Shown piece by piece: positions 1-64,000 of a DNA stretch of 64,000 nucleotides. Under the pieces are notes generated by a model, which was given only the letters and a program-made list of their open reading frames with translations, was not told the DNA's origin and did not search any database. Within the stretch, counting starts at the first letter, position 1; each line of letters begins with the position of its first letter. Origin of the DNA: Paratrimastix pyriformis (Eukaryota; Preaxostyla; Paratrimastigidae); contig JAPMOS010000012.1 of assembly GCA_027972325.1 (NCBI GenBank), positions 723,960-787,959 of the forward strand, in the 5' to 3' direction. Made by a program: the position numbers and the translations under genes.

Positions 1-860
1 GTGAGTTTGCCCGGAAGCACGCCCAGGAGATGGCCCAGCTGGACCGGCCGGCCACCCTGCGGGCCCCCTCGGGGCCCCCTGTGGCTCGTGGCGCCCCCAC
101 GGCCCCGCCATCGCTGCCCTCGGCCGAGGGGGAGCGGGCCCTCGCCCCTGACCGAGCCGGCCCCTCGCCGGCCCCGCTCTCTCGGCCTCGCCCGCCAGCC
201 CCGGCGCCCTCTCCCCGCCCCCGCCCGCCGCATCGGCCCCGCCCCCGCCCTGGCCGGCCCGCATCCCCACAGCTGTCCGGGCCCCTGCCCCTACCCCTGC
301 CCCTACCCCTGCCCCTACCCCTACCCCTGCCCCCCGCCCAGGAGGCCGCCCCCTTGGCCCAGCAGGCCCACCAGGAGGCCCCCATGGCCCGACAGGAGGC
401 CCCCATGGCCCGACAGGAGGCCCCCATGTCGCCGCCGGCCGCTCGGCCATCATCCGGCGGCCCCCGCTTGGGCCCCTCCGCCCGCCCTGCCCGCCCTGCC
501 CGCCACTGGCGGCCCCCAAGAGCCCCCCACGACATGCCCGGCCCCGGGCCCCTCCCCCTTCCCCCTCCACCTCCACGCCCACCTCCTCCCCCGGCAGCCC
601 TCGGGCGCCCTCGTCTCCACCCGCGGCCCCTTGCGCTCTTCCTTCGGGACTGCCCTCCCTCCTGGCCCCACCCGCGGCCTCGGCGCTCCCACCGGACCCA
701 CCCGCCGATGCGGCCCAGGCGGCCCCGTAGCCGGGGTTTCTCTCGTTGTCCCCCCCCCCCCCCCCCTTCTCTCCTCTCCTCTCCTCTCCCTCCCTCCCTC
801 CCTCCCTCCTCCCTTCTCGACTTCCCCTCTCGTCTTCTACGTCACATCGTCTCGCCTTGA
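1..860 (+). CDS. 3' part of a proline-rich protein (partial)
   Basis: The frame is open from base 3. It starts with a charged helix-like stretch (EFARKHAQEMAQLDRP) and then runs into proline/alanine-rich sequence. It includes PLPLPL repeats at about 285-340, coded by alternating CCTGCC/CCTACC, and three copies of an (R)QEAPMA unit at about 376-430. The 5' exons lie outside the window. A run of 18 C followed by CTCTCC repeats (about 749-815) resembles the poly-C introns of other genes here, so the true coding end may be near 745 with an intron after it, not the stop at 860. No domain was recognised. The coding call rests on the open frame and on the end being convergent with the next minus-strand gene. 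Confidence 0.35.
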   Translation, partial: EFARKHAQEMAQLDRPATLRAPSGPPVARGAPTAPPSLPSAEGERALAPDRAGPSPAPLSRPRPPAPAPSPRPRPPHRPRPRPGRPASPQLSGPLPLPLPLPLPLPLPLPPAQEAAPLAQQAHQEAPMARQEAPMARQEAPMSPPAARPSSGGPRLGPSARPARPARHWRPPRAPHDMPGPGPLPLPPPPPRPPPPPAALGRPRLHPRPLALFLRDCPPSWPHPRPRRSHRTHPPMRPRRPRSRGFSRCPPPPPPSLLSSPLPPSLPPSSLLDFPSRLLRHIVSP

Positions 861-863
861 TGT

Positions 864-1202
864 GGTTTTCTTGGGTCTGCCACGACCCGGTCGTGTTGCC
901 GGCTGATCCTCCCTCCCCTCCTCGCCCCCTGTTCTCTGGTCTCTTTTCTCATCATTTGGTTTTTTTCGGGCTCGGACGTCAAGACACCCCTCTGCCCGGC
1001 GGACGGCAGTCAGGGGTACGCGGCCGATAGCCGTTGTGATGCGCAAAGGGAAGGGACGCCATGGACGGGACGACTCTCCATCGCTCCCGTGCCTGCCTCA
1101 GGGAGGCGCCCCGGGTCGGGGGGGCACCGGCACCGAGCCCGTTCGTGGGATGGAGCCCCATGAGGGCAGTCAAAAAGCAGCAGGGACAACCCCCGCCGGG
1201 CC
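864..1202. other. intergenic, convergent 3' ends
   Basis: This is the region between the ends of a plus-strand and a minus-strand gene. It holds a T-rich stretch (about 935-970) and no recognisable gene, RNA or repeat. Low-complexity minus-strand frames extend into it but carry no domain. Confidence 0.4.
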
Positions 1203-1235
1203 TCAGCCCGGTTCCAGATCCCAGCTCCCACCCGG

Positions 1236-1286
<51 letters not shown>

Positions 1287-4200
1287 ACGTGGCTGGGGCG
1301 GTGGGTTCTGCAGCTGAGCGAGCTGGGGGTGCTGCATGTTGGGCGGCAGGTGGGGGTCGCCCGCGAGCGCCAGCACATGCAGCGTCCGCCGGGTGGCGGC
1401 CAGGGCCAGGGCCTGCTGCGGGGGGCTCAGGGCATCTGCCGAGGCCGCCGGGGAGGGGGCCCTCTTGCGCCCGAGGGGGGCCGCGCGCGCCTGCAACTCG
1501 GAGTGGGGCTGAAGCTGGATCAGGCCCGCTGCTGCTGCTCCCCCTGCCTCGGCGCCAGCTCCCAGCCCCAGCCCGGCCGCTGGGGGCGACGAGGCGATCA
1601 CGACCCGCTGGTGGGGGATGCGGGTAGACGGGCCGCCCACCAGCGAACTGCCGCTCGGCAGCCGCGCGCTGGTGGGGGGAGTCAGGGGCAGCGAGAAGCT
1701 CGTCCGGGCGGGCCGAGGCGCCCCCCGGGGCACGAAGGCGACGATAGGGCGGGCCGTCGGGGGCGCGTCGGCCAGGGCCGCCTCAAGGCGCCCCATCACG
1801 TCCTGTTGCACCCGGGCCGAGGCCAGCAGGTCCCGGCCGGGATGCCCGTGCTGCTGCTGCTGCTGCTGCTGAGCCATGAACCCCAGCCCCACGGTGCTGC
1901 TGCTCAGGCTCGTGCCCGGGCCGCTCGTCCCCAGGGCCAGCGGGACAGCTGGGCTCCTCGTCGACTGCTGGGCGGAAACATTGAAGGCCGGCGGGGTTGA
2001 GCTTGGGGATGCTGGGGGAGGGCCCTGGAGGGGAAGGGGCGTGGGCATCGGGGTGGCCATCGGGGAGGGCGTGGTGGTGGCGGCGGCGGGCGTTGGGGTG
2101 GACCCAGCGGGCCAATGGGGGCGCGCCGGCGGGGAACGGAGGATGTGTAGCTCCCGGGGAGGCCCGTCGACGCTGGCAGCACGGGGCTGTGCCGATCCCC
2201 ACGCCGAGGCCACGCTGGGCGTGGGCGTGGGCGGGACAGGTGGCCCGGCGGTTGTGGTGAGCTGCCCACAAAGAGAAGAAGGCAGAGATGAAGAAAGAAC
2301 GAAGGATGGGGAGCGTGAGAGTGCGCTGCCCTTCCATTGTGCTCGAGCGGGAAGCGGAGGGGGTATATGCAGACGTGACGTAAAGCCCTTTCGGGGAGCG
2401 AGAGGCCGCTTTGACGCCAGCGATTCTCAGAGGTGGGCGGTCGGATGGGAGGCGGCGGCGTGTACCCGTGTGCCTGCTGCGGTTGCTGCTGCTGGGCAGG
2501 TGGGGGGGCTGGCTGCTGCAGGGGGCGCGCGGCCGAAGGGATGTCGGCCTCGTCGGGCGAGGAGGCGCGCCTGACCAGCAGGGCGGGGCTTTCCGAGCGC
2601 ACCGTGGGGGGCGTGTCCGGCCGCCCGCCGGTGGCTGAGAAGGGACTCGTCGGCGGGACGGGGGTCCGGGGGGTGGGCGGGCAGGTCCTGGGGGACGCGG
2701 AACCGAACGGGGCGCCTCGGGTGACCCCGCGCCGTGTCGAGAGAGGCGTCCCCGGGACGGGGGTGGGGGGGGGGGGGGTGGACATCGAGGCGATCGAGGC
2801 ACGCAGGGAGGTCGTGCCTCCATGGATGGGGCTTGACGGGTGGCTTGTGACCAAGGTCCCCTCGGGGCCCCGCCCAACTGGGTGCGGCGCCTGCACCAGG
2901 CCAGTCAGATGACGCGTCAACGGGGGGGGGGGGGGGGGCGATCCAAGAGGCGGCGCTCGAACGGACCCTGCCCACGACAGTCAGGTCGGACGCTGAGGGG
3001 GCGGCCAGACTCAGCATGAAGCTCGCCCGCAGCAGCCAGCGGACCGTCTGCGCCGCCACCCACCAGTCCGTTGCGCCATCCGACCCGAAGGCTCGGGGTT
3101 TCAAACCACGTCTCCAGGAAGCAGGCAAGCGAGGGACGGGCAGGTGGTGATGGGGTGGCGGCAAGAACGGACATCGGAGAGCATAAACACGCGCTCCTGG
3201 AGGATTTTCATGCGGAGCTCCTGAGCCAGCTTGCCGTCGCCATCCTGTGGCGCCCACCCCAAGATTCGCCGTTGTCGAGACGATGACCACAAGGCGAAGA
3301 CGACACAAGGAAACATGAACGGAGACAGAGCGGGGAAATGAGGCGGTGGGCGGGTGGGCGCGGAGCCCTGCCGGACCGTTTCGACTTGATCGAGCCACCT
3401 GAGGAGGCGCCGGGCATACCCTGTCCAGATCGCACCGATGGGGCCCAATGGAAACAGCCACGCATCGACGACCATTGAGAGGGGGGGGTCGGGAGAGAAC
3501 ATAGGTGTCTGCGAAGTTGATCACCGACGCCTGATACCCGACCGCTGGTGTCAGGCCGCCTCTTCCAGTGCAGTCAAAGAGGACTCTTGGCCCGACAACG
3601 ATGGGCGAGCGTGGTGCGGATGGAGCGGAGGCATGGGAAGGATGGAAAGCGGGCCGCGGACCGGCGGGATCCGAGAGGTCCAGGCTGTTCAGGAAGTCGC
3701 TGTGCCTGCGCTGTTGCTGTGTGGGCGAGTGGAGCCAGGTCCCCAAGGGCGAGGTGAGGCTCTTGGCGAGATCGCCCCTGCGGTGCAACAGGCCATGGGC
3801 ACGAGACCACGGAGGGCGCACCGTTTCGATGAGCAACGCCCGACGGAGGCACCGATCGGTGGCAACGGAGGGAGGGTGGAGGTGGCAGACGATCGCAGGG
3901 CAGCCTCGAGGGCAGCCATTGGGCCACCGCCACTTGCTCCGGCTCCGGCCCCTCCTTCAGTTCCCGGCACGGTGGGAGCGGCCGTCGAAGCAGCGCGATG
4001 ACTTGGACCGGGGCCCGCCCGAGGGACGAGGGGCGAGGGGCCTGCTAGCCGCCCTGCGCCTGACCCCGCGACAGCGTGCCGACGGGCGCTGGTGGGGGAG
4101 CCGGGGTCGCTATCGCTGCCAAGGCTGAGCAAGGTTGCCCGCAGGTCGCGCGGCAGTCCCAACGCGGTCCCTGTGCCGAGTGTGAGGGTGCGCGTGCGTG

Positions 4201-6120
4201 GGAATACGCGAAGATGGGCGTGTGGGGAGGAGAAGTGCCTGCGAACTCCCCAAAACCAGGCTGACCATCTTGTTCCCCGCCAGTAGAAACCGCCATGCCA
4301 TGGCGCCGTTCGCGCCTCTGGCCCGAGGCTCCGCCAAGGGGCGCATCCTGGTCAGAGCCTGTGGGAAGAAGGGTGAAAAGCATGTGCAGATGGCTTGGTT
4401 CGGACCCTCGATGGACGAGCGCGACCCGGAACGGGCCAGCGACTCCTGGCCACCAGGAGAAGAGCGGGATGCAGACGGCGGGCCGAAGGAAAGTCCAGCA
4501 AAGACATGGACAACAGAAATGGTGAGAAAAGCGAGGAAGCATGCCAGGCGAGGCGAGAGAAACAGACTCTCTGAGCACTTCGTCTGGCCGAAGAACGGCG
4601 CGTGGCACTGGCCTTGCGATTCCTGCGGCTTTTGGGCCTCCTTGTTGTCTTGGGGCTCGTGACGCCGTCATCCGGCCCCCCGCGGCCATCTTCATTCGCG
4701 GCGTCGTGCTCCACTGTCCTTTCGGGGCCTCCTATCACGCCGCTGGCCCCGGGCTCCGCGAGGGAATTCTCCTCGCCTGCTTCGCCAACGGGCAGCTTGT
4801 CGTCCTGGATGCCCTCGGGGCCACCTGCCCCGTCGCGCTGCCCATCGGCGCGGCTCCTCTCGGCTCCTCCAGTTTCGGCCCCAGTCTCAGTCCCACCATC
4901 GCCGATGTCCCCAGGGCATCCGGCTTCGCCATCCCCGGCTGCGCCGGTTGCAATGGCAGTCTTTCCGCCGGTCAGGGTGAAGAAGGATAAAGAGAATCGA
5001 ATGGAATCCTGACGGCGACGGACCGCTCTTCCACTGGCCGAGGGGAAGCTGCCTCCTCCTGCCCCAGAACGAGGGGCCTGGGATTGGCCACGCACAAACG
5101 GAGGCATCCCCCCCTGCTGCCGCTTCTGGTTCTCGAGGACCTGGCTCAGCAACCCTTGCACTGCACCGTCGTGGATGGGCATGTCGCGAGCGTGGAGAAG
5201 AAGTCGGGATGATCGGGAAGAAGGAGCACCTCAGACCTCCAGCCCCAGCCCCCGACAGAGGCGAGGCGGCGCCGACGCCACCCATGAAGGTGAGGAGACC
5301 CACGGCCTCTTGGCTCCCTGCATTCGTCCAAGAGGAGATGCGAAGAGTCACGGGACCAGAGATGAGAGAGTAGGGACCGATGTTGACACGGACCATTTGC
5401 AAAGGCCTCCTTGAGGTTTTCCATCATCCGTTCTGGGTCGCCCCCACTCTCTTGCAGCGTCACCAGAGTCTGCTCCCCAGGGGACGAGTGGAGTGAGTGC
5501 AAATGGCCTAACGAGGGGAACAGACACTTTCGAGGCCGTCTTTGAAGCGCGTGATCGATGCCAGAGCTGCCTGCAGAGGGGCCGTGTCGCCGGTCTCACG
5601 GGCCTTCTTGGCACTGTACTCGAGCACAATCCCGAAGAGTTGGACCAAATGGTCTCTTGCAGTGAAGGCGTCTTTGAAAAGGGTCTACAAGTGCGTGCAG
5701 ATCGTTGTTGTTTTCGGGGTCACAGACATCAATCGGGAAGGCAGGCTCATCAACCACCTCCTCCTCAAGGGGGAGTCCAGCCTGGGCAATGGCTGCCCTT
5801 TGATTAGATTCGAGCAGTTCTTGTTCGATCTGGACGCGGGTGGCCCGATTTCGATCGTATTCCGACCATCGTGTCTTAATCTGGGCCGCAATGTCAGCTT
5901 GCTCAGTGCCGTTTGCCTCATCCTCGTCCTCAAAGATGTCAGAGGCTTTTTCGAGAAGCCGAGCGAGCTGATATCGAGATATTTTGAATTTGGCTTCTTT
6001 CTTCTGTGCTTTCCGGAACCGTGGGTCCGACCTGGGGCAAGACTTGAGAGCGGACACTCGGGCCGTGCTATTCGTTTGGCGGTGTTGCCCTTGGTGTTTG
6101 TGGAGTTGAGAAGCTTCAAG
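1203..6120 (-). CDS. large unrecognised protein: coiled-coil N-terminus, Ser/Pro-rich body, polyQ tail (multi-exon)
   Basis: I do not recognise the family. The chain reads from about 6120 downward. A helical N-terminal exon contains FKISRYQLARLLEKASDIFE and ends near 5732. A 43-base intron (gtctgt..gtag) then joins to a helix with FKDAFTARDHLVQLFGIVLE, followed by short exons containing ERMMENLKEAFANG and VQGLLSQVLENQKRQQ. Each join keeps frame using donors GTCTGT, GTCCGT or GTGGCG. After that come acidic/Gly-rich and Ser/Pro-rich exons (about 5000-3900), a stretch with WLFPLGPIGAIWTGYARRLL (about 3470-3400), and a Pro/Gln tail. A second glutamine tract at about 1850-1872 and a pure CAG tract at 1235-1285 precede the TGA/TAG region at 1203. 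Treating this as one gene is an inference from frame-consistent junctions; it could be two genes split near 4000. The start codon is unresolved. The LRR gene diverges from its 5' end. Confidence 0.4.
1235..1286 (-). repeat. (CTG/CAG)n tract coding polyglutamine
   Basis: About 17 uninterrupted CTG triplets on the plus strand read as glutamine in the minus-strand gene, just before its stop. The tract is pure CAG, so it should be length-unstable. Confidence 0.85.
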
Positions 6121-6326
6121 GTTTTTTTTTATTCGACTGAGACCTGGAGAAGCTTCTGCGAGCGAGTAGTAAGATTTCCGATCTGACCTGACGACCGTAT
6201 TCCTCTTCCGATCTCCGTCCGCCCTCCTCCTCTGCCCCACCCCAACATCTCCGGACCCAGCACGTTCCCCGGACTTGGTTGCCGGGAGCTGACATCCCCA
6301 ATAAGGTGAGGCCGTCGTTTTTTGAA

Positions 6327-7073
6327 ATGGGCAGGAGCTTGGCCACCGCACTGACAAGAGACCGGTTAAAACAATACATCCGTGGGTCTCAGGTGAATTG
6401 TAACTCTTCTCTTTTGCGTTCGGTGGAGCTTGGCGATGAACCGCTTCCCCCTGACCAGGCGGCTCTCCTGGCCATCGACCTCCACAGAAACTTCATCTCT
6501 CGACTTCCCCGAACCCTCCCGTTCCCACGCCTGACCACATTGGATTTATCATGTAACGAATTCGTCGAATTTCCGGTATTGCACATCCCCACCCTCCGCT
6601 CGCTCTCCCTGGCCCACAATCGACTCTCCGGTTATGGGCCACTGACGGGACTGCCACAATTAACACATCTCGACCTGCGGTCCAACAAAATTCACACCCT
6701 TGATGTGGCGGCCCTGGCCCCTGTGGCTGCGACCCTCGAATGGCTCTCCCTCTCCTCGAACGGCATAACCGCTGTCCTTCTCGCCTCCTCCTCCTCCTCG
6801 GGCCCGGCGACGGTGTTCCCCCGCCTGCAGACGGTGTCCCTGTTCGGCCACAACCTCTCGGCGGAGGTCCTCGGGCAGCTCCTGGCCGGGGATCGGGTGC
6901 CCAGGTTGCGGGTCCTTGTGGCGGGCCTGCCCCTAGGGGGCGGGGGCCCTTCCACCACCTCGGAGTGTCATCGGCTGGACCCGGCCGCGGCGGCGGCGGT
7001 GCCGGCCTGGGTGCCGCCCTCGGTGCGTTGGCTGGACTGGACCTTCATTCCTCCCCCGGAAGACCGAGGATAA
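6327..7073 (+). CDS. leucine-rich repeat protein
   Basis: An intact single-exon reading frame of about 248 residues starts at the first ATG (MGRSLATALTRD). An N-terminal helical cap is followed by about five LRR units with the xLxxLxLxxN pattern: LAIDLHRNFISRLP, LTTLDLSCNEFVEFP, LRSLSLAHNRLSG, LTHLDLRSNKIHTLD and LEWLSLSSNGITAV. The C-terminus is less regular and Gly/Ala-rich, with a Trp-rich end (VRWLDWTFIPPPEDRG). LRR proteins of this size are typically protein-binding scaffolds (SDS22/dynein-light-chain type), but I cannot assign a partner. No signal peptide or membrane segment is visible. An AAG|GTGAGG donor-like site lies 22 bases upstream of the ATG, so an additional upstream exon is possible. 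The gene diverges from the large minus-strand gene and converges on the phospholipase B-like gene. Confidence 0.85.
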   Translation: MGRSLATALTRDRLKQYIRGSQVNCNSSLLRSVELGDEPLPPDQAALLAIDLHRNFISRLPRTLPFPRLTTLDLSCNEFVEFPVLHIPTLRSLSLAHNRLSGYGPLTGLPQLTHLDLRSNKIHTLDVAALAPVAATLEWLSLSSNGITAVLLASSSSSGPATVFPRLQTVSLFGHNLSAEVLGQLLAGDRVPRLRVLVAGLPLGGGGPSTTSECHRLDPAAAAAVPAWVPPSVRWLDWTFIPPPEDRG

Positions 7074-7330
7074 GCAGCGCTGGGTGGGGATGACGACGAG
7101 GCGGTGTTTTTCAAGAAAGACGGCGGCCCCGATGATGGGCGCGGCGACCGAGAGAAAGAAAACTTCGAGGCGGTGGACAACCCGATGTGGGGAGGCATTC
7201 TCACCGTGCCGGAGCCAGCCTTGGGTGGGGTGAGGAGGTGGGGATGTGGGGATGTGGGTGGGTGGTGGGTGGTGGTGGTGGGTGGGGATGGGGATGTGTC
7301 CGCTCGGGCCATCGCTGGGGCGGCAGGGCC
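7074..7330. other. intergenic with GGGTGGT-rich stretch
   Basis: A convergent intergenic spacer. About 7215-7300 is made of GGGATGT and GGGTGGT repeats (G-rich on the plus strand). No gene is seen. Confidence 0.5.
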
Positions 7331-9453
7331 TCAATGAACGAAGAGCCACCGGAAATCGAACCGGTCCGGTTGGGCCCAGTGGGCCGCCAGGTCGGTGAAG
7401 TTCGGCCCGGGGGTCCAATCCACGGCCCACGAGAAGGGCGCCAGCCCGGCCCCGGGGTTGGCGGGGGGGCCTGAGACTGCGTAGAAGGAGCTCGACTTTG
7501 CCAGCTCGCCCGACAGCAGCACCCCGTCGATGGCCCCCCAGGGCTCCCGGCCCGGGGCCAGGTCGCCACGGGGGAAGAGGCCCGCCCGCGGGTCACCCTC
7601 GGCGATGGGATCGTGGGCGTAGTCGTTGCTCCGCAGGAATTCCTCCATGTCCTGCCGAGATGGGGCCGGGACAGGACGGCCCCCCCCCCCCCCCCCCAGC
7701 AGCCCGCACAGTCGCCGACGGGGAATGAGAAGTCGGCCCCAGGCCCAACGCGAAGAAGGGGCTGGGAGGAGGGACGGACCTGGATGTTGGCGACGGGCTG
7801 CACGTCGCGGGCCATGATCCGGGCCAGGGGCGCCCCGGCCCAGGTGTAGGGGGCCCCGTGGCGGGCCGCCATGGCCGCCTGGCCCGACCGGTTCTGGCTC
7901 TCGGGCCAGTAGGCCATCCCCACGGCCGGCCAGTAGCCGGGGCCGCCGGCCATCTGCTCCCACACGGGCCCGGCCGCGAGGAAGTCCCCCGGCAGCGACT
8001 CGGCCAGCAGCAGGGTCGCGTTGGGGGATCCCGTCCGGCCACCACTCACCAGGCTGTAGTCCAGCACCAACCACTGGCCCCCGGCCGTCCCTTTGGTGGC
8101 GGTTGATATGCACGATGGTCACGATGGTCACGATGGTCACGATGGTCACGATGATCATGGGCTGGGCTGGGCTGGGCTGGGCTGGGCTGGGCTGGTCTGG
8201 TCTGGTCTGGTCCGGTCTGGGCTGGGCTGGGCTGGGCTGGGCGGCCACGGACCTGTGGCGGGGGTGGTGAGGCCGAGGTACTGGACCCACTCGGTGGCCG
8301 ACCGGGCCAGGTGCGAGGCCACGGTGGCCCGGGCCCAGCCGGGCACCCCGGCGGGCGTGACCAGGGCCCGGAGATCGTCGGCGTAGAGGTCGACGGGCAC
8401 CCGGACGGCCGCCAGGCGCAGCCCGTCGTCGCTGGGCAGCAGGACGAAGTCTTCGCCTGCCCCCAGGGCGCCCGGGTACGACGGGTAGTGGAGCTCGTTG
8501 TACAGCGGGTCGCCGGGGTGGCTGTGCCGGTGGTGGGCGGCGGGCCCGTCGAGGGGCAGGTCGACCTCCTTCAGCACCCGCAGCATGTCGCTGTACGGCC
8601 GGATGGCGGCATAGCCCAGGTAGCACTCTCCAACCCCCGGCGCCAGCCGGACCAGGGCCCGGGAACGGGGCCGCAGCGTGGGGCGAGGGAAGGGCAGCCC
8701 CATGGCCGCGGCGGCGTCGACCAGGTCGGGGGTGGCGGCCAGGTGGTAGAGCTGCACCCGGGTCAAATTCCGGGCGGGGCTGCTGGCGGCGCCCTGGAAG
8801 CCCCGCACGAGCCCCTCAAACTGGGCGAGCGCGTAGCCCAGGTGCCGGCAGGCCCGTTCGGGGGCTGTCGTGCCGTTGCCGCAATGGGCGGCGCGCTGGC
8901 GGAGCCACTCCAGGTTGGCCCCCACCCACTGGGTCATCTCGGGGCTGGGCGTGGTCCCCGCAGCGGGGTCGTAGAGCCACGGGGCGAGAGACTGGTGCCG
9001 ATTCCAAATGGCATCGTACGTCAGGGCGCCCTCGAGGAACCCGGCCGCGAAGGCCTGGGCCTCCGGGGGACAATTCCGCTGGGAGGACTCGACATAGAAG
9101 CGCAACCAACCCGTCGCCAAGAGGGATGTGGTATTCTCCAATTCGGCCCAGGCGCACCCACTTGCGTCGTCCTCCACTCCCATTTGGAGGCTGAAGTGGG
9201 GTTCGTCAGTCGCCGAGTAGTACAAGGTGGCCGAGATGTAGGGCTCACTCAGCGCGAAAGTCAGTACAAAGACCAACGATATCGCGGTAACAATCAAAAT
9301 GATAAAGATGAGGATGAGGACCGCCACCCAGCAGCGTTTTCGGGGCGAGTCTGAGCGAATCCACCATCTGCAAGGTGGCATGCGTTCCTCGGCCGTCCCG
9401 AGTAACTCCGCTTGCTCTTCAAGATCCTTCTGTGATACCACAGTTTCCGCCAT
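7331..9453 (-). CDS. phospholipase B-like (PLBD/lamina-ancestor family) protein, membrane-anchored
   Basis: There are three exons: 9453-8253, 8090-7780 and 7651-7331. All junctions keep frame and give about 610 residues, close to animal PLBD2. The N-terminus is cytosolic and basic, with one hydrophobic segment (residues about 45-70), which suggests a type II signal anchor. Family hallmarks follow in order: AFAAGFLEGALTYDAIWNRH, DMLRVLKEVD, NELHYPSYPGALGAGEDFV, QWLVLDYSLV, VNPxxANIQ-like VQPVANIQ, NDYAHDPIAEGDPRAG, and a C-terminal WAVDWTPGPNF. The family comprises lysosomal N-terminal-nucleophile hydrolases of uncertain substrate. Aligned by eye, the nucleophile segment of PLBD proteins (CSALIK) reads SRALVR here, so the expected Cys is replaced. 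The HNTW motif downstream is also lost. The family call is firm; activity is doubtful. Confidence 0.9.
7652..7779 (-). other. intron 2 of the phospholipase B-like gene, with homopolymer G/C run
   Basis: The donor is GTCCGT and the acceptor is CGGCAG. It contains about 18 consecutive C on the plus strand (about 7680-7697), i.e. poly-G in the sense strand. This is opposite to most intronic runs in the window. Confidence 0.75.
8107..8240. repeat. intronic microsatellites (CGATGGTCA)n and (TGGGC)n
   Basis: They lie in intron 1 of the phospholipase B-like gene (8091-8252). A CGATGGTCA array is followed directly by a TGGGC pentamer array with some TGGTC variants. Confidence 0.9.
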
Positions 9454-9590
9454 GATTATGTTCCACTTTGAAGGGTTGTGTGCTCAGGCCAGCCAGCCGT
9501 CACGACTGGTAGATTAACGATTAGAACCCGATTGTGTGATATAGGCTAGCTCGATCGGTGATCCTATTTATCTCCAGTGAGGCCACCACG

Positions 9591-12500
9591 ATGAGTGTCT
9601 CGCTGGAGAGTTTCCCTGACAAGGGAGATCCACTCACCATTAATTCACCCCGGTCGCTTGAGGCTCTCCGAAGGCAGGGTGTCCTGCCCAAGGATCTGAA
9701 ATACCGGGCGCCCGCTCTCTTCGCCGAGCCAGGGCTGGCTCCTGAAACAATTCGCTTCAAATACGAGCGTTTTGAAGCGAGGAGATTGGCCCTTCTTGAC
9801 ATTCTGGCCGAAGAACGCAGACAGATGATCATCGAAGAAAACCTGGCTCAGGTAACTGCTCGTGACGAGATGGCCGAATCCAAACGTCGTTCCCATGTGG
9901 TCCGCTAATTGAGCCAGCCGTTTCCCTCGGAGCGATCCATGACCCCGGCATTTGCCGCTCTGTAGGTGCAAAAGATAGCCGTTGCGGCGCGGCTGCAGCG
10001 GACCCCCAGCCGGTTGGGGGCCGGCGACTCGGGGGGGTCGGGGTCGGAGTCGCCCCTCTCGCGGAGCCCCTCGGCACGAACTCCCGACAGTCGGGTGGGG
10101 AGCACCCCCCGCGATGACCTGCCCGGGGGGGCGGGGGGCGCAGGCGGGGGCGGCCACGCCGAGGAGTACCAGGCCCTCCTGGCCGCCCAGCGGGAGGCCA
10201 GCGCTCAGAGGCTGCGGGTCTGCTGCAGCCCCGAGTGCATTTTGGTTCCATTCCCTCGTCCCCGTTCGTCTGGCCCGTTCCCCTGGGCTCACGACGCGAG
10301 GGGGGTGTGCCGTGGTGGGGACGGCGGTGTGTGTGTGTGTGTGTGTGGGGGGGGCGGGACCTGACGGAGCGCTCCCGGCTGCGGGTGCTGGCGGCCCAGC
10401 AGCAGCGCGAGGCGGCCCTGCGGGAGCGCGAGGAGGCGGCCCTGCGCCGGCAGGAGGAGGTCGACAAGCGGCGCGAGGAGCTCGAGGCCGAGCGGGCCCG
10501 GCGGCGGACGGAGGAGCACCAGCGGCGGGCCGAGAAGCGCGAGCGGCTGGCCCAGCTGCAGGAGGCCCAGCTGCAGGCCGAGGAGAGCCGGGCCCAGGCC
10601 CAGCAGAGCCGCGAGGCCGAGGCGGCCAGCCGGCTGGCCGAGCTGCGCCTCCAGCGGGAGCGCAACGAGCAGGACCGGCGCCTCTCCGATCAGGAGCAGG
10701 CTGCCCGCAGGGCCGAGGTCGCTCGCTCTCGCCTTCCCTCCCCTCTCCCCGCCGTGCCGTGCCCCCTCACGGCCGCCCCTCACGGCCGGCCGCCATCCGA
10801 GATGTCCTAGCTGCGCGCTCCCACCCCCTCAGTCATCCCCCCACCCATCCCCACCCCCGCTCTCCACCGGTGGGCACCGTCATGCGCGCCGCCGCCCGCA
10901 GATCCTGACCAGTATCCGCGAGCAGGAGGCCGCCCAGGCGCGGGCCATGCAAGAGCGGGAGGCCCGCGATCAGGAGCACGCGGCCATGGTCCTCGAGGCC
11001 CAGCGCGAGGTGGCCGTCAACCGGGCCGTCATCACCAAGGCCCGCCCCCAGCCCCAGCCTGCCCGCCCGCACGTGCCCCTCGCACGCACCCCTCGCTGCC
11101 CCTCACATCCGCGAATGCTGCCTCCACTGTCCGTGCACCACCGCTGGCACCCTTTGCTGGGCCTGGGCCTGGGCCGGGGCAGATGCGGGCCGAGGAGAAG
11201 CGCGCCTTCGCCGAGCGGAAGCGCCGGGCGGAGAACTACTGGGCCCAGGAGGCCCTCAGGCGCATCCAGGCCCGCCCCTCCGCCCGTCCCTCATCCCACA
11301 CCCCTCTGCCTCTGCATCCCACCATCCTCGTGTCTCCGCCCCGGTTGGCCACGCTTGCATCCCCCCCTCGTCCAGAACCCCTAGCGGCTCCCCCCAGCGC
11401 ATCCGCACCTTCTCCTCTGATCTTGTGCCTTGCCTTGCCTTGCCTTGCCTTGCCTTGCCTTGCCTTGCCTTGCCTTGCCTTGCCTTGCCTTGCCTTGCCT
11501 TGCCTTGCCTTGCCTTGCCTTGCCTTGCCTTGCCTTGCCTTGCCTTGCCTTGCCTTGCCTTGCCTTGCCTTGCCTTGCCTTGCCTGGGCGGGGCAGGATG
11601 AGGAGCGTCGCCGGCAGGCGGCCGAGGACGAGCGCGCCCGGGCGGCCCGGCTGCGGCAGCTGTACGCCATCAAGCAGCGCCGCGAGCAGGAGGAGGTCCG
11701 CCCCCCATGCGCAGCCCGCCCCCATGCGCAGCCCCCGTGCGCCCCCCGACCCGACCCGCGGGCGCCCTCACCGCGCCCTCGTGGCTGGGGGCCCGCCGGG
11801 GCAGCTCAACCGGGCCATGGACGAGTACCGGGCCACGGGCAAGTGGGTGCCGCCCCGCTGGTGGGCCCAGTCGGCCCCGTCCCCGCCCGACCAGGAGGCG
11901 GCTCCCCCCAGGGCCGGCTCGCCCTCCGCCCACCAGCAGCCGCCCCCCGGCGAGCGGGCCACCCAGGCGCCCCCCGACCGGCTCGTCAGCGCCACGCCCC
12001 CCGGGGCCGCCACCCACCGTGCCCTCCTCTCGGCCAGGGGTCCGTCCCTCCAGGCAGGGCCGGCCGCGTGGGGGCTGTGCTGCGTGTGGGGGCATCCCCC
12101 GCGTCGTCCCTTCGTGCCGCCTCACCGCCCCTCGTCTTCCCCCTCCCTTCGGGTCACCCCCCTTGGGGGCGCAGAACGGACCGGCTTGCCGCCCCGGGTG
12201 GCCCTGTCGCCACCCCCCTCGCCCCCGCTGCGGCCCCTGGCGGCCCAACAGGCGCACCCCCTCTCCGCCCGGCCGGCCGGCCCGCGCAGCCGCCCTGCCA
12301 GCTGCGGCCCCCGCGGCGCCCACCCCACCGGAGCCTTTCCCAGCCCGGCCCCCAGTCCGGCCCCCAGCCCGGCCAGTGCGGGGGGTCGCCTGCCCGCCCT
12401 TGGCAGCCCAGCAGTTGCCGCCCGGCCCCGCGTGGTCGCCGCCACTGCTGCCGCCACTGCCGCCTCTGCCGCCTCTGCCGCCACTGCCCCCGCCCCGGGG

Positions 12501-13166
12501 GAGCCCGCCCTTCGGTCGCTGCCATCGCCGGCCCCCTCGCCCTACGCGCTGCCCGTCTGCACACGGCGGCCGGCCCGGCCCGCCTCGGCATCATCCAGCC
12601 GGACGGCCGCCCGGCGCCCCGCCCCGGGGCCCTCGTCGACCTCGTCCCCCTCGGCGGCCTGGTACTTCGCCGCCCCTTCACCCCAGCAGGCGGGCGCGAG
12701 CTCTCCTCCCCCGGCGGCCATCGCGGGGCCGGCCATCATCATGGGGCCGCCAGCGAGCAGCAGCGGGGGCGGCGCACCATTCCCCTTCCTCTGTGGCCCA
12801 CCGGACCCCTCCGCCACCCTGCCCGCCCACAGCAGCGCCCCCACCACTTCGCCCGAGGAGGACCGCTCGCAGCCCCGGCAGCCGTGGGCCCCCGCGGAGG
12901 CGCCCGGGGTCCCCCCGGGGCCGGCCGGCTCGGTGGCGGTCGGGTCGACGGCGACCGGGGCCTCGTCGTCGGGCAGCCTCGAGGGCGCCCTGCCCGACCC
13001 CGGCACCTCCGGCAGCGGCAGCGGCGTCAGCAGCCGGGGCCCCGGGAGCCCCGGACGCCGCGGAGGTCAGCCGCCCGAGGAGGGCGCGGCCGAGGGGGGT
13101 GCCTTCCAGCTGCCCCGGCCGCCCAGCCAGGCCGAGACCATGGCTCTGCTCAGGCTCCGCCAGCAG

Positions 13167-13205
<39 letters not shown>

Positions 13206-13280
13206 TCTTTGGAGGGCCCCGCCCCGACATCGGGGCGTCGAGGCGGCCGCCGGACGGCCGGGGGTCGTCTGGGCGCATGA
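9591..13280 (+). CDS. coiled-coil protein, CCDC177/DUF4659-like, with polyQ C-terminus
   Basis: The exons I could join are 9591-9896 (or 9850), 9966-10217, 10370-10717, 10902 to about 11048, 11183-11269, 11597-11695 and 11805-13280, all in phase 0. The N-terminus carries LEALRRQGVLPKDL..LFAEPGLAPETIRFKYERFEARR, a motif I associate with DUF4659/CCDC177-type coiled-coil proteins. It is followed by about 300 residues of almost continuous Glu/Arg/Gln heptad sequence (EEALRRQEEVDKRREELEA and similar). The last exon opens with MDEYRATGKWVPPRWW and becomes Pro/Ser/Ala-rich, ending in a 12-14 residue polyQ before the stop. Two introns appear to start with GC rather than GT. A structural or flagellar role is plausible but inferred. 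It shares a roughly 140-bp divergent promoter region with the phospholipase B-like gene. Confidence 0.7.
10321..10358. repeat. (GT)n followed by G-run, intronic
   Basis: A short dinucleotide tract and eight consecutive G sit just before the acceptor of the second intron of the coiled-coil gene. Confidence 0.7.
11426..11585. repeat. (TGCCT)n pentamer array, about 32 copies, intronic
   Basis: This is a perfect CCTTG/TGCCT pentamer array filling half of the intron 11270-11596 of the coiled-coil gene. In all frames it is open and produces fictitious ALPCL or ARQGK repeats. It is intronic because the flanking coding exons join in frame across it. Confidence 0.9.
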
Positions 13281-13491
13281 CGCGACCGGCCGTTCACCCC
13301 GCCGTGCCGCCTGAGGCTCCGTCCAACCCCAACAATAACAGCCGACCCGCACATACACCGTCTCTTTGATCTCCACCCAAGCCGCCCCTGCCATCTGGCT
13401 CCACCACCCAAAGGGCCTGGGACGCTCATCATCGCGCTTGTTATTTGGTGATACAACCCCCCCACCCCGCGGGGGCGCTGGGCGGGGGCCA

Positions 13492-16217
13492 TTACGAGAG
13501 CGGATCGTACTCGGCTTCCTGGGGCTGGGGCTGGGGCTGGGGGGCCGGACGGGGCGCCGGCGGCTGGGCGGGGGCGGGGGCCGGGGAGGCCACCTGCCGA
13601 GAGGCCGGCCGGGGCGAGGGGCGGGGCGAGGGGGCCGGGGCGCCGCCACCGCCCAGCGGGTCGGCTTCCCCGGAGGCCGGTGCGGGTGCCGGTGCGGGCG
13701 AGGGGGCCTGGGGGGCAGCAGCCTGCTGGGGCGGGCGGCGGGGCCGCCTGAGGGAGGCCAGGGCCTCGGCGGCGGTGGCCGGGTTGGAGAGGCGCTCGTT
13801 CAAGTCGCACTCCTCCTGGAAGAGCTTCACCTGCCCGCACCCCCACCAGCCGCGGCGGCCCACCGAAAGGGCGCGTCAGGGGGCGATGGCAAAGAAGAGG
13901 ATGCGGGACCCGCTTGAGGCGGCCGCGGAGGGGGAGGCCAAGGGGCGGGGAGGCCAAGGGGCGGGGAGGCCAAGGGGCGGGGAGGCCAAGGGGCGGGGCG
14001 GCGGGCGGCGGGCGAGGGGCCGGACGGCCGGACGGACCAGCTTGAAGTAGCTGCGCTGGGTCTCGACCAGGCCCGTGTAGCGCTCCTCGAGGGCGTCGTG
14101 GCGGCGCTTCTCGTCGGCCTGGCGCTGCTCCATCCGGCCGGCCAGCTGCTGCACCTGGGCCGTGGCCGTCTGGAAGGACTCCAGCAGCGGCTTCTGCAGG
14201 TTGCGGCTCTTCAGGGCCGTCTCGAAGGTCCGCTGCAGCGACTGCAGCTGGCCCAGCTCGTTGGTCAGGTACCCCTTCCGGTCCAGCAGCGCGTTGTAGA
14301 CTGGGGGATGATGATGAGGACGGAGGGACGGTGGGTCAGGCCGGGGCTGCAGGAGGGGCCGGTGGCCGGGGTGCGGACAGTTGAAGTGCTTGCGGGTCTC
14401 CTCGAGGGTGGTGGCCATCCGGTCGAAGAGCTCCACGAAGCGGGTCTGGTACTGGATCAGCTCAGCCCGGGTGGGCACCTCGTCGATCTGGCGGCTCAGG
14501 GCGGCCGCCTCCCGGGTGCGCAGGGCCAGGGCGGCCCGCATCTGGGCCACCCGCTGGGTCTCCTGCTCCAGGGTGGCCCGCAGGGCGGCCGCGTTCTGGT
14601 CCTCGGCCCCGGCGGCCAGCTGGGCCTCGAGCTCCCCGATGCGGCCCTGCCAGGCGGCAAGCTGCTGGCGGCAGTGCTGCTTGAAGCGCCGCTCCTGCTC
14701 CCGGAAGCTGACCGCGGGGAGGTGGGGGAGGTGGGAGGGGGAGGGGGGGGGCACGATCAGATCAGGCCGCCGTGCTCCCGGTCAGCCACGGGGCGAGGGG
14801 AGGCGAGGGGAGGCGAGGGGAGGCGAGGGGAGGCGAGGGGAGGCGAGGGGAGGCGAGGGGAGGCGAGGGGATGGCGACCTCTCGTTGAGGCGCACCAGTT
14901 GGTGGAGGCGGCCCACGATGCGCTGGTCGGCCCCCTCCTCGGCCGCCTTGAGGCGCTCCAGGGTCTCCGTGAGCTGCTCCATCCGGGCCCGGTGCTCGGC
15001 CCGCGCCTGCTGGGCGGCTGTCAGGCGCCCCTGGCCGGCCTCAACCTATGCGCACCATCCGAGGGCCCGGTAATCAGCGATGCCAGGGCGGGGACGGGAC
15101 GGGGGAGGGGGGGGGACCTTCTGCTTGGACTGCTCCAGACGGCCCTGGAGGCCGGCCAGCTGCTTGGCGAGCAACTCCTGCTGCTGCCGCTGGGCCGCGA
15201 CGGCCGACTGGCGGGTGGCGGCTTCGCTCTGGCGCATCTGCTCGCCGTAGGCCTCGGCGGCGCGCCGGATGGCCTCCGTCTCGAGGGTCACCAGGGCCCC
15301 CACGCTCGAGGTGGACACCTTGCCCTCGGCGGCCCCCTCGCCCTGGACCATGCCGGCCATGAGGAGGGCGATGGTCTGCTCCTCCTGGGCCAGGGCCGCC
15401 TGGGCCTGCTCCTCGGCGTCCTTCTTGCGGGCCGCCGTGGCCTGCTCGCCCTCGGCGGCGCTGATCCGGTCCTGCATGGCGGCCGAGGGGCCCGCCCGCT
15501 GGGTGCTCTCGGCCCCGGCCTCGGCCCCGTCGAGGGTGAGGCGGGTCTGGCGGCCGTACTCGAGCAGGGTCGTCTGGATGTGGACGGTCTCCTCGGGCAG
15601 CCGGGCAAAGGGCTTGTGCTTGTACGCCCGCCGGGGGAAGTAGTTCTTCAGGACCCGCTCCACGAAGGGCCGCCCCAGCTCCTCGGGGCCGGCCGGGGCG
15701 CCCGCAGGGGCGGCGAAGCACTTGCCGAACTGGGCCTCGGCGTTCTGGCGGATGTTGCGCGCCTCGGCCGAGCGGAACTCAAAGGCCCGCTTCACGAGCC
15801 ACTGGATGACCGGGTAGAGCTTGGGGTAGTCAAGACCCTGAATCTGCGAGGGCTGAATTTTCAGGGGGCACTTGGAGAGTCGAAGACCCTCGATGATGTT
15901 TTCCGCAATTTTACTGGACAAGGAGTTTCGAAAAAAGCTCGAGATGGGGGAATAGTGGGGAAAAAAAACACGGACATTTTCTCACCAATCTTGGGGTTCT
16001 CTTGGAAAGACACGTCAAAATCGACATCGACATTGGAGGCAGTGATGCACCATGCCATACCACCAACAACCTAGTGGCGATGTTCAGCTGTGAGTCAAAC
16101 AAGTCGGAGAAAGCGCACCTTATCAAAGGGCGACAAGGCCGGAATGCGGGCCCGGAAATAACCTGCCGAGACCAAGAGCTCCACGATCTTTTCAAATACT
16201 TCTGTCGCTTCAGCCAT
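13492..16217 (-). CDS. CCDC93: CCDC93, CCC-complex subunit
   Basis: Seven exons are resolved: 16217-16119, 16070-15976, 15913-15118, 15045-14879, 14707-14379, 14300-14038 and 13830-13492. They sum to about 695 residues (human CCDC93 is about 631). The N-terminal CH-like domain is intact: SAGYFRARIPALSPFDK, VVGGMAWCITASNVDVDFDV and QIQGLDYPKLYPVIQWLVKR. Next come RRAYKHKPFA..HIQTTLLEYGR and a long coiled coil with NALLDRKGYLTNELGQLQ and RTFETALKSRN. The human protein acts with CCDC22 and COMMD proteins in the CCC complex that supports Retriever-dependent endosomal recycling. The C-terminal 70 residues are Pro/Ala/Gln-rich and lineage-specific. Introns contain a (AGGCGAGGGG)n array and poly-C runs. 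The TIR element lies 120 bp upstream of the start codon. Confidence 0.92.
14787..14872. repeat. (AGGCGAGGGG)n array, about 8 copies, intronic
   Basis: A decamer array in the fourth intron of the CCDC93 gene. Confidence 0.85.
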
Positions 16218-16336
16218 CAAAATAGAGTGCTCTAGAAAAACCGACCGATCAGGATCACCGAACAGGAGGCAAGAGAGCGGACTGTATTTAAGACCCTGTC
16301 GTTGTTCCGCCTGTCAAAATCAACCCGACACAACCC

Positions 16337-17338
16337 CACGTCGGCACGTCGGCGCGCAAAACGGCCGTTCGATGCTGATTCGGAAACACCCCGAGGGATC
16401 TTGAAATAGTTTTTAAACTGACCCCTGAGCGCTTTCACTTCGGGGATCACCATTGGCATGACCTCTTCTCCAGGAGAAACGTTTTGGGAGTTCTCTTTTT
16501 GATGGGATCTTTACCATTGGCCATCCTCTAACTCACTGCAAGACCAGAATCCACAGCAACCTCAATTCTGCGGTTCCCTCCTCTGCATATAGCATGGGTT
16601 TTCCTCCTCCCCAGGGATTTCGGCACTGTAGCCGATGCGAGTTTCACACTGGTTGATTCCAGGTGGTTTTATTCCAAGAAGTTGCGTTCCCGGTCAAGTC
16701 TTTTTTCGTTCGGGACTCCATTGTATGGGGGCTTCAGCGGCGTCCGTCAAGGCGAGTCGCCTCGTTTCAGCATATTCGGACACTAAACAGTATTTAGAAA
16801 AATCTGAACCTACGAAATTTTCCTTTTTATCTTTGTTCGCCCGCAGCGTCGGCCTCAAGTTTCGGAGTTTTCTTGCAGTCCCCTTCTCCTCGCGCCCTTC
16901 GCTCGCCCCGGTACCCCTTGGGACTCATTTCCGTCTGTGGTATGTCAGCACGGTGCTCCGGGCTTATCGAAACCCGCCACCCACTTTCTCTCTGGCAAAA
17001 TGTCTGGCATGCTCCCGAAGAAAAATTCGGTTCGTCCGCAGGCTCCCAGTCGTTTGGGTTGGGCCCGGGAAACTAGACCCCATTTAGAAAAAAGTGAACC
17101 TACAGAATTTAAAATCACCTCTTTTTGCGTTTTTGGTGCCCCATGCACCCCTTCGATGGCCCCGTCCCCTTCGTGACCGCAGCTTTGAGGCTCAGTGCCG
17201 AATCAAACACGGATATTCCAAGAGAGAATCAGTGAGCCCCACAGGTGTTCCTGTCCGGGTCAGGGCCAGACCCGAGCCCACCGAGCGAGGCGGTTGAATT
17301 CCGGCGGGGGTCGTTTTGCCCATAGGCGTGCCGACGTG
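16337..17338 (+). mobile_element. TIR DNA transposon-like element, copy 1 (non-autonomous)
   Basis: The element is 1002 bp. Its ends are perfect inverted repeats over at least CACGTCGG, and the TIR similarity extends about 30 bp (CACGTCGGCACG...CAAAACG). It is flanked by a 4-bp direct duplication, ACCC at 16333-16336 and at 17339-17342. A second copy of 1000 bp lies inverted at 31786-32785 with high identity along its length. It is AT-richer than the surrounding genes. A 150-codon open frame (16635-17087) exists, but in copy 2 the same frame is broken by a one-base difference in a T run, so a coding role is unlikely. No transposase was recognised. The 4-bp duplication with CAC-starting ends recalls Chapaev-type elements, but that is only a suggestion. 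The element sits between the 3' end of PLRG1 and the 5' end of CCDC93. Confidence 0.85.
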
Positions 17339-17512
17339 ACCCGCCCAGCCCAGATCAAGTTGGACATTCTTCTCTTTTCTCCTTTTTTGTTGCGAGGTAG
17401 CTCCCACTCCTTTGGATTTATCCCGAGTTTCCCATCCAGATCTCCCTCCTCTTTGCCCAGAGTGATTCGAGTTCGCGGAGTAGATTAACATGAAACTGGA
17501 AGAAAAGCAGCC

Positions 17513-19128
17513 CTACCACTTCTTGGGGTCGGCCTCTGGGGACCACTCGATCGGGTGGGTCTCCGGGGTCTGGGCGAAAATGAGAGGAGAGGTGAAGGTG
17601 GTTGAGGTCTGTTGTGGACTGGGAGAGGCGCGCAGACCGCGTCTGGGTCCTCGCCCCACACTTTGATGGACTTGTCGGCCTCACCGGTGATGAGCCGGCA
17701 GCCGGACCGGTCAAAGGTGCAGCAATAAATGCCAGCCTGGGGGTGCCGTGGTGCGGTGGAAAGAGGTCATGAGATCCGCGCCTCCCTGGGAGGAGGAGGG
17801 AAGGGCATGAGGGCGGCGGCCGGACCTCGCTCGAGAGGGAGCCCGGCTGGGGGGCCGAGGCGATCTGTTGGAACTTGTAGCCCGAGGGCCAGTCCCACAT
17901 GCCAATGCTGCCGTTATCGCCGCCTGTCGGGGTGGCCCGGGGAAGGCGGGGCGCTCCGTGAGGCGGGGCGGGGGGCGGCGGGGCGGGCAGACCGGAGAAG
18001 AGGACGTTGTCGTTGTTGAAGGCGAGGCAGTTGATGATGGCGTTGTGACCCGAGAGGTTGCTGATGAAGCGCCCCTCGGGGAAGCGCCACTTCTTGATGT
18101 TGTCCGCCGCCCCGCTGGCGAAGGAGAACTCGGTGGGGTGCAGCGCGAGGGCCCTGCGGGTGCCGAGAGAAGGCGGGGGGGGGGGGGGGGGGGGGGGGGG
18201 GATGGGGGTGTGAGGAGATGGCGCGGAGATGGCGCGTGGAGATGGCGCGTGGAGATGGCGCGTGGAGATGGCGCGTGGAGATGGCGCGCGGAGATGGCGC
18301 GCGGAGATGGCGCGCGGAGATGGCGCGCGGAGATGGCGAGCGGCATGCGAGCGGACCGGATGCTCTTCTTGTGGTGGGTCAGGATGGACGATGGTGTCCC
18401 CGTGCGGAGGTCCCACAGCCGGATGGTGGAGTCCATCGAGCCGGTCACCACCTGGGGTCGCTGCCTCGGCCCGGTGCCCCAGCCCCAGGGACAGTTGAAG
18501 AGGAGAGGTGTGTGAATATCCAGGCCATTCGTGGGGGCGGACGACAGGATAGAGCGGGTGAGACATGGTGTCGGTCCGGGGGGGGGGGGGGGGGGGGGGG
18601 GGGGCATGAGTGAGCAAGGGGCATATGGGGGCAAGACGGACGCCCCCTGGGCCGCGATGGAGGCGACCGTGTTGGTGTGGCCCGAGAGGACGTGCACCTC
18701 GGCCTTAGTTCGCATGTCCCACACCTGCACCCGCACGCCGGACCGGCCGCAGGAGCAGAGCCGTGAGCCCCACGGCGGCATTTCTCTCCCCCTCCCCCGT
18801 TGCCTCGCATCGGCAGGAGGGCTGGGCGGGAGGGCTGGGCGCGGGTGCGGACCCGAGCCGTCGAGTCGCGGCCGCCCGTGATGAGGACGTCGACCGTGGG
18901 GTGGACGGCGATGCTGTAGACCCCGCTCAGGTGGCCGTGGTACGACCGGACCACCTGCACGCCACCCCGCCGCAGCAGAGGGGACGGGGCGCCGCGAGAG
19001 GGGAGGAGCGGCCAACAGGCGCGAGTGGGGCAGCGGGTGAGCCCATCCGAATCACCTTGTGCGGCGACAGGCAAGTGTGCGTGGAGTAGCTTCCATCCCT
19101 CCCCCTGAACCACCTGCGTGTTGCGGGT

Positions 19129-19159
<31 letters not shown>

Positions 19160-20063
19160 GGGAGGGGGGATGGACTGGTGGCTGGAGGAAAGAAGGGGCA
19201 TGGGGGGGGACCTTGTTCTGCTCGAGGTCCCAGCACTTGACCTGCTTGTCCTCGCCGCACGAGAACAGATACGGGTGCCGATCTGAGGCCCGCGCCCCCG
19301 CAAGGGGAAAGGGACCCCACCCGACCCAAGAAGGAGCCCCCCGTGAGGCGGGGCCGATCATCGCCGGGGGGGATGCGGCGGGGTGGCGCTGCTGCGGCGC
19401 GGACCGGAGATGGCCAGGCCGCGAACCACCGAGACGTGGCCCGTGAGGGTGAGCTTGAGCACGCCCGAGGCCAGGTCCCAGATCTGCAGCGGTCGGCGGG
19501 GGTGGCGGGGTGGGGTGGGGTGGCGCGAATGAGCCCCGTGCCGTGCCGTGCCGTGCCGTGCCGTGCCGTGCCGTGCCGTGCCGTGCCGTGCCGTGCCGTG
19601 CCGTGCCGTGCCGTGCCGTGCCGTGCCGTGCCGTGCCGTGCCGTGCCGTGCCGTGCCGTGCCGTGCCGTGGTGGTGTGCGTGGCGGGCCTTGATGGTGCG
19701 GTCGGCCGAGGCCGTGGCGAACCACTCGTTGCCCGGGTCGACGACGATGGAGCGGACCCAGCCCAGGTGGCCCGAGATGACCTGCCGGCCCAGCCGCCCC
19801 CGCACAACCAAACCAACATGGATGAGCACGTGCGGAGGGAAATGGGGGGGAGCCCGGCAGGAGGGCCGACCCTGAGCAGCTTCCAGGGGGCGTGCCACTT
19901 GGGCTCGACGATCTTCCGGTGGCGCGGCCCCACAGTCCCCAGGCCCGCCGCCGAGGCCCCGGCGGAGCCGGCCGCGTCTTGGTCGACAGCAATGATGCTG
20001 GTCGACTGAGACCCGACCTGGGCTGTCGTCGGCGGGGGGAGCGGAATGCCGAAGTCTGGGCGT

Positions 20064-20096
<33 letters not shown>

Positions 20097-20540
20097 GAGG
20101 AGGGAGGAGGAGGAGGAGGAGGAGGAGGAGGGGAGGATGGAGGGGAGGGGGCGATGTTGAGGCAACAGCCTGATAAAAACAGGAAGAAGATGTCAAACCT
20201 GATGATGTCTGAGGGGCAGCCCCAAGAAGGAGAGGCTCTTGGGAGTGCTCGCCGGCTGTGAGGGGGGCGGGGAGCCCGATGGCAGAGGCAGGCTCGGGAG
20301 CAGCAGCAGGCTGTTGTAACATAGCATATTCCTGCTCGATTTTACGTTTCATAACCTCGTTTCCACTAGGGGAATGACGAAGAGTGGAAAGTGGAAGAAG
20401 AGGTGGGTTCGATGATGGATTCGCGCGGAAACAAACATTTTATCTGAAGGAACGATGAGCTGGTCGCGCCAATTCGAGAAGAAAAGCTTTTTTGTGTCCA
20501 AAATGTGTGTGGCGAGGCGCTGCTCCATCGTTGCTTCCAT
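17513..20540 (-). CDS. PLRG1: PLRG1/PRP46/PRL1 spliceosomal WD40 protein
   Basis: Exon 1 (20540 down to about 20432) encodes [20 protein letters not shown]. It joins through a GTTTGT..CTAG intron to [18 protein letters not shown], matching the family N-terminus. The seven-bladed WD40 domain is spread over many small exons: [125 protein letters not shown] and [20 protein letters not shown]. The end is [16 protein letters not shown]. The family is a core subunit of the NTC/Prp19-associated spliceosome, acting in the nucleus at activation. Its presence fits the intron density of this genome. Introns carry several microsatellites and poly-C (sense) runs. The start is the ATG at 20540; a second in-frame ATG lies four codons later. 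Confidence 0.93.
18176..18338. repeat. poly-G run plus (GGAGATGGCGCG)n array, intronic
   Basis: About 24 consecutive G (plus strand) are followed by about ten copies of a 12-mer, GGAGATGGCGCG with C/T variation at the end. They lie in an intron of the PLRG1 gene. Confidence 0.85.
19536..19671. repeat. (CCGTG)n pentamer array, about 27 copies, intronic
   Basis: A perfect pentamer array between the exons encoding ADRTIK and IWDLASG of the PLRG1 gene. Confidence 0.9.
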
Positions 20541-20673
20541 GCTGGTGCTGCAGTAGATCACCCCGCGGTTACAGCTGCTAGAATTAGTTCAAAGGGCCCC
20601 GCCTCGCACCCACCGTTCAGAGGGAAAACCCCTTTCCCTCTCCCATCAGTGAGAAAACACTCAGCTTTCCCTG

Positions 20674-22629
20674 ATGGAACCAAAAGAGGAGCCACTCCCC
20701 AAGCCTCCGCCAGTTGTTGGTAAATACAAACTTGATTTGAAACTCGGTGCTGGTTCTTTCGGTGTGATCTATCATGCTGTGAACGTTCAAACGGGTCTGT
20801 TCTTCGGGTCACAGTGCCACACCTCTCCCCCGCAGGTGAAGAGGTCGCTGTCAAGATGGAGCCCCTCCGGACGAAGACACCCCAGCTGTTCTACGAGACA
20901 CGTCTCTATCGCATTTTATCGGGGGTCTGTTGGCGGTCGTCTTTTTGACGTGTTGCTGACCCACCGGGCGGGATCCACCCTCGGGTGCCGCACTGTTCGC
21001 GCGGCAGGGCGTGGGGATCCCTCTCGTGCGGTACTACGGGCAGGAGGGGCATTACAACTGCCTTGTGATGGACCTCCTGGGCCCCTCATTGGAGGAGCTG
21101 TTCAACCGATGCAGCCGGCGCTTCTCCCTGAAGACGGTCCTGATGCTGGCCGACCAGCTCATCTCCCGGCTCGAGTTCATCCACTCGAAGAACTTCATCC
21201 ACCGCGGTCTGTTGCCCCAAGACCCCCGGAGGCGTCGGGGGCATCGGGGCCCGAGAGGCCGGGGCCGGTCGGCGGGCCAAGGGAGGCGCGGCACTTGGCG
21301 TGGCGGTCGAGCTGCCGGGCTGCCTGGGGGGATCGGATGCCGATGCCGGCGAGCCAATCGACGGACCGCCCCGATCTGGTCGCATCTTCCGACCGAACCT
21401 GCGTGCGGGTCTGGGTGGGGTGGGGGTGGGCGTGGCGGTGGGGGCGCCCGCAGACATCAAGCCGGACAACTTCCTCATCGGGCGGACGATCAACCGCAAG
21501 AACAACCTCGTCTTCATGATCGACCTGGGCCTCGCCAAGCGCTACCGGGACCCGCACTCCCACAGGCACATGCCCTACGCCGAGAACAAGGGCCTCACTG
21601 GTCCGGCCATCAGCGCCGGCATGTCCCCGTGCCCTCCGTCCCAGCCGTGCCCCCCCCCCCCCCCCCCCCCCGCATCACCCGCCACCCCTCCACGACCCCC
21701 ATCAGGGACGGTCCGATACGCCAGCATCAACGCGCATCTGGGCATCGAGCAGTCGCGCCGGGACGACATGGAGAGCCTGGGCTACATGATGATGTACTTC
21801 CTGCGGGGCGCCCTGCCCTGGCAGGGCCTCCGGGCCACCAACCGCAAGCACAAGTTCAAGGCCATCGCCGACATGAAGATGGCCACCAGCCCCGAGGCCC
21901 TCTGCCGCGGCTTCCCCACCCAGTTTGCGGCCTATCTGCAGTACTGCCGGGCGCTGCGCTTCGAGAGCAAGCCCGACTACGCCTACCTGAGGAAGCTCTT
22001 CCGGGACCTCTTCTTCGCCAGCGGCTTCGAGTACGACTACGCTTACGACTGGACCCTCAAGGTGCGCACACCCACGCCCGCCCGCCCGCCCGCCCGCCCC
22101 CCCTTGAGGCCGAACCGTTCCCTCCTCGCGCCTCCTCCCCCTCCTCACGTCTCAACACCCTACCGGCCTCACCCGCTGCTCGTGGGGCCCTGGCCGCTCA
22201 GCCTGGCGAGGCGGCCCCCGAGCCGCAGCCCCAGGACCCGATGGCCCCGCTGCTCGTGGCGCCGCCCCCGCCGCCCGAGGAGCCCAGCGGCGGCTCTCCC
22301 ACGCCCCGCCCACCCACCGTTCCCCACCCCGCCCACCACCACGGGCTCCCACCCACCCCCGCCACAGCCCGGGCCTTCGCGAGCTCGCCCGCCCACGACC
22401 ACGGCCCCACCAGTGGGGCCCTGGCCCCGTCCCCCCGGCCCGGCGTGTCGGTCGATGGCCCGCCCCCGCCCCAGCCCACCACCAGCGGGGCCCCCGTGGT
22501 CACCTTCCGCCCCGCCGGGTCGCCCCCCGGCCCCCCCGACGGCCTCATGGGCGCCCCGGCCCTCTGGCCCAAGCAGCTGCTCCAGCAACAGCAGCAGCAG
22601 CAGCAGCAGCAACAACAACAGCAACAACA

Positions 22630-22662
<33 letters not shown>

Positions 22663-22872
22663 CGCCCGTGCGGGGATGGGCCTGAGCATGAGCAGCCTGG
22701 GCGGCGGCCCCGGGGCCAGCACGCTGCTGCTGGGCGGCGACACCGACCCGACCGCCCCCGGCCAGCAGCCACCCCAGGCCCCGCAACAGCGCGCTCCCGC
22801 CCCGCAGGTCGGCTACTACCCGCCCGGCTCGGCCGCCACCTCGGGGCGCCGCTCTGAATCGGCCATGGCCGG

Positions 22873-22954
<82 letters not shown>

Positions 22955-23710
22955 GACATGGACATGGGCCCCCGATGGGCCTCGGGTCGTACGAAGTGTG
23001 CGCCCCCCTTCAGCAGGTGGCCACCCCGCAGGGGTACACCCACCACCACCACCAGCAGCAGCAGGCCCGCCAGCTCCAGCAGAAGGTCCCGCCCGCCGCC
23101 GTCCGCATCCCGGCCCCGGACTCGCCCCGCCCCTGCCCCGCCTCCGTTGCCCCTTCTTGCCCAAGCTGACCGGCCCATCTTCCGCCCCGCCCCGCAGGAG
23201 GTCCTGCCTGCGGGCTTCCCGCTGAGGACCAGCCGCGCTTCGGGGGCCACCTCAGCCAACGCCACGGCCCGCTTGGGTCCGCGCCCGGATGCCCTCCGAT
23301 GTCTCCCACACATCCCGCTCCCGTCCCCCCATCCGCACACACCCCACTCCGCACGCCGCACGCCGCACGCCTCGATCGGTTTTTCTTCTTCGCCTTCGGC
23401 TTGCGACCTGCCCGCAAGCTTCCCCTTCTTGCGACCCGCCCTCATGCTTCCCCTTGCGACCCGCCCACATGCTTCCCGCCTGCCGGCCGCCTGGCCCTCT
23501 GGGTGCAGCCACAAGCGCGGCCAGCCGTGCCGGGTACCCGCCCTCGTCGGCCCTGTCCCGGGAGATGGCCCACCTGACCGTCTCGGCCGCCCCGGGCCCC
23601 CCCACGGGCCGCTCCTCGCCCCGCACCATGCCCCACCCCCCGCTGGCTCCCTCGGCCACCGCCCGCCCGGGCACCGGGGCTGCCGCCATGATGTCGGCCC
23701 GTGGCGGCGC

Positions 23711-23743
<33 letters not shown>

Positions 23744-24440
23744 CCAGGCCCAGGCCCACCGCCAGGCGGCCCACCCGCATCTGCTGATGCCCCCGCCGCG
23801 CCCCTTCGCGCAGCCCTCGCCCACCCCCTCGGCGTCCCCCATGCCCGCGTCCCCCTCGCCTCCCCCCGTCCACCCCCACACGAGCTACCTGCCCCCCGCC
23901 ATGGCCATCGCCCTGGCCACGGGCGGCGCGGTGCCCCTGCCCCCGCCCGCCCCGCCACCCTCCTCGGCCCACATCCGGCCCAGCCCGCACGGGTCGCCCC
24001 CGCCCCCCCGACCGGCCACCTCGGCCGGAGGTCCGGGCCCGGGCGGCGGGGGCCTGGGGCTCCCCTCGTCGGGCCCGCCGGCCTTTGGGGCGCCCCCCCA
24101 GCCGCGCCGCCCCGGGAGCAGCTCGAGTCCGCTGCTGGGCGGGTCCTCCGCCTCGTCGGCCCGCCGCTCGGTCGGGGCGGCCTTCGTCTATGCGGCCCCG
24201 CAGCCCCCGGCGGACCTCCAGCAGCCGCCCCCCCAGCCGGCCTCGTCCCGCTCGGCCCTGCCCCACCACCGGGCCGCCAGCAGCCTGGGCCAGCTGGCCG
24301 GCACCGACCCCAGGCTCGCGCCCGCCACGGCCCGGGCCATGGTGCGGCCCCACGACGCCCTGCCCGTCCCGTCCCGTCCCGGCTCGGGCCCAAGGACACC
24401 CGCAGCCCTGGGCGGCGGGACCATCCCACTGGCCTTCTGA
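20674..24440 (+). CDS. casein kinase 1 with long disordered polyQ/Met-Gly tail
   Basis: Kinase exons are 20674-20794, 20836-20924, 21008-21206, 21454-21600 and 21706-22061. All join in frame, and the tail starts at 22202. Motifs are the Gly-rich loop [12 protein letters not shown], catalytic lysine in [26 protein letters not shown] (split by an intron), and [20 protein letters not shown] with the CK1-specific insert. The domain ends [20 protein letters not shown]. The metal-binding motif reads DLG instead of the usual CK1 DFG. The tail of several hundred residues is rich in Pro/Ala/Gln. It has a CAG/CAA polyQ tract (22585-22662), a Gly-Met repeat (about 22863-22963), a QA repeat (about 23712-23760) and then Pro/Ser-rich sequence to the stop. 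The frame shifts by one base near 22972. CK1 kinases act in many processes, so the substrate cannot be inferred. Confidence 0.92.
22585..22662 (+). repeat. mixed CAG/CAA polyglutamine tract
   Basis: About 26 glutamine codons in the CK1 tail. CAA interruptions are frequent, unlike the pure CTG/CAG tract at 1235. Confidence 0.9.
22869..22963 (+). repeat. (GGCATG)n hexamer coding Gly-Met repeat
   Basis: About 14-16 copies of a hexamer read as GMGMGM in the CK1 tail frame. The last units change to GACATG (DM). Confidence 0.9.
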
Positions 24441-24699
24441 AGGCTCGGGCGATCAGTCTCTCTCTTCCTCTCTTCCGATCCGGCTCTTCTCTTCTCTTCT
24501 CTTCTCTCTTCACCATTCATTATTTTGCTTCCCTTCCGTTGCCCGCTTGCCGCCGCGGCAGGCCAAATATCGCAGTGACGAACTCCGCCCCTGAGAGCGC
24601 CCAACCCGAGGGGCGGCAGTGATGGAGGAGCAGGAGGGAGGTCGTCGTCCGTCGTCCTTGTTTTTTTTTTTTTACAGAGGGTTATCTGAGACACGTCCA
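24441..24699. other. intergenic, convergent 3' ends of CK1 and Hip
   Basis: Contains TCTTC-rich sequence (24481-24510) and a T12 run (24660-24673). No gene is seen. Confidence 0.5.
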
Positions 24700-24759
24700 C
24701 TAATCGAAGTCGGCCGCGGGGGGAGGCTTCGGGGCACCCCGAGAGGCACCACCGAAGGG

Positions 24760-24793
<34 letters not shown>

Positions 24794-26274
24794 AAGGGCA
24801 TGCCTGTAGGCAAAAAAATAACAAAAGACGACGAGTGACATCACCCAGTTGACAAATGAGCACAGACCACCTGCGCCGCCGGCCGCGCCCGCCCCTCCGG
24901 CCGCCCCTCCGGCTTGCTTGAGGAGCATGGCCAGCAAGGGGCCGTACTTGGGGTCCTTGAGGAGCTCCTGCAGCTTGGCGGGATCCCGCTGGGCCTCCTG
25001 GAACTTCTGCAGGATGTCCTGCAGGTCGGTCTCGTTCATGCCGCCCATGCCGCCCATGCCGCCCATATCACCCATGTCGGCCTCCTCGTCGGTCTTCCGC
25101 TGGGCCTCCTCCTCCTCGCGGGCCTTCCGCTGGGCCTCACGGATCTCCTGGGCCCGCTTGATCTTCTCCTCGCGCTCCTTGGCCTTCTGCTGGGCATCAT
25201 GAAGACGCTGCCTGCAGGGGGGTGTCAGTTCCAAAGCCACGTCCACGCCATCATGGGCCGGACAGACCGCGCCTGGCGGGCATGAATGACGGCGATCTTC
25301 TTGTCCATGGGCTTGACCATCTCGAAGAGCTCCGGGTCGAAGTCGAGCCGGAGGGCCTGGTGGAGGTCGTCGCCAGCCTCGACCCACTTGCCGATCATGG
25401 CGTAGGCGAGCCCGCGGATGCGGTAGCCCTTGGCCGAGTCGGGGTTGGCCTTGATGGCGATCTCGCCGTCCTTGATGGCCGAAAGGGGCCGACGCAGCTT
25501 GAGGAGGCAGTTGCCGTGGTGGCCCCAGATAATGGTGCTGCCGGGGTTGAGCTGCAGCGCCTGCGTGAGCAGGTCCAGGGCCTCCTGGTACTGGCCCTCG
25601 CTCATCTTCTCCATGGCCTGGCCCTTCAACTCGCTGGCCTTCTCGGGGTCTGTTGCGGGGGCAGCAGGATCAGGGAGGGCGATCTCAGGTTCAGCAGGAG
25701 GATTCTCAATGAAATCAATGTGGGGGTCCTCCATACCCTACATTGTGAAGGATGGAATGATGAACCGTGCGGGTCAAGCGGTCCGGCAGACCTTGGCAGG
25801 ATCTTCCTCTTCGACTTCCATCTTGGCAGAAGCGGGCTCCTCTTTTGGAGCAGCAGGAGCGGGAGCAGGATGCGCAGGAGCGGTCGGGGCTGAATAAATT
25901 TATGAGTCGAAAGCGGGTGAAGGATCCAGAGAAACAGACCGGGCTTCTCCTCCTTGGGCTTTGGAGCCTCGGTGTGGGTTTCAGGCTGGGGTGGCTGAGG
26001 CGCAGGCTTTGGAGGTTCAGGAACTGAAACCAGCGGGGGATGAAGTCTTCAAAAAAGAACACAAAAACAACAGACTCTTCGCGCCCCAGGAGAGCAAAAA
26101 TTCCTACAAAAATAAAAGAACCGTTGATTCTCTCATAGAAGTAGGAAAAAAGACCTTAAAGAAGCGGAAAGAAGGCTGCTCAAGAATGGCGGGATTCTGC
26201 TGAATGAGGCTCACAAATTCCTTAAGTGCCTGCACTTGGGCGGGCTTTGGAGCAATGGTGTGCGGATGCTGCAT
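24700..26274 (-). CDS. ST13: Hip/ST13 (Hsc70-interacting protein)
   Basis: The exons join in frame from the ATG at 26274: VQALKEFVSLIQQNPAILEQ, then EFLLSWGAK, then a Pro/Lys/Glu linker, then KMEVEEEDPAKVCRTA-region sequence spliced at a GTCTGC donor, and then the TPR exon. The TPR block is intact: EKMSEGQYQEALDLLTQALQ, STIIWGHHGNCLLKLRRPLS and YRIRGLAYAMIGKWVEAGDD. A charged helix follows (AQQKAKEREEKIKRAQEIRE), then MGGMGG repeats, an STI1-like element (DPAKLQELLKDPKYGPLLAM) and a final GMPFGMGGMGGMGG exon ending AADFD. The order dimerisation domain, acidic linker, TPR, charged region, Gly-Met region and STI1 matches Hip, which stabilises ADP-bound Hsp70. Unusually, the Gly-Met sequence occurs both before and after the STI1-like segment. 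Confidence 0.92.
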
Positions 26275-26408
26275 CGGCGCTTCTGTTCGGTGCTGTCAGT
26301 TGCTCGAAACGGGTGAAGCAGGCTAACGCGTCGGCGAAGTCGGAGGCCTTCGACCCGCCCTCTCAGCTCGCACAAAGACAATTTGGTGATGCCCATTCTG
26401 TGTTATTA

Positions 26409-28406
26409 CTAGGCCTGCCCACCAAACACTTCGATCGCATGGAGAATCGAGCTGCGGCACCCGAGGACCGCCAAGGCCAAACCCACAAGGCCCAACAAAA
26501 CTGTGGGGATCTTCCATCTCGGAGAGAGGAAACGGTATGCGAAGAGCGCTGGGAAGATGTACACAATGGCACTTCCCGCGAGGCTGCCAGTCAAATCGAG
26601 CACGACCGCCATGTCGGGCACCACAATCGAGAGGAGGACGCACAGTGCGACCTACACACAAAAAACGGTCCAATGACAGAAACAAGAGAAGATACGCGAA
26701 CCAAACCCAGGCATAGCGGTACGTGCACCTTGTTCGGGAAGGGCTTTCCCTGGTGGAAGAGATTTTCGAGCGCCTAGGGGGGCCGGTCAAGCCAAGTGGA
26801 GGTGACGCCAGACCAGCCTGCAGGGAAACTGGACGAAGGGGTAGGAGAAGTTGGACACGATGGCCATGCCCAGGCGGGCCAGATTGGCCAGGATGTCCGT
26901 GGCGGGGTACCTGCGGAGGGCCCCCAAGATCAATGAGCCCGAGGAAGGACATCAGACGAGGAAGGACATCAGAAAGGATTGGCACGGCGTTCGGGTCGGA
27001 CCCTCTGAGGATGTTGGGCGGTGTGGTGCCCCGGAAGGTGAGGTAGCCCACGAAGGCCATGGCCCCGTAGAGGATGCCCACCGCGACGGTGGTGAGCACC
27101 GAGACCATGTCCATCCGGGCCGGGGTGGGTTGCCGCAGCTCCTTGTAGAGCGTCTGCACGTTGTACTGGGCCGCGAAGGCCACCGAGATGAGCGGGGTCG
27201 CCACGAAGAGCTGCAACACCGGGGGGGGGGGGGGGGGGGAGCAGCCAGTTGATCACGGTGAGAGGGACGCTTGACCGGTACGCCGGGGCGGGGGAGAGAC
27301 CTTGGAGAAATCCGAGGTGAAGAAAACGATGGCCTGCTTGTCGGCTGGGATGGGCGGCATGTCGACCGGCGCCACCAGCCTGCAAGATGAGAAGGCCAGA
27401 GAGGGGGCAGATGATGGCGACGCGTGGGGTGGTGTGAAGGAAAGGAGGAACGGGGTGGGGTGTGGGATGTGTTGGTATTGCCGGCGTCCCGCATTTTGTC
27501 CTTGAGTGGGTCCGGCCACAGCTGCTGGGCGGCGTTGCCACGGACCGGACGATGGCCACAACGATGGCGAAGGCGACGCAGATCATGGAGATCAGCGAGG
27601 TGTGACGGAGGAACTCCAGGCGCCGCGCCAGAGAAAGCGGGCCAAATCCAATGGCTACGGACAGGAGCGACCGGAGGAGGAATGAGTCACAGGGCAGGAC
27701 AGAAGGCGGAGGGCGGAGGGCGGAGGGCGGAGGGCGGAGGGCGGAGGGCGGAGGGCGGAGGGCGGAGGGCGGAGGGCGGAGGCGGCCGGACCGGCGATGA
27801 TGAGGACGCAGAACCAGCGCTGGGACAGGATGGTCCCCGGGAGCCACTCGGCGAAGACCAAAGTCGTGTAGTCGCCCAGGATCACCGCGAACGAGACCGA
27901 GGCCCCGAAGGAGTAGACGAGGATGGTCAGCTCGACGGCCACCCCGCCCGCCCGGCCGAACATCCGCTGGGCGAGCTCCTTGAAGGTGTACACGTGCTGG
28001 GCTTCCGAGCAGCGCACCATGACCGAAAGGGTCGCCAAAGAGAGCAGCCCCATCACCACCAGCAAAATCATGAAGGCCCCCAGACCCACGCAGCTGCAGG
28101 CGAATGGGAGCGTCAAAATCCCGCAACCAACTGTGGCGGAGGCGGAGAGGAAAAAATGTGGGTGATGAATCCAGTGAGTTGATTGGACAAACCAATGGTG
28201 TGCGCGAGGTTAAAGACAGTATAAAAAAAGGATGTCCCTTTAGTCGTTGATGATGTCACATCTTTTTTTGTCAGCGCTGGATCGGGAATTTGAATAGAAG
28301 AATCACCACCAGACGCTACTGCTGCCAAAAGAGGTTCGTTCTCTGCTGCCGGATATTCACCTCCCCCCATTTGAGTTTCGGCGGCATTGGGATTAATAAT
28401 GTGCAT
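26409..28406 (-). CDS. amino acid transporter, AAAP family (AVT/SLC38-like)
   Basis: It starts at MHIINPNAAETQ; upstream frames lack an ATG. A hydrophilic N-terminus leads to TVFNLAHTI. A GTTTGT intron joins this to VGCGILTLPFACSCVGLGAF, the first transmembrane signature of the family. Further membrane segments are GAFMILLVVMGLLSLATLSV, GVAVELTILVYSFGASVSFA, FCVLIIAG, SLISMICVAFAIVVAIVRS, LFVATPLISVAFAAQYNVQT, VGILYGAMAFVGYLTFRG and two final helices around SAIVYIFPALFAYRFLSPRW and LLGLVGLALAVLGC. This gives about 10-11 helices. AAAP proteins exchange neutral amino acids at vacuolar/lysosomal or plasma membranes. Introns hold a (GGCGGAG)n array and a poly-C (sense) run. The stop is 135 bp from the Hip start codon and both genes are on the minus strand. 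Confidence 0.88.
27702..27783. repeat. (GGCGGAG)n heptamer array, about 11 copies, intronic
   Basis: Inside an intron of the amino acid transporter gene. Confidence 0.85.
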
Positions 28407-28704
28407 AGCATCAATCACACGGGGGATTCGATTTGACGGAGAGACCAAAATTCGGTGAGGTCCAGCCGGAGGGAGCAGTGCGTAATTTATGAAATCTACC
28501 CCACAATCCGTTTGGGGGTTCACGAGAGTTTGGGATTCACGAGGATCCGTGAGAGATGGCACGGACGGGGGATGAGCTGAGGAGATCCCTGGGGGCAACA
28601 ATGCGGGGCCTGACCTCCTCGCGTCCCATCACGCGACGAAATCCTGCTGGCTTTGAGCCAGCCTGCATCTCGGCCTGAGCGCGGGTTAGGGCGCGGAGGT
28701 GCAC

Positions 28705-31597
28705 ATGCATGGGCTGCCCGTCATCGCAGCCCACTCCACCGTCTGGGCATGCTTGCTGGGTCGTGCTGGTGGTGTTGGTGGGATGGTGGGACGCCGATCG
28801 CCGGCTGGGGCTGGCAGTGTGAAGGGTTGAGACGACAGGGCGTCATCTTCGGTGTCAACAGCTGGCAGCAGTCTCACAGTTGAGATTCCAGAGCCTGAGC
28901 TTTTCCCCGGACTCGGAGCGGGTGCAGCTTTTAGGAGAGTTCTTGCCCGCTCTTCTTGCTCGGCCCCCTTGTCGCCATGCCTTGATGGACATCATACTTC
29001 GAGGAGTTCTCTCTGTTGTTTCGGAAAGCTTTGGTGATGGATTTTTTTGGTTGATGTTGGCGGGCTCAACTGGGAAAGGTACCGCTACATGCCTCAGCGA
29101 TCTCGATCTTGTCGTCTTCCTCAAGGAAGGAATTCTTCCAGCCAGGCCTCCGTTCACTCAGCACCTCCGATTGCTTATGCATGGAATCGCCAAAAGTCTA
29201 TCCATTTATTGATGCTTTTTTTTTTTATTGGATCTCCGTGTAGGGTTTGGCCTCGCCAGCATCAGGACCGTCTCCCAACTGGGGGTCTCCTGGCGGTGGG
29301 ACGATTCGATGGACGTGGATGTCACTCTGACAACGTGGTTTGGTCTGTTCGACTGTCTCTCATCGGCCTGGCACGGCTGAAGCGCAGGCCCGACTGCCCC
29401 CACCCCCGACCCGGTGGCGGGGCTCTTCGGGATCCCGCCCGGCTGGGAGCTGCACCACAAGCGCCTGCTGGAGGCCCTCTCGGAAGAGGACTGGGACCAG
29501 ATGCACCTGTGGGCGCCCGCATCAACGCCCGCCCTCCAGCACTTCCTCCAGAGCCGCCTCGGGGGGACCGCCAGCCCCGGGGGGTTGGATCTCTTCCGCG
29601 ACGTGACCCGCTTGATGAAGTTCTGGGGGAGCACGCTGATCACCCCTCGGAAGTACTTCGTGAACCGGAAGCCCCTCTTTGAGGTCCGGCGTGCCCGCCC
29701 CAAGTCCCAAGCCTGTACCTGCGTCCGGCGCCTCCTCTTCATTCTCGCAGAGCCCACGACATCTTCCCTCTCCTTGCTCTGTCGCTGCATATAGGCGCTG
29801 GTGGCCCATGTGGTGGAGGCCTTCCTCCATAACCAGCAGCCAACCGAAGGCTTCTCATCACCCGGATCAGCACAACAGGTGTCACAGTCAGTGCTGGATC
29901 AGCCTGCTGGCGAAAGCCCTAGCCCAGCAGCAGTGATGCCCTTCAGCCTGGATCGGCCCGCCCAACTCCCGCCAAGGCTCTCCAAGCGCATTCGGTTGTG
30001 TGGCGATGACCTACCATTGTCCAGCGTTCCTGGTGCCAGCGCCCGCGACTGCGACTCCCACATCCCCCCCCCTCGCTCTCCGGGATCTGGGAGCCCCTCG
30101 CACCCTCCACAACCATCCCCGCCGCGCTCCCCGCCGCGCTCCCCGCCGCGCTCCCCGCCGCGCTCCCCGCCGCGCTCCCCGCCGCGCTCCCCGCCGCGCT
30201 CCCCGCCGCGCTCCCCGCCGCGCTCCCCGCCGCTCCCCGCCGCGCTCCCGCCGCGCTCCCCGCCGCGCTCCCCGCCGCGCTCCCCGCCGCGCTCCCCGCC
30301 GCGCTCTCCGCCGCGCTCTCCGCCGCGCTCTCCGCCGCGCTCTCCGCCGCGCTCTCTGCCACGCTCTCTGCCACGCTCTCCGCCGCGCTCCCCGCCGCGC
30401 TCAGCCCTCATCGCGCACATTGGCGCCTCGTGTCCACCAATCCCCTCGCCCGACCGGCCGTGCTGCCCCCTGGCTGCAGCTGAATCGTGCGAGAGGGGAG
30501 CCGTTCGGGTCCTGAGCCAGGCCGAGCAGCGTGTGGCGGTCTTCCTGGAGTGCCTCGATATGCTCCGCAGTCCGCGTCCCCACCTGCGCGTCACCTGGGG
30601 CTACGAGGCCCTCTACCCAGAGGCTGTCGAGGAGATCCTGGCCTCCTCGGTCTGCCCACTCCCTCTCACCCCCTCATCGCCGAGCGGCGCGTCATCAATC
30701 GGATGGGCTGAGATCGGACGTCTTGTGCTCGCGTTTCTTATTTGCTTTTCTCAGGAGCCTGTGGTGCTGGATCCGGGGCTGCCGTTCAACAACATCTGCG
30801 ATGGGATGCCCTACGAGGGGTGGCTCTCGCTGGCCCTGGCCGCACGTCAGACACTCGAGCGGCTCTACGGCTACCTGGGCCACCCCGCCCGGGGGGCCGC
30901 CCTGGGCATCGACTCGCTCGAGCTGCTCTTCCAGCTCCAGGTGCACGGCTGGCAGATGCCCCTCCGCATCCACCGCATGCGCGTGTGCCTCGTCCCCCCT
31001 TCGCCAGGGGAACCAACGGCGACCCCCCACCCATCGCCCGCGGCCAGCCTCGCGGTGCCACGCCCTCGCGAATCCGAACCAGCCGGGGAGTGCTGCCTGC
31101 TGGTGCGGCAGCACAAGACCGTCAAGCGGCACCTCGACGAGTTGGGGCATCTCTTCAGCGTGACCGCCCTGAGCCGCGCCGCTTTGGGCCATCTCGATGG
31201 TTGTTGCGGCTCCGATCGACCCCCTGGGCAGAGCCTCTTGGAGGGGCTGGCCCTGGACCTGAACGGGATCCTCTGGCCCCGGTTTGTCCACCCGCGCCAC
31301 CTGTGCTACCCCGCGGGCGGGGAAGCCGAAGAGACGGACCGAGGGGACTCGCTGCCCGTCGGCCGGCCCCCTGGCGGCGAGTGCTTTCGCTGGGCCAAGG
31401 TCATCCAGCTGCCCCAGTGGGGGGAATCACTGGGAGTTGGGGGTGCATCACCCCCCTCTGTAAGCCTCCGGCTGGAGGCGCTCCTCGAAGTCCCCGCCAA
31501 AGTTCTGGAGCTGGAGAGGGACCACGACGGCGAACAAGACTCCGAGCAGGCAGGAGGAGCCACCGACCAAACCAAACCAAAAAATTCGGTCGTCTAA
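28705..31597 (+). CDS. OAS-like nucleotidyltransferase (2'-5' oligoadenylate synthase family)
   Basis: The start at 28705 is tentative. A GTGAAG..ACAG intron then joins to LAAVSQLRFQSLSFS. The catalytic core is AGSTGKGTATCLSDLDLVVF, the OAS signature GSxGKGTxxxxxSDxDLVVF with both metal-binding aspartates. The third aspartate is in DSMDVDVTLTTW. Introns at GTCTAT, GTCTGT (47 bp, removing an in-frame TGA), GTCCGG and GTCTGC all keep frame. After a helical segment (LFRDVTRLMKFWGSTLITPR) comes an exon of PPRS repeats (about 30118-30400). Then the OAS C-terminal lobe follows: LRVTWGYEALYPEAVEEILA and EPVVLDPGLPFNN..GWLSLA, matching the family VILDPxxPxxN motif. About 250 further residues are specific to this gene. 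In animals OAS enzymes make 2'-5' oligoadenylate on dsRNA; activity and trigger here are unknown. Confidence 0.85.
30118..30402 (+). repeat. coding 12-mer array (CCGCCGCGCTCC)n = PPRS repeats
   Basis: About 22 tandem copies inside an exon of the OAS-like gene read Pro-Pro-Arg-Ser. There is one imperfect unit near 30230, and the distal copies diverge to CTCT and CACG forms. It lies between the nucleotidyltransferase core and the C-terminal OAS lobe. Confidence 0.9.
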
Positions 31598-31785
31598 ACC
31601 CCTCGAACATTGCGGGACGGGCTTCTCTCGCAACAATGTCTGGTGGTGTGTTCGAGCTTCTTTGTGAATACAGCCGGCTTCGCGCCTGTTGCCATTTTGC
31701 CGGTATGTCCTTCAACCCTCTGGTTTGCCAATGCCGCACGCGCCAGTGCACCCTCTGGTTTGCCAATGCCGCACTGCAGCGCAGC
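31598..31785. other. intergenic with a 34-bp tandem duplication
   Basis: Sequence between the OAS-like stop and transposon copy 2. CCCTCTGGTTTGCCAATGCC occurs twice, about 34 bp apart (31716 and 31750). No gene is seen. Confidence 0.6.
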
Positions 31786-32785
31786 CACGTCGGCACCCCG
31801 CTGGCCAAAACGACCCCGCCGGAATTGAGGGGCCTCGCTTGGTGGGCTCGGGCCTGGGCCTGACCCGGACAGGAACACATGGGGGACGCACTGTTTCTCT
31901 CTTGGAATATCTGTGTTTGGTGCGGCACCGAGCCTCAAAGCTGCGATCACGAAGGGGACGGGGCCAACGTAGGGGTGCATGGGGCACCAAAAACGCAAAA
32001 AGAGGTCATTTTAAATTCTGTAGGTTCACTTTTTTCTAAATGGAGTCTAGTTTCCCGGGCCCAACCCAAACGACTGAGATCCTGTGGGCGAACCGATTTC
32101 TTCTTCGGGAACATGCCAGACATTTTGCCAGAGAGAAAGCGGGTGGCGGGTTCCGATAAGCCCGGAGCACCGTGCTGACATACCACAGATGGAAATGAGT
32201 CCCAAGTGGTACCGGGGCGAGCGAAGGGTGCGAGGAGAAGGGGACTGCAAGAAAACTCCGAAACTTGAGGCCGACGCTGCGGGCGAACAAAGATAAAAAG
32301 GAAAATTTCGTAGGTTCAGATTTTTCTAAATACTGTTTAGTGTCCGAATATGCTGAAACGAGGCGACTCGCCTTGACGGACGCCGCTGAAGCCCCCATAC
32401 AATGGAGTCCCGAACGAAAAAGACTTGACCTGGAACGCAACTTCTTGAAATAAAACCACCTGGAATCAACCAGTGTGAAACTCGCATCGGCTACAGTGCC
32501 GAAATCCCTGGGGAGGAGGAAAACCCATGCTATATGCAGAGGAGGGAACCGCAGAATTGAGGTTGCTGTGGATTCTGGTCTTGCAGTGAGTTAGAGGAGG
32601 GCCAATGGTAAAGATCCCATCAAAAAGAGAACTCCCAAAACGTTCCTCCTGTAGAAGAGGTCATGCCAATGGTGATCCCCGAAGTGAAAGCGCTCAGGGG
32701 TCAGATTGAAACCTATTTCAAGATCCCTCGGGCTGTTTCCGAATCAGCATCGAACGGCCGTTTTGGCCACCGACGTGCCGACGTG
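31786..32785 (-). mobile_element. TIR DNA transposon-like element, copy 2 (inverted relative to copy 1)
   Basis: The element is 1000 bp with ends CACGTCGG...CCGACGTG and extended TIRs reading CACGTCGGCACCCCGCTGGC and its counterpart. The flanking 4-bp duplication is CAGC (31782-31785 and 32786-32789). It is homologous end to end with 16337-17338 in inverse orientation. It lies just after the OAS-like gene and just before the kinesin gene. As in copy 1, the end adjacent to the downstream gene carries a short outward-reading frame beginning MPMVIPEVKALRGQ. Confidence 0.85.
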
Positions 32786-32829
32786 CAGCGAGTGGTGTAC
32801 CAGCAATTAGAACCCAATAGGTCCCACAG

Positions 32830-35800
32830 ATTATATTCGCCCGTTTCGCAGCCTTGGCAGAACAACTTCCCATCTTTGTCTGGGATTCTCGAACTCAAAT
32901 TTTTTAACTCGTCAATTTCCAGAATCTCGTCCGGTGTCGCCCCCTTCTTCCCGCCGAAATTACGGCCGGATCTCGTTCTTGTGTCACCGTTTCAGGGCAA
33001 GAGATTACGGTCGCCGACACAGGTGCCACGGTTCGGAAACAATTTTCTGCGTTTTCTGTCACGAATCAATCTACTACAGGAGGGAGGCACTAGAGATGAG
33101 AAGACCCAGACTCGAGTTGAGGCCGCCCTTCCCGAGACGGCCACACAGGAAAACGTTTTTGATGTCTGCTCTGCTCGGTTGCGTAATCCGTTTCATACTT
33201 CGCGTTTCAATGACAGGCTGTCGCACCGCTTCTCATAGATAAGCTCGTTCACGGCATCAATGCTTGCGTATTTGCCTTCGGTCTGCTGATGTCCCCGGAC
33301 ATTTCGTGCCTTTTGATCGGATCACCATTGACTGCGGTCCGTGTTTTCTGGGTGGCGTGTTCCCCGGGTGGCGTGTTCCCCCCCAGGCCAAACGGGCTCG
33401 GGCAAGTCGCACACCATGCTGGGCACCAACGAGGACCCCGGCCTCATCAGCAGGGTCAGCGGGCTGCCCGGTGCCGCTGCCACCTCCCGTCATGCCCTCG
33501 ACGCCTCTTTTCTTCGTGCTGCGGCCCCCGCAGCCGCTCACGATGGGCCGGTCTCTGGGTGGGGTCGCAGGTGTGCGCGGCCCTCTTCCCCCGGCTGACG
33601 GCCCCCTTCATGGTGACGGCCTCCTTCTGCGAGATCAGCCCTTCCGAGGTCGGCGCCCCGCCCAGGAGCCCCGCCCATGCTCATGGCCCTGCCGCTCCCG
33701 TTGCACGCCCCATCCCCCGCTTCGATGGCCCCCTGCCCACGCTTCCACGACGACCCTTGCGCGACTCCACGTCCATGTTCATGCCCGCACGACCCTGCTC
33801 ACGCCGCTCCACCACCACCCACCACCCCGGCGCATGGCAGCAAATTCGGGATCTGCTGAACCCGGTCGCCAACCAGAGCCTCCCGGTCTTCTACCACTCC
33901 CTCTTCGGATAGTCCGCCACCCTCTGCCTGCCCTCTGCCCGCCGTGCCCTGCCGTGTGGGGCTGCGCCTCAGTTCGCCCTTCCGCCTTCCGCCCGCCTTT
34001 CCTGCGGCTGTGCCTGGAGCAGCGTGGTGGAGGGTCTCTCGTGGCTCGTGTGCCACACGGTGGACGACGCGCTGGCCTTCCTGCGGCAGGGCGATTTCGT
34101 ACGGCGCGCGGGCGACCCGACCGGCCCGGCAAGGTCCCCCAGGCCCTGCAGACGCCATCGCCCCCCATCGCCCCCCATCGCCCCCATCGCCCCCATCGCC
34201 CCCATCGCCCCCATCGCCCCCATCGCCCCGTCACCCCCGTCACCCCCATCGCCCATCCCTCTGTGGGTCCGCTCTCATCGGGGCCCACTGCCGGCTGGGG
34301 GCGTCCGTGGGGGGCGGCAGGAGCTCGTGCATCTTCACGCTGCGCATCCAGCAGCGGGCGCCCGACGAGAGCCTCCTCTCGGCCGAGCTCAAGTTCGCAG
34401 TCATGGCCGGTCCGCGGCCCGCCCGGCGCCCCTGCCGCCATGGCTCATGCTCTCCGACCCCCCCCCCCCCCCCTACGCGCGCACACGCACGCAGGCATCT
34501 CCCAAAGACAAGATCCCCGGGTCCGCCTCGTCGCTTCTTCTCCGCTCCCCCCGGTCTCTCCGCATCCCCCGCTCATCTCCCCCCCGCTCATCTCCTTCCC
34601 CCGCTCATCTCCTTCCCCGCTCATCTCCTTCCCCGCTCATCTCCTTCCCCCGCTCATCTCCTTCCCCCCGCTCATCTCCTTCCCGCTCTCCTCCTCCCCC
34701 ATACCCCTGATGGATGGCGGGGCGCGGTCTCCCCGGGGAGCAGCGTTTGGGGCTTCCAGCAGGTGATGGCCCGGCTGCTGAAGGTGAAGCACGTCTCGGA
34801 CCCGGGCGGAACCCGGACCGGGACCGGGCCCTGCAGCTGACCGAGAAGGACGGCAAGCTGGTCAAGCTGCTCCGCCAGGCCATCTTCGGCAACGCCTTCA
34901 CGGTGGCCCTGGTCACCATCGCCCCGCCGGTCCGCCACCCCTCACACCCTCACACCCCTCACACCCTCACACCCTCACACCCCTCACACCCCTCACCCCT
35001 CGCCCCCCCCCCCCCCCCCCCCCCCACACCCTCACCCCCATTCAAAGAGAGGAAGAACACCGCAAGAAGGGTCGGCACAGCCCACGTTGGAGCGCCATAG
35101 TCAAAAGGTGTCATCAGACCCAAAAGGGACCCGTCACATGATTTGGATGGGCACATCCCACAGCAGCAGCAGCATGTGCCCCCAAGGGGGCTGACACAAG
35201 CAAGACCGGGGGCAATTGGAGCATATGACACAGACCTTTTTTGATCCTCCCCTCACACGCACGCACGCACGCACACCCATGGTCCCTCCAGACAACCAGA
35301 GGGCCCTCACCAGCTCGACCCTCCGCTACACGATGGTCTTCAAGAAGATCGTCAATGCCTGGTCCGAGCCCCCCGCCTCCCACCGTCCCTGCCCCTGGCC
35401 GCCCTGGCCCCGCCCTGGCCCCGCCTTGCTGCTGGCACCCCTGATTGACCTGACCCTCTGGGGGCCTCCGGCATGATGGCGCCAGCGCCCCCAACCGGGA
35501 GCAGTCGGCCAGCATCATCGACCAGCTGCGCCAGGTGGTCACCGCCCTGCAGGCAGCCGCCGAGGCGACCCCGCCCGACCCCTCGGCGGCCGAGCGGCTC
35601 CAAGTTGCCATGAAGGAGCTCGACATGGCCAAGCGCGAGGCCTGGGACGAGAAGGAGCGCCTCTCGGAGCGCCTCGCGGCCGAGCGCAAGGAGAACCTCA
35701 AACGCGAGGTCCCCCCCCCCCCCCCCCCCCCCCCCCGACCGCCCCGCCTTGTCTGCGCATCCGCTCCCATCCCCTCTCCTACGGTGGGCTTGCTTGCGTT

Positions 35801-37896
35801 GGCTTGGGACGCGGGATCAGGGGCGGATGCATGGGGCGCCTGTCTCACCGTCCCTGGTCCCTCGTCCCTGGTCCCTGGCCCCCCATCCCTCGTCCTTCCT
35901 GGCAGGGGCTGATCGACGCCCTGGCGACCACCCGGCGGCCCGTCAACCCGGCCGTGACGGCGCGGCGGGACCAGCTGGCGGCCGAGTTGGCGCCCATCGA
36001 CCAGCAGCTGCTCGACATGAAGCGCGCCCTCAAGGAGATCAAGGCCGACGTCGAGGCCCAGCGGGCCCACATCAAGACCCGTCCGCGGCCACGCCCTGCC
36101 CCGTGATCGCTCCCCCGACCCTCCTCGCCCTGCCATCCTTGAGTGTGGTTTCTGACACCCCCGCGCCCCGCCTTCATTCCGCCTGCCTGCCTGGCAGTGC
36201 CGCCCGATGCCCCCGATCGCGGGGCCGCGGAGGGGGCGCTGAAGGAGCGCGAGGCCAAGTTCGCCGAGCTGATGGCCGCCGCCAAGCCTCTCAACGCCCG
36301 CCACAAGCAGCTCGCCGCCGAGTCTGCCCCGCCCCTCGTCTTGGCTCTTGGCTGCCCCTCGTCTTGGCTCTTGGCTGCCCCTCGTCTTGGCTCTTGGCTG
36401 CCCCTCGTCTTGGCTCTTGGCTGCCCCTCGTCTTGGCTCTTGGCTGCCCCTCGTCTTGGCTGCCCCATTGACGCCTTACCTGGTCTCCTCACCCGACCTC
36501 ATCCGACCTGACCTTGTTGTCTTGTCTTGTCTCGTCGTGGCCGGCCATGGCTGGGTGCCGGCGGGGCAGGCTGGAGGAGGAGCGCAAGCGGGTCGAGGTG
36601 CTGGTGCAGCTCTTCCAGCAGTACGACGACGACACGGCCGGGGCCCGGGCCCAGATCGAGGCCAAGCTCCGCGAGGAGAACGAGAAGGTCCCCCACTTCC
36701 CCGCCCTGCCCGGACATCGGCAAAGAGACGCCAGCAGCACACAGCGCACACAACAGGCAAACCGCGCCCATTACCCACCGTACCGGCCCATCATCCCCCG
36801 CGCACGGGCGGGCCCAGATGCTGATGCACAAGCTAGAGGAGGAGCGGGCCAAGCTGCACAAGCACATGGAGGAGGAGATGGCACGCATGCGATCCGAGGC
36901 CACCGCCCAGACGGGGGGTGCTGAAGACACGAGCGCAAGTCTGCTGCCTCCCCGCGGGAAGGGAAGGGGGGAGGGGGCACCTTGGGCCGGGAACGGGGGG
37001 GGGGGGGGGCACCTTGTGCCGGGCGTCTGACTGTGGGCCTGGCTGGCGCAGAGGTGGAGCAGCTCCAGACGGAGGCCATCATCGCCCGCCACGAGAAGAT
37101 GTACGCCGACAAGGAGGTCCGCCCCCCCCCCCCCCCCCCGCCCTGCCCGCCTCCTCGTCCTCGGAGGCCCGCCGGTCGCCCCCTGTGGCCACTCCGAGCC
37201 CTGACCCCCGTGCCACCACGCACCGCGGTGGGCACCCGCCTGGCAGATCGACGCCGCCCGGCGCCAGATCGAGTTCTACCGGAGCGCCCTCGAGCAGGGC
37301 ACCCTCATCCACGAGGCCGAGCTGGAGCGGCTCCAGCTGCAGCACATGCAGGTCCGCCCGCGGCCTCCCTCCCCGGAACGGTGGCCTCGTTCGGGAGGGT
37401 GCCGAGATTCGCCCTCCCGCCCGCCCGCCCGCAGGTTTTCCGCAAGTACCGCGAGTACTTCGAGGAGCAGCGGCGCAAGGTAGAAGGCCGCTACCTGGAG
37501 GTCCTGCAGAACTGCGTCAACGACTGCGCCCGACTGCAGATGGAGAATATGCACGCACGGGCCCGCCTCCATGGCATGGGCATCCACCTGCCCGGTCCGC
37601 GGTGCACCCGCCCCCGCCCCTGGCCCCCGCCCCTGGCCCCCGCCCCCCCTGGCCCCCGCCCCCCCTGGCCCCCGTGCCATCCCAACAAGGACGGGGCGAC
37701 TTACAGCTGCTTTCGCATGTCGGGCGGGTGCTGTGCTGGCGCAGACCTCGGCATGGTCGTGGGGGCCGCCCCCGTCTCCCTGCCCTCGCCCCCTCCAGCA
37801 ACTCCCCTGCGCCCCGGAGGCCCGGCGGGGGCAGCCGGCCTGCCCATGGGCATCATGTCGCCCCCGGCAACGGCCTCCTCTCCCGGGCTCAGATGA
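32830..37896 (+). CDS. kinesin-like motor with coiled-coil tail (5' end unresolved)
   Basis: Motor exons: NLVRCRPLLPAEITAGSRSC and TVSGQEITVADTGATVRKQF; then ATQENVFD, which splices at GTCTGC to AVAPLLIDKLVHGINACVFA; then, after another GTCTGC intron (exon start 33387), the P-loop GQTGSGKSHTMLGT. Later motor pieces are VTASFCEISPSE, QIRDLLNPVANQSLP, LVKLLRQAIFGNAFTVALVT (the alpha4/beta7 region) and ALTSSTLRYTMVFKKIVNA, the motor end before the neck. Coiled-coil exons run from 35480 to 37560 (for example AERLQVAMKELDMAKREAWD and FRKYREYFEEQRRKVEGRYL), ending in a Pro-rich tail at 37896. I could not find canonical SSRSH or DLAGSE switch motifs. No ATG lies between transposon copy 2 and the first motor exon, so the start codon may lie in or before the element. 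Subfamily not assigned. Confidence 0.8.
34157..34250. repeat. (CCCATCGCC)n-type array, intronic
   Basis: Nonamer-like CCCCCATCG repeats in a kinesin intron. They are followed further on by GCTCATCTCCTTCCCC repeats (about 34570-34690) and (CACACCCT)n (about 34937-35000). Confidence 0.7.
36332..36466. repeat. 21-bp tandem repeat (CGTCTTGGCTCTTGGCTGCCC), about 6 copies
   Basis: In a kinesin intron, between coiled-coil exons ending HKQLAAE and starting RLEEERKRVEV. Confidence 0.85.
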
Positions 37897-38204
37897 GGGG
37901 ATGGGGGGTTTCCGCCTGGGCGGTGCATCTCATCCCCTTTGTTCATACCTCACCATCACCACATTTTGTTGTGTCGCGGGTGGCGCCTCTTTTTTTTCGT
38001 TTGAGATTCTCTCCTCAAATGGTCGCGTCCGCCGAGTGATCTTTCCTCTTATGCTCGGCTGACTCAGTCAGCATATCTTATTCCGATTCGATATTTTTCC
38101 GAAGCGGTGCGCAGAAAATAGCCGCATGGCCGTTGGTCGAAGCCGGTGGAGGGAGAAGGGAGAAAAAGGAGTGGGGAGGATTGAAAGCGAAGCGAAGAAA
38201 ATTT
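37897..38204. other. intergenic, convergent 3' ends of kinesin and SNARE genes
   Basis: AT-richer than the flanking exons, with T runs near 37990 and 38095. No gene is seen. Confidence 0.5.
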
Positions 38205-39000
38205 TCAGTCGAGAAGGTTCCAGTGCCGAATGAGATGGGCGGCTGCTTTCGATGCCATGATCGAACTGCTGTTAATGGTCGTCGGGGTGGAATCGCGCGT
38301 GGTAAATCGGACGACAATAATAATGGCAATGGTTGCCACCAAAATCAGGGCAATCAGCATCAGAACGCACTTGTTCGTCATGGCCCGACGGAACATGGCC
38401 GAAACAAGCTTATCGGACTTCTTCATATGCGAGGAAGCCTCGTCGACCCGTGTGCCCACAGTGTTAATCAAAGATCTCTGCCGGAAATGGTTTACGCGGA
38501 TACGGAGAGAGAAGGCAAACCTGATGATCGAGCTCGCCGAGAATTCCCTGCTGCGTTTCCTCAGTATTGGCAGAAAGGGAGAGAGACTCCCTTACAAGAC
38601 TGCTACTTTGATTGGTGACTTGATATCCCTGCGAAGAAAGATGAAAATCTGGAGAAGTGAAAATGGAGGGGAGACCTCGAGCAGCATGCCCCGAGCGCCC
38701 ACAGGAGCTGCTTCAAGGTTGGGAGCGTTGGAAGGTTTTAAGGGGATTTCTTCGGTGAGGTTGCCGCTCTTGTCACCTTTCTTCATGCAGAGGATAGATT
38801 ATTGGCGGATGCCTGCTGAGCCGCTGTTGAAACCTTGCGTTGCGGTTTCTTTTTTTTTTTTTTGAGTTTCCAGTGTTGATGCAGCCTCGTGCGAGGCGAA
38901 GTATAGGAGAAAGAAATCACAGCCAAAGGTTCGCCTCATCACCCAGAGCGGCTCAAAAGGCGGTTGCACATCATCACTTTCACCTCCTTCAGCGCTGGTA
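38205..39000 (-). CDS. Vti1-like Qb-SNARE, tail-anchored (5' end unresolved)
   Basis: The C-terminal exons join in frame. GARGMLLE is followed by a GTCTCC..GCAG intron and then GYQVTNQSSSLVRESLSLSA and NTEETQQGILGELDHQ. A GTTTGC intron then leads to RSLINTVGTRVDEASSHMKK and SDKLVSAMFRRAMTNK. This is the pattern of a Vti1-type SNARE motif (IL.EL..QR.. heptads ending M.RR...NK). It is followed by a single hydrophobic anchor (CVLMLIALILVATIAIIIVV) and a luminal tail of about 35 residues, which is longer than usual. It would act in endosomal/trans-Golgi membrane fusion. The N-terminal three-helix region should lie between about 38650 and 39050, but I could not join those exons, and the 3' end of the DOCK gene abuts there. 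Confidence 0.75.
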
Positions 39001-39062
39001 ATTAGAGCGACCAAAAATTTCTGTAGCAAAAGACCTGGGATTCATTATACATCGTCAAAATC

Positions 39063-42000
39063 TCAAAGCGGATAATCAATGAAAGAAAGATAGACGACAT
39101 CTGCGCGAGTGACCACAGATGGGAAGAGCGTCGAAGTGGCCAAGAGCAAGCGCTGCGGTTTGCCGTCGCCACCGGCCCGGAACTTGGTCGACCCCACACC
39201 GAAATCGCGGCAAGCAACGTAAGCAGCTGCCCACCACTCCTCCAGTCCCAGGCCGGTCCCAGAGGGATGGGGTGGCATGGGGTTGCTCCAGGAAGAGCCC
39301 GCAGAGGCGGGCGCCGGCATTAGGTCCGGAGGGAGGGGCCTCAGTGGCCCCGGGGTGGGGCTGGCAGTTCGTTGGTTGCCGGGGGCGGTGCTGACCCCGT
39401 GCCCATGCCAGGCGGGGAGGCTGGGGCTCGACCGGCCGCCCGACCCGAGGGTGGGTGGTGCGACTGCGGCGACCGCCGGCGCAGGGCTGACCTCCACCAC
39501 GTCGCCACCGGTGGGCAGGTGGAAACCGGAAGCAGAGGGGGGCTGCTGCTCGGACGAGGGGGGCCCGTGCCAGTCGGGGAGCGACTGCTCAGGGGCCGGG
39601 CCGGGGGTGAGCGGCTCCAAGAGGGGCCGGGGGCTCTCGGGGGCGGGGGAGCTCCGCGGGGATGGGAACGGAAATGGAGCCGAGGCGCTCCTGGCGAGCT
39701 TAGACCGCAGCTGCAGGATGGGCGACGGCCGGGTGCGGAGGGGGGACGACAGGGATTCGAGCGGCGCGAAGCCCGCCATGGCCGGAGGTGGGTTCGAGGT
39801 TGCCGGAGGGGGACTGGAGCGGGGCGAGGTGGCCTGCAGTCCGCCTTGGATGAGCTCGGGAGGCATCCTCGGCCGCGGCGGCTGGGTTGGGGGTGCCGCC
39901 AGCTGGGACGGACCCTGCCCGGGCCAAGGGGGCAGGCAGGGGTGCGTGGTCCACATCTGGACGCCAACGTGGGCCTGATACAGGGGACCCATCGCCATGG
40001 TGGCCCAAGGGGTCACGGCCACGGTGCCCGCCGCGCTGACTCCCGCAGCCGAGGGCCGGGGGAGCGACAAGCGGTTGCCACCGCCATCCGCAGCCGAGGG
40101 GGGCGCAGCCGAGGGGGGCGCAGCCGAGGGGGGCGCAGCCGAGGGCGCAGCCGAGGGAAGCGCAGGAGCGGAAGCGGGCGCGCCGGCCGGCCCGCCGGCC
40201 GCAAGGCCGGGCGGGGCCGTTGAAGGGGGCGATGGAGATGGAGAAGCCGATTGGTAGAGCGGCGCCAGCACGCGCTCATCCTCGGCATCCACAGCGGCAG
40301 GGGCTGCGATCGAGGGGTGGGGCGCCTGACCCGGGATCGGAACGAGGGGCAGGACCAAGGCGCGGCGGCCCGGGCGGGCGAGGAGCGACTCGGGCAGCTC
40401 GAAACTGAGCGAGCGCGGGTTGAGGGGGTCCATCCGGTGGCAAAGGGTCGCCGGGCCGTCGCGCTGCAACAGGACGGGCGGAGCAGATGAACGGGCGTCC
40501 CATCCACACCAAACGCCGCACCGGATGGCGGACGGACCGGCAACAGGCACCGACAGCGCGGGAACTGGGCTTTCAGGAGCTCCACAGCGCGGCCGAAGGC
40601 GCGCATCAGGAGGGGAACCGAGCGGTACACCTGCTCCGCCCGCTCGGCGGGGCCACCTGCCTGCTGCGCGCCCTCGTCGCCGTCACTGGGGCACATCACT
40701 GCGTGCGGGGAGCAGCGGGCGGGGCCAAGATACGGATCATGAGCAACGAGTCATGAGCAACGAGGGGAAACGGGTCGTGGGAAACGGGTCATGGGAAACG
40801 GGTCGTGGGAAACGGGTCGTGGGAAACGGGTCATGGGAAACGGGTCATGGGAAACGGGTCATGGGAAACGGGTCATGGGAAACGGGTCGTGGGAAACGGG
40901 TCGTGGGAAACGGGTCATGGGACGGGTCATGGGAAACGGGTCATGGGAAACGGGTCATGGGAAACGGGTCGTGGGAAACGGGGGCGAGGCAGCTCCCCCG
41001 GCCGAGCACGAGGACGGACCTTTCATGACCAGGCGCCGCCCATTGTCGACGCCGAAGCCTTTCCCCACCAGGACGCAAAGGAAATCTGGACGCCCCGCCC
41101 CAACAGCAACCGGGCCCGATCGGAAAAGGACTCAGGGATCCGAGGAGAGAGGCGTGCCCAACCCATGCCGGGCCGACGAAGGGAGGGCACCCCCCCCTCC
41201 GAGCATTCATATCATGGCAGACACAGACAGAGCGGGAGCGGGCGAGGGTCCCTCAGGTGCCTGTGGATGCTACTCAGGGCATCGAACGACTCGGAGATGC
41301 TGCCGGTGAGGGCCGGTGGGAGCCGGTGGAAGCCGGTGAGAGCCGGTGAGAGCCGGCGGGGGGTTCAGTCATGGCCAGGGACGGAGACGGGGACGATCCA
41401 CGGGCAACGCTGGCGGCAGAAGTGGGGGCGGGGGATGAGCGGACCTTTCCCAGTCGGCTGCGTGTCGGGCCTGGGCCTGCAGGACCTCCCAGACGGGGAG
41501 GCACAGCTCCCAGGCGTGGTACTGCTCGAACACGGCCAGGGCTTTCCGGAGGAGGGCCCCAAAGACCGGCTGCTGCCCGTCCTCCAGGTGGCTGTCTCCC
41601 GCACCGCACCAGCAGGCAAGAGGGCCCATGCAAAGCCATCCCAACCAAGGGTCCGTCCATGAGCACCGGCGAGGGGGACGCGTCCGCGGATGGGGGGGCC
41701 AGGGAGGAGCAGCGGGGGCGACAGACTGGCGCGCCAGGTCGACCATGCCCAGGGCCGCCTCGATGTCGTTGCCCAGGGCGTGCTGCAGCGAGACCAGCCC
41801 GTTCATGTAGTAATGCAGGGGCCCCGGCCGGGGCAGGGGAACTCCCACCGACTGGTGGGCGCGGGCGAGGAGCACCGGGTCGCCGTGCTGGCGGTTGCGC
41901 AGGAAGAAGCTCACCAGGGCCAGGTGCGACTCGACCAGGGCATGCTCGTTCTGGGGGGCACAGGCAAGGGGCCCCAATCGGCAAAAGACCGAGCGGGCAG

Positions 42001-45000
42001 AAGGGCGGGCAGAAGGACGGCGTCAGGACCCGGCACACCGATGCGGGAGCCAGTCTTCCCCGGCTGGCCGCTTTCCAGGCCTTCGATGATTTGGCTGCGA
42101 CCAGGAGGCCCCCGGACCTTGGCGGCGATGGGCCTCTGCAGGCGGCGCCAGTGCCCGAGGAGCCGCTCCAGCTCGGAGGCCACCAGCAGCCCCACCACGG
42201 CCCGCCGCTCGTTTTCGGTGGCGCAGCCCGCGAATGGGTTCAGCCCGATGGGAGCGGCACGGCACGTCTCGCTCCACCACTCGGGGCCTCCATGGGGCTG
42301 CGGCTGGGCCTGAGCCGCCCGCGCCGAGTCCCGGTCCTCATCCGAGTCTGCCCGTCCCGTGCCGAGGATTCGTGTGCCGAGGGCGAGGGCGAGGGCGAGG
42401 GCGAGGGCGAGGGCGAGGGCGAGGGCGAGGGCGAGGGCGAGGGCGAGGGCGAGGGCGAGGGCGAGGGCGAGGGCGAGGGCGAGGGCGGGCAGGCGCATGA
42501 GGCCCCGCATGTCGAGGGGTGGGAGATGGCAGACCGTCGTCATCGTCATCGTCGTCATCGTCATCATCATCGTCATCTTCCTCCTTGTCGGCACCCGGGG
42601 CTGCGTAGGCGCCCGGCGGCTGCAGAGTCACGTCCGGCCGCGGGGAGCTCGAAAAGTACCGCTCAGTCGAGGCCAGCGTCGCTCCGTGGGCCGCACGGGG
42701 CGTCTGTGTGGGGAAGCGCAATCCAACGATCGAATGGGATGGGGCTCGGGGAGGGCCAGGGCCGGACCAGTTTGGTGAGCATCCGGCAGGTGGCCACGAG
42801 GCCCCGATGAAGACACACCACCAATGAGGGCCCCTTGCACGGGGCCGCATTCCCGGCGCCCCCGTCGGCTGCGAGAGGCGCCTCGGAAGCAGAGGCAGAG
42901 GGCCCGCGTCCGGCCTGCTGCTGAATCTCAGCGTGCAGGACGGAGGCCAGCGCCCCAACCAGCGAGCGCAGGGCATCGACGTGGGGCGGCCCGTCGACAG
43001 GCAGGCCGGTGGCCTCGGGGGGCAGCGGGGTGTCGGCCGATGAGGGCGCGGGGGTGCTGCCCGGGCCGCCTTGCTGGCCCAGGGGCGGCAGCTTCGGAGA
43101 GGCGGGCGCCGTGTAGGCGGGGCAGGTGAGGGGCGACGGGATGTGGGCGTGGGGGCTGATCAGCCCCCGCAGGCGCAGCACGGGTGGGGGCGGTGAGGGC
43201 GACGAGGCCCGCGCGGCCGGCCAGAAGGGGCTCGTGGAGAGCGGCACATCGCGGGGCCCCTGGGACGTGGCCAGGTCGGGGGCACCGGCGGGCTCCCCGG
43301 TGAGCATGGGAGGGGAGGAGCGCAACTGAGGCGAAGCATCCCTCCACTGCGAGGCGGGCGGCGAGGGCGATGCGCAGGCGGACGCCGGCCTTCCGTAGAC
43401 AACCGAATGCGGCACTGCAAGGACCATCCCAGCCGAGGCAGGCAGTGAGCGAGCGCAAAGATGCCGCTCCCCCCCGAAGGAATGCATCCCCCCAGAGCCA
43501 TGCACGAACGCCGCTCCGGGAAGGTGCTCTCCTCAGGCACCCGAGATTGGGCACAACACGAATGTCGCCAGAGGACATGCGCCCAGAGGACAGCGGACAT
43601 GTGCCATGCTCCAAGCACGGGGAAGGTGCGGAGACGGACATGCGAGAAGCAATCGGGTCAGCATGCGAGCCGCGGCCTGGCGGATCTCGGGAACGGGGTC
43701 CCCTGCGCGCCGCCACCAGCCGACCAGAAGAAGGCACCAGCAAGCGCCATCAGCCAAGAGGCGCACCAACGTCAAAGGAGGAGGAGGCGGAGGAGGCGGA
43801 AGGCGGAGGAGGCGGAGGAGGCGGACCTGCAAAACGAAGGCAGACAGCCAGGAAAGCCGCCGCAAGGGGCGGAGAGACGAGGGCCGGAGGGGCCACAGGG
43901 CCCTGGGGCGGCTCAGAGGCGCCCTCCGGGGGGGCCGCGTGGGCCGGGAAGAAAGACGCTGCGCAGCCGGCAGCGGGGCTGGGCGCATCGAGCGGGGGGC
44001 CCTCGAAGCCGAGCAAGAAGGAGCCGCCCGGAGGGACCTGTGGCTCGTCGGGGAGCAGAGGGAGGCCCTCGTTGGCGGGTCTCGGATGGCCACCGCTGGA
44101 AGCCAGCTCCAGGGTGACCCCCAACAGGTCGGCAGCCTAGGGGGGCGCGCACGCCAAGCGAGACGCGTCCTCAGAATGCGATGAGGTGTGGGCAGCAGCA
44201 GGCCTTGATGGCGCAGTCGTCGGCCTGGGAGAGGGTCAGCTGCGAGCAGTATGCGCCCAGGGTGTCGGTGCAGGTGCGGATGGTGCGGAGGGCGTGCGCC
44301 ACGTACTCGGCAAGAACCATGAAGAGCCGCTCCTGCCGCTCGTCTGTCCGGGCCGGAGGGGAGGAGCGCGCAAAAAGGGGCGGCGCGGCGCCATCAGATA
44401 ACCCGGCCGCGAGGGCGAAAGATCGGGGAGTGAGGGCAGGAGATTCTGCGTGTGGGCAGACCATCCTCACCCGCGGCGGGTGCTCCCTCACCAACGGCTG
44501 GCAGCCCATCGTCGGCGGGGTTGCTGCGGCCGAGGTCGCCACTGTCCTCGCGGAGGCCGTCCTTCCGGGCTGCGTGGAGGAGCAGGCGCACCATGCGCAG
44601 GTGGGCCCCGACCTGGTCGACCCACTCAGAGGCACGCCCGTCCAGAGCCGGATCCACCCGATCGGGCCCGTTGGCCTCGTCGTCCTCCTCGGGGCACCCC
44701 GCCCCGAACCGGCCGCTGCCCGGCTGGGAGGGCCCCTCGCCGCCCTCCTCCTCCTCCTCCTCCTCCCCACCCTCCTCCTCGTCGCCTCCGTCGGCCGAGA
44801 AGCCATCCTCCTCCCTGCCGCCGAGGGCGCCCCTGCTGGCCTGGCTGGAGCCCTCGCCGTCCTCGGGTTTCTCGGGGAGCTCGTCGTTGTCGGCCCGATC
44901 GCTCCAGGGGGACCCCGGGGCCGCATCGACATCGGCCTCCACCGTGGCGGCCTCCTCCCAGGCGCTGCCCGTCCCTGCCAGGCTGTGCTCGTCCTCCTCG

Positions 45001-48000
45001 AACGGCCCCGGGAGGGCGCTCGCTCGGCTGGAGGGGGCTCCACCATTCCCACCCGGCGGGGCGCAGGCACCGGGTGCGCCGGACCCGAGATCGTGGCAGC
45101 TGGCCGCCGAGGGGGAGCGCACATCCTCACTGCCGCCAGCGCTGATGGGCGGCGCGGGTGGGGTCGGCAGGAGGGCCGGGGCGCTTGGGGTGGACGAGAG
45201 GGCCGAGGCGGCACGGGCCGAGAGGATGCTCTCGGGCGAGGCCGAGCGGGAGAGGCCCGATGAGGGAGACGGCCGGGGGGGCGGGTGGCTGCGGGCCGTG
45301 ACGAGGGGCGAGCTGGACAAGACGTCGACCGGCAGCCGGGTGTTGCGGGGCGAGGGGACCGGCGACCCGGACCGGGGGGTGGGCTGCAGGCGGGGCGAGG
45401 GCACAACGAATGGGACGCCCTCGGAGCCCCCGGGGCCGCCATGTGACGGGGGAGTGGACACCCCGGCGCCCGCAGAGGCCGCATGAAACGGAGGCGGAGC
45501 GCCGAAGGGGTCCGGGGTTGCGCGCCCAGAGGGGACCGGGGGCGGGGGCGGGGACGTCGACAGGGCCGCCTTGCGGGGGGGCACCGAGGGCGCGCCCACC
45601 AACGGGCTTCCATCCGACGAGAATGCAACCGACCCGGGCGCGGGTGGCGGCCGGGGCAAGGGGCACCCGTGGACGGCCGTGGCGATGTCGTCGAGGAGGG
45701 CCGAGAAGCACTCGATGACCTGCGCCAGAAAGACGCACCGGGCGCCGCGGTCTAAAGGGGCACCCACCCACCCACCGTGCGCCGTGGCACAGCGGCCACG
45801 ATAGCACAAACGTGACGATAGGGTCAGGGAGGTGATGATGGATGGCGGTCAGACACGAGGCAGCAGCAGGAGTGGTGGGGGCGGGAGGGGAGGGAGCGCA
45901 CCATCCTCGGCCATGAGCAGGTCAGCCAGCGCGTCCTCGCTCATCAGGCTCAGGATTTCCGCCACACAGCGCGCGTAGTCCTTCGAGGGTTGGCTGCTGC
46001 CGGCTCGCACAGGCTGCTGTGGGGCGCGGCTCTCCGGGGGCAGGTTGGTGGCCAGGAAGAGCATGTCGGGGACGACGGCCAATCCCTTGGTCGTCATTAC
46101 CCCCATGGCCTTCCCCCCCGACCCGCGCCCGTCCAGGTCCAGGTAGAGGCCGGTCCGGGTGTGCATGGCCATGGTCATGGTGGCCCCGGCCATCCCCGGC
46201 TGCCCATCGCCGGTGCGCCGGTGCGAGAGAGGGGCCCGAAGCCCCGGCAGCACGGGCTTGGATGTGAGGAGCCCGGGCGAGGTTGATGAGGCCGAGGATG
46301 GCAGCCCGTTGGCGAGGCGGGTCAGGGGCACGACCGCCCGGAAGAGGGCCGGGCGCTGGTTGACGGTCAGCAGGGGGCTCTGGTGGCGCACGTAGGCTGC
46401 GCATCCCCCGGGGGGCCAGGGACGAGCCGGGAGAAGCGATGGATGATGAAGAGGCTCCAAAGGCCGATACGGGCCGAGCGGTGTGTGTGTGTGTGGGACC
46501 AGAAGGCGGACCGATGACGTCGGAGATCATGCGCACAATGGGCGGCGCCTGGTCGGACATCAGGGCCGACGCATAGCGCACCAGGGACTGGCAGAAGGGC
46601 ACCAGGGAAGGAGACAAAAACAGAGATGCGGTCAGAAAGGCACCCAGAATAAGAAGAAGAAGAAGATGATGATGATAAAGGAAAAGCGGAAAACAGAGAG
46701 GCCGGTGGAAGAGAGTATGCGGGGGGCTGGGAGCCAGGCCGGCCGGGGCGACCTCGAAGATGGTCGGCACCAGGCGGATGATCACCTTGGAGGGCATCGT
46801 CAGCCGACCCGCCTCCTCGGCCCCGAAAAACCCTTGCAGGCAGGAGACCAGGTGATCAAGAAAACTCTACCGGGGCCCGAGAGGGTGAGAAGATGCATGA
46901 ATGGGGGGCTGCAAGGAACGCGACGGACGAGAGGCAGCGAGGGTACGAGAGCCGTCTCGATGAATTGGCTGAGCCGATGGACGCAGGTGCGGGCCGATGT
47001 CAGGTGGTAGATGGCTGCGCCCGCCCGCCCGTCCGTCCGTTCGCCCGCCCGCCCGCCCGCCCGCCCGCCCGCCCGCCCGCCCGCCCGCCCGCCCGCCCGC
47101 ACGTCCGCACGTCCGCCCGACAGAAACAACCCGTGAGTCGCCCGTGGCGGAGCGCCAGTTGGCGCCTGCCCAGCAAATCGGGGCGGCCGCGGACCGCCAA
47201 AGACGAGGGGAAGTTGGGCCAGGATATCCCGCCAGGCGAGATGGGCCCGGTCGGCCCGCGAGGCGGGCGGCCCCCCAGCCGCACCCGACGGGGCCGCCTC
47301 GATGGCCCGCACAGGGCCGGCTGCAGAGTCGGCCACGCGCAACAGCCACTCGGCGGCAGCGGCCACGAGCTGGGTCATCGACTGCACGAAGAAGATGCGG
47401 CTCATGAACTCGCCCGTCACGCGGGCGGGCGGCAGCTGACGGCGGGACAGGCGACGGGGCGATGGCAGCAGGGCCTGCTTCGGGAGCAGCCCCGACGATG
47501 GCCCTGTGGGCGAGGCCGTCGAGGCGGACAGCCCCATGGACGAAGAGGAGGAGGTCCCCGCCGTGGGCGGGGTGGGGGGCGTATAGCTGGCTGCGACGGC
47601 TGTGGGTGTAGAGGCGTCAGCCAAGCTGCCTCCCCGGGGCGGCTGGGGGACGGGTGGCACCGGATCGGTCAGGGCGGCCCGGCCCGAGCGGAGGCCCGGC
47701 AGGGAGACCGTCGAGAGGGACGCGCGCAGGTGGGCCGGCAGGCAGCTTGGCGCCGACGAGCCCAGCACGGGTGCCAACGAGCCCGGCATGGGTGCCAACG
47801 AGCCCGGCATGGGTGCCGACGAGCCCAGCAGGGGTGCCGGCGAGCCGGGCACGGGCGGGTCTCCAGCAGCAGGAGCGCCGATTTCCTGGTGGAGGAGGCG
47901 ACGGATGGGCAGCGGGGCCGTGACGCTGCTGGGAAGGGGCGGCGTCACTGGGGCAGCGAAAGGGGGAGGAGGGGCTACCAGCCAGAAGATGCACATGTCA

Positions 48001-51000
48001 GCGTGAGTAGAGAGGCAGGGGCACCACAGACGGGGGCTGGGGGTGCGTTCGTCGTCCGCCACGCCAGGCGCCACCCCAGGAAGGGCAGGAAGGGCAGGAA
48101 GGACAGGAATGGCTGGAAGAACAGGAAGGGCGGCGTCCGGGGATTCCTGAGGATCCCCTGGGCCCCCCTCTTCGGGCGGCTGACCTCCCGACGGATGTGC
48201 CAGCGCCTCATCCGCCCGGGGAGGAGAGCCCGAGGCGCACCCGACCGGGAGCGGTTCCATGGGGGGAGAGGGTGTCCGGCGGGGGGAGGCAAGAACCGGG
48301 GGCTCGGCGGCCAAAGGGGACGAAGCCGTCTCGAAGCCCAGCCGGGCGAAGGGCGAGTGGGCATGCGAGAGAGGCCGCCGGACCCGCTCACTGGCGGTAC
48401 GGCCGAGCAGGCGGGGGTTGGATCCCACCCGGGGGATGCCGCCCGCCCCCGTCAAGGGGAGGCCGCCCTGGGCCGCCAGGATGAGGGTCGAGAAGGCCCC
48501 TCCGGCCACGGCCCCCATCGAGCCCGCGGGGCTCTTGGCGGCGAGCGGGCGGGCATCGCGGATCAGCCGGCGAAGCTCGGGCTCGAGGAGACCCTGCATG
48601 GAGACCTCCTGGTCGGCCTCCTCGGGGTCGCCGCCCTCCTGACCCATGGGCGGGGACGCCTCGCCTGAGGCGGAAGAGCGTGGCGTTCGGGGCGTCCGGG
48701 GCGTCCGGGGCGTCCGGGGCGCTGCGGTCGGGGTCTTGGGCGTGTGAGGGGCGCCGGCCGGGGCGGCCGAGTCCCAAACCGACGCGCCGCCCCATGGGTT
48801 GTTGGACGGGGTCGGGGGGGTATTTGGCGGAGGGCTGGAGGGGCTACTCTCGACCGCTTCCACGATGGGGACCAGCGAGGACGACGTCAGCGGCGACGGC
48901 CGGTGGAAGGTCTGCTTTCGGGGCTGCAGAGGCTTGGGCTTGCGGGGCTTGGCGTGCCGCGAGCCGGCAGGGCCGCCCCCCCGGGACCAGAGCGACGAGT
49001 CCGGGGAGAGAGACCCCGCTGCCGAGCCGGCGGACTCCGGCTGCGCCGCATCGCCATCCATCGTATCGTCGCTGAGGCTGAGGGGGCCCCCGATGACCGT
49101 CGACACAACCGTTGTCGCCACGCTGGGGCGAGGCGAGGCTGTCTCATCGTGGGAGGGGGCGCACACCATCACAGATGTCGTTGCAGGCAGCGGACAGGGC
49201 GATGCTGCTGCAGGAACGGGCGATGAGCGCCCGGCGGAGACCCGCTCCCCCGTGGTCAGATCGACCGTCAGAGACGAGGGCGGGATGCGTGCAAGGGCGA
49301 CGGCACCATCGAAGCCCCCCATGGAATCCCCCGCCGCACCGAGGGGCTGGCCGGGCGGAGAGAGGTAAGCGTAACCGGCCGCCAGAGCCGCCGCCACGGC
49401 CTGTGCCCCGGCGCCGGCGCGTGGGCCGATCATGTCCGGGCAGCCACCCCCATCGCGCATGCGGTGAAGCAGCAGGGACCCGCTGCTGCTCCGGGCGGCG
49501 CTACTGGCGGCAAGCAACCCGACGGGTCCGCGCCCTCTGTGATCCCCCCGAGGGCCCGCCGAGGCCCCGGCTGATGGGGCCGGGCCGCCACGATCACGGG
49601 CAGGGGCGGCGGGAGCGGGGGTGCGTTCGGGATGCTGGCGGCGCAGGGTGGATTCACCGTCGCTGCTGCTGCTGCTGCTCGGGCGGGGCGACGGGGGCTC
49701 CGCGTCCTCGTCCGATGAAGCGGAGCACACGTCCTCCCTGCGCACAACGACGAAGCAGTGGTCAACATGGGCCGAGGGGAAGGGCGGAGAACGGGCCGAA
49801 CAAGGCGGGAGCAACGGGCAGGTGCGGACTCGTTGAGGGGCGAACCGAGGGAGGCAGCCGCTGGCCGACGGGGCGAGTTGCGACTCGGGCTGGTGCGGCT
49901 CGAGAGGGACCAACACACATCGTCCCCGCCGCGTGTGAGCCGCGGACTGTGCTGAAGCGCAACATGAGAACGCGGCACTGCAGAACGCGATGACTCGGAG
50001 ACGGCGAGCGAATCGACTGTGGGCACCCCAAAGTCAAAAGGAGGTGAGTCATCCCGGAGCGGGGGCGGTACGGACCAGCGATGCGTTCCCAATCGGGATG
50101 GGCACCACCCCGGGGGGTGCCGGGCCCCGGATTGCCGCCACTGCGGCGCCGGATCTGGACCAGGGCCGGGTGGGGGCTGGCGCCCGCAGGCTCGGAGGGG
50201 AGGTCTCCGGTCAGCACAGAGGCCTCCTCCTCGGAGGTCATGCCGCCGCTGGCGGGCGGCGAACAGGGCGACTCAGCCAGGCCCGTCGGGCTCGCCCCAA
50301 GCAACTCGCCGGGGGCCCCTGAGCGCCGGGGGTCGGGCGTCTCGGCCTCTTGAGAGGGGCCCACCGGCTTGGCGGTGGAGCCGAGCAGGTAGCTGGTCAG
50401 GGCACACTTGACAAGCGCATGGAAGGCGCGCGCCCCCATGAGACACACTTCCGAGAGCGGGTCGGCGCTCCGGTCTGCCAAAGACAGGCCCCAATCCAAA
50501 TCATGCAACATGACCCACCAAAAAACGGGCAGAGGGCGAGGGGCGAGGGGCGAGGGGCGAGGGGCGAGGGGCGAGGGGCGAGGGGCGAGGGCGAGGGGCG
50601 AGGGGCGAGGGGCGAGGGGCGAGGGGCGAGGGGCGAGGGGCGAGGGGCGAGGGGCGAGGGGCGAGGGGCGAGGGGCGAGGGGCGAGGGGCGAGGGGCGAG
50701 GGCAAGAAGAAGAAGAAGAAGAAGAAAAAGAAGAAGAAGAAAAAGAAGAAGAAGGAAAAGGAGAAGACCGACCACTCCAGTACAAGGCCAGACACTGGAG
50801 CAGGCGGGGTCCAATGTCGGGGTAGCGGAACTCACGCGCCATGAAGTCCAAGAAGAGCGGCGTCAGCGGGGTCGGTTGCTGTCGAAACGGAAAGGGACGT
50901 GCGGACCCCACCAAGGGCCCGAGCAGGTGTGAAGGTGGGCCAGGCCAGACCAGACCAGACCGGATAGCCGGGGACCGGAAGGGAGTGGGGGAGTGGGAGG

Positions 51001-54000
51001 GCCAGGCACCGTGACGAGGACAGACGCCCGAGGGGGGATCGCACAGCGTGAGCATGCAGAGGAGGCCCTCGAAAGCGGCGCTGAGGAGGTCTGACGGAGG
51101 CGGGGTCGATGCAATCATGGCGAAGAGCGCCCCCAGGAGGGGCTGCAGGAAGAGCTGCAACTGGGGCTGCTCGATGGTGGCCAGCTGACGGAGATGGGTC
51201 CGCAGGTGGCTCAGATCTGCCGTCCCGCTCGAAACCAAACCACCGAGCGACGGATGAGGATCAAGGCGGCCCGCGGCCCGAGTCCAAAGGGAGATCACAA
51301 GTGGAAGTGGCGGGGTGGCGGGTGACGATCGGGGTGTCGGACCATCACAAGGGCCATCACCCCCCCTCCCTCCCTCCCTCCTCCCCTCCCCCTCCTCCCC
51401 TCCCTCCCTCCCCCTCCTCCCCTCCTCCCCTCCCCCTCCCTCCCCCACGCACACCACCACCCACCCCCACCATCGCGCAAGCCACCACGCCGGTGGGTGG
51501 GAGGCAGGATGGACGAGCATCCCAGACCGGCAAGCGTCCCTGGTCGCAAAATGGAGGCCAGGACGGGGGAATGGGGGATGACCGTACTCAGGAAGACGGT
51601 CGACAGGTGCAGCCGCCCGCCCAGCTGGGGTATCGGTAGCCAGGGGGTTTCGCCCGGGGAGGAGGCCCGAGGGATGGAAGATGAAGACCATGAACATGAA
51701 CCAGAGAAAGAGCACGAAGCAGGGCAGGCGTCAGGAGGCGACAGACAGGGTGGGAAGGGTCTCCAGTGAGCAGGTCAACCTCGGCGGGGCCGTTCGGACG
51801 GACAGCCCCATCGGCAGCGAGCTGGAGATGGGCGACCCAGCGCGGGCCCTGGGGCTTCGTGGGTCGGTCTGGGCGGGAGAGCGGGGGCAGCAAACACAGC
51901 AATAAAACCAGTTCATCTTCTTGTCCGAGGGACGGAAAGGCGTAGCTGGGAGGGTCGGGGTCAGGGTCGGGGCCAGGACCAGGGCGGGGATTTGTACAGG
52001 ATGGGGAAGGCACAGGCGTAGGGCAGGGTGGCAGGGGCCCAGCATTGAAGAGAGCCATCAATCGAGCAGAGGGGAGGTTGACAGGCGGCAAACAGATGGT
52101 CCATGTAGTGAAGTAGCGCGCCATGAGGGGGAGTCGTCTCCTAACCCGCCAACGAACCTTTTCGAATGCGGTACAAGGCCAGTTGCAGTGTGAGCGGAGT
52201 GCGGGAGGGCGGCTCCAACAACCGATGAATGTCTGAAGGGAAGAACGGAAAACCCAACCGGTCCGCGAGGTGGCCGGTCACGATGGGGATGAGGGTCGAG
52301 CAGGGCACCCCGGCAACCCGAGCAGGCAGAAGGGCAATCTGGGGAGGCAATCCTCGCAACAAAGCAAACCGGACCGATCCGAAAGGGCTCTCCGAAGAGA
52401 CAATGTCCATCTTGGGGCAAGGAAGCCGTGCAGACGCGCTTGGTCCACTCTGTCCCCATGCCGTAAGAGAGCAACGGCTGCGGACAGTGGGAAGAAGCGC
52501 GGGTCAGGGAATCATCGGCGACAGGGCGAGGGAAGAGCAGGTGGGCAGCAGGGCTGTCCGAAGAGGTGGAAGGCGCGAACCAGATCGAGCGGCGTCCCAT
52601 CGGGGCGGACGAAGGCGAGTTCGATCGCGAAGCGGCCCTCTTTGCCCATGACAGTCGGCGTGAACTCGCTGTTGAGGGGCCCAGGAGATGAATAACCCAG
52701 ATCGTGAGGACCCCATTGGGCCAATCGGCGGACCCGTGTTCGAGGCGCACGTAAAAGTCGGTGCGCTCGGTGCGCTCGGAGGCGGCCGTCGAGAGCATGG
52801 GGCCGATGCCGACCGTCGAGCAGAGCGCCGGGCGCATCAGACGGGGGCTGCGCTCCATGATGCGACGCAGCGAACCTCGCCTGGGAAGCGCACGGCAACA
52901 ATAAGCAGCAGCGATGACAGCACAATGCAGGCAAATGAAACACCGACCTGGCCATCACACCCCACCCCACCCCAGGCCGCATGACAACAGACCGGAGGGT
53001 GAGGTCAAAGACAACGGCGCGCTGAACCATCCGGCGCATACACGTTCCGCCAGGGAGAGTCCAGGACCACTCACCGCCCCCAGAAAAAGAGGGATCCCCG
53101 ACACCCACCGCGAGAGCAGGCGAGCCGCCTGAGACAGAGGAGGTGCGCGCTCGGGCTGCAACCACGGGGTTCCCGGAGAGGACCAGGGTTTGGTCCATCT
53201 GCCGAGCGGCAGGGATGGCACTGCCGCTCGCGGGATGGAAGGAGGTGGCCAGAATGGGGAGACCCGGCGCTGATCCTGGCGAGGCACCAGCAACCGGGGT
53301 GCCTGTGCCTGCGCCGCTTGGGAGGGGCACGCCGGACGAGAGGCCCGGAAAGGCCTCGGGGAGCGGACTCGCAGCGACGGCAGAGGGATGTGCCGAGAGA
53401 GCATCCATCAAGATGGGCGGGTTTGGAAGGTCAGACCCCTCGGGGACGTAGAGGTGGACCGTGCACCGGAGAGGCTACACCAAGAACGCCCACCCCAAGA
53501 AAAAAGTGCGGAGGGTCGGCAGATCGGGATGATCGGACCTTATCCAACGCAAGGTCCTTGGCAAAAAGGGAAAGATCTGCAGCGCCTCCTGCGACGAAAC
53601 GTCGAAGAGGAGGACTACCGAAGACGGGGGGGTGGTCAGCGCGCCGGAGGAGCCATTGATCACAAACCCGTCAGTCCGCTCCGTCATGGACATAATCCGA
53701 ATAGAAATCACACCCGATCCAGCTTCGAGCAAGGAGGTGGGGATATCCTAAGGCCAAACGGATGAAAAACAGGATGCAAAAAAAAAAAATATAAATAAAA
53801 ATAAATACCGCAAACCTGAAAAACAGTATGACGGCCTTTCTCCAACCAGCCATTCACAACGCCTTCATGACCTATCTCGATTGCATACTCGTCGGTGATG
53901 GTTTTCTTTTCCTTGCGAGAATAAATTGAGAAGAAAAGCTGCGCAGTTTCTTGTGCGTTGAGGGGCACCCATCCCAGAGAAACAAAATCAACAAAAAGCT

Positions 54001-54140
54001 GATGACTCGACAGTGTCGGGCAGGCGCGGAGAACAAAAACCCCGGCGCGCCGAGATTGGGATAGCACAGGTTCCCCCCTGGGTGTGCTTGACGCTGCCGG
54101 GGGAAGGGCGTTGAGTTCGTCTTGTCACGAGAGCGAGGGA
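39063..54140 (-). CDS. DOCK-family protein (DHR-1 and partial DHR-2), very large multi-exon gene
   Basis: Reading from about 54000 downward: GWVPLNAQETAQLFFSIYSR with KKTITDEYAIEIGHEGVV (the DOCK N-terminal segment), VVLLFDVSSQEALQIFP, and DHR-1 pieces TDFYVRLEHGSADWPNG and NSEFTPTVMGKEGRFAIELA. Next come helical-repeat pieces LRTHLRQLATIEQPQLQLFL, QPLLGALFAMIASTPPPSDL, VCLMGARAFHALVKCALTSY, FMSRIFFVQSMTQLVAAAAE and YARCVAEILSLMSEDALADL. DHR-2 pieces are LHYYMNGLVSLQHALGNDIE, LLRKALAVFEQYHAWELCLP and RPDFLCVLVGKGFGVDNGRR. The family are Rho/Rac GEFs, with DHR-2 catalytic. Long Ser/Pro/Gly-rich segments separate the conserved blocks (about 50300-47400, 45800-44400, 43500-42850 and 40600-39150). 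The last exon ends VVYLSFIDYPL at 39063, which is short of DHR-2 lobe C. Start codon and most junctions are unresolved, and a split into two genes cannot be excluded. Confidence 0.65.
40745..40985. repeat. 14-bp tandem array (GGGAAACGGGTCRT), about 16 copies, intronic
   Basis: The unit alternates between GTCAT and GTCGT forms, with one copy truncated near 40920. It lies in an intron within the DHR-2 part of the DOCK gene. Confidence 0.9.
42376..42487. repeat. (GAGGGC)n hexamer array, about 18 copies
   Basis: A perfect hexamer array, followed at 42536-42585 by (CATCGT)/(CATCAT) repeats. Both probably lie in one DOCK intron. Confidence 0.9.
47038..47101. repeat. (CCGC)n tetramer array, intronic
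   Basis: CGCCCGCCCGCC array in the DOCK gene intron between HLTSARTCVHRLSQFIETAL (lower coordinates, downstream) and the LAWRDILAQLPLVFGG exon. Confidence 0.8.
50526..50765. repeat. (GGGGCGA)n heptamer array plus (AAG)n purine tract, intronic
   Basis: About 25 GGGGCGA/GGGCGA units (50526-50702) are directly followed by AAG/AAA-rich purine repeats (50703-50765). This makes about 240 bp of purine-rich strand, with only one C per heptamer. Confidence 0.9.
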
Positions 54141-54389
54141 GGAAGGAGAGATCAGAAGTTTAGGAAGATCGGCGTTGGATGGATGTGGTCCCAAACCCTC
54201 ACCAAATCCACCACCACCACCACCCCCCCCACGGCGAGGGACGAGCCGCGTTCACCACCCTAAGGAGAAACATGCCCGCCCCGCAAAGAAATTGGGACGT
54301 TTGGCCTGTGATTTCTTCGCTGCCACAGGGCCCGCAAAAAGTGGAAAACAAACACACGAACACCACAGGGTCCCAGGCTGGGGGTCGTG

Positions 54390-55663
54390 TCAGGAGCTTG
54401 TGGAGGACGGGGGAGCAGGAGCTGACGGTCCCACGTCGCTTCGAGGAGCAACAATCAACACGGGAGCTTGAGGGTAAAATCCGAGAGAGCGGAGCGTTTG
54501 TGGGTAGTCGGCCTCCGAAAAAGAACGCCGTGGGAATGGAGTCGACAAGGAAAATGAGGCAGGTGGGTACTCCTTGCTTTCTAAAAAATCCACAACGTGT
54601 TGCAGGAGATGGTCAGGGGCAAAACGCCGTTCAAGGAGTTCGCCAGCTGGCAATCGGATGCGAATACGCACTGAGTCGGATTCCGGTGGTTCTGGGGGCA
54701 GATCACGGATAAGACGCTGCCGTCGCATCTCGACGGCCTGCACAACAACAAGAGGTTGAGCCAGAACGGGGGAGTGGAGGGGCTACTCAGCGGGTGGGTG
54801 GGGTGGGGTGGGGTGGGGTGGGGGTGGGGGTGGGGGTGGGGGGGGGGGGGGGGCTGCAAACCTCGTTGGCACTCTGTTCGATCGCATCCTGCATTTCTTT
54901 TCGTTCGCGTTCTTCCTCTGCCTGCCGTCGAGCGGCTTCCTGACTCTCCAGCTACCGAGGAAACAGCGCCAACATTTCGAGACGAGACATAAGAGCGGCA
55001 GACCCTCGCCTGGTCTTCGGCCAACGCAGCCTGATATTCACGGTCTTGGTCCTGACGAAGCTGTCGCGCTTCGTCACGCTCGTCGCTTAAGAAAGATGTG
55101 GGAAACCAGAAAGCTCCGTTAGCTGACAGACCGTTCGGTATTCACGGCAGCCAGAGCGGCCTGTCTGACAGCGATGGAATTGGAGATCCGCGTGATCAAC
55201 TCCTGGGGTCGGAGGAAACCTGAAATGGTGTCGATGACGGTCGGGTGGGGTTGTCCCGGCTCAACGAGAGCAAGAAACGGGAAGCCGGCCGCTCGCAATT
55301 CCTGCGAGAGCAAATAGCCCTCCTTTTGGTGGATGGAACATCCCCAGAGAAGAAGTCGTTCATCAAAGAAAGAAATCACCGAATCGGAGGCGAGAGTCTC
55401 TCTATGTCGTCGGAGTGAGGAGTGAGCGGTGTTCCCGCGAAAATAGAGGCAACAAACTTGCAAAATTGCTCGGTGGAAGCATGCGATGGTGAAAGAAGGA
55501 AAATCGCTAGGAAACGGGACTGGTCCCGGGCCTGCTGGAGAGCGTCGAGATGAGTCCCACCGAGAAAGCGCGGGTGGCGTTCCCCAAAGGAGTGTCTATA
55601 AAACTCTGTGAATGTCTGTCCAGCTCCAGGTGGAGCAAAGAGGCGTTTGAGAGCCTTCAGCAT
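54390..55663 (-). CDS. UBXD8/FAF2-like protein (UAS + coiled coil + UBX)
   Basis: It starts at MLKALKRLFAPP. The UAS (thioredoxin-like) domain reads FYRHSFGERHPRFLGGTHLD, ALQQARDQSRFLAIFLLSPS and FCKETLASDSVISFFDERLL (across a GTTTGT intron), then LWGCSIHQKEGYLLSQELRA and GFPFLALVEPG. A Glu/Arg/Gln coiled coil follows. The UBX domain is SVRIRIRLPAGELLERRFAP, LQHVVDFLESKEYPP, TPFPRRSFSEADYPQTLRSL and GFYPQAPVLIVAP, including the FPR loop typical of p97/Cdc48 binding. The architecture matches FAF2/UBXD8 of ER-associated degradation. The N-terminal UBA domain and the hairpin membrane anchor of animal UBXD8 are not visible before the UAS domain, so the start may be downstream of a missing exon, or the protein may be shorter. 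It diverges from the CBM20-HECT gene with a 170-bp intergenic gap. Confidence 0.88.
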
Positions 55664-55832
55664 GGCTTGTGCCGGCGCACCTCCGAAAAGGGCAAACGAT
55701 GCGGTCGCTGCGACCCCTGACACGCCGGGCTTTTTTGGCGCACTCGTCGCACTCGGCACTCGGCGAGCCCCGTCATCTGCCGTTCGGACCACACACCAAA
55801 TCGTTCAACACCAAATCGTTCAAGCCACCTCC

Positions 55833-58066
55833 ATGCTTGTTAATTTTTCGGTGCGCTATCGCACATGCTGGGGTCAAACCCTATGCGTTGTAGGCTCCTG
55901 CCCAGAGCTGGGAAACTGGAATCCCTTTCGTGCATATGCTCTTACCTTTGAGGAGTACGAATTTTGGGCTGGTACAGTTTCCCTCTCTTCGTCCATCTCC
56001 CGACTGGAATATAAGTATTGCATCCGCACTGATGCTGGTGCAGTCCTTTGGGAGGATTCTCGCAATCGAGTTCTCGAGTTGCCGCCTCCAAGAATTTTGG
56101 ATCTTTCCGCGGTTCTTTCCCTGGCCGACCTGTGGAACCAGGCGTGCACTCGTTCATTGGCGGATCCGGTGTGCCTCCTCCGGCCGGAACCGGCGGAGAT
56201 GGCTAGTTGGGAGTTGAGAATCCCGCAGAGCAATTATTGTCTTCGATCGACACGCTTTGTTGATTCGAAACCGTGTCTTTACCCTCGTGTGCCGTACACC
56301 ATCAACAGGGCCACCATTCTGTCGGATTCGTTTGATGTCTGTCCCGTCCTCAGAGTCGCAGCCATGCTATTTTTGGGAATATAGTCACTCCAATCAGCAC
56401 CGAACATCTCGATCACCTTTTACGGAGAACCTGGCATTGATTGTGGAGGAGTCCGCAGAGAATGGCCAGTTCGCCCCCCCCCCCCCCCCCCATCGCCATC
56501 GCCATCGCCATCCCCATCCCCATCGCCATCGCCATCGCCATCGCCATCCCCATCCCCATCCCCATCCCCATCCCCATCCCCATCCCCATCCCCATCCCCA
56601 TCCCCATCCCAATCTCCACCACCGACCCGCGCTAGCCCACCTCTGAACATCACTCTTCCCCCTCGCACTCGCCTAGGTTTTCATTGCTCTCCCAGCAGCT
56701 CTTCAGTGACGTGCTGGGACTCTTCCGATCCTCCTCAGCCGGGGCACTGACGACGACGGAAGTTGTGGAGATGACCCGACAGTTGTCATCCGATCCGCTG
56801 CGGACTCGATATGACTTTCGGGGCGGTGCGCTCCCCAGTTGGGATGCAGGGGTCTTTTTTGCGGGCGATCCGCTACCCTGGTTTCGTTTTGTTGGTCGCT
56901 TTATGGCGATTGCTCTTTGTGGTCGAGGCCTCCTCCCGTCGCGAATCGCTCTCTCCGTGCTGAAATACATTCTGGATGAGCCCTTGGGGGTGGCCGACCT
57001 TGTCCGAGATGCCCCCGAGTCCCTGGCGTTGGTCTGCGGCTGCACACATCTCTTCCAATTGTCTGGGGCAGGTTTCGTTTATTCTCAGGCAGAACCTGGA
57101 CGACCCCGCCGTTGCAATCGACGACTCGATTCACATGAGCGTTGACGAGGAGTACCTTGTGAGCACCCGGCTTCCATCTGCGGATCAACAGCAGCAGATC
57201 CAGCTCCCCGCTGTACCCGAACCTTGGCAGAGTTCCCTTGAGGCGGTCCGTAGCCGGTATTGTCAGGGAATTGGCCTAGCCCGATTCCATCGCACCACTG
57301 TCCTTGTCCCGAATGGAGATCAAGTACAGATCACAGAGGCCAACAAAGCCGAGTCTGCTGCTTTCACTTCGGGATGACTCTGATCGATCCACCAGGTTTT
57401 TGTGCCGACTTGTCCGATACCGCCTGGTCGATTCGATCCGAGAGTCGTTGGAGGCCATCAAAAGTGGGTTTTTTGAGGTCAGTCCCACCCCACTCCCAGC
57501 AGCGACTCACGCTCCATTTCATGCGGACAGGTCATCCAGCCATCCGATCTGAGGCGTTCCCGGTTGGACGCAGCCACAATATTCATGATGCTTTTTGGAG
57601 CTTCGTCAGTCTCGCTGGCCGAATGGCGGGTTGGGATCGACACGTATCCGTACGACCAGGGAAGCGTCTACATCTCTTGGTTCTGGCGATTTCTTGAAGA
57701 GTGCACTGACGAACAGCGGTCCAAGCTGCTCTGGTTCGTTACGGGGACTTCGGTCCAGCCCGCTGGCGGACTCTTGACCCTGGTTCCTCGGTTTACCGTT
57801 GTTGTGTCTGCAAGGTTGATTTAGCCGCTCACACCTCACTTGATCCACAATAGAGATTATCGGGAGAATTGTTTGCCCTCTGCGTCGACATGCAGGTCTG
57901 TTCTGCTCGTCTTTGCGATTCAAACGGAAGGGAAAACGCCACTTTTCGTCCCCCACGCACCCACAGCAATCAGCTGCGCCTGCCCCATTACAGCCGCTAC
58001 GAACTTCTCAAACGATACATGCTCCTGGCGTTGACAGATTGGACCCAAGGATTTGGCTTAGGTTAA
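55833..58066 (+). CDS. CBM20 starch-binding domain fused to HECT E3 ubiquitin ligase
   Basis: Eight exons join in frame: 55833-56336, 56385-56468, 56636-57031, 57072-57352, 57396-57477, 57531-57814, 57854-57895 and 57967-58066. They give about 590 residues. Residues 3-105 are a CBM20: VNFSVRYRTCWGQTLCVVGS, CPELGNWNPFRAYAL, EFWAGTVSLS, RLEYKYCIRTDAG and VLWEDSRNRVLELP. From about residue 150 a complete HECT domain follows: NISITFYGEPGIDCGGVRRE, PWFRFVGRFMAIALCGRGLL, VQITEANKAEFLCRLVRYRL, RESLEAIKSGFFEVIQP, SVYISWFWRFLEECTDEQRS and LLWFVTGTSVQPAGG. The catalytic cysteine is about residue 557 in LPSASTCSNQLRLPHY, which spans an intron. The end is TQGFGLG. HECT ligases transfer ubiquitin through this cysteine; CBM20 binds alpha-glucans. 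The fusion implies ubiquitination directed to starch- or glycogen-associated proteins (inference). Confidence 0.9.
56485..56614. repeat. poly-C plus (CCATCG)/(CCCATC) hexamers, intronic
   Basis: Fills most of the second intron (56469-56635) of the CBM20-HECT gene. Confidence 0.9.
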
Positions 58067-58235
58067 ATGGTTGGGGGATTTGGGTTTCGCTCAAGGAGCT
58101 CTTCTGAGAAACATCGACATATTTGGGTGTGCCGGATGCATTTCATGTCTTGCCCGCTGTTCCCCGGTGTGACACGGACTCTTCCTCGCGTTTTGAACGT
58201 TTTTTTTTTTGCTGGTCGCGTGATTCCCGTCGTTG

Positions 58236-59292
58236 ATGGAAACAGCTTCCCCGACGGAGACGCCTCCTGTGATCGGCTCCATTTTTCGTGTGAGTGAAGT
58301 CACCACGGGAAAAGCAGGAGTTCCCATCCCACAACAGCATACGAACCCGAATCCGAGAACGAACCCAAATTCCGCTCTCGGCCCCAAGAGGAAGGAGTCA
58401 GCTTTTTATTCGTTTTTTTTTCCTGACAGTTTTTTCTGCATCATTTCCAGACCTCATCTAATACCGAACAAGCCGCTGGCGCCATTTCGCTTTTCCCTAG
58501 AGCCGAACCGCTTTCCGCCTCGCTCAGCAGTATTGGGCAAGCCTCTGAAAGCCTCTCCAACGCTGGACCGGACCCATCCTCCGGGCGAAGGACTTCCCTC
58601 GATCCCTCCGCTCGCGCTGGGGGCGCTCCCGTCACCGGCCGACCAGCTCGTGCCCAATCAGGGAGCCAAGGAAGCAGCAGCCAATGCCAACACACACCCT
58701 GGCCCGGCCCAGCCCTTTGCTGGGGCGCCCCTTCTTTCCTCCCCGATGCCCCAGCCTCCCTTAGCCCCGCACCTCTCTCACTCCGCCCTCACGGCGCCCC
58801 CGGCTGCGGAGCCGTTTCCTTCGGCTCGGTCCCTGACCAAGAGTTTGACGTACTCCTTACCGACCCAGCGCTCATTGACGCTCAGCGAATCCGGGACAAC
58901 GACCGCAACCGACGGACCGAGCCCCTCCGGCGTCGCCTCCAGCTCGGCTGCCGCCGCTGCCGCCGGGATTCGCGCCGCTGAGGGGCACCGCGCCTCTGGC
59001 GGGCCGGCGGTTTCTGGGGGGAACGTCGACGTCGACCGGGCTGCGAGCCCCACCCTGCGAGCCTTTGCCTCGGCAATCCTGAAAACAGTCGCCGCCGCTG
59101 CGGCCGCCGAGGGTACCGCGGCTGCTCCTGCGAGTGGCGGGTGCACCTCCCCGCGGCGGGTGTTGGGCTCACCTCGCTCTCGGAGCCTGGGCCACAGCCA
59201 ACAAGCCAGTGGCAGTCAGGAGCCTTCTCCGGCCGAACCACACCTGCGAAGGTCGGGTGAGGGTTGGTGCGATTTGAGTGACCACACCCGGA

Positions 59293-59356
<64 letters not shown>

Positions 59357-60810
59357 CACACACACGCACGCACGCACGCACACTCACGCACAACACACAC
59401 ACTCATCCTGCTTCACCCCCTCTCTCTGCCGACCCTCGTGTCCCTCCCTCCCCCTCGCCCTTGCGCCCTCCTTCATCCGATGTTCCCGATCGTTTGTCTA
59501 GTTACCAACGTGCCGGCCGGCCCTTGCATACACCACCCTATGCTGGCCCTGGACGGAGCCCCCGCACCTCGGGGGTGGCGCACACGCCCAGGGCGAACCA
59601 GCATCGCTCTCTGTCCCCCTACCGACTGCCGGCACCACCCCAGCCAAGCCCCGGATCGCCTGCCCCCGCCTCGCCCCTCTCAACATCCTCCTCGTCGGAC
59701 TCGTCGCCCATCACATCGCGGACGGTCGCTCTGGCCTCCACACTCGCTTCGGCTGGTCTGGAGCCTTGGGCGTTTGCTTTTGGGTGGTCCCACGCCCCAC
59801 GACCCACACCGATGCTGACCGGACCCGTTGCTGCTTCCCTAGGAACGGCCATCTCTCAGGTGCGCGGGCTGGTCCCTCCGCATGCCTTCTCTGTTCCTCG
59901 TGCCCCCTCGTCTCCCCTGTCGAACGCTCCGCCATCGCAGCGACCCGCTGCTCTCTCGATGGGCGATCAGGCTTCGACCCTGGCCGAGAATGACGACGGT
60001 GGGAGCGAGGACATGGCCGGGGGGGAGGGGGCCCTTGAGCACGGGGTCCGCAGTCCCCGTACCGAGCGTAAGCCTGCCGGCACAGGCTCTTTGGTGCTCA
60101 CCGCTGTCTGTACGGCCGGCCGCGACCCCGAGCCCGCATCAGCGCACACTCACATCGCTGCCTCTCCCTGGCATCCACGCAGCCCGCAATCGAGGCGACC
60201 CCCCGGCGGCCCGCCACGCCGCCCATCGGCAGCCCTCAGGATGCCGACCGGCGGGACCACGAGAGTGCTGCATCTCCTGCCATGGCCAGCCAACAGAGCG
60301 GGGAGACCCCACCCAGCGGAGGCCGGGACGGTGGCGACACGGCTGCTCTACAAGCGCTGCTGCGGCAGGAGCAGGCCCGGGGGGCGCAGCTCGAGGAGAA
60401 GCTTCGAACCATCGAGAGCCTCCACCAGGCCACCATCCAGCAGGTCGGCCCCGTCCGGGTCCCGTTTCTTTCTCATGCTTTCCTCGCCTCCCATTGTGCC
60501 TCCTGCCTGCCACGTGGTCGCAGGTGGCCGCCTACAAGAGCAGAGTGGAAACTGTCATCAAGACGCTCCACGATCGGCTCCTGTCCGAGCAGGTCCTTCT
60601 GCATTGCATGATGCGCTCCTGGGAGGGCCATTCGGCGTGCTTGCACAACAAGGCAGTGCCTTTCGCCGAGGATCATGCCCACTCCGAAAGGGCAATCATG
60701 ACCCTGTCGCATTGGCGCAGACACCCACGTGGCGCACAGAGCTATCTCTCTACTTTTTTATTTTCCCGTGACTTCGTACTTCCTGTTTGACACACACCCA
60801 CACACACACA

Positions 60811-60885
<75 letters not shown>

Positions 60886-63005
60886 ACGCCTGTTGGTGTG
60901 AACTCCCCTGTTCACACCAACTTGTCCCTTTCAACATCGTCCTTCTTGCTTCTGCTTCTGTACAACACACACACACCCACACACACACACACACACACAC
61001 TCTGCTTCTGTACAACACACACACACACCCACACACACACATACGCACATCGATTCATTTCCCATTTGACCTGCGAATCTTAGGAGCAGCACCGCATCGC
61101 CATGCGCAAAGTGGAGGCGGTCTGTTCGTGTCGCTGCGCCCGCGGCTGACGTGGCTGACCGAGACCCTCCCCTCTAGGAACGAGATGCAGCCTTACAGGC
61201 CATGGACAAGCGTGCCAGCGCGCAAGCCGATGTCCAGAAGGAGATCGAGCTGCGGGTCTGCTTGTTGGTGCGCCAGATCCCGTCCGGCACCGCAGATGCT
61301 CTCGTCGTCACCCCCTTCGGATCCCCGATGCCCACCGCGGATGCTCTCGTCATCAGCCTTCTCCTCTTCTGGGGCACGGTCCAGGTCACGGAGTACATGC
61401 AAGCCAAGGACGCCGAGCTCGGGGCCTTCCAGCAGCAATTGCTGCAGGGTTCGCACCCCAGGCCGCACAGCCCCTGCGACACAATGCGAGCGCGCCTCAC
61501 CCCACCCTGTTTCTTGCCCCACTCCAATCTCAGGTCAGGAGGAGCACGACCGAGCGGCGCAGCTTTTCCAGGAGGCTGAGCGCGAATGGACCCAGGTTCG
61601 GCCTCTCGTCGACTTTGGCTTGTTTCCAACCATCCGTTGGGTTTCCTTTGACAGAATCTCCGCCGGACGGAGGCACAAAGGGACGCTCTCACGGGTCACC
61701 TGGCCCAGGCCCTCCACCACCAGGCGCAGGTGATTGCCCTCCTGCTCAATCCGCAGCCCATCCCGTCTGTGCCGTGGGTGGGACACTCATTTCGCTGGTT
61801 TTTCGGCCCCGAGATGGATCCGCTCCGGACGTCACCTCACGGGGGCTGTGGGCGGGTCGGGGGAGCCAGTGGAGCGATCCTGCTGGGTTTGCAGGAGCAT
61901 GTGGGCTCGCTTCTGGACGACCCCAACCACCTCGTGGGCCCTGCGTCGGGGGACGATCCGGACGCGCCAGAAGAACCCTCCAGCGTGGTACCTCAGGCGG
62001 AGCTTGTCGAAGCCTGGTCCGAGTGGTGGATGCGTTGGGAGGCATCGGTTTGATGGCCATTTGCTCTTTCTTCTTCGCAGCCGCCACCTCCTGGATGCCC
62101 TCCAGCCCGGGCTGGCCAAGATCGAGGCCGACCCGCAAGGGGTTTTGGATCCTTCGAGATCTCTGCCCTCTGATGCTGCCTCTGCTCCTTCCCCGCCAGC
62201 TTCCGCCGTGGTTCCTGACCCCAGCACACCACATACGCCTCGACCGCCCGCCCCATTGAAGAAGCCCAACCCACCCGTGACTGCGCTCCCGCCCTTGCCG
62301 GCATTTCCGCCTTTGCCCGCATTGCCAGGACGAACGGACGGCCCTCGCTCTGGACCGAATCAGGAGGAGGCTGCCGTGGAATCGATGCCACGGCCTCGCC
62401 AGCCGCCTCCCGTTCGGACCTTCGCACCTCAACAAGCCCTCACTGTCTCGCCTGCACCCTCTCTCGCCGTTCTTCCTTCTCCCCTTTCCGGTCCTGCCCC
62501 AGTCCTGGCAGCCCCCACACTGGAACGGCCAGAGCGTTTCCGCAAGGGCGACTCGACGACGCGGCCTGATGAAGCGGGCGCGGCCCCCTCCAGCAATGGC
62601 GTTGACAAGTCCCCCATTGTGGGAAGCGCTCCAGTTCAGGACAACGCCGCCGGTGTGATCCCCACCGAAGAAGACCATTGCACCATGGTCGCGCCACACC
62701 AGACCCAGAGCAGCTTGGATACCACCGCCCTGGCTTCAGCACCCATTGCCACAGCCCCTCCCAGCTCTGTTCCGAGCATCACTGTGGAAGGCAGGTCCGA
62801 GAGCTGCCGCGACGATCCGAAGGTGCCGGTCGCTGCTGAGCCAGAGATCCAGGAAGAGAAAGAGGCGAACGAAATCGAGGATGAGGAAATCGCAGCACTG
62901 CAACGAGCAACAACCCTCCAAGAAGAGCTTCTGAGCCAAGAGGGGGACACCGACTTGGCATTTTTGTCCCGAGTCCGGAGCAGCATGGATCCGGGAACCC
63001 TCTGA
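58236..63005 (+). CDS. coiled-coil, low-complexity protein (telomere-proximal gene, many exons)
   Basis: I do not recognise a family. It starts METASPTETPPVIGSIFR and then uses a consensus GTGAGT donor, the only one of that type I found in a gene here. Long Ser/Pro/Ala-rich exons follow (about 58450-60150). A chain of small coiled-coil exons comes next: LRQEQARGAQLEEKLRTIES (60345-60440), VAAYKSRVETVIKTLHDRLL (60525), AMDKRASAQADVQKEIELR (61195), VTEYMQAKDAELGAFQQQLL (61380), EEHDRAAQLFQEAEREWTQ (61540) and RRTEAQRDALTGHLAQALHH (61663). The last exon (about 62080-63005) is Pro-rich and closes with an acidic helix (EANEIEDEEIAALQRATTLQ). Exon borders in the low-complexity parts are not resolved. 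It is the last gene before the telomere, with its stop about 190 bp from the first subtelomeric repeat. Confidence 0.6.
59287..59400. repeat. (ACGC)n tetramer array grading into (AC)n
   Basis: CGCACGCACG repeats followed by ACACAC, probably intronic in the last gene. Read in frame they give fictitious RTHARTHA peptides. Confidence 0.85.
60787..60882. repeat. (CA)n dinucleotide array, intronic
   Basis: A long CA tract with occasional CC interruptions. Shorter CA tracts occur at 60965-61000 and 61014-61050, associated with a duplicated CTTCTGTACAACACACAC segment. Confidence 0.9.
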
Positions 63006-63197
63006 TGGAATAGTGCATTCCCCTTATTCTCCGCCATCTCGTGAAAGAGCAAAGAGATAGTTTTTGCAAGAAGAGATTCCTGTCTCCCATGAAGCAAAAG
63101 CCAGAAGAGGGTCAAGTGGTCAAATGGGCGAAGAGGAGTTTTTGCCGGTGGGAAGGTCCAGGGTTCGAATCGGAGCGGGGGAAGTAAGAAGGGGGTT
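63006..63197. other. short unique spacer between last gene and subtelomeric arrays
   Basis: Only about 190 bp of non-repeat sequence. It contains a GGTTCGAATC B-box-like string at 63161-63170 without a pairing T-stem, and no gene. Confidence 0.6.
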
Positions 63198-63357
63198 GGG
63201 GAGCGGGATGTCTGGGGAGCGGGATGTCTGGGGAGCGGGATGTCTGGGGAGCGGGATGTCTGGGGAGCGGGATGTCTGGGGAGCGGGATGTCTGGGGAGC
63301 GGGATGTCTGGGGAGCGGGATGTCTGGGGAGCGGGATGTCTGGGGAGCGGGATGTCT
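63198..63357 (+). repeat. subtelomeric 16-bp array (GGGGAGCGGGATGTCT) x10
   Basis: Exactly ten tandem copies of a 16-mer, apparently identical. Confidence 0.95.
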
Positions 63358-63795
63358 GGGGACGTTAGGGTTATGTCTGGGGACGTTAGGGTTATGTCTG
63401 GGGACGTTAGGGTTATGTCTGGGGACGTTAGGGTTATGTCTGGGGACGTTAGGGTTATGTCTGGGGACGTTAGGGTTATGTCTGGGGACGTTAGGGTTAT
63501 GTCTGGGGACGTTAGGGTTATGTCTGGGGACGTTAGGGTTATGTCTGGGGACGTTAGGGTTATGTCTGGGGACGTTAGGGTTATGTCTGGGGACGTTAGG
63601 GTTATGTCTGGGGACGTTAGGGTTATGTCTGGGGACGTTAGGGTTATGTCTGGGGACGTTAGGGTTATGTCTGGGGACGTTAGGGTTATGTCTGGGGACG
63701 TTAGGGTTATGTCTGGGGACGTTAGGGTTATGTCTGGGGACGTTAGGGTTATGTCTGGGGACGTTAGGGTTATGTCTGGGGACGTTAGGGTTATG
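63358..63795 (+). repeat. subtelomeric 21-bp array (GGGGACGTTAGGGTTATGTCT) x20.9
   Basis: Twenty full copies and one partial copy follow the 16-mer array without a gap. The unit equals the 16-mer with its GCGGG core replaced by CGTTAGGGTT, a piece of telomeric sequence. The last copy runs directly into the telomere. Confidence 0.95.
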
Positions 63796-64000
63796 GGTTA
63801 GGGTTAGGGTTAGGGTTAGGGTTAGGGTTAGGGTTAGGGTTAGGGTTAGGGTTAGGGTTAGGGTTAGGGTTAGGGTTAGGGTTAGGGTTAGGGTTAGGGT
63901 TAGGGTTAGGGTTAGGGTTAGGGTTAGGGTTAGGGTTAGGGTTAGGGTTAGGGTTAGGTTGAGGGTTAGGGTTAGGGTGGGGTTAGGGTTAGGGTTAGGG
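63796..64000 (+). repeat. telomere (TTAGGG)n
   Basis: About 34 hexamers with the G-rich strand running 5' to 3' toward the window end, so this is a right-hand chromosome end. Variant units (GGTTGAGGG, GGGTGGGG) occur near 63957-63980. Confidence 0.97.

Follow-up and report, generated by a model that had tools for sequence, protein, structure and literature searches.

How ubiquitin controls glycogen has come under study only recently, through the laforin-malin pair, HOIL-1, the CBM20 of RNF213 and ubiquitylated liver glycogen. In animals, laforin recruits a separate protein, malin, which is found with glycogen only in the presence of laforin (PMC9844227). For this pair, the statement of an earlier note on the locus studied here, that glycogen-linked ubiquitination uses two proteins, holds, but it does not extend to RNF213, an E3 that itself carries a CBM20 (PMC11549300; RNF213 with its CBM20 and glycogen is also treated in PMC12203941). 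Joining a CBM20 and E3 activity in one chain is thus not unprecedented, animal RNF213 being the precedent, and motifs for the binding of complex sugars have been described as abundant in HECT ligases (PMC4327156).

We analyzed a predicted gene of the protist Paratrimastix pyriformis in which a CBM20 is directly followed by a HECT domain. A natural fusion of a glucan binder with an E3 in such a distant eukaryote would be an independent sign from evolution that E3 activity belongs at glucan, and a CBM20-HECT protein would offer a compact single-chain enzyme for asking whether particle proteins or the glucan itself are modified. Our search of the open-access literature, judged by titles and abstract openings, returned no description of a CBM20-HECT protein; on this scope, the architecture cannot be called undescribed with proof.

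Gene model and domains of the CBM20-HECT protein

The gene lies in the window, a 64,000-nucleotide stretch of contig JAPMOS010000012.1, and its features, numbered from the first letter of the window, are as follows.

55833-58066, plus strand: CBM20-HECT gene, eight exons, 1785-nt CDS, 594 aa, stop codon TAA at 58064-58066
55833-56336, plus strand: exon 1, with the start codon, CBM20, linker and first HECT N-lobe strand in one open frame
55839-56084, plus strand: CBM20 domain, aa 3-84, Pfam CBM_20 at 7e-20
56085-56279, plus strand: linker, aa 85-149, helical at aa 91-109 by prediction, confidence low past about aa 110
56385-56468, plus strand: exon 2 (ISITFYGEPGIDCGGVRREW), possibly ending at 56464 (GC-AG version of intron 2)
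56469-56635, plus strand: intron 2, made up of a C run and CCCATC/GCCATC repeats; bounds 56465-56676 in the alternative model
56636-57060, plus strand: exon 3, HECT N-lobe, starting at 56677 in the alternative model
57089-57352, plus strand: exon 4, HECT
57396-57477, plus strand: exon 5, HECT
57531-57814, plus strand: exon 6, HECT as far as the start of the C-lobe
57854-57895, plus strand: exon 7, in which TGC at 57891-57893 encodes the catalytic cysteine (Cys561, or Cys546 with the GC-AG intron 2)
57967-58066, plus strand: exon 8, last part of the C-lobe, ending in TQGFGLG (Phe at -4) and the TAA stop codon

The earlier note had proposed a frame-consistent gene of eight exons, and splicing these exons reproduced its coding sequence, including the 56336/56385 and 56468/56636 junctions. 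All introns are GT-AG (48, 167, 28, 43, 53, 39 and 71 nt), no frameshift is required, and the protein has an estimated mass of about 65 kDa; the gene is presumably spliced and expressed in this form. The boundaries of intron 2 allow a second model, in which a GC-AG intron (56465-56676) would eliminate a 15-aa insert, producing a 579-aa protein that reads VRREWFSLLSQQLF, with a cleaner REWFSLLSQQLF. The Pfam scores of the two models are nearly equal (167.7 vs 167.8 bits), so that the profile cannot choose between them.

The CBM20 proved intact, as had been claimed, with the motifs GNW, EFWAGTV, EYKY and WEDSRNR and the Pfam match given above. Mapping the binding-site residues through a PDB sequence alignment onto the A. 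niger CBM20 (1ac0), we found that the Trp-Lys-Trp set of starch site 1 is kept (W29, K61 and W73, equivalent to W543, K578 and W590), as are the aromatic residues of site 2 (W13, Y42 and W45, equivalent to Y527, Y556 and W563). The functional roles of these site-1 and site-2 positions are described in PMC9920598, in which one potato DPE2 domain likewise has a tryptophan at the Tyr527 position. Sequence matches of the CBM20 part in the PDB (49 sequences up to E 0.1) were glucoamylase, amylase and CGTase chains, together with human GPCPD1 (labelled phosphodiesterase 5 in the PDB) and STBD1.

An AlphaFold2 model of exon 1, built from a 26-row alignment (the window, 6 rows from the same genome and 19 bacterial rows), had block means of 93-98 over aa 1-80 and a mean pLDDT of 74.7, with confidence below 50 at residues 113-119 and 125-158. 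Foldseek matched this model to glucoamylase 2vn4 at 4.5e-8 and to the STBD1 CBM20 at 5.9e-6, and the best 50 of 53 matches at E 0.001 included CBM20 structures of glucoamylase, GPCPD1 (KIAA1434), STBD1 with maltotetraose and the phosphatase 4rkk, which we take to be laforin. Both the family profile and the predicted beta-sandwich fold place the domain in CBM20, and this module would be expected to bind glucan.

The HECT domain is likewise complete, in agreement with the earlier reading that it includes a catalytic cysteine in STCSNQL. In the spliced protein, Pfam HECT covers aa 213-593 of 594 at 6.4e-49, spanning profile positions 2-305 of 306, and at a limit of E 10, where HMMER filters nonetheless discard most matches above about 0.1, Pfam detected nothing beyond CBM_20 and HECT. 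The catalytic cysteine lies within LPSASTCSNQLRLPHY, aligned to LPRSHTCFNRLDLPPY of ITCH, and sits, as Cys561, in the C-lobe stretch STCSNQLRLPHY; the LP.Y motif is kept, and the protein ends in GFGLG, with Phe at -4. A phenylalanine at this position is a functional feature of HECT ligases. The top PDB sequence matches of the HECT part, obtained with a provisional model and among the best 60 of 75 sequences, were ITCH, WWP1/2 and HUWE1. With a full C-terminal HECT that retains both the catalytic cysteine and the -4 phenylalanine, the protein reads as a HECT-type E3 and probably has ligase activity.

Continuity of the two domains in exon 1

The strongest indication of a single protein comes from exon 1, a single stop-free frame in which the CBM20 is followed by YPRVPYTINRATILSDSFD (56280-56336), where the HECT N-lobe begins. 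Against TOM1, ITCH and WWP2, whose first N-lobe strand it matches, this 19-mer scored 99; the runner-up among 1198 ORFs of the window scored 61, and shuffling the exon-1 protein 20,000 times never gave 99 (top shuffle, 95). Because the CBM20 and the HECT start share the exon-1 frame, the fusion does not depend on splicing: as read from the sequence, the two domains touch within one exon, and the fusion reported in the earlier note is confirmed at this level. A chance motif match was considered and rejected on the basis of the E-values and the single open frame; a secreted enzyme was rejected as well, the N-terminus lacking, as judged by eye, a signal-like stretch.

Searches with phmmer against the PDB gave a mixed picture of the exon-1 tail. 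The 46-aa tail alone had no match up to E 10. Added to a query of exons 2-3, it raised, among others, the scores of ITCH (3tug, 25.4 to 31.9 bits), WWP1 (1nd7, 25.7 to 30.9), NEDD4 (5c91, 32.1 to 34.2) and TOM1 (9cmr, 34.9 to 38.9) and lowered those of HUWE1 (3g1n, 28.6 to 26.9), SMURF2 (1zvd, 28.0 to 26.1), E6AP (1c4z, 23.8 to 21.9) and NEDD4L (5hpk, 30.8 to 29.5). When the genome's 12 remaining HECT loci were searched for the YPRVPYTINRATILSDSFD stretch as a motif, one (L027) had it, which makes the paralogues unusable for comparison.

Base composition provided no clear coding signal setting the exons apart: GC by codon position was 0.533/0.489/0.467 in the CBM20 part, 0.538/0.513/0.628 in the linker and HECT start and 0.602/0.468/0.614 in the remainder, with overall values of 0.595 for introns and 0.551 for the CDS. 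At third positions, the CBM20 part (55833-56102) has a GC of 0.467, below the 0.61-0.63 of the remaining gene; this difference may reflect a separate origin or be due to chance.

A divergently oriented gene lies immediately upstream.

54390-55663, minus strand: UBX-domain neighbour, UBX at 2.7e-17 and FAF1 at 0.021 (below cut-off), two separate frames, unspliced

We take the two frames to be one gene. The first Met of its upstream frame, on the opposite strand, and the CBM20-HECT start are separated by about 169 bp, and this proximity leaves little room for a longer N-terminus of the CBM20-HECT protein. The UBX gene and the CBM20-HECT gene, both belonging to the ubiquitin pathway, may share a promoter region.

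These data bear on whether the locus encodes one protein at all, as opposed to two genes, a HECT-only product, a pseudogene or an assembly artefact. Met123 lies inside exon 1, and its use as a start, which is possible, would yield a protein with the HECT part only. Intron 2 is filled with repeats and forms the one ambiguous junction, and base composition is uninformative. Against this stand the presence of both domains in exon 1 with no stop between them, a gene model without any frameshift, the kept catalytic and binding residues and the divergent gene immediately upstream, and we regard the absence of a single protein as highly improbable.

Genomic context and the glucan-related gene repertoire

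The genome was searched exon by exon in its 56.06-Mb assembly of 495 contigs, and all counts are lower bounds. HECT matches amounted to at least 28 rows in at least 13 clusters and CBM20 matches to at least 8 rows in at least 7 clusters. The two domains are close only at the locus in the window, with 1480 bases between the matches, that is, in one fusion; contig C2 has both, 303 kb apart, and this search gave no HECT match on five CBM20 contigs. The genome encodes a GT3 glycogen synthase, a GT5 match and a phosphorylase, and with the synthase and the phosphorylase present, glucan should be available to bind.

The other CBM20 loci have diverse partners. At L012/L040 (C135) and L010/L039 (C452), GDPD and GH77 frames lie just downstream on the same strand; in an unspliced reading, we take these frames to belong to the same genes as their CBM20s, which by the order of frames would make the loci GPCPD1-like and DPE2-like. 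On contig C2 (L038:2966-4543, plus strand), a CBM20 is located upstream of a phosphatase-like frame, with HCHAG followed by TGRTG across a short intron. Read by eye, this would be a laforin-like order with a protein-phosphatase-like signature; Pfam found no phosphatase family in the frames scanned at this locus, and we do not claim laforin orthology. In two further CBM20 loci, each scanned with Pfam in one frame, only the CBM20 was seen.

Elsewhere in the window lie two ordinary eukaryotic neighbours, phospholipase B and CCDC93 (8158-9483 and 13879-15981, both on the minus strand); genes such as CCDC93, like the introns, show the genome to be eukaryotic. Scans with exon 1 gave no relatives among viral contigs, a collection not meant to hold eukaryotes, and, among prokaryote genomes, where eukaryotes are not intended either, one bacterial tandem-CBM20 frame (L017, 908 aa) with no sign of fusion; given the scope of these collections, the absence of relatives says little.

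Proposed function and comparison with known systems

We give about an even chance to the proposal that this is a single-chain E3 of the protist, in which the CBM20 docks on cytosolic glucan and the HECT ubiquitinates particle proteins. The N-terminal CBM20 would hold the enzyme on cytosolic alpha-1,4-glucan, in glycogen-like particles; the catalytic cysteine of the HECT would receive ubiquitin from an E2 and transfer it to proteins at the particle or in its vicinity, for example, glucan-metabolising enzymes; and the ubiquitinated proteins would then be removed or altered in activity. One chain would thereby do the job of laforin, with its CBM20, and malin, the E3. Such a location and such substrates are what we infer for the ligase, and the idea of the earlier note, that ubiquitin could be targeted to alpha-glucan particles or their enzymes, is plausible.

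By analogy with laforin-malin, anchoring of the HECT to particle proteins through the glucan-bound CBM20 is the best-supported reading; in animals, malin accompanies glycogen only if laforin is present. We count in its favour the strength of both domains, the one frame that joins them, the kept site and catalytic residues, the confident CBM20 model with its matches to STBD1 and other CBM20 structures, the glycogen enzymes and the CBM20 frames that adjoin GH77 and GDPD frames at other loci. In RNF213, point mutants of predicted sugar-binding residues showed unchanged recruitment, a result that its authors call ambiguous (PMC11549300), and by this result the presence of a CBM20 is no proof of a sugar-directed function. 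RNF213, which has a CBM20, coats intracellular pathogens (PMC11549300), and the fusion might similarly recognize foreign or ingested carbohydrate, from bacterial prey or escaped food material. This we consider very unlikely: the CBM20 site residues of the fusion match those of alpha-glucan binders, and RNF213 is not a HECT, while the ligand of its CBM20 is unproven.

Control of HECT ligases by N-terminal modules is known, and the CBM20 of the fusion lies close to the N-lobe, the linker between them being modelled as helical in part. Sugar on the CBM20 could accordingly switch the HECT on or off, with substrates elsewhere; simple anchoring fits these features equally well, and we assign such a sensor a decidedly low probability.

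The glucan itself could be the substrate, if the CBM20 presented a glucan chain to the HECT thioester and a glucose hydroxyl were esterified. In vitro, the RBR ligase HOIL-1 attaches ubiquitin to the C6 hydroxyl of glucosaccharides, maltoheptaose and glycogen being acceptors, and the partners that bind glucan have been proposed to target it (PMC9016349). A 2026 review (PMC13270118) reports ubiquitylated glycogen in mouse liver and ubiquitylation of small-molecule amines by HUWE1, a HECT. The same genome also has a CBM20 and a USP-like tail in one frame, in a protein that could remove such a ubiquitin mark.

L036:6577-8458 (contig C463), minus strand: tandem-CBM20 gene, CBM20s at 8e-13 and 2e-6

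In this gene, the frame of the second CBM20 continues into a USP-like C-terminal half. Pfam UCH scored 6.4e-4 on a 219-aa piece (19.8 bits against a cut-off of 23.9, profile positions 197-254 of 254), 8.7e-4 on a 371-aa piece, 0.0032 on the complete frame of 610 aa and 0.25 on a shortened frame of 583 aa. Of 4044 background ORFs, 2 matched its His box, FRLWAVVLHTGSPSEGHFF, both of them from USP loci, and 10, 18 and 7 equalled its Cys-box, QQDA and WY stretches, respectively, true USPs included; AYLLLY occurs near the end of the frame, and BLASTP gave a 19-residue match at E 0.005 for one comparison. The tail had no PDB or NCBIfam match and is absent from the UCH list of the genome at E 0.001, its AlphaFold2 model has a mean pLDDT of 35, and the fold search gave meaningless matches. 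A glucan-bound deubiquitinase, that is, an eraser, is possible but a weakly supported lead. Across the genome, many contigs also have UCH matches confined to profile positions of about 197-254, a pattern that would fit a repeated element carrying a USP-like C-terminal part.

We found no HECT that esterifies a sugar hydroxyl in the literature examined, the HECT of the fusion has ordinary family features, and the USP assignment on C463 is below the Pfam cut-off; direct ubiquitylation of glucan is, in our view, unlikely. Quite unlikely, too, is a full glucan-ubiquitin circuit in this protist, in which the CBM20-HECT writer would esterify glycogen-like glucan and the tandem-CBM20 USP-like protein would erase the mark, having evolved apart from laforin-malin and HOIL-1.

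Returning to the anchoring reading, the closest parallel is laforin-malin, where a CBM20 also brings an E3 to glycogen (PMC9844227). That system consists of two proteins, laforin, a carbohydrate-binding module plus phosphatase, and malin, a TRIM-like E3 with NHL repeats, whereas the fusion is one chain, its E3 is a HECT, and Pfam lists no phosphatase family in it, as opposed to the CBM20 followed by a dual-specificity phosphatase that defines laforin. RNF213 resembles the fusion in carrying a CBM20 and ubiquitin ligase activity in one polypeptide (PMC11549300), but it is a giant AAA+/RZ-finger innate-immunity ligase, not a HECT, with an unproven CBM20 ligand; in place of an AAA+ ring and RING/RZ module, Pfam finds only CBM_20 and HECT in the fusion. 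HOIL-1/LUBAC shares with a HECT the thioester-forming E3 chemistry, acts on alpha-glucans and has partner subunits that bind glucan (PMC9016349). It differs in its RBR fold, the fusion having CBM_20 and HECT and no RING-IBR-RING in Pfam, and in that glucan is bound by HOIP and Sharpin, not by HOIL-1. STBD1 and GPCPD1 share the CBM20 fold, their solved CBM20s matching both the sequence and the model of the fusion. To our knowledge, neither contains a HECT. The NEDD4 and TOM1/HUWE1 classes have a full HECT like that of the fusion, and TOM1 matches its N-lobe start; relative to these ligases, the CBM20 of the predicted protein replaces the targeting module, with no other Pfam domain.
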